From positions 1-41,439 of the forward strand of contig JAEEGS010000030.1 in NCBI GenBank assembly GCA_016280445.1: a stretch of 41,439 nt of DNA. The letters are read 5' to 3'. The notes under the pieces are model-generated. The model had not been told where the DNA came from. It was given only the letters and a program-made list of their open reading frames with translations, and ran no database searches. Shown in pieces: positions 1 through 41,439 of this stretch. Made by a program: the position numbers and the translations under genes. Source of the DNA: Bacteroidaceae bacterium. GTDB taxonomy: Bacteria; Bacteroidota; Bacteroidia; Bacteroidales; Bacteroidaceae. Numbering within the stretch: the first letter of the stretch is position 1; each line of letters starts with the position of its first letter.

Positions 1-1487
1 ATCAGGTAGAGGGGAATCATGATGAAGTTGGAGATTTCCTTCTCGCCCTCCTTGGTATAACCATAATAGCAGTTGTTGCCAACCTTAATCTCAGTGCCTT
101 TGAAAAGGGCAGCATATTCTTCATCACTTATGGCAGGACTGGCAACTGGGGCAGGCATGGATTGAACGCCCATGATTTCACGCTTCCACATATCTTCATG
201 TCCATAGACATTGATGAGTTTATCCGTGTATGATTCCTGAAGGACTTTATCAGGAATCGTCTTCACAAGTTCCACGACTTCATGGATAGCTTTTGCCTGT
301 TGTGGAATGTTTTCTTCATCAAGATTTATGACTTTTGAAGCATACCACATCACAAAATCTTGTATAGTCAATTCATCCAATTTGTCTTTTGAGACCAGGT
401 ATGAATCAGGGTCATTTTTCCAATCACCGATTGGAATTTCCTGTATAGTAACAGAAAAGCCCAAATACAATGCCAGTTTTCCGGTGCGCATAGCACTCGC
501 AAATCCAGCTCCAAAGTGTTCTCCTTCTTTAGGAACATCACTATCCGGGATAATGTTGAGTCTGCTCGTTATGCGTTTCAGCATACTGAGTTGTGCCTCT
601 GTCCATGAGGAGCCGAGAGGCGCAACAGTATTAGAAACACCAAGAACCTGCAAGCGCATCACGTCTGGTGCGCCCTCTACCAAATTCATCACACCTGCTT
701 TTGATGCTGCATTCCAGGCCACATCAATACCGAACAGGCTATTACCCTTATCATATATAAGAGATGTAGAGGAGTTAATATACTTGGGAGCATTAGGGTC
801 ATGGGCAAGAATGTCGGGCAGGATCCTTGCAGTGAAAGATATGATTCGATGTTGCTTGTCACGGATGGGAATCATTATGCGACCGCGGAATGTGTCATAA
901 ACATCATCGCTCATGCTTTTCTTCTTGACAAGTCCTAATTCAAGCAAAAGGTCTTTGTCGAGTCCCTTCTCCTTCGCCCACAGAGAAAAGGAGTCCCAGC
1001 TATTGCTGGCATAACCGATACCAAATGAACGGATATACTCAATTGGCCATCGACTGGCAGCATAGTCTAAAGCTTTGTGTGACTCTTCAGTTTCTTTGAA
1101 TAGATTCTCAGCAAAGAACTTGGCAGCATAGTCATTGATGATGAGCATTGACTCTCGCTTGCGTTGGTCTGCATCATCAGCCATAGAACATGAATCCTCA
1201 GGAATCTCAACCCCATACTTATTGGCCAACATCTTCACGGCTTCAACGAAGGAGATTTTAAGATATTCCTGCAAGAACTTAATCACATCGCCAGAGGCAT
1301 CACAAGCGAAACACTTGTAGATGCCCTTAGCAGAACTGACGGTTAATGACGGAGTGCTGTCATTATGGAATGGGCATAGTCCTAAATAGTTCTGGCCCTT
1401 TTTGGTCAGGTGAACATGTTCACCGATGACCTCAACGATGTCAGCTCTTGCCTTAATCGTTTCGATGATACTAGAACTGATATGCAT
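1..1487 (-). CDS. DnaG-like DNA primase of the mobile element (partial, C-terminus off the left edge)
   Basis: The reading frame is open from ATG at 1487 to the window edge (495 codons). It starts with a CHC2 zinc finger: Cys38-Pro-Phe-His41 and Cys59-Phe-Ala-Cys62, spaced as in DnaG. Further on comes a TOPRIM core: VEGAPDVMRLQ matches the catalytic EG-x-x-D motif and DSDVPKEG the acidic motif. After about residue 470 a different segment begins (GYTKEGEKEISNFIMIPLYL), suggesting an additional domain, possibly a helicase, beyond the edge. Its predicted role is priming DNA replication of the excised or transferred element. The start lies 4 bases after the stop of the upstream HTH gene, so the two are probably cotranscribed. 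It is not the housekeeping dnaG by context. Confidence 0.85.
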   Translation of the reverse strand, partial: MHISSSIIETIKARADIVEVIGEHVHLTKKGQNYLGLCPFHNDSTPSLTVSSAKGIYKCFACDASGDVIKFLQEYLKISFVEAVKMLANKYGVEIPEDSCSMADDADQRKRESMLIINDYAAKFFAENLFKETEESHKALDYAASRWPIEYIRSFGIGYASNSWDSFSLWAKEKGLDKDLLLELGLVKKKSMSDDVYDTFRGRIMIPIRDKQHRIISFTARILPDILAHDPNAPKYINSSTSLIYDKGNSLFGIDVAWNAASKAGVMNLVEGAPDVMRLQVLGVSNTVAPLGSSWTEAQLSMLKRITSRLNIIPDSDVPKEGEHFGAGFASAMRTGKLALYLGFSVTIQEIPIGDWKNDPDSYLVSKDKLDELTIQDFVMWYASKVINLDEENIPQQAKAIHEVVELVKTIPDKVLQESYTDKLINVYGHEDMWKREIMGVQSMPAPVASPAISDEEYAALFKGTEIKVGNNCYYGYTKEGEKEISNFIMIPLYL

Positions 1488-1491
1488 ACCT

Positions 1492-1887
1492 TTATTTATT
1501 AATGCAGTTTCTTCTATGGCTATTCACATAATTCTCAGCTTCGAGTTGTAAGTCGTCTTGTGACTTGTGCTGCTCCTTTGAGAGCCAGGCATCAAGTTCT
1601 GACTTGACGAAATAGATGCGCTTGCCAACCTTATGATAAGGTATCATATTGTTGGATGTCCAGCCATAGATGGTTTGAACTGCGGGGTGACCAGGGATGT
1701 ACTTCTGAGCTTCAGTTACATCCATGCGCTGATCATCGTCCTTATTACCTACAGATGCCGAAATCTTTTTGTTGATGGCATCAAGCTTTGCCGACAGAAT
1801 CCTGTTGTCTTCGAGAAGATTCGCCATCAGCATGGGAATCATGTCAAAGGTGGGAACGCCACTCGATGTATGTTTTCTATCTTCCAT
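1492..1887 (-). CDS. Excisionase-family helix-turn-helix DNA-binding protein
   Basis: This 131-residue protein has a hydrophilic N-terminal half with a short helical segment (about residues 20-45, NLLEDNRILSAKLDAINKK) that may form a coiled coil, and an HTH_17/MerR-like domain at about residues 60-105 (IYGWTSNNMIPYHKVGKRIY, then FVKSELDAWL). That domain pattern is the one found in excisionase-like and plasmid or ICE regulators of Bacteroidetes. It is followed directly by the primase gene and preceded by its own promoter (1952-1959) and a palindrome. It may control excision or the primase gene; which one cannot be decided from the sequence. Confidence 0.75.
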   Translation of the reverse strand: MEDRKHTSSGVPTFDMIPMLMANLLEDNRILSAKLDAINKKISASVGNKDDDQRMDVTEAQKYIPGHPAVQTIYGWTSNNMIPYHKVGKRIYFVKSELDAWLSKEQHKSQDDLQLEAENYVNSHRRNCINK

Positions 1888-1917
1888 ATTAAATGAAATT
1901 TGATGTTAATACTTTGC

Positions 1918-1929
1918 GACTGCGCAGTC
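1918..1929. promoter_or_regulatory. 12-bp perfect palindrome between promoter and HTH gene, possible operator
   Basis: GACTGCGCAGTC is a perfect palindrome. It lies between the -7 box at 1952-1959 and the HTH gene start at 1887, where a repressor would block transcription. Autoregulation by the adjacent HTH protein is an inference. Confidence 0.4.
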
Positions 1930-1951
1930 AGCGTTTATTTGAATTCGGCTG

Positions 1952-1959
1952 CAAAGATA
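1952..1959 (-). promoter_or_regulatory. Bacteroidetes -7 box (TATCTTTG) for the HTH-primase genes
   Basis: On the minus strand the sequence reads TATCTTTG, an exact match to TAnnTTTG, 64 bases upstream of the HTH gene start. A terminator immediately upstream (1967-1986) makes this an independent transcription unit. Confidence 0.6.
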
Positions 1960-1966
1960 GTGCGAT

Positions 1967-1986
1967 AAAAAGCCCTTCGCAAGGGC
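1967..1986 (-). terminator. Rho-independent terminator upstream of the HTH promoter
   Basis: On the minus strand GCCCTTGCGAAGGGC forms a 6-bp GC-rich stem with a 3-base loop, followed by TTTTTA. It would stop read-through from the integrase side just before the HTH promoter. Confidence 0.65.
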
Positions 1987-2003
1987 AGAAAAATGGGCGA
2001 AAG

Positions 2004-2158
2004 TTTCCCGTATGCTGTTCCGTATTAACAACAATAAATAAATAACCGAAACTGCTTGAAATCAGGCGGTTTCAGAAACATCATTTAACAATAGGAATCG
2101 AAAATAATTGAGAAACGGAATGGCATACGGGGAACTTCCGTAGGCTATTCCGTATGAA
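2004..2158. repeat. Three iteron-like copies of a ~20-bp motif (core CCGTATGCTGTTCCGTAT)
   Basis: Copy 1 lies at 2004-2026 on the plus strand, copy 2 at 2113-2133 inverted, copy 3 at 2135-2158 on the plus strand. Copies 2 and 3 form an imperfect palindrome (arms 2115-2130 and 2138-2153, 14 of 16 bases pairing). They fill the gene-free gap between the integrase and the HTH gene. Integrase or excisionase arm sites, or replication iterons for the primase, are the likely uses; the sequence does not decide. Confidence 0.6.
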
Positions 2159-2166
2159 TGAAAGTT

Positions 2167-2202
2167 AAAAAGCCACCTATACAGTCCGCATGGGTGGCTT
2201 TG
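2167..2202 (-). terminator. Terminator of the integrase operon
   Basis: On the minus strand AAAGCCACC pairs with GGTGGCTTT around a 15-base loop and is followed by a T-rich tail (TTTTTAAC). It lies 24 bases after the integrase stop codon. Confidence 0.7.
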
Positions 2203-2225
2203 TAAAAAAGCAGTCTTTGATGGAT

Positions 2226-3488
2226 TTATATCACATCGCTTTGAAGATTGAGTTTGATGGCTTGTGCAGCCTCCTCTTTCTTGGAGTCAACGACCTTGGC
2301 GTATATCTGCGTGGTGCGGACGTTGGTGTGTCCCAGCATCTTCGATACGGTGTAGATGTCCGTGCCCTCGGTAAGCTGGTTTGTTGCGTAGGAATGACGA
2401 AAACAATGGAACGTTATGTGCTTCTTGATACCAGCATCTGCTACCCAAACCTTGACGGGGCGATTGATATAGGAAGGATCTTGCAGCCCCTCAAACACAA
2501 GTCTGTCAGGGTCGCCAGGCTCACCGCAAATAAGGTAGGCTTGTTCTGAGATGGGCATGTATTCTACTCCTCCAGTTTTCCTTTGGGTGAAGTTGATGCG
2601 GTAGCGGTCTCCTTCTTTTGACAACTCACTCCATTTCATCTTCCGGATATCGCTATGACGGAGGCCAGTCAATGCACTAAAGAGCGCTGCTTTCTTTAGC
2701 ATCGGGTATTCACAAGGTGTAGCTGCGAGTTTATTCAGTTCCTCGATAGTCAGGTACTCCCGACGGCTTTCTACTCCCGAAATGCCTTTTACCTTAGCGG
2801 CAATGTCCACGTCGAAGTAATTGTCAATGAATGCCTGATGTAAAGCTGCCTTGAAAAGCGTGAAATACGTGGATGCAGTATTTTGGGAAATGACACCTCT
2901 TTTTTTGCCACCTCGTGGAGCATTCAGCAAAAATTCCCTGACACATTCTATTAGATGCATATCAATTTGGGCAAACGGTAAAGGCTTATTCTTGTTGAAC
3001 ATCTTTAGCAAGTCATGGGCTCTATCCCAATTGACGCCGACGGATTTGTAGTCATTTTTGTGGCGTTTAGCAGCCTGCTTTCCAAAATATTCAATGAAGT
3101 CTTCCTGTCCTCTGGCTTTCTTTTCCACCATAGCTTGTTCGGTGTCCGAATATAGTTCCGCATTGTCGTATTCACGCTGGCGGAGGATGCGCACATTGTC
3201 GGCATAGACACACGTTTCACGATCTGCCTTTGAACGACAAACGATGATGCCGTTCACATCCCGTTTGGGCTTATAGGATTGGTAGCCGTATTCATCTAAA
3301 CGAGCAGGACGGGTCTTGTCCCACAAAGGAGTTCTGATGATGCGGTTTAGATACTCGCGTTCACGGCAGGGCTTGTCATGCCCAGGCTTGAACACTGGAT
3401 AGGCTTCGAGGTAAAGATACCACTCGTCACGAAGCTCCGATTTTCGGAGTCTGACGGACACTTTGGTGTGGAGCATTGCTTTCTTCAT
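2226..3488 (-). CDS. Tyrosine site-specific recombinase (integrase)
   Basis: The 420-residue protein is a full-length Bacteroidetes-type tyrosine integrase. An N-terminal arm-binding-like part (about 1-130) and a SAM-like core-binding domain (about 130-240) precede the catalytic domain. The catalytic set is complete: Arg277 in ALTGLRHSDIRK, Lys304 in the beta-hairpin TQRKTGG, His361 and Arg364 in HCFRHSYATN, His387 in LGHTNV, and the nucleophile Tyr396. Its job is integration and excision of the element. The start codon overlaps the stop of the upstream two-HTH gene by 4 bases (ATGA), so the two are translationally coupled. A terminator follows at 2167-2202. Confidence 0.95.
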   Translation of the reverse strand: MKKAMLHTKVSVRLRKSELRDEWYLYLEAYPVFKPGHDKPCREREYLNRIIRTPLWDKTRPARLDEYGYQSYKPKRDVNGIIVCRSKADRETCVYADNVRILRQREYDNAELYSDTEQAMVEKKARGQEDFIEYFGKQAAKRHKNDYKSVGVNWDRAHDLLKMFNKNKPLPFAQIDMHLIECVREFLLNAPRGGKKRGVISQNTASTYFTLFKAALHQAFIDNYFDVDIAAKVKGISGVESRREYLTIEELNKLAATPCEYPMLKKAALFSALTGLRHSDIRKMKWSELSKEGDRYRINFTQRKTGGVEYMPISEQAYLICGEPGDPDRLVFEGLQDPSYINRPVKVWVADAGIKKHITFHCFRHSYATNQLTEGTDIYTVSKMLGHTNVRTTQIYAKVVDSKKEEAAQAIKLNLQSDVI

Positions 3489-4048
3489 AATATATCGGAT
3501 TTATAGAGATTATCGATTTCGTCTTTTGGGATATAGACGTAGTTGCCTATCTGTCTTGAAGGGATAGAGTATTTCCGTACATGCGCCCATACAGTGCTGT
3601 CGTTGATGCGATACTTCTTGCATATCTCTCCAACTGTATAACAATTCTCTGGTTCGAGGTTGTAGAGTTTGGGGATTGGCTTTGCCTTCTCTCGTTTTGC
3701 CTTTTTGCGTAGCATAAAGTTAGCTTCCAGCTCTGAACGTTTGATACGAATGAGATGTTTCCCAAAATTCATTGCTGGAATACGCCCTAATCGTATGAGA
3801 CGGTACAATGTACCACGTTCTATATGGTACATGGCTACGGCCTCTCTCACCGAGATATATTCTCGGATGTCCGGCACTTGGGCTGCTATCTTTGCGAGAC
3901 GAGCCTCTCTTACTTCTGCATCGCGCCTACGTTTCAAATCGACTGCGCTGCATCTTTTTGAGCAAAACTGTGAGTCAAGTTTCTTTACAAGGAAAACTTT
4001 TCCACACACTTTGCATTTTCTCTTGATTTCCAATGCAATTCCTGGCAT
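3485..4048 (-). CDS. Zinc-ribbon protein with two helix-turn-helix domains, coupled to the integrase
   Basis: The 187-residue protein begins with a small zinc-ribbon-like motif (Cys-x-x-Cys at CKVCGKVF, then Cys-x-x-x-Cys at FCSKRC). Two excisionase-like HTH_17 domains follow: about residues 65-110 (YISVREAVAMYHIERGTLYR) and about 135-180 (YTVGEICKKYRINDSTVWAH). Double HTH proteins of this kind sit upstream of integrases in Bacteroidetes elements and probably act as recombination directionality factor or operon regulator. The 4-base overlap with the integrase supports joint function. It is the outermost gene of the element towards dnaK. Confidence 0.75.
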   Translation of the reverse strand: MPGIALEIKRKCKVCGKVFLVKKLDSQFCSKRCSAVDLKRRRDAEVREARLAKIAAQVPDIREYISVREAVAMYHIERGTLYRLIRLGRIPAMNFGKHLIRIKRSELEANFMLRKKAKREKAKPIPKLYNLEPENCYTVGEICKKYRINDSTVWAHVRKYSIPSRQIGNYVYIPKDEIDNLYKSDIL

Positions 4049-4194
4049 AATTTCTTGTTCAAAATTAGATTTTGTATTTATTTATATGTATTTGTTTCAA
4101 AACTTCTACTTTTTTGTTAAGGTACAAATATGGAACACGTCTGAGATAGGAAATGATAGAAATCGATAACGAAACCCAAACCCCTTAAAACGGC

Positions 4195-4227
4195 AAATCC
4201 GTGTAACTCAGAGAGCTACACGGATTT
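4195..4227 (-). terminator. dnaK terminator
   Basis: AAATCCGTGTA and TACACGGATTT form a perfect 11-bp stem with an 11-base loop, 33 bases after the dnaK stop codon. The T tract after the stem on the minus strand is interrupted (TTTGCCGTTTT). Confidence 0.7.
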
Positions 4228-4260
4228 GTTTTCCGATTGTTATTGTTTGTTATCTTTGGA

Positions 4261-6201
<1,941 letters not shown>

Positions 6202-6298
6202 AATCGTATTTGTTTTTTAGTTTTTATTCTTTATTTATTAATAATGTATTGAAAACTGCCCTACACATAAACAGGCGCAGTCGATACATCACAAAGAC

Positions 6299-6335
6299 AA
6301 AAGCCGTGCCAGCATTCCGATACTGACACGGTTTT
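6299..6335. terminator. Hairpin with A/T flanks upstream of dnaK, possible bidirectional terminator
   Basis: CCGTG-C-CAG pairs with CTG-A-CACGG with one mismatch and a bulge, flanked by AAAA on the left and TTTT on the right. It could insulate dnaK from transcription entering from 6.95 kb. Confidence 0.45.
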
Positions 6336-6454
6336 CCGTTTCGACTGACGGGATACTGACAATGTGGCATTATTGGCATGACATCAAATGTCAATTTGGG
6401 CACGAACCATATAAAGCCTGCACAAAATGGCTATTGCGGAACCCCTTAAACAGC

Positions 6455-6546
6455 AACGTCGCAGACGTAATTACAGTAACGAGCGCAACGTAATTACGTC
6501 AACGACGCAAACGTAATTTAGTTTACGACGCTGCCGTAAACCCCCT
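6455..6546. repeat. Four imperfect 23-bp tandem units
   Basis: Units start at 6455, 6478, 6501 and 6524. All but the last begin AACG and carry ACGTAATT in the middle; the fourth has CCGTAAAC there. The period is exactly 23 bp with no spacers, so it is not a CRISPR array. Confidence 0.8.
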
Positions 6547-6814
6547 CTGTCTGTTCCCCACAAGACCATGATGGGGCAAAGTCATTTTGACCGCCAAATT
6601 AGCCAAACACCAAATAACAAATAAGAAAAAATGCACCCTTATTATATTATAATAATATATAGGGATAGAAGTAAATGGATAGGAACTATATACATATAAT
6701 AGCACCCTTTCAAAACCTTATTTGGCATTTGGCGTTTGGCATATTGGGAAGATTCACCCAGAAGTGTCTTTGCACCTCCTTTCTCGGCTTTTCTTTCTTT
6801 TTTTCGTCAAATAA

Positions 6815-6847
6815 TTTGGAGAATATCGAAAACAATCACTACTTTTG
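6815..6847 (+). promoter_or_regulatory. Orphan Bacteroidetes-type promoter pointing right
   Basis: TTTG at 6815-6818 and TACTTTTG at 6840-6847 are separated by 21 bases and fit the -33/-7 consensus. Downstream there is only a 15-codon frame (ATG at 6865, stop before 6915) and then the 3' end of the SIMPL gene on the other strand. It could be a chance match, a small RNA promoter, or the remains of a lost gene. Confidence 0.35.
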
Positions 6848-6950
6848 CGATGTGCTTTCAACCATGCACAGACATTTATTTGCTCAATCGCTACTCGAAC
6901 TTGTCAATTGATACATCGAGCCTGTTTTTGAGGTTGTTGCGCTGCTAGCG

Positions 6951-7643
6951 TTAATCCTTCAGCGAATAAGTAATCGTCGACACCACACGCACTTTCTTCT
7001 TGTAGGGGAGGTCGGCATCGTCGATAGAGAATTCGCCCTGCCCTGCTTCCACAATCTTGTTGATGGTGGAGTGACTGTTCTCGGCAAACTGGCTGGCAGT
7101 CTTCTCGGCATTTCCGATGGCTTCGGCCATCATCTCGGGCTTCAACTGCTGGAACTGCGTGTATTCGTAGTTGGCATAGTCAGATTCCAGAATGACACCC
7201 ATGTCAATGAGTTCGTCGACGTTCTCCCTCAACTTACTGATGAACTTGGTGTCTTTGGAAGTGACCAAGACGGAGCGGCCCACCGTGTAATGGTAGCGGG
7301 GCTTGTTGTCACCCCATGCATTGGCCAAGTTGTCAGTCACATCGTAGGTGGTGACAGAGACAGTCCCCTTGCCCTTGATTTCATGTTTGTCAAGGAACTC
7401 CTTGATGATGTCCACCTTCACATTGATGTCAGCAAAAAGCGGTTTCAGTTCGTCGCCCGACAGTTGCACAGTCAATGTCCATTTCACCTTGTCGGCATCC
7501 ACTTCCCGTTCTGCCAAACCTTTCACGGTCACACGGCGGTCTTTGTTCGTGAAGTTGTCAATGCCTCCCTTGATGCACAGTCCCAGCATCAAGAGACCCA
7601 CAGCCATGATGGCTGCCACAATCACTTTTTCATACTTTTGCAT
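6951..7643 (-). CDS. SIMPL (DUF541) domain periplasmic protein
   Basis: The 230-residue protein has an N-terminal hydrophobic anchor at about residues 8-27 (VIVAAIMAVGLLMLGLCI) followed by a SIMPL/DUF541 domain over the rest; VTVKGLAEREVDADKVKWTL at its start is the family's typical opening. Members are periplasmic or membrane-anchored and poorly characterised. It is the third gene of a unit beginning with the citramalate/isopropylmalate synthase-like gene; the gap from the previous gene is 44 bases. No terminator hairpin is obvious right after the stop. Confidence 0.85.
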   Translation of the reverse strand: MQKYEKVIVAAIMAVGLLMLGLCIKGGIDNFTNKDRRVTVKGLAEREVDADKVKWTLTVQLSGDELKPLFADINVKVDIIKEFLDKHEIKGKGTVSVTTYDVTDNLANAWGDNKPRYHYTVGRSVLVTSKDTKFISKLRENVDELIDMGVILESDYANYEYTQFQQLKPEMMAEAIGNAEKTASQFAENSHSTINKIVEAGQGEFSIDDADLPYKKKVRVVSTITYSLKD

Positions 7644-7687
7644 AACCTTCTATTTTTAAAGATTTCACACATTTCTTATGATTTCAC

Positions 7688-8515
7688 TCACTTCAAGATG
7701 TCCTGAATGAATGTCCATGCACCCTTGCGGGACTTCACTTTGGCGAGGGTGTTGTAGCTGACAATAAACTCGGAGAGTCCTTCGCGAGGAGCACCACGAT
7801 GCCAGTCGTAGGTGTAGCCGAGCTGTGTCCAAGGCAGAGCGTAAGGAGGCTCGTAAGCCATCGAGAGGTTGTAGGCGAACCACTCGCGGAAGTGGGTCTC
7901 GCCAACGGTGTAGTTCTCGTCGGCATAGTCGGGGAACGTGAGGCCGACGGTGGTAGTGGTGATATCGGGATCGAAAGCCGGACGGAACATGCCGGCAGGG
8001 TCGGCATAGAACTCGACCACGCGGTCGTAGTTGCAGTCAACACCCAATCCGAGCATCTGCGCCATTCTCACCTGAGCAGCCACGCTATCAAGGCCGACAA
8101 ATTCAGCGGCACGCTGTTTCCAGTTGCAGGGCAATGCCACCCAAATGCCTGTCTGCTTCTGCGTTCTGAAGGTGTCCTCGCTCTCATAGAAAGCAGCACC
8201 TTTCTCGTTCATGAATGCAGCCACCAGCACCATCTTCTTCCCGTCGATGGTGATCCAATCCTGCGCGGGATCGTCAGGATTGATGGCAACGAGCGTGTGT
8301 GAAATCTTCGACTCATCGGGGCTTTTCGCATCGATGATGGAACGTTCGAGGTCAGCCCTCAAAGAGTCTTTGTCTTCATACCAAGCCCTCGGTGTCACGT
8401 TGTCATCGTCACCCGAAGTCAAAACGACACCCAAGTTGCAGAACAACACGAATGTCAACATCCAAAGCCCTGTTTGCTTCAGAGTTGTGCTGAGGTTTCT
8501 TTTTTCAGTCTTCAT
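7688..8515 (-). CDS. Conserved-looking secreted or membrane-anchored protein of unknown function
   Basis: I do not recognise a family for this 275-residue protein. It has a charged N-terminus and a hydrophobic segment at about residues 14-34 (LWMLTFVLFCNLGVVLTS) that may be a signal peptide or anchor. The rest is acidic, rich in Trp, Tyr and Asp, with no obvious catalytic motif. Its start overlaps the end of the upstream synthase gene by 11 bases, so it is cotranscribed and probably coupled. Codon use and absence of internal stops support a real gene. Confidence 0.7.
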   Translation of the reverse strand: MKTEKRNLSTTLKQTGLWMLTFVLFCNLGVVLTSGDDDNVTPRAWYEDKDSLRADLERSIIDAKSPDESKISHTLVAINPDDPAQDWITIDGKKMVLVAAFMNEKGAAFYESEDTFRTQKQTGIWVALPCNWKQRAAEFVGLDSVAAQVRMAQMLGLGVDCNYDRVVEFYADPAGMFRPAFDPDITTTTVGLTFPDYADENYTVGETHFREWFAYNLSMAYEPPYALPWTQLGYTYDWHRGAPREGLSEFIVSYNTLAKVKSRKGAWTFIQDILK

Positions 8516-10031
8516 TTTCTATGATATTTAGCATTTTAATCGTTGCTTTGATAGCGGCTTCCGTCTGGTCGGCATCGAGGGCACGAGTGCGGTAAGCCTT
8601 TTCGTTATATGTCCATGAGATGGTGGTTTGCACGAGGGCATCGGTGCGACCACCTGGCGGAATGCTGACCTGATAGTTGGTGAGCCACGGGAAGGTGCGG
8701 TTGAGCTTGTCTTTGTAGATGTGGCGCACCGCATGAATGAAGGCATCATACATACCATCACCCATAGCCGACTCCTCAAACACCTCGCCGTTCACTTCCA
8801 ACTTCACCGATGCCATCGGCTTCAAGCCGTATGCGGTGGACACCATGTAGGAGATGAGTTGCACCTTGTCGTCGGGCGCACTATGCTTGAGCACATCGGC
8901 CACGATGTATGGAAGATCCTCCTGCGTGATGAGTTGCTTCTTGTCGCCCAACTCAATGATGCGGTCGGTCACTCGGCGTGTCTGTTCAGGAGTGAGTTCC
9001 AAGCCCAACTCTTCCAGATTCTTGAGAATGTTCGCCTTGCCCGAGTTCTTACCCAATGCATACTCACGCTTACGGCCGAAACGCTCAGGCAGAAGGTCGT
9101 TGCAATAGAGGTTGTTCTTGTTGTCGCCATCGGCATGCACACCTGCCACCTGCGTAAAGACGTTCTCGCCAATGATGGGTTTGTTAGGAGGAATGGCGAT
9201 GCCCGAAAGACTTTCCACCATCAAGGACACCTTGCCAAGATTCTCTTCGTTGATGTGTGTCTGCACATGAGCATGATCATGCAGAATGGCCTGCACCGAT
9301 GAGAGCGGCGCATTGCCGGCACGTTCGCCAAGTCCGTTCACAGCGGTGTGAACGCCTCGACATCCAGCCATCACAGCCGCCAAAACATTGCTGGTGGCAA
9401 GGTCGTAGTCGTTGTGTGCGTGGAAATCGAAATGGAGGTCTGGATATCGTGCCACCATCTGGTTCACGAAGGCTGCCGTGAGTTGCGGATTGAGGATGCC
9501 CAGCGTGTCGGGCAGCATGAAACGCTTCACGCCGCTGTCCTTCAAGGCATCGATGAAGCCAAACACATAGTCGGGGCTGTCCTTCATGCCGTTCGACCAA
9601 TCCTCCAGATAGAGATTGACGCTGATGCCCAACTGCTGTGCATAGTCGATGCTCCGCTTGATGTCTGCCACATGCTCCTCAAGTGTTTTCTTCAACTGAA
9701 AACGGCAATGGCGCTCGCTACCCTTGCAGAGCAGGTTGATGTTGCGGCATCCGCAGTCATTAATCCAGTCGAGCGATGTGGTGCCATCGACAAATCCGAG
9801 CACCTCCACCCTATCGAGCATATCGCCCTGACGTGCCCATCGGCAGATGCTCTTCACCGCCTCCTTCTCACCATCCGACACACGTGCAGAAGCCACCTCG
9901 ATGCGGTCGACGTTCAGCTCCAAAAGGAGCATACGCGCAATCATCAGCTTCTCGTGTGGCACGAAACTGACGCTGCTCGTCTGTTCGCCGTCACGCAGCG
10001 TCGTGTCCATGATTTCTATGAACCTATCCAT
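8505..10031 (-). CDS. Alpha-isopropylmalate/citramalate synthase family protein (second LeuA-like enzyme)
   Basis: A 508-residue HMGL-like TIM-barrel enzyme with a C-terminal LeuA-type regulatory domain (about 370-505). Seen motifs: [10 protein letters not shown] at 8-17, the metal site HAHND at 204-208, and NGLGERAGN at 232-240. It condenses acetyl-CoA with a 2-oxo acid. The HAHNDYDLA/NGLGERAGNAPL pattern differs from the leuA of this window ([21 protein letters not shown]), and I favour (R)-citramalate synthase, which would feed isoleucine synthesis from pyruvate, but 2-isopropylmalate synthase cannot be excluded. The frame is open upstream to 10139, but a TACCTTTG promoter at 10054-10061 lies inside that extension, so ATG at 10031 is chosen. 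Confidence 0.85.
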   Translation of the reverse strand: MDRFIEIMDTTLRDGEQTSSVSFVPHEKLMIARMLLLELNVDRIEVASARVSDGEKEAVKSICRWARQGDMLDRVEVLGFVDGTTSLDWINDCGCRNINLLCKGSERHCRFQLKKTLEEHVADIKRSIDYAQQLGISVNLYLEDWSNGMKDSPDYVFGFIDALKDSGVKRFMLPDTLGILNPQLTAAFVNQMVARYPDLHFDFHAHNDYDLATSNVLAAVMAGCRGVHTAVNGLGERAGNAPLSSVQAILHDHAHVQTHINEENLGKVSLMVESLSGIAIPPNKPIIGENVFTQVAGVHADGDNKNNLYCNDLLPERFGRKREYALGKNSGKANILKNLEELGLELTPEQTRRVTDRIIELGDKKQLITQEDLPYIVADVLKHSAPDDKVQLISYMVSTAYGLKPMASVKLEVNGEVFEESAMGDGMYDAFIHAVRHIYKDKLNRTFPWLTNYQVSIPPGGRTDALVQTTISWTYNEKAYRTRALDADQTEAAIKATIKMLNIIENED

Positions 10032-10053
10032 GATTTCTTTACAATTGGGTGTG

Positions 10054-10061
10054 CAAAGGTA
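10054..10061 (-). promoter_or_regulatory. -7 box TACCTTTG of the synthase operon; decides its start
   Basis: An exact TAnnTTTG match on the minus strand, 22 bases upstream of ATG 10031. Any start further upstream would lie outside the transcript. Confidence 0.75.
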
Positions 10062-10078
10062 CGAGATAAATGTGAAAA

Positions 10079-10107
10079 GTGGAAAATGAAAAGTAAAAAT
10101 TTTCCAC
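10079..10107. promoter_or_regulatory. Inverted repeat between divergent promoters
   Basis: GTGGAAAAT (10079-10087) and ATTTTCCAC (10099-10107) are perfect 9-bp arms with an 11-base spacer, centred between the leftward box at 10054-10061 and the rightward box at 10125-10132. It could be a shared operator; the sequence is also a variant of the GTGAAAAGTG-type repeats seen elsewhere. Confidence 0.4.
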
Positions 10108-10124
10108 ATTTCATCACAAAGCGT

Positions 10125-10132
10125 TATCTTTG
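10125..10132 (+). promoter_or_regulatory. -7 box TATCTTTG of the 164-residue secreted protein gene
   Basis: Exact TAnnTTTG match 44 bases upstream of ATG 10177. Confidence 0.65.
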
Positions 10133-10176
10133 CAACCACAATTACTTTTTACCTAAACATAAAAAACTTTACGCAC

Positions 10177-10671
10177 ATGAAAAAGATGAGACTTGCACTT
10201 ACACTTTTGGTGCTGGCATGCTGCCTGAGCACAATTGCCCAAACGAGAAGAACACCAGCCAGAAGAACCACCACAACGGCTGCTACCACCAACCTCACAC
10301 CCCTCGAAAGACAAGTGGTGGGCAACCACATGCTGAGCCTGCAATGGATTTCGTGGGATTATTTCGGCACCGCCAAAATCACCAAGGAGGCTGACGGCCG
10401 CCTCAAGTGCGTAGGCGAACAGCTCTCCAAAGAGTATCCTGGCGACTACCTGAAGCTGGATGGCTACATCACCATCGTCGATGCTCTGCATCTGCAGTTC
10501 ACGGGCACCATCAAGACCAAGGTGTATCACCTGAACAATGGCGAGGAGTATGTGCGAGAAGGCACCTTCGACTTCAAATCCACTCAAGGACGCAAATACT
10601 GGCGTGAGCAGGAGATGAAAGGACCCGACGGCGTGACAGATTACGTCGACATCTACTTCAAGAGAAAGTAA
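10177..10671 (+). CDS. Small secreted protein of unknown function
   Basis: The 164-residue protein has a clear signal peptide (MKKMRLALTLLVLACCLSTIAQ, cleavage after about residue 22), then a basic Thr/Arg-rich stretch (23-38) and a mixed domain containing WISWDYFGTAKITKEADG and ending YVDIYFKRK. The alternating pattern suggests a beta-rich, lipocalin-like or calycin-like fold, but no family is recognised. It is transcribed divergently from the synthase operon from its own promoter. The porin gene 119 bases downstream has a separate promoter, so this is probably a single-gene unit. Confidence 0.75.
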   Translation: MKKMRLALTLLVLACCLSTIAQTRRTPARRTTTTAATTNLTPLERQVVGNHMLSLQWISWDYFGTAKITKEADGRLKCVGEQLSKEYPGDYLKLDGYITIVDALHLQFTGTIKTKVYHLNNGEEYVREGTFDFKSTQGRKYWREQEMKGPDGVTDYVDIYFKRK

Positions 10672-10716
10672 ACACCCACTTTTTCTGCCACTTCTTTCAC
10701 TTTTCTTAACCTTTCC

Positions 10717-10747
10717 TTGTCAATTTGCCAAGGAAAGTGTACCTTTG
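10717..10747 (+). promoter_or_regulatory. Promoter of the porin-symporter pair
   Basis: TTG at 10717-10719 and TACCTTTG at 10740-10747, 20 bases apart, fit the Bacteroidetes -33/-7 consensus. The porin start lies 43 bases downstream. Confidence 0.7.
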
Positions 10748-10790
10748 CCCAAAATTTTGACACAAAAACATAAAACAAACAACAGAGATT

Positions 10791-11933
10791 ATGGGATTTA
10801 GATTTAGATCTATTCTTGTTATGCTGCTGTGCTGGCTTGGCATTGGCAGCATGAATGCCCAAGCACCTAAGGAACAACAAATTCCTGACTGGGCGGTGGA
10901 TTTGGCAAAGCGCGTACAGGTTGACGGCTATGCGCAAGCAGGTTTCACTTACCAGCACACAGGTGGCTTGGACGACAACGACCAGCTCAACAAGCGTGAC
11001 TACAACACATTCGAGATGAAGCGCGTCTTCCTCGTTGTCGCAGCGCCTATCACCGACCGCTGGTTTGCCATGTTCATGCACGACTTCAATGGAGGTGTAG
11101 TGCACGAATACTGGACTTCTTACCGCTTCACCAACAACAAGGCTTTCAATGCCAAGATTGGTCAGTTCAAACATGCCTACACCATCGAGAACAACATGTC
11201 GCCCACTGAGTTGGAGACTGTAGACGTTTGTTCTGAGGGTGTCACCTATTTGGCTGGATGCGGTTCCGACCGTTTACAGGGTACACAGTATGGACGTGAC
11301 CTCGGTATGGAATTCTTTGGAGAAACCAACGACGGCAAGTTCGCCTACAAGGCTGCCATCATGAACGGACAGGGCATCAACAAGAAGGATGGCAACAGCG
11401 AGAAAGACTTCATCGGTCATTTGGAATTCCGTCCCACAAAGGAACTGAACATCGTCGCCACAGGTCAGATTGGTCGCGGTCATGCCGTGGATCGTTCCGT
11501 ATATAACCCAGGCATTGCCGTTGGTGAAGACTACAAACGCAATCGTTGGTCAGCCGGTTTCACCTACAAGTCCCAATCCTCTCGTCTCAGTCTTCGTTCT
11601 GAATATCTGGAAGGCCGCGACAAGGATGTGACCAGCCGTGGTGTCTATGCAACAGGTGTTCTGCCAGTTGCGTCCAAACTCGACTTGGTCGGTTCCTACG
11701 ATTTCTTCAACTACAATGTGAAAGAGCACATGGATCAGCACAAAGCCGTCTTCGGACTCCAATACTGGTTCTACAAGCGTTGCCGTGTCCAGTTGCAGTA
11801 TGTCTACAAGAGTGCATCGCTCCAAGATTACACCATTTTCAACCCCATGGGTGAGCCTGTGGGAACAGGAAAGGCCTTCACCCACGGAGCTAATCACGCC
11901 ATCATGTGCCAGATGCAGGTGAGACTGAAATAA
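10791..11933 (+). CDS. OprO/OprP-type outer-membrane porin
   Basis: The 380-residue protein has a signal peptide (hydrophobic core ILVMLLCWLGIGSMNAQA, cleavage near 25) followed by repeated amphipathic strands with aromatic girdles. Features such as VQVDGYAQAGFTYQHT, FEMKRVFLVVAAPITDRWFA, the KIGQFKHAYTIEN strand and the LVGSYDFFNYNV strand fit the phosphate-selective porin O/P family (Porin_O_P), close to its usual length. It should form a beta-barrel channel in the outer membrane. The substrate is not readable from sequence. The symporter gene begins 18 bases after its stop, so porin and inner-membrane transporter are likely an uptake pair for the same solute. Confidence 0.8.
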   Translation: MGFRFRSILVMLLCWLGIGSMNAQAPKEQQIPDWAVDLAKRVQVDGYAQAGFTYQHTGGLDDNDQLNKRDYNTFEMKRVFLVVAAPITDRWFAMFMHDFNGGVVHEYWTSYRFTNNKAFNAKIGQFKHAYTIENNMSPTELETVDVCSEGVTYLAGCGSDRLQGTQYGRDLGMEFFGETNDGKFAYKAAIMNGQGINKKDGNSEKDFIGHLEFRPTKELNIVATGQIGRGHAVDRSVYNPGIAVGEDYKRNRWSAGFTYKSQSSRLSLRSEYLEGRDKDVTSRGVYATGVLPVASKLDLVGSYDFFNYNVKEHMDQHKAVFGLQYWFYKRCRVQLQYVYKSASLQDYTIFNPMGEPVGTGKAFTHGANHAIMCQMQVRLK

Positions 11934-11951
11934 ACACATATAAACACGACT

Positions 11952-13508
11952 ATGCTTATCAAAATTCTTCTCACCGTCATCTTCTTGGCTGTGACGGTCT
12001 ATGTGGGCATCTACTCACGCAAACAAGCCAAGAATGTGGACGGCTTCGTGCTGGGCGGACGCTCGGTGGGCCCTTGGCTCTCGGCTTTCGCCTTCGGCAC
12101 CAGCTACTTCTCTGCCGTCGTGTTCGTCGGCTATGCAGGTCAGTTCGGTTGGAAGTACGGTCTTGCCAGTTCATGGATTGGCATCGGCAACGCCATCATC
12201 GGTTCACTTCTCGCATGGATTATCTTGGGTCGTCGCACCAAACTGATGACCCAGCACATCAACTCGCGCACCATGCCCGACTTCTTCGGCACCCGTTTCT
12301 CCAATCAAGGCTTGCGCATCGTTGCTTCCATCATCGCTTTCGTGTTCCTCATTCCTTACACAGCAGGCGTGTATAGCGGTATTTCCAAACTCTTCGACAT
12401 GGGCTTCGGCATCCCCTACGAGTATTGTATCATCATCATGGCACTCCTCACCGCTGTCTATGTGATTCTGGGTGGTTATAAGGCAACAGCCATCAATGAC
12501 TTCATCCAGGGCATCGTCATGCTGGGAGGTATCATCGCTGTCATCGCTGTGGTGCTCAACAGCCAAGGTGGTTTCACTGAGGCATTCCACAAGATGAAGG
12601 AAGTGGCTCCTACAGCTCACGACCTCGAGAATCCGCTCTACAAGGACTTCCAGCCAGGCGACTTCGCTTCATGGTTCGGTCCAAACCCAATGAGCCTGTT
12701 GGGTGTGGTGGTATTGACCTCGCTCGGCACTTGGGGACTTCCTCAGATGGTCGGCAAGTTCTACTCCATCACCGACGAGAGCGCCATCAAGCGTGGCACT
12801 ATCATCAGCACCATCTTCGCCTTCATCGTGGCTGGTGGATGTTACTTCCTCGGTGGTTTCGGCCGTCTCTTTGGCGAACCAGTTTGGAATGAGGCACGTC
12901 ACAACTATAAGTTCGACGACATCATCCCCACGATGCTCGACACAGCTGTCAACTCCGACCTTCTCATCGGTCTTGTCATGGTGCTCGTGCTCTCAGCTTC
13001 GATGTCCACACTGGCATCTCTCGTGCTGACATCTTCATCCACCATGACCCTCGACCTCATCTATCGCGACAAGCGCGCTACTGCCGACGAGGTGAAAGGT
13101 GGTGAGATTGACGACGAAGTGGCAGAGAAGATTGAGCGTCGCAAGGTGGTCATCATGCGTGTGCTCATCGTCTTCTTCATCGTGATTTCCGTGCTCATCG
13201 CCCTCAATCCTCCAACCTTCATCGCCCAGCTCATGGGTATCAGTTGGGGAGCTTTGGCAGGTGCCTTCCTCGCACCATTCCTCTTGGGTCTCTACTGGCG
13301 TGGCGTCACCACCGCCTCCGTCTGGGCCTGCTTCATTTGGGGCGTAGGCTTCACCGTGGTCAACATGATTCTCGGCAACCCCATCAACCCCATCGACTGC
13401 GGTGCCATCGCAATGGTCGGTGGCTTCCCCGTTGTCTTGATTGTCAGCCTTGTAACCAAGAAACTACCACAAGCAAAACTGGACAGCATCTGGAAGTGCT
13501 ACAAGTAA
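11952..13508 (+). CDS. Sodium:solute symporter (SSS family)
   Basis: The 518-residue membrane protein has about 13 hydrophobic segments and the SSS/PutP signature layout: SRKQAKNVDGFVLGGRSVGP in the first loop, FGTSYFSAVVFVGYAGQFGW in TM2, and GGYKATAINDFIQGIVML around TM5-6. It couples Na+ influx to import of an organic solute across the inner membrane; proline, pantothenate, sugars or short organic acids are all carried by relatives, so the substrate is open. It follows the porin by 18 bases. A strong terminator follows at 13552-13610. Its last 53 bases recur at 15916-15968. Confidence 0.9.
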   Translation: MLIKILLTVIFLAVTVYVGIYSRKQAKNVDGFVLGGRSVGPWLSAFAFGTSYFSAVVFVGYAGQFGWKYGLASSWIGIGNAIIGSLLAWIILGRRTKLMTQHINSRTMPDFFGTRFSNQGLRIVASIIAFVFLIPYTAGVYSGISKLFDMGFGIPYEYCIIIMALLTAVYVILGGYKATAINDFIQGIVMLGGIIAVIAVVLNSQGGFTEAFHKMKEVAPTAHDLENPLYKDFQPGDFASWFGPNPMSLLGVVVLTSLGTWGLPQMVGKFYSITDESAIKRGTIISTIFAFIVAGGCYFLGGFGRLFGEPVWNEARHNYKFDDIIPTMLDTAVNSDLLIGLVMVLVLSASMSTLASLVLTSSSTMTLDLIYRDKRATADEVKGGEIDDEVAEKIERRKVVIMRVLIVFFIVISVLIALNPPTFIAQLMGISWGALAGAFLAPFLLGLYWRGVTTASVWACFIWGVGFTVVNMILGNPINPIDCGAIAMVGGFPVVLIVSLVTKKLPQAKLDSIWKCYK

Positions 13509-13551
13509 AACTGTATTGAAGGCTTTCAGTTTAGAAGTCTTATAAATCCAT

Positions 13552-13610
13552 AACTATAAAAAAAGCATCCCCACGGAGCAATAACTTCGTGGGGATGCTT
13601 TTTTATAGTT
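13552..13610. terminator. Strong bidirectional terminator after the symporter
   Basis: A 23-bp stem with a single bulged base (13552-13575 against 13588-13610; core GCATCCCCACG/CGTGGGGATGC) is flanked by A and T runs, so it can act on both strands: for the symporter and for the convergent M60 gene. Confidence 0.85.
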
Positions 13611-13703
13611 AAAGATAACTTTGGAGGTGAACCTCTCCATCGCCCGTAACTACAGGGTGAGCGAGAAAGCACGTTATGATAGAAACTAGCATGTGGGAAG
13701 ATG

Positions 13704-15770
13704 CTACAATGGTAGATGCGCGATGTGCTCCACCATGCCGTCGGGCATCGATTTCAGTTTTTTCTTCCTTGTCATTCCGTTCATTTCTCGGCGGAAACTG
13801 TCAAGCTGTTCTTGCGTCAGATGGTAGGTGTGTTTGCCGTAGTCTTCAAGTTCGAAAGACTTGACGCGGAGGAAGCCGAAACGCTCGAAGTAGGGAGTCA
13901 GGTTGTAGCCGGTCAACAGTGATACCTTGCGGATGAAGTTGAAGACGTATGGCACGATGTTCGTTGAGTCAGGCGAAACGTCGGAATAGCGTAGCGTTTC
14001 GTAAAGGTCGGGCAGGAAATCAGGCATGTCGGCCTCGGTCGTGAAATAGTGGCAAAGCTTCAGGAAGGGACATAACTGCTCGAAAGCATTCTCATGGGCT
14101 TCGTTCTGTTGAAAGATACAATCATCGGTCTCTCCGTCTATGTATTGCTCCACAGCGTGTTCCAGTCCCCAGCGTTTGCCTTCTTCGAGGTCTTTATATT
14201 GGTAGCCCATGCGCATCAGGCTATAGTAGGCGTTCAGGTTGTTGGTCACCTCGCTCACACCGCCCCAACAGAAGTAGGGCTGCAACTGGTGCTGATGTCC
14301 CCACTCATGAGCCAGTCCCCAGATGGTCTCCGAGTCTTTGAAGCGCAACGAGCGGCAGTTGAGCAGCGGGCGTTCCAAGTCAATGTGGGCGCTAATGCCT
14401 AACCCGTCCTGATACAGACTGCCGAATGTGAAGTTGACGTACAGCAGACTGCGATTGCGGGGCGTCCGTCCGTACTTCTCCATGCCCACAAGCTGTTGCT
14501 GCCACGTCATCAGCGAATCGAGGATGCCCATGTACTGACAGTAGCCGGGCGACTTGCCATCGTCGGCCTTGCAGAAATCGTGCATCCCCGCCGAAGTCCA
14601 GACGGCGTGAACCTTGCGGCTCACCACATCGATGAAGCGCGAGGGTGCCGCGGCTGTCATCCTGTGCATCTGCTCGTCGGTCATGTCGGGCGTCAAGTAG
14701 CCGTTGACGGTTCCGCCCACGAAATGGACGCGGATAGCTGGGAGGTCGGCGGCATGTCCCTCGGAGAAATAGGCGACATAGGCCAGCCCCGGCCACGAAC
14801 TGTCGTGGTCTATGACGTTGGCACCGTTCTTTAGATGGTAAGTGAGTATTTCGGGCTTGCCACCGTCGAAGTTCTTGCCTGTTCTCCCTGCATACCAAGC
14901 CACCACTTTCAGGTCGGCAGTCTCTCCGTCGGGCAGTCCGCTCACCATGACCAAGTGTTTCCCAGGCTCCATGACGATTCCCGTCACGCCCTGCAATTGG
15001 TCGTAGAACTTGTTGGGAGTACGCCATTCCTTGGCCAGCCATTGTGGATGGTCGTAGCAGTCAAACGTGGCCACACGGTAGGCGGTTTGATAAGAGCCGT
15101 TCTTCAGTTCTTTAGCCAACTCGCGATAGATGGGGATTTCCATACGCTCAATGTCCTCGTTGCTCACGCCGGGTTTCAGGGCAGTATAGAGGTCGTCGGC
15201 AAAGAGCGGGCAGTCCTTCAGGCTCCCCCCGTCGCGAAGGAAACGCATTTCAGCGCATGAACCCAAATCGCCCATGCCGTGCAGTACACGGAACATGATG
15301 GCTGTCGGCTTGTGGAGTCCCCCTTCGAAGCGGACGGTCTTCGGCTCCATGTTGCTCTCCCAAGTGTAGCGGCCAGCGAGACGGAAATCCGTATCAGTGG
15401 CAGTCTTCACCAGCACCTCCGCTTCTGTCACGTAACCATTGGGCGAACCGTCCTGACGTGGGACATACACCAAGCGGTCAATCCGCTCCACGTCCTCAAA
15501 CTCATACACCAGTTCTGCGGGCGTCTCTGGTGTCACCTTCTTGTGTTCAGGGTAATAAGCCGAGTGCCATAACGTGTTCTTATCTCCGTCAAGCGAAAAT
15601 TCCACACTTGCCCTTGCATTCTCCTGATGGTTGTTGTCGTGGCAACGCACCGGCACGATATGAGTATCTCCCGGCAAGCTCTCGTTGCATTTCTGCCATG
15701 TCAATTCTTGCGCTGTTGCTGGAAGTATTACAAGGGCAAGCAGCGCTGTTATAATGTTTTCCTTTTTCAT
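13704..15770 (-). CDS. Secreted M60-family metallopeptidase (mucinase/enhancin-like) with discoidin-like domain
   Basis: A 688-residue exported protein: signal peptide about 1-22 (ITALLALVILPATAQ), an N-terminal F5/8-type-C-like carbohydrate-binding module (about 45-180, EFSLDGDKNTLWHSAYYP is typical), then the Peptidase_M60 domain. The gluzincin site is intact: His488-Glu489-Trp-Gly-His492, with the third ligand Glu507 in GVSEVTNN. Characterised family members such as Bacteroides BT4244 cleave O-glycosylated mucin-type proteins, so action on host or dietary glycoproteins outside the cell is likely. ATG 15770 is preferred over an in-frame TTG two codons upstream. It has its own promoter (15828-15835) and sits between two copies of the symporter's 3' end, suggesting acquisition as a cassette. 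Confidence 0.9.
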   Translation of the reverse strand: MKKENIITALLALVILPATAQELTWQKCNESLPGDTHIVPVRCHDNNHQENARASVEFSLDGDKNTLWHSAYYPEHKKVTPETPAELVYEFEDVERIDRLVYVPRQDGSPNGYVTEAEVLVKTATDTDFRLAGRYTWESNMEPKTVRFEGGLHKPTAIMFRVLHGMGDLGSCAEMRFLRDGGSLKDCPLFADDLYTALKPGVSNEDIERMEIPIYRELAKELKNGSYQTAYRVATFDCYDHPQWLAKEWRTPNKFYDQLQGVTGIVMEPGKHLVMVSGLPDGETADLKVVAWYAGRTGKNFDGGKPEILTYHLKNGANVIDHDSSWPGLAYVAYFSEGHAADLPAIRVHFVGGTVNGYLTPDMTDEQMHRMTAAAPSRFIDVVSRKVHAVWTSAGMHDFCKADDGKSPGYCQYMGILDSLMTWQQQLVGMEKYGRTPRNRSLLYVNFTFGSLYQDGLGISAHIDLERPLLNCRSLRFKDSETIWGLAHEWGHQHQLQPYFCWGGVSEVTNNLNAYYSLMRMGYQYKDLEEGKRWGLEHAVEQYIDGETDDCIFQQNEAHENAFEQLCPFLKLCHYFTTEADMPDFLPDLYETLRYSDVSPDSTNIVPYVFNFIRKVSLLTGYNLTPYFERFGFLRVKSFELEDYGKHTYHLTQEQLDSFRREMNGMTRKKKLKSMPDGMVEHIAHLPL

Positions 15771-15827
15771 GTTCAATATAGTTTGATTTCCGTGTTATGT
15801 ATTCTTTCTTTTATGGCTTTGTGGGCA

Positions 15828-15835
15828 CAAAGGTA
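15828..15835 (-). promoter_or_regulatory. -7 box TACCTTTG of the M60 gene
   Basis: Exact match to TAnnTTTG on the minus strand, 57 bases upstream of ATG 15770. Confidence 0.65.
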
Positions 15836-15915
15836 GTGAATATTAGCGAAATAGCATGGACAGAGAATAAAAAAGAAACAAAGATTACGGAAGAACAGAT
15901 TTTGCAGCACCTTTG

Positions 15916-15968
15916 CCAAGAAACTGCCACAAGCAAAACTGGACAGCATCTGGAAGTGCTACAAGTAA
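15916..15968 (+). pseudogene. 53-bp duplicate of the symporter gene 3' end, including stop codon
   Basis: This stretch equals 13456-13508 with one difference (CTA to CTG, both Leu), encoding KKLPQAKLDSIWKCYK and a stop. Sequence upstream of it has no symporter homology. Offset between copies is exactly 2460 bp. It marks either the far border of an insertion or the tail of a deleted symporter copy. Confidence 0.9.
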
Positions 15969-16004
15969 TAGCAAAAGATTACAGCTTATCAGCTTTATAA
16001 ACAA

Positions 16005-16040
16005 GAAGGGGGGACGATTCGATTGAATCGTCCCCCCTTC
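16005..16040 (-). terminator. Terminator of the leucine operon
   Basis: A perfect 16-bp stem (GAAGGGGGGACGATTC/GAATCGTCCCCCCTTC) with a GATT loop, 25 bases after the leuD-fusion stop on the minus strand. The T tract is short (TTGTTTAT). On the plus strand it also follows the symporter-tail duplicate. Confidence 0.8.
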
Positions 16041-16064
16041 GTATTATGTTCTGTCAATAATGAT

Positions 16065-17384
16065 TTATCCCCTCTGGTTGTAGTCAGCATTGAGTTGGTT
16101 CATGGCGCTCATGAACTTGTGCAGATATACCAGTGGGAGGACACCAACACAGGAGCCCAGTACGCACCAGAGCCAGTAGTCGGATGCACTGAAAGAGTAT
16201 GGGATGCGACGGCGCTGGAGTTCGTTGCCGATGCGGTTGCTGATGCAATGGAACCAAACAAGGCAAGCAATGCCGCCTGTCAGCCAAGACAGAATCAATG
16301 CAATCAACAGGAAGTTGGATGTCTTACGGCCATCGTACTTGCTGGCCACAATGTTGATTTCCTTGGAAATCTTCGTGAAGATGACAAGGTTGTAGATGCC
16401 AAAGGTGAGGGCACCGAAAAGAATCATCTTGGCGAGGCTACGATTGATAGGCAGTTGTTTCTCTGGCACAAAAGGTGCGGGTTCTTCTGCCTTCACTTCA
16501 ACAGGCTGCACATCTTCGGCTGGTGCTGCCTCTGGAGCCTCGTCAGTTGCTTCCACATAAGCGGGTTCTGGAGCAGGTTCTTCAGCAGGAGCAGGTTCCT
16601 CTGCAACAGGAGCAGGTTCTTCAGCTGGTGCGGGTTCTTCCACAGCAGCGGCAAACTCTTTAACCACTTCTGGAACTTCTACAGTTTCGGGCTGTTCAAC
16701 CTTACCTTCCACGAGGTTTTTCTCTTGTTCATTAGTTGTTTCCATGTTCTCTGATGTTTTAGGGGTTAATAATGATTGTTGCTCATAGGTCTCTATTTTC
16801 TCCTTATTAGACAGCAAGAAGTCTATGTCATCATAAGCATTCATGAGGCAATACTTCTTGTATGAGTTGATGTCGAAGTGCTCAGAATTGCCTGTGGCGA
16901 TGTTGGTCACCGTCTGATTGGGCACATCCACCTTCACCTCTGTTTGTGGGTTGGCAGCAATGCTGTCGAAGAGTTCCTGCTGAAACTTCTTGCTGACGAT
17001 GACTGGAAGCACAAAGCAGTTGAGGAGGTTGTTGCGATGAATATCGGCAAAGGAACTGGAGATGACGACACGAACGCCATAGCCAGCAATCGCCCATGCT
17101 GCATGTTCGCGGCTGGAACCCGAGCCCCAGTTCTGACCGCCTACGATAATCTCATGCACACCCTTGCGAGGTGCTTCTGCATACTCAGGTTGGTTCATCA
17201 CGAAGTCTGCCACTGGTTTCCCTTCAGCATCGAAACGGAGGTCGTGCATGAAGGCATCACCGAAAAACTTGGGGTCACGCGTGGTGCTTGCCAAGTAACG
17301 GGCAGGGATGATGAGGTCGGTATTGCAGTTGTCAATCTGAATAGGAATGCAGGTTGACTGGATGATGTCGAATTTTTCTTTCAT
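16065..17384 (-). CDS. leuD: LeuD (3-isopropylmalate dehydratase small subunit) fused in frame to a DUF4234 membrane protein
   Basis: From ATG 17384 the 439-residue frame contains a complete LeuD (about 1-203; VGGQNWGSGSSREHAAWA at 81-98 is the swivel-domain signature), then a linker (204-213), a Pro/Glu/Ala-rich segment with repeated EEPAPA units (about 225-305) and a DUF4234 domain (about 312-430) with three hydrophobic segments (319-338, 357-380, 403-422). LeuD with LeuC isomerises 2- to 3-isopropylmalate in the cytosol. Met214 (codon at 16743-16745) looks like the start of a once separate DUF4234 protein, and the preceding codons look like intergenic DNA. So a lost stop codon, a sequencing error or a true fusion are all possible. 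A further upstream start (17408) lies inside a palindromic element and is not preferred. Confidence 0.85.
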   Translation of the reverse strand: MKEKFDIIQSTCIPIQIDNCNTDLIIPARYLASTTRDPKFFGDAFMHDLRFDAEGKPVADFVMNQPEYAEAPRKGVHEIIVGGQNWGSGSSREHAAWAIAGYGVRVVISSSFADIHRNNLLNCFVLPVIVSKKFQQELFDSIAANPQTEVKVDVPNQTVTNIATGNSEHFDINSYKKYCLMNAYDDIDFLLSNKEKIETYEQQSLLTPKTSENMETTNEQEKNLVEGKVEQPETVEVPEVVKEFAAAVEEPAPAEEPAPVAEEPAPAEEPAPEPAYVEATDEAPEAAPAEDVQPVEVKAEEPAPFVPEKQLPINRSLAKMILFGALTFGIYNLVIFTKISKEINIVASKYDGRKTSNFLLIALILSWLTGGIACLVWFHCISNRIGNELQRRRIPYSFSASDYWLWCVLGSCVGVLPLVYLHKFMSAMNQLNADYNQRG

Positions 17385-17393
17385 AATAATAAA

Positions 17394-17552
17394 AGACCCT
17401 CTCCCCAACCCTCCCCCGTAATGGGGAGGGAGGCCATCCGGCCAGCTTTTTCGATTGAGGGCTATTAAATGATTATATTATCTTTCCTATTCCCTTACAT
17501 CCCGCATGGTCTCCCCTCCCCATTACGGGGGAGGGGCAGGGGGAGAGGGTCT
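17394..17552. mobile_element. 159-bp palindromic MITE-like element between leuC and leuD
   Basis: The element starts AGACCCTCTCC and ends GGAGAGGGTCT (terminal inverted repeats), each side carrying an inner palindrome CCTCCCC...ATGGGGAGG. It has the same length and organisation as 20977-21135; the right ~85 bp are nearly identical (TTCCTATTCCCTTACATCCC shared). It fills the whole leuC-leuD gap, from 2 bases after the leuC stop to 10 bases before the leuD start. Confidence 0.8.
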
Positions 17553-17554
17553 GC

Positions 17555-19015
17555 TTATTTTCTTGGGTCTGTTACTACTCCTGTGATGGCTGATGCAGCC
17601 ACAACCAGCGGTGAAGCAAGAATGGTGCGGGCACCTGGACCTTGACGACCGACGAAGTTGCGGTTGCTGGTAGAAATGGAGAGTTTTCCTGCTGGCACCT
17701 TGTCGGGATTCATGGCGAGGCACGAAGAACAAGATGGCAGACGGAGTTCAAAGCCTGCTTCTTCCAGAATCTTGTCGATGCCTTCGTCGATGATTTGCTG
17801 ACGAACAAGCCAAGAGCCCGGAACGAGCCAAGCCACCACATTGTCAGCCTTCTTCTTGCCCTTCACCACAGAGGCAAAGGCACGGAAATCTTCTATGCGA
17901 CCATTGGTGCAAGCACCGAGAAAGCAGTAATCCACAGGCACTCCTTCGAGTTTTTGTCCGGGTTCGAACTGCATGTATTCAAGCATGCTGAGGAACTGCG
18001 AACGGTCAGCCTCTGGAATCTCTTCAAGTGTAGGAATCGCCTCATCAATGGCGATACCAGCACCTGGGTTTGTTCCGTAGGTGATGCGTGGAGCAATGTC
18101 CTCGGCACGATAAGTCACCTCCTTGTCGAACACGGCATCCTCGTCCGAGCAGAGTTTCTTCCACTCTTCCACAGCCTTGTCCCAATCAGCACCTTTGGGT
18201 GCATATTCACGTCCTTTCAGATAAGCGAAGGTGGTTTCATCAGGAGCAATCAGACCTGCACGTGAACCCATCTCTATAGAGAGGTTGGAGAGCGTCAGAC
18301 GTCCTTCCATGCTCATGTTGCGAACAGCAGAACCTGCATACTCAACAGCATAGCCAGTAGCACCCGAAGTGGTCATCTGCGCCATGATGTAGAGTGCCAC
18401 ATCCTTAGCGGTCGTGCCCTTGGGGAGTGTACCTTCGATGTTGATGCGCATGGTCTTGGGCTTGCTCTGGAGGATGCACTGTGATGCCAGCACCTGTGCC
18501 ACTTCACTTGTTCCGATACCCATTGCAATAGCACCCACCGCACCATGTGTAGAAGTGTGGGAGTCACCACATACGATGGTCATGCCAGGCAAAGACAGCG
18601 CCTTCTCTGGACCCACCACATGGATGATGCCGTTGTCCTTCGTACCCATCGCAAAGTGCTTGATGCCGAACTCCTCGCAATTGGCTTTCAGCGTCTCCAC
18701 CTGCTTTCTTCCTACGGGGTCGTTGATGACCTCCTGCTGGTCAGAAGGAGTGTTATGGTCAGGCATTGCCACCACATGGTCAGGGCGGAACACCTTGATG
18801 TTCTTATCTCTCAATGTGTCGAACGCCTGCGGACTCGTCACCTCGTGTGCATACAAGCGGTCGATATACAATTGTGTGGGACCGTCCTCCACGTTCTGCA
18901 CGACGTGGGCATCCCATATCTTATCAAAGAGAGTAGACCCTCTCCGCCCTGCGGGCACCTCCCCCATAATGGGGAGGGAACCATCCGGTTTGTTTGTATT
19001 CTCGTATTCTTTCAT
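17555..19015 (-). CDS. leuC: 3-isopropylmalate dehydratase large subunit, with an element-derived N-terminus
   Basis: A 486-residue aconitase-family enzyme. The [4Fe-4S] ligands are present: Cys369 in GACTNGR and Cys429/Cys432 in PSCSSC. Substrate-site motifs DHNTPS (86-91), [19 protein letters not shown] (150-168) and [11 protein letters not shown] (450-460) are typical. It acts with LeuD in leucine synthesis. The family normally begins at about [12 protein letters not shown]; here that follows 27 extra residues, of which 10-27 ([18 protein letters not shown]) are translated from the palindrome of the DUF559-bearing element and 1-9 from its interior. ATG 19015 overlaps the DUF559 stop by 4 bases (ATGA); ATG 18967 inside the palindrome is an alternative. 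The core enzyme appears intact. Confidence 0.96.
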
Positions 19016-19466
19016 AATGATAAATGTTCTTTTATTCTTTTAATTACTTGTTCTGCTGAACAGAAGACTTCTTCATTGGTGAAACGCACAATAGAAAATC
19101 CCATTTGTTCAATTAATACAGTCCTTATTCTATCTTCTTCTATTTGGGTATCTACAAAATGATAGCCCCCATCAACCTCCACAATCAGCTTTTTCTCCAA
19201 ACAAATGAAATCTGCAATATAATCGTAAACAACATATTGCCGTCTGAATTTGACGCCTAAAGCACCACCTTTCAGTAATCGCCAAAGATATCTCTCGGCC
19301 TCGGTCGGATGTTCCCTGTTTTTCCTTGCGAAATCCTTCAATAGCGCATACTTATCTGGACTTGCTGTTCGGAAATACGGAGGTGCCTCATACTGTTCCA
19401 TCACTGTCGAATCACACCCCGCATGGTCTCCCTCCCCATTATGGGGGAGGGCTGGGGAGAGGGTCT
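18935..19466. mobile_element. 532-bp DUF559-bearing element bounded by inverted palindromes
   Basis: The left palindrome (18935-18988, plus orientation) and the right one (19417-19466, inverted) have the same AGACCC/GGGTCT outer ends and orientation as the 159-bp elements, but the spacer here holds the DUF559 gene. The right end stops one base short of the leuA stop codon (19468-19470); the left end lies within leuC's reading frame and supplies its start codon. The left arm has an extra small hairpin GCCCTGCGGGC. Confidence 0.7.
19012..19401 (-). CDS. DUF559 family Vsr-like endonuclease, possible mobiliser of the palindromic elements
   Basis: The 129-residue protein is a complete DUF559 member (PD-(D/E)XK fold related to Vsr). 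It shows [39 protein letters not shown] with Asp64, and [10 protein letters not shown] with Glu75 and Asp77, the expected metal-binding residues, followed by [20 protein letters not shown]. An in-frame GTG one codon upstream is possible; ATG 19401 is chosen. It lies inside the leu operon between leuA and leuC, with no role in leucine synthesis, and is bracketed by inverted palindromes. Its stop overlaps leuC's start, so leuC translation may depend on it. The cellular role of DUF559 proteins is not established; a link to element movement is my inference. Confidence 0.85.
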
Positions 19467-19467
19467 T

Positions 19468-20970
19468 TTAACCTCTGAATTTATTGATACAGTCAATGTA
19501 TGCTTCGACAGAGGCAGTGACGATGTCGGTGTTGGCACCAAAACCATAGTAGAGGTGACCGTTGTTTTCCACCTGCATGTGCACCTTACCCATGTCGTCG
19601 GAGCCCTTCGAGATGGCCTGGATAGTGAACTCCTTGAGCGTCATCTTGCGCTTGATGATGCACTTCAGGGCATTGATGGCAGCATCCACAGGACCATTGC
19701 CCGATGCAGCGGCCTCAAAGTGTTCGTTCGCCACCTGCAAACCCATAGAAGCCACTGAACGGACGCCCTTACCTGTCGTCACTTGCAGATAATCCAGTTT
19801 CACGTTATGGGTGGCACTGCGCTCTGCACCTGCCAACACGAGGATGTCGTCATCCGTCACTTCCTTCTTCTTGTCAGCCAACTTCAAGAATTCCTCATAT
19901 ATCTTGTCGAGTTTCTCGCCTTCCACTTCCACACCATTCACACTCAGGCGATGCTTCAACGCAGCACGACCGCTTCGAGCCGTCAGCACGATGGCGTTGT
20001 CGTCGATTCCCACCTCCTTGGGATCCATGATTTCGTAAGTCGATGCGTTCTTCAGCACACCGTCCTGATGGATACCGCTTGAATGGGCAAACGCGTTCTT
20101 ACCCACAATCGCCTTGTTAGGCTGCACGGGCATATTCATCAGCGAGGACACCATGCGGCTTGTCGGATAAATCTTCGTCGTGTTGATGTTCGTCTCGATG
20201 CCGAGGTCGGGGTGGGTCTTGAAAATCATCGCCACCTCTTCCAGAGAAGTGTTACCGGCACGTTCGCCGATACCGTTGATGGTCACCTCCACCTGACGCG
20301 CACCACCCAGCACACCTGCAACGGTGTTGGCTGTTGCCATGCCGAGGTCATTATGGCAGTGGGTCGAGAGGATGGACTTGCCAGCGGCAAACGCATCCAC
20401 GTGCTCATAGAGGTACTTGATTTTCTCGTGATATTCGTTCGGCACACGGAAGCCCGTCGTGTCTGGGATGTTACAAACGGTTGCACCAGCCTTGGTCACA
20501 GCATCAATCACACGAGCCAGATACTCATTGTCCGTGCGACCGGCATCCTCTGCATAGAACTCCACATCCTCCACGTAACGCTTGGCATACTTCACGGCAG
20601 CCACCGCACGCTCAATGATTTCCTCGGGAGTCGAGTTGAACTTGTACTTGATGTGTGAAGGGCTCGTACCGATACCCGTGTGGATACGCTTGTGCTTGGC
20701 ATACTGCAAAGCCTCCACAGCCACGTCAATGTCCTTCTCCACTGCACGGGTCAACGCACAGATGGTAGGCCACGTCACTGCCTTCGAGATTTCAACCACA
20801 CTGTTGAAATCGCCAGGGCTGGAGATGGGGAATCCAGCCTCGATGACATCCACACCCAACGCCTCCAACTGCTTAGCCACCTGAATCTTCTCAACCGTGT
20901 TGAGCTGACATCCAGGCACCTGCTCGCCATCGCGGAGCGTCGTGTCAAAAATAAATAATCTATCTGCCAT
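19468..20970 (-). CDS. leuA: 2-isopropylmalate synthase
   Basis: A 500-residue enzyme condensing acetyl-CoA with 2-ketoisovalerate, the committed step of leucine synthesis. The TIM barrel carries [14 protein letters not shown] (9-22), the metal ligands HCHND (204-208) and [14 protein letters not shown] from 232; the C-terminal allosteric domain (about 370-495, [17 protein letters not shown] at its start) binds leucine in relatives. The frame stays open to 21021, but the extra 17 residues come from a palindromic element, so ATG 20970 is chosen. It is the first structural gene behind the leader peptide and attenuator. Confidence 0.97.
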
Positions 20971-20976
20971 AATTAA

Positions 20977-21135
20977 AGACCCCCACTGTCCTTCATCTCC
21001 CCCCTCCATGGGGAGAGCCATCCGGATAGTTTCTTAAGGAGGCATTTTTTTATTATTATATTATATTTCCTATTCCCTTACATCCCGCATGGTCTCCCCT
21101 CCCCATTACGGGGGAGGGGCAGGGGGAGAGGGTCT
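20977..21135. mobile_element. 159-bp palindromic MITE-like element between attenuator and leuA
   Basis: Same length, ends and spacer organisation as 17394-17552; its left palindrome is more degenerate (CTCCCCCCTCCATGGGGAG). It begins 7 bases upstream of leuA and ends 7 bases from the attenuator's T tract, so it lies in the untranslated leader of leuA. Confidence 0.8.
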
Positions 21136-21142
21136 TCTTATA

Positions 21143-21177
21143 AAAGTAAAACCTTCCCCACAGCCATGAGAAAGGTT
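21143..21177 (-). terminator. Attenuator terminator of the leu operon
   Basis: On the minus strand AACCTTTC (21170-21177) pairs with GGAAGGTT (21150-21157), then TTTACTTTT follows. It lies 18 bases downstream of the leader peptide stop codon. Confidence 0.7.
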
Positions 21178-21264
21178 AAACATAATTCCGTATCGTTATG
21201 CTTGACAGCACACACGCACCTTTCTCACCTCCGACCCTGTAAGTGACTCCGTCGAGCCAAAGGT
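21167..21264 (-). promoter_or_regulatory. Leucine attenuator: competing RNA pairings
   Basis: Segment 2 (TGAGAAAGGT on the minus strand, 21218-21227) is exactly complementary to segment 3 (ACCTTTCTCA, 21167-21176), which overlaps the left arm of the terminator; pairing 2:3 would prevent termination. Segment 1 (ACCTTT, 21259-21264), just after the Leu codons, can instead pair with segment 2. A ribosome stalled at Leu codons would cover segment 1 and favour 2:3, reading through to leuA. Confidence 0.7.
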
Positions 21265-21312
21265 TCGTAGTGCCAAAAGGTTTAGAAGCGATGAGTTGCT
21301 ATACGTTGCCAT
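21196..21312 (-). CDS. Leucine-rich leader peptide of the leu operon
   Basis: A 38-codon frame beginning MATYSNSSLLNLLALRTFGS. Five Leu codons fall within seven positions (9, 10, 12, 13, 15) and use CTT, CTA and TTG. The ATG is 18 bases downstream of the -7 box and the stop lies just before the terminator. The layout is that of transcription-attenuation leaders of amino-acid operons; the peptide itself probably has no function after synthesis. Confidence 0.75.
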   Translation of the reverse strand: MATYSNSSLLNLLALRTFGSTESLTGSEVRKVRVCCQA

Positions 21313-21329
21313 TTATTCAAATTTGACTG

Positions 21330-21356
21330 CAAAGGTAACACATTCTTTCAAAACAA
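21330..21356 (-). promoter_or_regulatory. Promoter of the leu operon
   Basis: On the minus strand TTGTTTTG (21349-21356) and TACCTTTG (21330-21337) fit the Bacteroidetes -33/-7 consensus. Transcription would start about 10 bases before the leader peptide ATG. Confidence 0.75.
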
Positions 21357-21452
21357 CCACTTTTTTTGCCAAAAAAGTTTCAAAAACATGTCTGACACAT
21401 CAGAATCTTTGACATTTAAGGGCTATTTCGTTCATGTACCTCGCAGATGTTC

Positions 21453-21743
21453 TCACTCCATCTTGCCTGCCATGCGCATGCGAGCAGCAGCCGGGGTTGG
21501 CGGAGATATGATGTCGGCAGTGTTCTCCACGTTCTCCATCGGCGTGAAGTACGAGGGCGAAATCAGCGCCACCTTGTCGCCCGTCTTCAGATAGGCAGGT
21601 TGCACGCAGTTCAGCACTACCGGCTGGTCGGGGTTCGTGTTGTCATTATCGTCGCTGCACGAGGCCAACATGAGGCCGCAGAGCACGAACATGGCCAATC
21701 TTCTCACACGAGCAGAGAGCGCCCATCGCATCATTCTGTTCAT
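21453..21743 (-). pseudogene. Truncated LD-carboxypeptidase (S66 family) lipoprotein remnant
   Basis: The 96-residue frame has a lipoprotein signal (MFVLCGLMLASCSDDND, Cys about 29) and then VQPAYLKTGDKVALISPSYF, the start of an S66 LD-carboxypeptidase, a family of about 300 residues. After PMENVENTADI the similarity stops and a short tail (AAARMRMAGKME) ends at 21453. The catalytic Ser, Glu and His region is missing and I find no continuation downstream, so it is a deletion remnant of a murein-tripeptide-processing enzyme. It lies between the leu promoter and the repeat arrays. Confidence 0.65.
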
Positions 21744-21913
21744 AATGTTTGTCTGATGTGATATTTGTGTTACTTATATTCTAATTCGGCTACAAAAATA
21801 CGATAATTTTCGGAAACCCATGTCTTTTCACGCATATTTTTCAAGAACTTACGGGTCAGGACGACACTTTCCCCACGAATTGTTACATTTTCCATGATAT
21901 GAGCGACCGCCAC

Positions 21914-22051
21914 AACCTCAACGATGGGAGTGTAAGAACCTCAACGATGGAAGTGTAAGAACTTCAACGACGGAAGTGTAAGAACCTCAACGACGGGAGT
22001 GTAAGAACCTCCACTGACTCAGTGTAAGAGTCTCCATCAGGGTAGTGTAAG
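21914..22051. repeat. Six tandem 23-bp units (AACCTCAACGATGGGAGTGT-type)
   Basis: Units start at 21914, 21937, 21960, 21983, 22006 and 22029. All end in GTGTAAG; the last two have diverged in the middle. The period is exactly 23 bp, as in the unrelated-sequence array at 6455-6546. Confidence 0.9.
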
Positions 22052-22073
22052 CGATAAACTCGATTCCTTGTTG

Positions 22074-22150
22074 GAATTGATCAATTCGTAGAAGGAATTG
22101 ATGAATAAGTAGAAGGAATTGATCAATTCATAGAAGGAATTGATGAAGAG
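22074..22150. repeat. Tandem 21-bp units (GAATTGATCAATTCGTAGAA-type)
   Basis: Units start at 22074, 22095 and 22116 with a partial fourth at 22137. Alternate units contain the palindrome GAATTGATCAATTC. Confidence 0.85.
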
Positions 22151-22306
22151 AATTTGGAAGCGAAGTGAAAAGTGCCACCTTCGCGGCAAAAAGGGCGAAG
22201 GGGCGTGGAAACTTCCAAATTGCCAATGCAAAGATACGGATTTTTTTCGACTTTGTCAAGTGTTTTTCTCCTCATGCGCGTTTTTTTGAGTCAGAGCCCC
22301 AATAAA

Positions 22307-22338
22307 TTTGGTATTTCTCTCACTTAATCGTAACTTTG
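22307..22338 (+). promoter_or_regulatory. Promoter of the GH43 gene
   Basis: TTTG (22307-22310) and TAACTTTG (22331-22338), 20 bases apart, match the Bacteroidetes consensus. ATG 22362 is 24 bases downstream, which excludes the longer frame starting at 22308. Confidence 0.7.
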
Positions 22339-22361
22339 CCCCCATAATCACATACAACAAC

Positions 22362-24014
22362 ATGAAAACTATCATCAAAACCCTCATCGCAGCGACATGT
22401 TGCACCGCATTGGCAACATCCTGCAACAACAACACACCCCAAATAGCAGAAATGGCACAGCAAGCACTCAGCACTGTGGGCAACCCCTACATGCCTCTGT
22501 GGGAACACATTCCCGACGGAGAACCATACGTGTTCGAAGACCCCGACCACCCCGGAAAGTTCCGTGTATATGTTTATGGCTCGCACGACAACATGGTGAC
22601 GGGCTACTGCGGACGCGACCAGGTCGTGTGGTCGGCCGCGATTGACGACCTGACCCAATGGCGATACGATGGCGTCATTTTCAGCGTGGACAAGAATGCC
22701 AACGGCGAGCCTTTCGACTCCGCCGGCACGGCCGATGTGCTCTATGCACCCGACGTGACGCTGGTGGTTGCTCCCAATGGCGAGAAGACCTACTACCTCT
22801 ACCCCAACAACCAGGAGGGAGGACGAAATGGCATGGTGGCAAAGAGTGCGCGTCCCGACGGCCCCTTCGAAGTGTGCAACTGGAGCAAGCAGAATCCTAA
22901 CGAGACAGACGGTGTGCTGCGTTTCGACCCAGCCGTGTTTGTCGACGACGACGGCCGCGTGTACGGCTATTGGGGCTTCGAACGCTCCTATGCTGCCGAA
23001 CTCGACCCTGAAACGATGGCGACGGTGAAACCCGGCACCCAGATTGTGGAGGACATGATTTCGGGGCGTTACCAGCCGGGCAAGTTCCGTTTCTTCGAGG
23101 CCTCGAGCATCCGCAAAATTCAGGACAAATACATATTTATATATAGCCGCTTCACAGAGGAAGGCGAATTTGGCCTGCCTATGTCGAACTACACGCTGGC
23201 ATACGCATACAGCGACCAGCCGCTGGGACCATGGACCTACGGAGGCACCATCATCGACGCACGTGGACGTGAAAGAGATGAGCAGGGCAACATCATCGCC
23301 TCAGCCACTGTGGATGGCAACACCCACGGCAGCATTTGCGAAATCAATAACCAATGGTATGTGTTCTATCACCGACAGACAGGCACCGATGAGTATGCCC
23401 GTCAGGCGATGGTGGCTCCCATCGAGGTGAAGGTGGAAGAAGGGCTCGGCGGCAAGGTGGAGATTTGCGAGGCTGAATACACCTCGGAAGGTTTCTCGCT
23501 CAACGGACTCAATCCACAGGAACGCCACTCGGCAGGCATCGCTTGCTGGTACACAGGTCCCAAGGTGGCCGTACACGAGTGGCCCAACAACACGTTCTAT
23601 GGTTCGTATGTGGCAGCAGGTTACGGAACGGACGACAAGTTCGATGCGCCCTACGAACTGCGCAACAACACCAACGACGTGGTGAACAACACCGACGGTT
23701 CCATCGTTGGCTACAAATACTTCAACTTCGACCTCACACACGACAGGAAAGACGTCGTGCTGCAAATCAACCTGACACCCGAGGGCATCAACGGCACCAT
23801 CGAAATCATGGCTGGCGTCCCTTGGACATCGAGAGGCGGACGACTGCTGGGCACCATCGAACTGAAGGCCGACATGCCTAAGAAGCCAACGGAAGTGTCA
23901 GCAGAACTGCCCATCATCGGCGAACTGGAAGGCAAGTGCGCCATCTTCTTCAAGTTTAAATCAGACACGAAAGAGAAGTCGCTCTGCACCCTGCACGACT
24001 TTGTATTTAAATAA
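22362..24014 (+). CDS. Glycoside hydrolase family 43 lipoprotein
   Basis: The 550-residue protein has a lipoprotein signal (ATCCTALATSC, Cys21), so it is anchored in the periplasm or on the surface. A five-bladed GH43 fold is indicated by FEDPDHPGKFRVYVYGSHD (Asp60 region), YAPDVTLV (129-136), FDPAVFVDDDGRVYGYWGF (188-206; Asp189), FFEASSIRK with candidate acid Glu246, and HGSICEINNQWYVFYHRQ (His322). Residues about 400-550 form a second beta-rich domain, possibly carbohydrate-binding. GH43 enzymes remove arabinofuranose or xylose from plant glycans; which bond is cut cannot be told. It is monocistronic with its own promoter. Confidence 0.85.
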   Translation: MKTIIKTLIAATCCTALATSCNNNTPQIAEMAQQALSTVGNPYMPLWEHIPDGEPYVFEDPDHPGKFRVYVYGSHDNMVTGYCGRDQVVWSAAIDDLTQWRYDGVIFSVDKNANGEPFDSAGTADVLYAPDVTLVVAPNGEKTYYLYPNNQEGGRNGMVAKSARPDGPFEVCNWSKQNPNETDGVLRFDPAVFVDDDGRVYGYWGFERSYAAELDPETMATVKPGTQIVEDMISGRYQPGKFRFFEASSIRKIQDKYIFIYSRFTEEGEFGLPMSNYTLAYAYSDQPLGPWTYGGTIIDARGRERDEQGNIIASATVDGNTHGSICEINNQWYVFYHRQTGTDEYARQAMVAPIEVKVEEGLGGKVEICEAEYTSEGFSLNGLNPQERHSAGIACWYTGPKVAVHEWPNNTFYGSYVAAGYGTDDKFDAPYELRNNTNDVVNNTDGSIVGYKYFNFDLTHDRKDVVLQINLTPEGINGTIEIMAGVPWTSRGGRLLGTIELKADMPKKPTEVSAELPIIGELEGKCAIFFKFKSDTKEKSLCTLHDFVFK

Positions 24015-24074
24015 TTAATTCAACTTTCGGAAGTTACCGGTTCTTTGCGGGCAAAGCGCTACGCGATGGCGCTC

Positions 24075-24184
24075 AGAAGTTAAAGGAGTTATAGGAGTTA
24101 AAGCCTATACTCTGTCAACTGTGGAGAGGAGTTTTCACGCCAGCATTACATTCGGCTTTAACTCCTCTAACTCCTTTAACTTCT
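24075..24184. repeat. 31-bp near-perfect inverted repeat after the GH43 gene
   Basis: 24075-24105 and 24154-24184 are inverted copies with one mismatch (core AAGTTAAAGGAGTTATAGGA), 48 bases apart. The right arm is extended by further AACTCC/TTTAAC units. It could serve as a terminator for GH43, but lacks a T tract. Confidence 0.8.
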
Positions 24185-24253
24185 TTAACTCCAAGAAAGT
24201 GGAGCTTGCGAAACTTTAGCTCGACGAAGTCAAACTTAAGTAATTAACAATTG

Positions 24254-26275
24254 ATGAAAACAAGACTTTTTGTGATGACACTTATGGCTGCATCAATGAC
24301 TGCAAATGCCCAAACCATGGGCATCCGACTGGAGAACATGGACAGGACGGTGAAGCCTGGCACGGACTTCTACGAATATGCCTGTGGAGAATGGATGAGG
24401 AAGAATCCGCTGAGACCTGAATTTTCGAGTTACGGCAGTTTCGACGTCATCGTGGAGGAGAATCAGAAACGCATCAAGAGCATCATCGAAGGATTGGCTC
24501 AACAACCACAGCAGAAAGGGTCGTTGGGACAGAAGATAGGCGACCTCTATGCCCTCCGCATGGATTCTGTCCGCCAGAACAAAGAGGGCGTTGCACCTGT
24601 GATGGTGGATCTGAAGCGTGTGGCAGCCGTGAAGACGACAGCAGAACTGATGGCTCTGGTGAACCAGATGAACACGGAAGGTGTGGGATTTGGCGAACTG
24701 TGGGGCTATGGTGTCGGTGCTGACATGATGGCATCGACGGAAAACCTGCTGGAAATCGGACAGGGCGGCTACTCCATCGAACGCGACTATTACGTGAAGG
24801 ATGACGAGGCGAACAAGAAAATTCTGGAGGCATACAAGGCACACATCGTCAAAATGTTCCAACTGGTTGGAGAGAAGCCTGCCGACGCGCAGAAGAAGAT
24901 GGAGAACATTGTGGCGTTGGAGATGCGCATGGCGAAGGCTGGACGTGATAACGTGGCGCTGCGCGACCCTGCCTCGAACTACCATAAGATGTCGTTTGCC
25001 GACTTCGTGAAAGAATATGAAGGTTTCGATTGGAAGACCTACTTCGACATGCAGGGACTCACCGACATCGACTCCCTCTCGGTGGGTCAGCCCGAAGCGG
25101 TGAAAGAAGCGCTTGCCGTACTGAAGGACACGCCTGTGGAGGTGCTGAAAGACTTCTTCCAATGGCAGATTCTCGACTCGGCAGGCGGCATACTGGGCGA
25201 TGAGGTGTATGAAGAGGTGTTCGACTTCAACGGACGCATCCTCACGGGTGCGAAGGAGCCTCGTCCACGCTGGAAGCGAGGTGTCAGCATGGTGAATGGC
25301 GTGCTGGGCGAAGCTGTTGGCCAGATTTATGTGGAGAAGTATTTCCCACCTGCCAACAAGACCCGCATGGAGGAACTCATCAAGAACCTGCAAATTGCAT
25401 TGGGTGAACGCATCGACGCACAGGAGTGGATGAGCGAATCGACCAAGAAGGCTGCACATGAGAAACTGGATGCCTTCTATGTGAAAGTGGGCTATCCGAA
25501 CAAGTGGCGCGACTACTCGAAGATGGATATTGACCCTGCAAAATCGCTCTACGAAAACATGAAGGAGGTGGCCAAATGGGCACATGCCGACATGCTGGAA
25601 CGCCGATGGAAGAAACCCGTGGATAGGGATGAATGGCTGATGAATCCGCAAACGGTGAATGCCTACTACAACCCGACCACCAACGAGATTTGCTTCCCTG
25701 CAGGCATTCTGCAATATCCCTTCTTCGACATGGAGGCTGACGATGCCTTCAACTATGGCGCCATCGGTGTGGTCATCGGTCACGAGATGTCGCATGGATT
25801 CGACGACCAGGGACGCCAGTTCGACAAGGAAGGCAACTTCCGCGACTGGTGGACGGAAAACGATGCAGAACTCTACAAGCAAAAAGCGCAGCAGATGAAA
25901 GACTTCTTCTCTGCCATCCTGGTGCTGCCCGACCTTCACGCCAACGGTGACCTCTGCTGCGGCGAGAATCTGGGCGACCACGGCGGTTTGAAGTTCGCCT
26001 ACACAGCCTTTAAGAATGCCACCAAAGAGCATCCGCTGCCCGTAAAGGACGGCTTCACTCCTGAGCAGCGTTTCTTCCTTGCATACGCAGGCGTGTGGGC
26101 AGAAAACATCACCGAGGAGGCCATCCGTCAGCAAACCACAGCCGACCCCCACTCTTTGGGCAGATGGCGTGTGAACGGTGCTCTCCCACTCATCGACGCA
26201 TGGTACGAAGCCTTCGGCATCACCGAAAGCGACCCAATGTTTGTGCCGAAAGAAAAGAGAATCAAGATTTGGTAA
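24254..26275 (+). CDS. Secreted M13-family metallopeptidase (neprilysin/PepO-like)
   Basis: The 673-residue protein has a signal peptide (FVMTLMAASMTANAQ, cleavage about 20) and a full-length M13 structure. Catalytic residues are present: substrate-binding NAYYNP (469-474), His510-Glu511-Met-Ser-His514, and Glu571-Asn-Leu-Gly-Asp574; the C-terminus ends in KIW, close to the usual family end. It is a zinc endopeptidase for short peptides, probably periplasmic, supporting peptide-based nitrogen nutrition. ATG 24254 is preferred over an adjacent TTG. Its stop directly abuts the stop of the convergent HD-domain gene at 26276, leaving no room for a terminator between them. Confidence 0.95.
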   Translation: MKTRLFVMTLMAASMTANAQTMGIRLENMDRTVKPGTDFYEYACGEWMRKNPLRPEFSSYGSFDVIVEENQKRIKSIIEGLAQQPQQKGSLGQKIGDLYALRMDSVRQNKEGVAPVMVDLKRVAAVKTTAELMALVNQMNTEGVGFGELWGYGVGADMMASTENLLEIGQGGYSIERDYYVKDDEANKKILEAYKAHIVKMFQLVGEKPADAQKKMENIVALEMRMAKAGRDNVALRDPASNYHKMSFADFVKEYEGFDWKTYFDMQGLTDIDSLSVGQPEAVKEALAVLKDTPVEVLKDFFQWQILDSAGGILGDEVYEEVFDFNGRILTGAKEPRPRWKRGVSMVNGVLGEAVGQIYVEKYFPPANKTRMEELIKNLQIALGERIDAQEWMSESTKKAAHEKLDAFYVKVGYPNKWRDYSKMDIDPAKSLYENMKEVAKWAHADMLERRWKKPVDRDEWLMNPQTVNAYYNPTTNEICFPAGILQYPFFDMEADDAFNYGAIGVVIGHEMSHGFDDQGRQFDKEGNFRDWWTENDAELYKQKAQQMKDFFSAILVLPDLHANGDLCCGENLGDHGGLKFAYTAFKNATKEHPLPVKDGFTPEQRFFLAYAGVWAENITEEAIRQQTTADPHSLGRWRVNGALPLIDAWYEAFGITESDPMFVPKEKRIKIW

Positions 26276-27166
26276 CTACCCTTTCACCACATTCGTGCCC
26301 AGCGCAAACGCCTTCTCCATGTTGCCTGTGGTGCTGAAAATGTCTGCCTTGGCTGAGATATTGTCAAGGTAGTTGATGAGTTGTGCCTCTGGAATACAAG
26401 GAAGGACAGGACTGCCAAACTCCAGTTGGCCGTGGTGCGCAAGGACACAATGCACGATGAAGTTGATTTCGCGCTTGTCAGCCTCAGAAACCTTTCCGTT
26501 CTTTTCGGCAAAGAAATCGCGCAACAGATTGTTCAGATAGTTGGCCGACATGTAGATGTGACCCAGCAGATAGCCGTTCTCCGTCTTCTCTCCCTCCACA
26601 TTGTACTCGCACAACTTGCCCCAGTCGTGGAACAGGATTCCGATGATGACACGCTCCACTTTCAGTTCGTCAGGATAAGGATAGACGGGATAGATGCCCT
26701 CCAGCAGATGCAGCATCTGCCACGTATGGTTCAGCAATCCGCCAGGGAAAGCGTGATGCACACTTGTGGCAGCAGGGTATTTGCTGTACTTCGGGAAAAG
26801 GTCGTCAGCATACGTGTCGATAAAGCCCATCAACTTTTCATCCTTGCAGAAGGTGAGCAACTTCTCGATGGTAGCATCCCATGCCTCACGCTTGATGGGA
26901 CGAGGCACAAGATTGTAGAGCGGATGCCCCTCCTCTGGAAACGTCTTCACCAGCATGTCCATGTTCGTGGCAGACTTCTTCCCCTGATTGTCACGGATGT
27001 TGAGAAACGCCACAAGTTGCCCCACTTTGGGTCCTGACAACTTGGGCACGTCAAACACACAGATGTTCTCCACCCCCTCCAGATTCGCCACCTTCAGGTT
27101 CACGTAGGGAGAGTTATTCCGAGCCACCGCATCCTGACGGCTCAACACAATATATTCCTTTGCCAT
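26276..27166 (-). CDS. HD-domain protein, YhaM-like 3'-5' exoribonuclease family
   Basis: The 296-residue cytosolic protein has an N-terminal OB-fold-like nucleic-acid binding part (about 15-80; YVNLKVANLEGVENICVFDV) and a C-terminal HD domain (about 135-285). Metal-binding residues are visible: His147 in GGLLNHTW, His180-Asp181 in LFHDWGKL, His203, and HH in VLAHHGQLEFGSP. The OB-HD order and size match YhaM-type 3'-5' exonucleases acting on RNA or single-stranded DNA. The biochemical activity of the Bacteroidales branch is not certain. Its own promoter lies 26 bases upstream. Confidence 0.85.
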   Translation of the reverse strand: MAKEYIVLSRQDAVARNNSPYVNLKVANLEGVENICVFDVPKLSGPKVGQLVAFLNIRDNQGKKSATNMDMLVKTFPEEGHPLYNLVPRPIKREAWDATIEKLLTFCKDEKLMGFIDTYADDLFPKYSKYPAATSVHHAFPGGLLNHTWQMLHLLEGIYPVYPYPDELKVERVIIGILFHDWGKLCEYNVEGEKTENGYLLGHIYMSANYLNNLLRDFFAEKNGKVSEADKREINFIVHCVLAHHGQLEFGSPVLPCIPEAQLINYLDNISAKADIFSTTGNMEKAFALGTNVVKG

Positions 27167-27191
27167 ATTTGATAGTTATTTGATTACGCCG

Positions 27192-27199
27192 CAAAGGTA
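27192..27199 (-). promoter_or_regulatory. -7 box TACCTTTG of the HD-domain gene
   Basis: Exact TAnnTTTG match on the minus strand, in the 73-base gap behind the end of the GH2 gene. Confidence 0.65.
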
Positions 27200-27239
27200 C
27201 AAAAATTGAAGAATTGAAAAGTTGAAGGATTGAAGTTTT

Positions 27240-32527
<5,288 letters not shown>

Positions 32528-32540
32528 ATTACCTTATGTT

Positions 32541-34280
32541 TTATTCGGTGAGAACTTCCACATCGCTGTAACCCATGCGTTCTCCTTGTGCCAAGCGCAG
32601 TCCTTCCACACGGATGACTTTGGCACGGGTGGGTTTACAACGTACGGTCTGCCAGATGGGATTGTTCACGATGTTAGAGAACTCTCCTTCACCCAGTATT
32701 TCCCAATGACTCCAATCAGTGGTGGCGGAAATGCGGTAATGAGTGACGAGTCCCTCGCGTGAATCCTGTGGAGGCAGATAACGGAACCCTGTGACAGTCG
32801 TCTCATCATTGAGTGTCACGAACATCATCTTGTCGGCTCCGAAGAAGATATAATAGTTAGAGCTATGTTTCTCGCCAGCATCGGGGGTGTCCTGGCTGAT
32901 CTCGGGTGCTAAATAGACAGCTACTTTCTTGATGACAGGTTCGCACTTCGAGTCGAGTATGGTGAAGCGCAAGCGTGTAGCGGATACATTGGGGAAGCAG
33001 ATGATGCGGCGGTGGCCAATGGTGGTGAGTCCGTCACCACGATCTGCAAGTTCATCCTTCAGGGGCACCCACTGCCCATCAACCTCAGCCTCCAGCGAGA
33101 ACTTCTTCACACGCTGTCCGTAACGGATGTCTTCTTCAGCCACGAAGCGATTGAAGGTGGTGGGGTTCTTGAAGGTGATGAGAGTTTCATGCCCCTGTGT
33201 CTTCTTCTTTGCTTTCTTGGCAAGGTCGTTCTTAAACACCTCATGAATCATCTTGTTGAAGGCGATGCCACGCAACGAGTCCGTAGGGTGGATACGGCCA
33301 TTGGGAGCAATAGGAAAATTCAGCAACAAACACGAGTTGCGACCTACCGATTTATAATAGGTGTCCATCAGTTTCGACAGGCTCTTCACGTTCTCGTTCT
33401 CCGTCTCGTGATAGAACCAGCCAGGACGAATGCTGGTGTTGGTCTCGCCTGGTACCCAAACGTTGCCGTTCTCCAAACCGTAGTGCAGTTGCTCGTAAGG
33501 CACATCGCCTTTGTCATTCAACAAGCTCCAGTTCGTTTCACCAATGTTACCAGCTTCGGTGCCTACCCAACGCAGATCACCGCGATCGCTACCATCGTTC
33601 CAGATGAGAGCTTTGGGTTGCAGCTCACGAATCATTTGGTAGGTTTCTGGCCATTCGTAATAGGTCGTGCGGTCAATACGGCGCATCTCGTTGGCACCAC
33701 CATACCAACCATCACCGCCATTGGCACCATCGAACCACACCTCGAACATATCACCGTACTCCGTCAACAGTTCACGGAGCTGGTTGCGGAAATAGGTCAC
33801 ATACTCAGGCTTACCATACTCAGGATGGTTTCTGTCCCATGGTGAGAGATAGACGGCATACTCCAATCCTTCCTCACGGCAGGCTTCAGCCAATTCACGC
33901 ACCACATCTCCTTGACCATTCTTCCAAGGAGAGTTCTTCACGGAATACTCCGTATATTTGGATGGCCACATGCAGAAACCGCAATGGTGTTTGGCGGTGA
34001 AGATAATGCCTTTCATGCCGGCCTGCTTGCAGACACGTGCCCATTGGCGACAATCAAGGTCGCTGGGGTTAAACAACTTTGGGTCTTCATTGCCGAAGCC
34101 CCATTCCTGATCGGTGTAGGTGTTCAGCGAATAGTGGATGAACGCATACATCTCCATGTCCTGCCAACGCAGTTGGTTCTCAGTCGGCACAGGGCCACAA
34201 GGGCTGATGGCGGCTCCCTTCTGAGCCTGAAGGGTCAGAAAGGAACAGCAAAACAGAGCTAAGGTGACGATTGACTTCAT
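32541..34280 (-). CDS. Exported alpha-L-fucosidase, GH29 (first of two)
   Basis: The 579-residue protein has a signal peptide (LALFCCSFLTLQAQ, cleavage about 20). The GH29 barrel shows MYAFIHYSLNTYTDQEW (44-60), the substrate-contact pair in TAKHHCGFCMWPS (95-107) and the nucleophile Asp184 in VWFDGANG. The C-terminal half (about 420-575) is a beta-sandwich resembling an F5/8-type-C module. Size and motif style suggest the subfamily that prefers branched alpha-1,3/1,4-fucosides, but this is not certain. Its start overlaps the stop of the second GH29 gene by 4 bases. Confidence 0.9.
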   Translation of the reverse strand: MKSIVTLALFCCSFLTLQAQKGAAISPCGPVPTENQLRWQDMEMYAFIHYSLNTYTDQEWGFGNEDPKLFNPSDLDCRQWARVCKQAGMKGIIFTAKHHCGFCMWPSKYTEYSVKNSPWKNGQGDVVRELAEACREEGLEYAVYLSPWDRNHPEYGKPEYVTYFRNQLRELLTEYGDMFEVWFDGANGGDGWYGGANEMRRIDRTTYYEWPETYQMIRELQPKALIWNDGSDRGDLRWVGTEAGNIGETNWSLLNDKGDVPYEQLHYGLENGNVWVPGETNTSIRPGWFYHETENENVKSLSKLMDTYYKSVGRNSCLLLNFPIAPNGRIHPTDSLRGIAFNKMIHEVFKNDLAKKAKKKTQGHETLITFKNPTTFNRFVAEEDIRYGQRVKKFSLEAEVDGQWVPLKDELADRGDGLTTIGHRRIICFPNVSATRLRFTILDSKCEPVIKKVAVYLAPEISQDTPDAGEKHSSNYYIFFGADKMMFVTLNDETTVTGFRYLPPQDSREGLVTHYRISATTDWSHWEILGEGEFSNIVNNPIWQTVRCKPTRAKVIRVEGLRLAQGERMGYSDVEVLTE

Positions 34281-35941
34281 TTCTTTATTTTGAGCACGGG
34301 CATGATGTTGTTCAGTTTCTCTGGAAGGGTCACAACCAGCGCCTCTTTCGTGCGGGTGAACTTCACCTTACCGTAGCCAAGAAGTTCGACGCTCTTGATG
34401 GCATTGGGATAGAGGTCGCTGCCATCGGCAAGTGCCTTGACGGTGATGGTCTTGTTCTCAGGCCATGCAAGGGCGGTCACATACACGTTCTTATCCGTTT
34501 GTGTGAAGCGGATTTCCTCTGCTCCTGCCTTGGTGTATTGTCCGTCGTTGAAACCTTGGGCATTAATCTTGATGTCGGCATTGGCGATGGGACCTTCGCC
34601 GAAGATTTTCCAGGGGCGAGTCTTGACGATACTCTCGCTGTTCACCTTCATCCATGCACCAAACTCCTTCATGATGGCGAGTTCCTTCTCGTCGGGAGTG
34701 CCGTCGGCTCTCAATGGTACCGATAGTAACATGTTCCCGTTTTTGCTGACGATGTCCACAAGGAGTTTAGCCACCGTGTGGGCACTCTTGTAGTGGTTGT
34801 TTTTATAAGTGCCAGTGTTGTAGTGCCAGTCGCCGATGCAGTTGCAGCACTGCCAAGGACGCTCCATAATCTTGTTGGGAGCACCACGCTCCACGTCCCA
34901 CACGAGCGCATCCTTCATGTCTTCTTCCAGAATCTTGCCGAACACCACGGCTTGGTTCTTGCCTTTGTGGGTGGCGGCACTGTGGTTGTACATGTGGGCG
35001 GCAATTTTCATGCCTGCGTCGCTCACAGGATAGAAAGGCAAAACAGTAACATCGAAGTAGATGAGGTCGGGGTTATAGCGGTTGATGGCATCGAGGGTGC
35101 GGTTGTAGAAGTTGGTCACATACTCCTGCGTAGGAGTGCTGGCTCCATTCTGCCAACCCCACTGGCGATGGATGGCACCGTTATCCCACGTGTTGTCAGA
35201 GAAGTCGTGATTCTGGGCATAGAGGTTCTGGGGGTCGAGCCCTTTCCACCATTTCTCAGTGCCGTCGGCATTGAGTTTGTAGCCATCCTCCTTGGTCAGC
35301 CAACCGTCGTACTTCACACCTCGTTTGTCGCCTTTGAGGTCGAAATGTCGGGAGGGTTCATACCATGTCCATGCATGGTCTGCGTGGAAGGAGATGCCAA
35401 AGGGGAGTCCTGCCTTCTTGGCGGCCTTGGCCCATCCGTCGAGGATGTCCTTATGAGGTCCTATGTTCTGTGAATTCCACTCTTGATACTTCGAGTTCCA
35501 GAGGTCGAAGTTGTCATGGTGGTTACCAAGGGCGAAGAAGTACTGCGCGCCACATTCTTCCTTATAGAACTTCACCAGTTCTTCGGGTGTCCAATTTTCT
35601 GCCTTGAAGAGCGGAAGAATGTCCTTAAAGCCCACTTCAGAGGGATGGCCGTAGTGTTCGCGATGATAATTGTACTTGTAGTTGCCCTCCATGTACATCT
35701 CACGTGCCATCCAGTCGCCAGAGCCTTCCACGCACTGAGGTCCCCAGTGTGCCCAGATGCCGAACTTGGCATCGCGGAACCACTCAGGCACTTCGTATTG
35801 CCGCAGTGACTCCCATGTGGGAGAGAATTGTCCCGTCGCCATTGGCTCATCAGCCTCCGACACTGGCACTTTATAGGTTTGTTGTGCTTGCATTGCCACC
35901 GATGTCAAGAGCATCACGGCTGTAAAAAGATTCTTCTTCAT
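34277..35941 (-). CDS. Exported alpha-L-fucosidase, GH29 (second of two)
   Basis: The 554-residue protein has a signal peptide (LFTAVMLLTSVAMQAQ, about 20). GH29 motifs: FGIWAHWGPQCVEGSGDWMA (60-79), FFALGNHHDNFDLWNS (135-150) and the nucleophile Asp297 in LIYFDVTVLPFYP; a C-terminal beta domain (about 445-550) follows. It is clearly divergent from the neighbouring GH29 (insertions at about 195-260), so the pair probably splits different fucose linkages. It follows the mutarotase gene by 30 bases and overlaps the next gene by 4 (ATGA). Confidence 0.9.
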   Translation of the reverse strand: MKKNLFTAVMLLTSVAMQAQQTYKVPVSEADEPMATGQFSPTWESLRQYEVPEWFRDAKFGIWAHWGPQCVEGSGDWMAREMYMEGNYKYNYHREHYGHPSEVGFKDILPLFKAENWTPEELVKFYKEECGAQYFFALGNHHDNFDLWNSKYQEWNSQNIGPHKDILDGWAKAAKKAGLPFGISFHADHAWTWYEPSRHFDLKGDKRGVKYDGWLTKEDGYKLNADGTEKWWKGLDPQNLYAQNHDFSDNTWDNGAIHRQWGWQNGASTPTQEYVTNFYNRTLDAINRYNPDLIYFDVTVLPFYPVSDAGMKIAAHMYNHSAATHKGKNQAVVFGKILEEDMKDALVWDVERGAPNKIMERPWQCCNCIGDWHYNTGTYKNNHYKSAHTVAKLLVDIVSKNGNMLLSVPLRADGTPDEKELAIMKEFGAWMKVNSESIVKTRPWKIFGEGPIANADIKINAQGFNDGQYTKAGAEEIRFTQTDKNVYVTALAWPENKTITVKALADGSDLYPNAIKSVELLGYGKVKFTRTKEALVVTLPEKLNNIMPVLKIKK

Positions 35942-35971
35942 GATTGTTATTTTTCTTTAACTTCTTCTCAT

Positions 35972-36313
35972 TTATTCATATAGGTAAAACATTCTTTCCA
36001 TCATCTGCCACTTCTCGTCGCTGCGGGCTTCGGGGCTACAACCTTGAAGACGTGCCACAAAGGCTTCCCATTCGGCCTGTCGGGGCAAGGTGGCGAGTTT
36101 GTCCATCGCTGCTTGCCAGTCAAAGTCGTCGGGTGCATCGACAATCATCACCAGACGTGTGCCGAGGATGTAAATTTCCATCTCCAAGATGCCGACAGCA
36201 CGAATGCCTTCACGGATTTCACGCCAATGATGCTCCTTGGAGTGCCACTTGCGGTACTCCCGAATCATGTCGGGGTCGTCGTGCAAGTCGAGGGTCTGAA
36301 CGTAACGCTTCAT
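35972..36313 (-). CDS. Rhamnose/fucose mutarotase family protein (DUF718)
   Basis: A 113-residue protein of the L-rhamnose mutarotase fold: YRKWHSKEHHWREIREGIRA carries the conserved His pair, followed by MEIYILGTRLVMIVDAPDDF. It interconverts sugar anomers in the cytosol. In this cluster with FucP and fucosidases the likely substrate is L-fucose; a member of this family also sits in the Campylobacter jejuni fucose locus. ATG 36313 is chosen because the upstream extension (to 36724) overlaps the preceding kinase gene antiphase and has no family similarity. Confidence 0.85.
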   Translation of the reverse strand: MKRYVQTLDLHDDPDMIREYRKWHSKEHHWREIREGIRAVGILEMEIYILGTRLVMIVDAPDDFDWQAAMDKLATLPRQAEWEAFVARLQGCSPEARSDEKWQMMERMFYLYE

Positions 36314-36357
36314 AGATAATTGACAATTGACTGTTATAATGCGCCAAGCGCGTGGGC

Positions 36358-37620
36358 TTATCTGCGAATGGCGAGTGGTATAGCCTCTTCGTGTTGCTGG
36401 CAGAAAGTGGGAGCATCGCTGACAACGAGGGCGAGATAGCCGCCACCGCCTGCTCCTGGCATCTTCCACGCCAGCACATCGGGCAGCGGGGCATATTGGT
36501 TTATATAGTCCTGCACCCCTGGCTGCATCATGGCCGGGAAAAGCGTGATTTGTGCATTGAACGAGGCTTGGTAGGCTGCCGCAAAAGCGTTGAGGTCTGT
36601 CTGCAGAATGGCTTTCCAACAGTTGTCGGCCGCTGTAGCCAAGGCCTTCACGTTGGCTTCGTTGATGTCTTTTCCTTCTACCACCGAACAGCCTGGACGA
36701 CGCGGGAACATCGGTATCATGCACAGATGCTGTTCCAGCCAGCAGAGGACGGACTCGTCAGTACACGACTCGATGCGCTCTGGCCAATAGTGAGCGTTGT
36801 AGTAGTGGCGGCAGAGTCCTGGCATACAGATGCCGATAGCATCCTGTGCGCCGCTGATGATGCCGTCGGTGCGTTCAGGGTCGTTCTCAAAGCAGAACAC
36901 CAGCTTGGCCAACATCTCAGGATCCATGTCGGGCAGACGAACTGGCCAGATGCGCTTGATTTGGTTACGTGTAGAAGTGGACAGTCCACAGCGTTCACGA
37001 ATCTCGAAGGTGGGCAAGAGCGAGATGGTAATGGCCCATCCCGGTGCATAAGTGCTCACGTAAGGCTGGTCAATCCATGTGCCAGCGAGGTCAAGACGGG
37101 TGGGAATGCCCTCGGAGACCCTCTCTGTCCTACGGACATCTCCCCCATGATGGGGAGAGCCTTCCGGATGGTCTCCCTCCCCATTACGGGGGAGAGTTGG
37201 GGAAAGGGTCTGGAGGCTTGCCTTGATGCTCGTGCTGCTGCGCGCCTCCAATCCTTCGGCTGGAATGCGGTCGAGCACGATGTATTCGATACCGCGCTCT
37301 TCGCAGAACTTACGTTTCTCCTCGCTCGACCCGTCGGCATTCACCACGAATCGGTCGGGCTTCAAGGCCTCCACCGTGGGGATGAAGTCCATCACGCCAG
37401 AGCCTTGGTTGATGAAGGCATCCTTCACATAGCGGATGCTCTTCACCATGAAGAGGCGTTCCTGCTCCGGATAGAGCGTCTTGTGGTTCTTATAGGTAAG
37501 GATGGTCGCATCCGACCCGATGCCCACGTAGAGGTCGCCATATTGGCTGGCCTGTCGGAAGAACTCGACATGACCGCTGTGGAGAAGGTCGTAACAACCG
37601 CTGACAAATACTTTCATCAT
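36358..37620 (-). CDS. Bifunctional nucleotidyltransferase / GHMP-type sugar kinase with an in-frame palindromic insertion
   Basis: The 420-residue protein joins a cytidylyltransferase-like domain (2-135; HxGH at LLHSGHVEFF, the SSTSIKA motif at 128-134) to a GHMP-kinase-like domain (171-420; IPTRLDLAGTWIDQP, a GLSTS element near 212, SGAQDAIG, and the C-terminal GAGGGGYLALV loop). Residues 137-169 between the domains are translated from a 96-bp palindromic element. The predicted activities are sugar phosphorylation and nucleotide activation or a derived regulatory role; the sugar may be fucose by context. It is unrelated in layout to Bacteroides Fkp. It lies 40 bases after the dehydrogenase gene. 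Function is uncertain. Confidence 0.75.
   Translation of the reverse strand: MMKVFVSGCYDLLHSGHVEFFRQASQYGDLYVGIGSDATILTYKNHKTLYPEQERLFMVKSIRYVKDAFINQGSGVMDFIPTVEALKPDRFVVNADGSSEEKRKFCEERGIEYIVLDRIPAEGLEARSSTSIKASLQTLSPTLPRNGEGDHPEGSPHHGGDVRRTERVSEGIPTRLDLAGTWIDQPYVSTYAPGWAITISLLPTFEIRERCGLSTSTRNQIKRIWPVRLPDMDPEMLAKLVFCFENDPERTDGIISGAQDAIGICMPGLCRHYYNAHYWPERIESCTDESVLCWLEQHLCMIPMFPRRPGCSVVEGKDINEANVKALATAADNCWKAILQTDLNAFAAAYQASFNAQITLFPAMMQPGVQDYINQYAPLPDVLAWKMPGAGGGGYLALVVSDAPTFCQQHEEAIPLAIRR
37116..37211. mobile_element. 96-bp palindromic element inserted in frame in the kinase gene
   Basis: Left palindrome 37116-37167 and right inverted palindrome 37168-37211 abut without spacer; the ends are AGACCC and GGGTCT as in the leu-operon elements. 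The length is 32 codons exactly and it has no stop in the kinase frame. Its small hairpin GTCCTACGGAC corresponds to GCCCTGCGGGC at 18950-18960 with a compensating base-pair change. Confidence 0.8.
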
Positions 37621-37660
37621 TGACTATTGAAAGTTAGCAAACGCCCAAAGCGTGGGCTGG

Positions 37661-38680
37661 TTAAAACTTCACCAAGATGCGGAACACCTTGCCTGGGTTC
37701 TCGCTCCACCACTGCATGGTCTCCAGAGCTTCTTCTGGGCGGATGACCTTCGTGATGAGTTCGTCCACAGGGCAGTTGCCTCTCTCCAGATAGCGGATAA
37801 CGGCACGGAAGTCCATCGGGGTGGCATTGCGGGAGCCACGGATGTCGAGTTCCTTCTGCACGAAGAGTTTCGTCTGGAAGGTCACGTCCTGCTTGGCATA
37901 GCCGATGCAGGCGACACGTCCCGTGAAGGCCACCTCGTTCACAGCCATCTGATAGGTGAAGGGATTGCCCACGGCTTCGATGATGACATCGGGACCAAAG
38001 CCATCTGTGATATCAGCCAGACGTTCATGCACATTCTCCGTCTTCGTGTTGATGGCATAGGCAGCCCCCATCTGCTTGGCCAATGCGAGTTTCTCATCGT
38101 CGAGGTCGGCTGCAATCACCGTGGCACCACGGGTCACAGCACGCACGATGGCTCCCATGCCCACCATGCCACAGCCTATCACCATCACGGTGTCCACGTC
38201 TGTCACTTGAGCACGGCTCACCGCATGGAAACCCACACTCATTGGCTCAATCAGCGCACTGGTCTTGGCAGAGAGTGTGCCGGCAGGGATGATTTTCTCC
38301 CACGGCAGCACGATGTACTCCTTCATGGCGCCGTTACGCTGCACACCCAGTGTCTCGTTATGCTGGCAGGCGTTCACTCTGCCATTGCGGCACGAAGCAC
38401 ACTTGTTGCAGTTGGTGTAGGGGTTGCAAGTCACAACCATGCCCACCGTCAGGTTCTCAGGCACCTCGCTGCCCACAGCCTCAATCACAGCCCCCACCTC
38501 ATGCCCGGGGATGACGGGGTTCAATGCCATAGTGTTACGTCCCAAGAAGGTGTTGAGGTCGGAGCCGCAGAAGCCTACATACTCCAGTTTCAACAGCACT
38601 TCGCCAGCCTTCAGTTCCGCTGGCTTTTCCACTTCAATGATGTTCAACTCTTGTGAGTGAGTGATTTGAATTGCTTTCAT
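37661..38680 (-). CDS. Zinc-dependent medium-chain dehydrogenase, probable L-fucose (or derived polyol/lactone) dehydrogenase
   Basis: A 339-residue MDR enzyme. Catalytic zinc ligands: Cys38 (GFCGSDLN), His60-Glu61 (PGHE) and Glu145; structural zinc: Cys91, Cys94, Cys97 and Cys105; NAD(P)-binding glycines in VIGCGMVGMG (167-176). Relatives oxidise sorbitol, threonine, galactitol phosphate and related alcohols. Between FucP and the mutarotase it most likely oxidises L-fucose to its lactone, the role played by an SDR enzyme (FucX) in Campylobacter. Other sugar alcohols remain possible. The gap to fucP is 32 bases. Confidence 0.85.
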   Translation of the reverse strand: MKAIQITHSQELNIIEVEKPAELKAGEVLLKLEYVGFCGSDLNTFLGRNTMALNPVIPGHEVGAVIEAVGSEVPENLTVGMVVTCNPYTNCNKCASCRNGRVNACQHNETLGVQRNGAMKEYIVLPWEKIIPAGTLSAKTSALIEPMSVGFHAVSRAQVTDVDTVMVIGCGMVGMGAIVRAVTRGATVIAADLDDEKLALAKQMGAAYAINTKTENVHERLADITDGFGPDVIIEAVGNPFTYQMAVNEVAFTGRVACIGYAKQDVTFQTKLFVQKELDIRGSRNATPMDFRAVIRYLERGNCPVDELITKVIRPEEALETMQWWSENPGKVFRILVKF

Positions 38681-38712
38681 CTTTTATATCTTTAAACTTT
38701 AAACTCTCAACT

Positions 38713-40023
38713 TTAAACTTTACCCTTTATCCGCACGTATGAACGATAACCATACACAATGATGACCAAGAAACATGCCAGTGGCAGGATGAACGACATG
38801 TTCACGGCAGGCATACCCCAGATGGTGCCTTGGTCAATCAAGTAGCCCTGCAATGGTGGCATGAGCGCACCACCCACAATGGCCATCACCAGGAAGGCGG
38901 CACCCAGATGCGTGTCCTTCGTGTCCACATTCTCCAAGGCGATGCCATAGATGGAGGGGAACATGATGGACATGAAGAGGCTAATGCACACGAGGCTGTA
39001 GAGTCCTCCCATGCCCTCGATGCAGATGGCGCCCAACGTGCACACCGAAGCCCCCACTCCAAAGATGGTGAGCAACTTGCGTGTGTTCACATAGCGCATA
39101 ATGAAGGTGCCAATGAAGCGTCCACCCAGATTCATCGACATGGCCACGATGTTGTACATCTGTGCCGTAGCCTTGTTGATACCCAAGTGGTCGGCATACT
39201 GGATGATGAAGGTCCACACCATGATTTGTGCAGCCACATAGCAGACCTGCGCAAAGACACCCTCGCGATAGATGGTGTTGTGCCAGAGGTTCTTCAGAGT
39301 CACCTTCACCGTGTGTGTCTTGCCAGCCGCCTTCTGCTCCTCGCTCTCCGTCTTCGGCATCTTGGTCAGGGCGATAATCACCAGCACCGCTACCACCACC
39401 AAGCCGATGGCCACGTAGGGGTTGCGGATGACAGCCAAGTCGTGCAGACGGATGTCCGCCTTTTCTGCTTCTGAAAGTAACGGGAAGATGATTTGTCCAG
39501 CCTCATCACGCTTGTCCGAAAGCAGATGGGGCAGTACGATGAACGAAGCCACCGCCATGCCGCTGAGTGAGCCAACAGGGTTGAATGCCTGTGCCAGATT
39601 CAGTCGGCGGGTCGAAGTCTCCTTCTCTCCCAACGAGAGGATGAACGGATTGGCCGTGGTCTCCAAGAAGGCAAGGCCGAACGTGAGGATGTAGAGCGAC
39701 ACACAGAAGAACGAGAACTCCTGCCACTCAGCCGCCGGAATGAACAAGAAAGCACCCACAGCATAGAGTGCCAAGCCCAGCAGGATGCCGCTCTTGTAGG
39801 AATACTTACGAATGAACAAGGCGGCAGGAATGGCCATCGTGGCATAGCCGCCATAGAAAGCGAACTGAATCAGCGACGCTTTGGCCGCCGAGAGTTCCAT
39901 CACCGTCTGAAACGCTGCCACCATCGGATTCGTGATGTCGTTGGCAAAGCCCCACAGGGCAAACAGCGATGTGATGAGGATAAAGGTGAAGAGGTATTTC
40001 TTCGATACTAAAGGTTTCTTCAT
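38713..40023 (-). CDS. fucP: L-fucose:H+ symporter
   Basis: A 436-residue major-facilitator protein with about 12 hydrophobic segments. FALWGFANDITNPMVAAFQ in the first helix, FLETTANPFILSLG in the fifth and LFMSIMFPSIYGIALE in the tenth are FucP signatures. It imports L-fucose with protons across the inner membrane. It is separated from the upstream amidohydrolase by the 46-bp repeat array, and no clear TAnnTTTG box lies directly before its start, so it may be read from a promoter upstream of the amidohydrolase gene. Confidence 0.93.
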   Translation of the reverse strand: MKKPLVSKKYLFTFILITSLFALWGFANDITNPMVAAFQTVMELSAAKASLIQFAFYGGYATMAIPAALFIRKYSYKSGILLGLALYAVGAFLFIPAAEWQEFSFFCVSLYILTFGLAFLETTANPFILSLGEKETSTRRLNLAQAFNPVGSLSGMAVASFIVLPHLLSDKRDEAGQIIFPLLSEAEKADIRLHDLAVIRNPYVAIGLVVVAVLVIIALTKMPKTESEEQKAAGKTHTVKVTLKNLWHNTIYREGVFAQVCYVAAQIMVWTFIIQYADHLGINKATAQMYNIVAMSMNLGGRFIGTFIMRYVNTRKLLTIFGVGASVCTLGAICIEGMGGLYSLVCISLFMSIMFPSIYGIALENVDTKDTHLGAAFLVMAIVGGALMPPLQGYLIDQGTIWGMPAVNMSFILPLACFLVIIVYGYRSYVRIKGKV

Positions 40024-40061
40024 GATTGCTATTTTGCTTAAGTGAAAAGTGAAGAGTGAAA

Positions 40062-40267
40062 AGTGAAAAATTTGCTACCGCGTGAAAGGTAAAAAGTAAA
40101 AGTGATAAGTGAAATATTTGCTACCGCATGAAAGGTGAAAAGTAAAAGTGATAAGTGAAAAATTTGCTACCGCGTGAAAGGTGAAAAGTAAAAGTGATAA
40201 GTGAAAAATTTGCTACCGCGTGAAAGGTAAAAAGTAAAAGTGATAAGTGAAGAATTTGCTACCGCAC
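40062..40267. repeat. 46-bp tandem array upstream of fucP
   Basis: Units start at 40062, 40108, 40154, 40200 and 40246 (the last truncated); the consensus contains AATTTGCTACCGCGTGAAAG and ends GTGATA. No spacers, so it is not CRISPR. On the minus strand each complete unit carries TACCTTTC or TTCACCTTTC, one step from a -7 box. With the hairpin and the 14-bp repeats it fills the 372-bp gap between fucP and the amidohydrolase gene. Confidence 0.95.
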
Positions 40268-40313
40268 TTGCAAGCTACCTGTGGGACAAACACGTGCGGT
40301 AGCAAATTTTTCA
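40248..40313. repeat. 20-bp inverted repeat closing the 46-bp array
   Basis: 40248-40267 and 40294-40313 are inverted copies with one mismatch (core AATTTGCTACCGCAC perfect over 15 bp), 26 bases apart. The arms are the unit sequence itself, so the array meets an inverted copy of its own unit. Confidence 0.85.
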
Positions 40314-40389
40314 CTTTTCATTTTTCACTTTTCATTTTTCACTTTTCATTTTTCACTTTTCATTTTTCACTTTTCATTTTTCACTTTTA
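40312..40389. repeat. 14-bp tandem repeat CACTTTTCATTTTT
   Basis: Five units start at 40312, 40326, 40340, 40354 and 40368, with a partial sixth to 40389. It lies just after the amidohydrolase stop codon on the minus strand. Confidence 0.9.
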
Positions 40390-40395
40390 CCTCAA

Positions 40396-41280
40396 TTATT
40401 CTGACATATTTTTAATATACGGTAATTCGGGTAAATTCTTGAAGCCGTAGAAACGTTCGGCATTTTGTCCGAGGAAGAGAGTCTTCTCTTCTTCGGTCAG
40501 TTCCTTCGACTTGGTGATGAAGTCATACGACATCTTGTAGGTGATGGCTGTGATGGTGCGGGGATAGTCGCTGCCCCACATCAGTCGGTCCATGCCCACC
40601 CACTCGGCAGCCTGCTTGATGCTGCGGATGGCTGAGGGATAAGGGTAAAACTCCGCATTGAAGAGCCAGGTGATGCCACCCGACTCCACCATCACGTTCT
40701 CACCCTCGCGCGCCAGTTTCACCTGACTCTCGAAAGCATCCGTAGTCACCATGCCGAAATGGCCAATCGCCACTTTCAGCCGAGGGCACTCCTGTATCAC
40801 CTCTTTCATCTCCCCTATCTGCGCTTCGCTTTCGCCCAGACACATCGACAGCACCATGCCTTGCTCTTCCATATATTTAAATATAGGTATAAGGCTCAGG
40901 AGCGACTCCTTCATGCGGTGTCCTGGAAAGGCGATGCCCTTCAGTCCTACGGCACGAACCGCCTTCGCCTCGTCCAGCGTCCAGGCCATGCCCATGCAGA
41001 AGAAACGTTCGGGATACTTCCTTTGCACCTCCGTCAGATACTCGTTCTGGTTGCCGTCAATCACCTCCTGCACCACCACGGCAGCACCCACCTGGGCATA
41101 ATCCATGTTGGAGAGGAACACCTCAGCAGAGTTCACCCCGTCGATGAGCCAAGGAGGCAGCATCTGCACCTCCTCGTCCATAAAGATGCTCCTGCCGTTC
41201 TTCAGCGACAGGATTCTTTTTCCGTCCACCCATGTGTCCTGCGTCTTCCACAGGTGGGAATGTGCGTCTATGATAGTCAT
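40396..41280 (-). CDS. Amidohydrolase-family protein, probable L-fuconolactone hydrolase
   Basis: The 294-residue protein is a cytosolic amidohydrolase-2/COG3618-like TIM barrel. The metal-binding start IDAHSHLW (His7, His9), GLKGIAFPGHRM, VAIGHFGM and the terminal Asp in MWGSDYPRT are as in the family, which includes L-fuconolactonases and related sugar-lactone hydrolases. In the fucose operon it would open the lactone made by the dehydrogenase; C. jejuni has an amidohydrolase in the same setting. It is the first gene of the operon within the window and is flanked on both sides by 46-bp repeat arrays. Confidence 0.8.
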   Translation of the reverse strand: MTIIDAHSHLWKTQDTWVDGKRILSLKNGRSIFMDEEVQMLPPWLIDGVNSAEVFLSNMDYAQVGAAVVVQEVIDGNQNEYLTEVQRKYPERFFCMGMAWTLDEAKAVRAVGLKGIAFPGHRMKESLLSLIPIFKYMEEQGMVLSMCLGESEAQIGEMKEVIQECPRLKVAIGHFGMVTTDAFESQVKLAREGENVMVESGGITWLFNAEFYPYPSAIRSIKQAAEWVGMDRLMWGSDYPRTITAITYKMSYDFITKSKELTEEEKTLFLGQNAERFYGFKNLPELPYIKNMSE

Positions 41281-41306
41281 TTTTAAGTTAAAAGTTATAA
41301 GTGATA

Positions 41307-41439
41307 AGTGAAAAATTTGCTACCGCGTGAAAGGTAAAAAGTAAAAGTGATAAGTGAAAAATTTGCTACCGCGTGAAAGGTAAAAAGTAAAAGTGATAAG
41401 TGAAAAATTTGCTACCGCGTGAAAGGTAAAAAGTAAAAG
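41307..41439. repeat. Second 46-bp tandem array, running off the right edge
   Basis: Units start at 41307, 41353 and 41399 in the same orientation and nearly identical sequence as the array at 40062. The array continues beyond the window, so the operon promoter must lie further right or within the repeats. Confidence 0.9.

Follow-up and report, generated by a model that had tools for sequence, protein, structure and literature searches.

I-Bth0305I is a homing endonuclease of the Vsr-like EDxHD family, and homing endonucleases are known for lineages tied to loci, for spread at one site in related species and for insertion into conserved genes. Among palindromic repeats, the REPtrons consist of small palindromes that occur as singlets and inverted doublets, with the gene of a Y1 (HUH) transposase between inverted copies and with a GTAG (or CGTC) tag at one end of the palindrome. 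Passages of a study of the REP/RAYT system describe intragenic REP copies, many of them in replication and repair genes, as well as CGTC palindromes that apparently are without a dedicated transposase (PMC3733652). The Rickettsia palindromic elements, ERIC, Correia and YPAL are described in parts of another source as elements of roughly 100-200 bp that lie in frame inside conserved proteins (PMC2229807). For DUF559, whose Pfam label is still "protein of unknown function," there are Caulobacter VsrA (CCNA_02930), on which the SOS response of cells without the methylase ScmA depends according to portions of the report (PMC12907096), and the endonuclease-like protein PDB 3HRL, known as a structure only.

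The window, the whole 41,439-nucleotide stretch of DNA from a Bacteroidaceae bacterium that was analyzed, contains three elements with the ends AGACCC/GGGTCT in its leu operon and a fourth copy elsewhere:

16065..17384, minus strand: leuD, an ORF with a C-terminal DUF4234 domain
17394..17552, minus strand: doublet element without gene, 159 bp, at the leuC-leuD junction, with the leuD ATG (17384) 9 bases away
17555..19015, minus strand: leuC, the start codon and first residues of which now come from the element
18935..19009, minus strand: downstream (leuC-side) end of the DUF559 element, with the hairpin 18958-18977 and a small hairpin GCCCGCAGGGC
18935..19466, minus strand: complete, gene-bearing DUF559 element, 532 bp, at the leuA-leuC junction
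19012..19404, minus strand: putative DUF559 PD-(D/E)XK endonuclease gene (Pfam, PDB 3HRL), 130 aa, between leuA and leuC
19419..19466, minus strand: upstream (leuA-side) end of the DUF559 element, with the hairpin 19431-19450
19468..20970, minus strand: leuA, one base separating its stop codon from the element end
20977..21135, minus strand: doublet element without gene, 159 bp, with the leuA ATG (20970) 6 bases away
37116..37211, minus strand: fourth copy, a doublet of 96 bp, in frame within a 420-aa ORF (36358-37620, minus strand)

The initial annotation had listed the three elements of 159, 532 and 159 bp, and both their coordinates and their sequence proved exact to the base, as did its placement of a DUF559 gene inside the 532-bp element. 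C-rich hairpins lie near both ends of each, at 17410-17429 and 17515-17534 in the first, at the two positions given above in the gene-bearing element, and at 20996-21016 and 21098-21117 in the third. Over 90 bases the two 159-bp elements agree at 97% in their right parts, and the BLAST alignments that the first of them gives in its own genome (counted below) exceed chance. Sequence comparison indicates that the copies without a gene share both ends with the DUF559 element, including the inner segments of both ends, which are retained in the doublets, and that terminal inverted repeats are common to both forms, as in MITEs; the suggested relation between an autonomous element and MITE-like derivatives was thus borne out. 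We propose that the DUF559 gene and its flanking palindromes probably form one selfish endonuclease element with MITE-like derivatives, a reading in which the unit structure, the derivation, the polymorphism between species, the element-limited identity in two species and purifying selection are the parts supported by the data.

The window protein matches DUF559 (PF04480) with 105.4 bits, the cut-off being 20.6 (E = 1.9e-30), and PDB 3HRL is a relative at the sequence level (2.6e-18), two matches that point to a PD-(D/E)XK fold. Five residues of its putative active site, E37, D65, E76, H82 and D91, are invariant in 91/91 DUF559 sequences, in which nine residues in all are invariant, and D78 is present in 89/91; acidic and histidine residues stand in a similar order in the EDxHD homing endonucleases, which are likewise small nucleases. 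The dN/dS values range from 0.03 to 0.25 in the 12 of 18 DUF559 pairs with a computable dS, two of the 12 dS values being above 2, and the data support the view that purifying selection acts on the enzyme. DUF559 was found in 170/296 sampled genomes of the phylum and, patchily, in 25/45 genomes of the genus.

The count of DUF559 genes flanked by palindromes that the initial annotation called for gave 106 of 165 loci with flanking inverted repeats above the 99th percentile of 2475 in-locus controls: 22/31 in the genus (31 of the 42 matches listed), 24/44 in the genome contigs and 60/90 in the phylum sample (the best 90 loci of a score-ordered list). The DUF559 element of Prevotella lacticifex (L042) has ends of 31 bp that match perfectly. 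Thirteen of the 18 loci with non-Bacteroidota labels are above this threshold, and the 59/165 below it include seven Tenacibaculum RecG insertions and three long multi-domain proteins. A home-made HMM, one of whose twelve seeds (L040) was out of frame, found the domain in 165/165 loci. C-rich hairpins stand on both sides of DUF559 in 18/31, 24/44 and 62/90 loci of the same three sets, far beyond the comparison families, in which they were found at 1/25 GIY-YIG, 0/30 S23 and 0/12 Y1-transposase loci, short loci having been lost from these sets before the count (5/30, 0/30 and 8/20, respectively). A G-quadruplex reading of the ends was dropped because many of the printed flanks, judged by eye, are without four G-runs.

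The anatomy seen here, with singlets, inverted doublets and an enzyme gene between inverted copies, is that of the REPtrons, and it could be that the palindromes are REP-like and are moved in trans by a RAYT or another transposase, with DUF559 as cargo. Inverted flanks are also found at Y1 transposase genes in this genus (5/12 loci over 28), but these flanks are other sequences and hold none of the C-rich hairpins. In the window genome no Y1 (HUH) transposase was found above the cut-off, the best match being 3.7e-4, and the gene between the palindromes is that of a PD-(D/E)XK nuclease, DUF559. The palindromes are no more numerous in the 8/45 genus genomes with a RAYT-like Y1 gene (E < 1e-10; p = 0.72), and such a gene is present in just one of the 11 palindrome-richest genomes. 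The Y1 search, the flanks and the palindrome counts, a test limited to the Y1 family, all disfavor a RAYT as the mover, and we consider the cargo explanation decidedly unlikely. Two further differences from the REPtrons are that the ends read here have no constant GTAG, which is readable at 18933-18936 (GT preceding the end at 18935) but, in an unsystematic reading, not at the ends 17394 and 20977 nor at most printed ends, and that the gene-bearing form can itself make up a domain of a host protein, in frame with it.

In the genus, the more similar two DUF559 proteins are, the more similar are their palindromes (Mantel rho 0.43, p = 0.001, n = 22), also among pairs below 60% identity (rho 0.27, p = 0.004), and the same test in the phylum gave rho 0.16 (p = 0.001, n = 60); such co-variation would also arise from co-inheritance alone. 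With four long multi-domain matches removed before the genome-level count, genus genomes with DUF559 contain more palindromes than those without, and 5/23 genomes without a counted DUF559 have at least five palindrome matches (23 in G021, which is 65% complete); one per-genome palindrome tally used the best 20 scored candidates per genome. That palindromes also occur in genomes without a detected DUF559 would suit a scheme of two units, in which the palindromes spread by themselves, for example by template switching, and DUF559 genes home into them, as would the window genome (3.07 Mb), where the first 159-bp element as query gave 59 BLAST alignments, many of them the two ends or two strands of a single element, against two DUF559 genes. 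However, within one element the two ends match and vary along with the protein, the gene-less doublets retain inner parts of either end of the gene-bearing form, and in the comparison of genomes G000 and G011 described below identity stops at the element ends rather than at those of the gene. We therefore regard two separate units as unlikely. As for a second palindrome type, its ends occur also outside genomes with a matching DUF559 (G003), and the result for its solo copies as cognates of DUF559 is mixed.

Five positions exist in both an empty and a filled state within the genus, at leuA-leuC, leuC-leuD, the argC start, an argC loop and mnmA. The initial annotation had looked to polymorphism between strains; the elements prove polymorphic at leuA/leuC, leuC/leuD, argC and mnmA in a comparison between species. 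Of the two outcomes that the initial annotation named as refuting, a DUF559-palindrome association no better than chance and an absence of polymorphism, neither occurred. Between G000 and G011 the element is 99.4% identical, leuA 89.6% and leuC 91.4%, and a second element is identical over 170 bp, such that elements at 99.4-100% identity stand among flanking genes at about 90-95% and the identity ends sharply at the element borders. A similar element-limited identity is seen between L025 and L027 at argC, and at carB the identity tract is one-sided. Such identity occurs in a minority of the pairs compared; in most same-locus pairs the elements are as diverged as their flanks or more so. DUF559 proteins of the genus that are at least 74% identical are always at one shared locus, and identity between loci does not exceed 67%, lineages tied to loci that imply that the gene-bearing form seldom moves to new sites or did so long ago. 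Like homing elements, then, these are present or absent at the same site in relatives, with spread between them. They differ from homing endonucleases in that no intron or intein was seen here, the insert remaining in the ORF or supplying a new start, and in that the ends are palindromes that also occur alone and the target segment seems to be replaced. A leuC gene tree, in which the five filled genomes are not one clade, was not used for counting insertions because its support is weak.

Many copies lie in frame within ORFs. DUF559 domains are embedded in longer ORFs in 26/90 cases of the phylum sample, a host domain besides DUF559 is present in 20/20 of the long-ORF proteins scanned (of 62), with no intein (Hint) domain in the Pfam listing for these 20, and a host domain was found in 9/10 palindrome-bearing ORFs scanned, one of them weak. 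Stand-alone DUF559 genes of the phylum sample are co-directional with both neighbors in only 22/57 cases, by neighbor strands taken roughly from the longest ORF. The argC loop carries an in-frame insert at a position empty in relatives, and in-frame inserts in conserved proteins are a trait of the Rickettsia-type coding palindromic elements and other coding MITEs, from which the elements here differ in that a nuclease-bearing relative exists and its derivatives keep both its ends. At leuC, argC and mnmA element sequence stands in place of the gene start: the new leuC N-terminus is the in-frame downstream element end, 27 residues before TLFDKIW, and the TGA stop of DUF559 overlaps the new leuC ATG (ATGA). 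At the junctions read at these three genes no target-site duplication was noticed by eye and host bases seem replaced. Insertion thus seems to replace short host segments, start codons included; this target loss is deduced from comparison between species and may instead reflect later decay. The initial annotation had recorded neither the in-frame reading of many copies nor the replacement of host segments.

Could the hairpins at operon gene starts be regulatory or structural features of the host, kept by selection? Three copies do lie within 10 bases of starts or stops of leu operon genes, but the same junctions are without elements in 25/30 and 26/30 related loci. In the 30 genus loci the leuA-leuC junction measures 20-33 bp in 23 and 98-111 bp in two and is filled in five, and the leuC-leuD junction is 1-10 bp in the 26. 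In the window genome, moreover, 32/40 palindrome cores lie inside long ORFs, an uncontrolled count in DNA that, as in most bacteria, is mostly coding, with the 40 cores coming from 20 regions picked from the own-genome BLAST list rather than from the whole of it. We judge a host feature to be extremely improbable. It is very improbable, too, that DUF559 is a host enzyme of very-short-patch repair or defense beside palindromes that are terminators or coincidence. Parts of the report on Caulobacter VsrA, like the window protein a DUF559 protein, give the authors' reading as mismatch repair, by a proposed T:G mismatch endonuclease linked to ScmA (PMC12907096), yet the patchy presence in the genus, the in-frame insertion into unrelated proteins, the element-limited identity and the family-specific ends all speak against such a role here.

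In the mechanism that we propose for the selfish endonuclease element, the master copy would code for a small Vsr-like PD-(D/E)XK endonuclease and, since it lies inside host operons or in frame in host proteins, we infer that a host gene provides for its expression. The nuclease would cut its own palindrome and/or the empty target, and repair would copy the element in, mainly at the same site of related species in a homing-like manner and more rarely elsewhere, with short target stretches lost during repair. That DUF559 binds or cuts the palindrome is suggested by the association, the co-variation, the conserved putative active-site residues and the low dN/dS. In its right end the element has a start codon and a frame that is open, so that it could take the place of a gene's 5' end and leave the gene functional. 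Internal deletion would give rise to the gene-less doublets and shorter palindromes, which in the sequence are dispersed in the genome and in many cases lie within ORFs.

Once a nuclease family is matched to a class of palindromes, each of the two acquires a function that can be tested, and this reading of DUF559 bears on gene annotation. If it is true, inserts such as SPLPLGEDLGEGK in restriction enzymes, tRNA synthetases, helicases and metabolic enzymes are marks of selfish elements, as are the replaced gene starts. The LeuRS of Muricauda (L052) is one protein with an in-frame insert. More tentatively, and with doubt slightly outweighing conviction, we suggest that DUF559 nucleases could be a new class of selfish elements in several phyla, each a nuclease gene bounded by C-rich palindromes that inserts when a break is repaired, in frame or across a start codon, and is then carried by housekeeping proteins, its novelty being something that open-access literature searches cannot prove. 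The class could be one of several parallel pairings of nucleases with palindromes, a further one perhaps being that of GIY-YIG and GAGCGCAGTCGA-type repeats, and together these would be a possible source of the missing enzymes of orphan palindromes. Plasmids were considered as the main vehicle and set aside, with few matches (38 of 72,556 records); among the five plasmid-borne DUF559 genes looked at, three are associated with such palindromes.

The DUF559 gene of the leu operon and the C-rich palindromes around it are well supported as a single mobile unit, of which the window contains the following parts:

17394..17552, 159-bp element without a gene, outer ends AGACCC/GGGTCT
18935..19466, 532-bp element with palindromic ends, at the leuA-leuC junction
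19012..19404, minus strand, DUF559 gene of the 532-bp element
20977..21135, second 159-bp element with the same outer ends
37116..37211, fourth element, 96 bp, in frame within a 420-aa ORF

The first three elements had been placed by the initial annotation, and both sequence and coordinates were exact on recheck. The minus strand runs from a 159-bp element through leuA, the DUF559 element, leuC and the other 159-bp element to leuD. The gene product is a confident Pfam DUF559 match (1.9e-30) and a relative of PDB 3HRL (2.6e-18). The new leuC ATG overlaps the DUF559 stop codon (ATGA), and leuC gains a 27-residue extension that is the right end of the element, with the frame kept. The leuD ORF (16065-17408) is extended by a P/A/E-rich linker and by DUF4234. 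The window genome also has a partial second DUF559 match, which is beside argC and near a contig end (G000:C47).

The gene-less copies match the DUF559 element at both ends, with 50/53 identical bases on the left for both 159-bp copies and 43/47 and 32/38 on the right, and similar matches to both ends, inner segments included, are found in the fourth window element and in eight dispersed doublets elsewhere in the genome. The earlier proposal that the 159-bp copies are derivatives of the gene-bearing element thus holds at the level of sequence.

Inverted repeats were scored between the 250-bp stretches to the left and right of each of 165 DUF559 domains, comprising 31 from the genus (of 42 matches listed), 44 from genome_contigs and 90 from a phylum sample (the best-scoring of a longer list). 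The control was 2475 positions drawn at random within these loci (99th percentile 28, maximum 54). Scores above 28 were obtained at 22/31, 24/44 and 60/90 loci, respectively, and above the control maximum at 17, 8 and 20, so that the palindromes predicted to flank DUF559 genes elsewhere are indeed commoner than in the in-locus controls. Loci labelled non-Bacteroidota pass in 13 of 18 cases. By eye, the organism labels of two MAG records look doubtful (Rickettsia typhi at L069, and Limnohabitans at L044, with a Bacteroidota-like RecG). Five plasmid-borne genes were considered out of 38 matching records: the Sphingomonas, Picosynechococcus and Deinococcus genes pass, the Synechocystis gene lies just under the threshold (27), and the Azospirillum gene, which has palindromes on just one side, reaches 19. 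The 59 loci below threshold include three long multi-domain proteins and seven Tenacibaculum RecG insertions (L058, L059, L061, L062, L063, L065 and L067) with no recognisable palindromes, perhaps because their ends have decayed; their insertion site is apparently that of L043 and L045.

Other small gene families also exceed 28 in this test (GIY-YIG 13/25, S23 16/30, Y1 transposase 5/12), but their repeats differ. Two-sided C-rich hairpins occur at 18/31 genus, 24/44 genome_contigs and 62/90 phylum-sample DUF559 loci, compared with 1/25, 0/30 and 0/12 for the three families, and the C-rich ends therefore go with DUF559. The S23/IVP four-helix genes have AT-rich word repeats in their flanks (AAGTACCAAGTA, TTAGCTATTAGC). 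The GIY-YIG genes of the phylum sample often lie alongside another inverted-repeat class (CTGAGC..GTCGAAG / GAGCGCAGTCGAGA), the motif GAGC[GT]NNGTCGA being on both sides in 5/25. GIY-YIG is a possible candidate enzyme for the palindromes that, according to PMC3733652, have no transposase. Among DUF559 loci, palindrome similarity rises with protein similarity, for which co-inheritance alone could also be enough.

At the leuA-leuC junction, 5 of 30 genus loci carry the DUF559 element (537-554 bp) and 25 have 20-111 bp without it; the filled loci have lost the original start of leuC, which reads ATGGGAAAG in most empty genomes. The leuC-leuD junction measures 169-170 bp in 4 loci and 1-10 bp in 26. 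An internal loop of argC holds one doublet type in 2 genomes, another in 2, short palindromic forms in 3 and none in the remaining 23 of 30, and an element end stands in place of the argC start in the window genome and four others (G007, G030, G031 and G026). At mnmA, where 28 of 30 loci could be read, three are filled; short G-rich residues resembling the element end in two other genomes (G041 and G006) are probably remnants. The initial annotation called for polymorphism between strains; at these four positions it is seen between species, which is what all the comparisons cover. On a plasmid of Synechocystis sp. B12 (L363), a 500-bp DUF559 element interrupts a DUF1156 gene at the place where three uninterrupted homologues have an 88-121-bp segment.

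The leu DUF559 elements of the window genome and G011 share 99.4% identity across 538 bp, compared with 89.6% for leuA and 91.4% for leuC, identity dropping abruptly at the element ends, and a second element is identical across 170 bp. The same contrast is seen in one pair at argC (L025/L027) and more weakly in L019/L037 and L030/L031, while carB shows co-transfer of one flank side with the element. In the remaining pairs, including all others at leuC, element divergence equals or exceeds flank divergence. Genus DUF559 proteins of at least 74% identity are always at the same locus, and those at different loci share at most 67%. Because these lineages are tied to their loci, homing is a better fit than a gene-bearing form that transposes often; the gene-less copies do disperse, the window genome giving 59 alignments.

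Many copies are read in frame within host proteins. A long ORF encloses the DUF559 domain, leaving 120 residues or more on each side, in 26/90 phylum-sample and 0/31 genus loci. A scan of 20 out of 62 long-ORF proteins found host domains in every one. By domain make-up, the hosts are RecG, LeuRS (two sites), methionine synthase, an Lhr-type helicase, HisF, RecJ, IspF, an epimerase, methylmalonyl-CoA mutase, a class I tRNA synthetase, UvrD-type helicases, Ham1, an AMP-binding enzyme, HsdR, HsdM and a type ISP enzyme. One type I restriction HsdR (L106) contains both GIY-YIG (251-317) and DUF559 (443-547) in frame. Of 40 hairpin cores from 20 chosen window-genome regions, 32 fall within ORFs that are 180 aa or longer and extend at least 40 residues to either side; most bacterial DNA is coding anyway, and the point is that the frames are kept open. 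A scan of ten such ORFs gave above-cut-off host domains in nine, one being a weak TPR match; other hosts resemble Mfd, MutS2, LeuRS and a Methyltransf_4 enzyme. Stand-alone DUF559 genes are co-directional with both neighbours in 23/27 genus cases, which is not general, given 22/57 in the phylum sample.

Nine DUF559 positions are invariant in 91/91 sequences, and dN/dS is 0.03-0.25 in the 12 pairs, out of 18, for which dS could be calculated, two being near saturation. Such purifying selection on the core, host-embedded copies included, argues against inert cargo. Palindromes are commoner in genus genomes with DUF559 (at least 5 hits in 14/22, versus 5/23 without; Mann-Whitney p=0.0005), and the picture for the second palindrome type and its matching DUF559 is mixed. 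RAYT genes do not account for palindrome abundance. The putative nuclease activity of DUF559 is likely to drive the movement of the palindromes and elements. No paper linking DUF559 with palindromes was found among the titles and abstract beginnings listed from an open-access library, which is not proof, as many subscription papers and bioRxiv preprints lie outside it. In Caulobacter cells that lack a cytosine methylase, the SOS response needs a DUF559 protein, according to PMC12907096.
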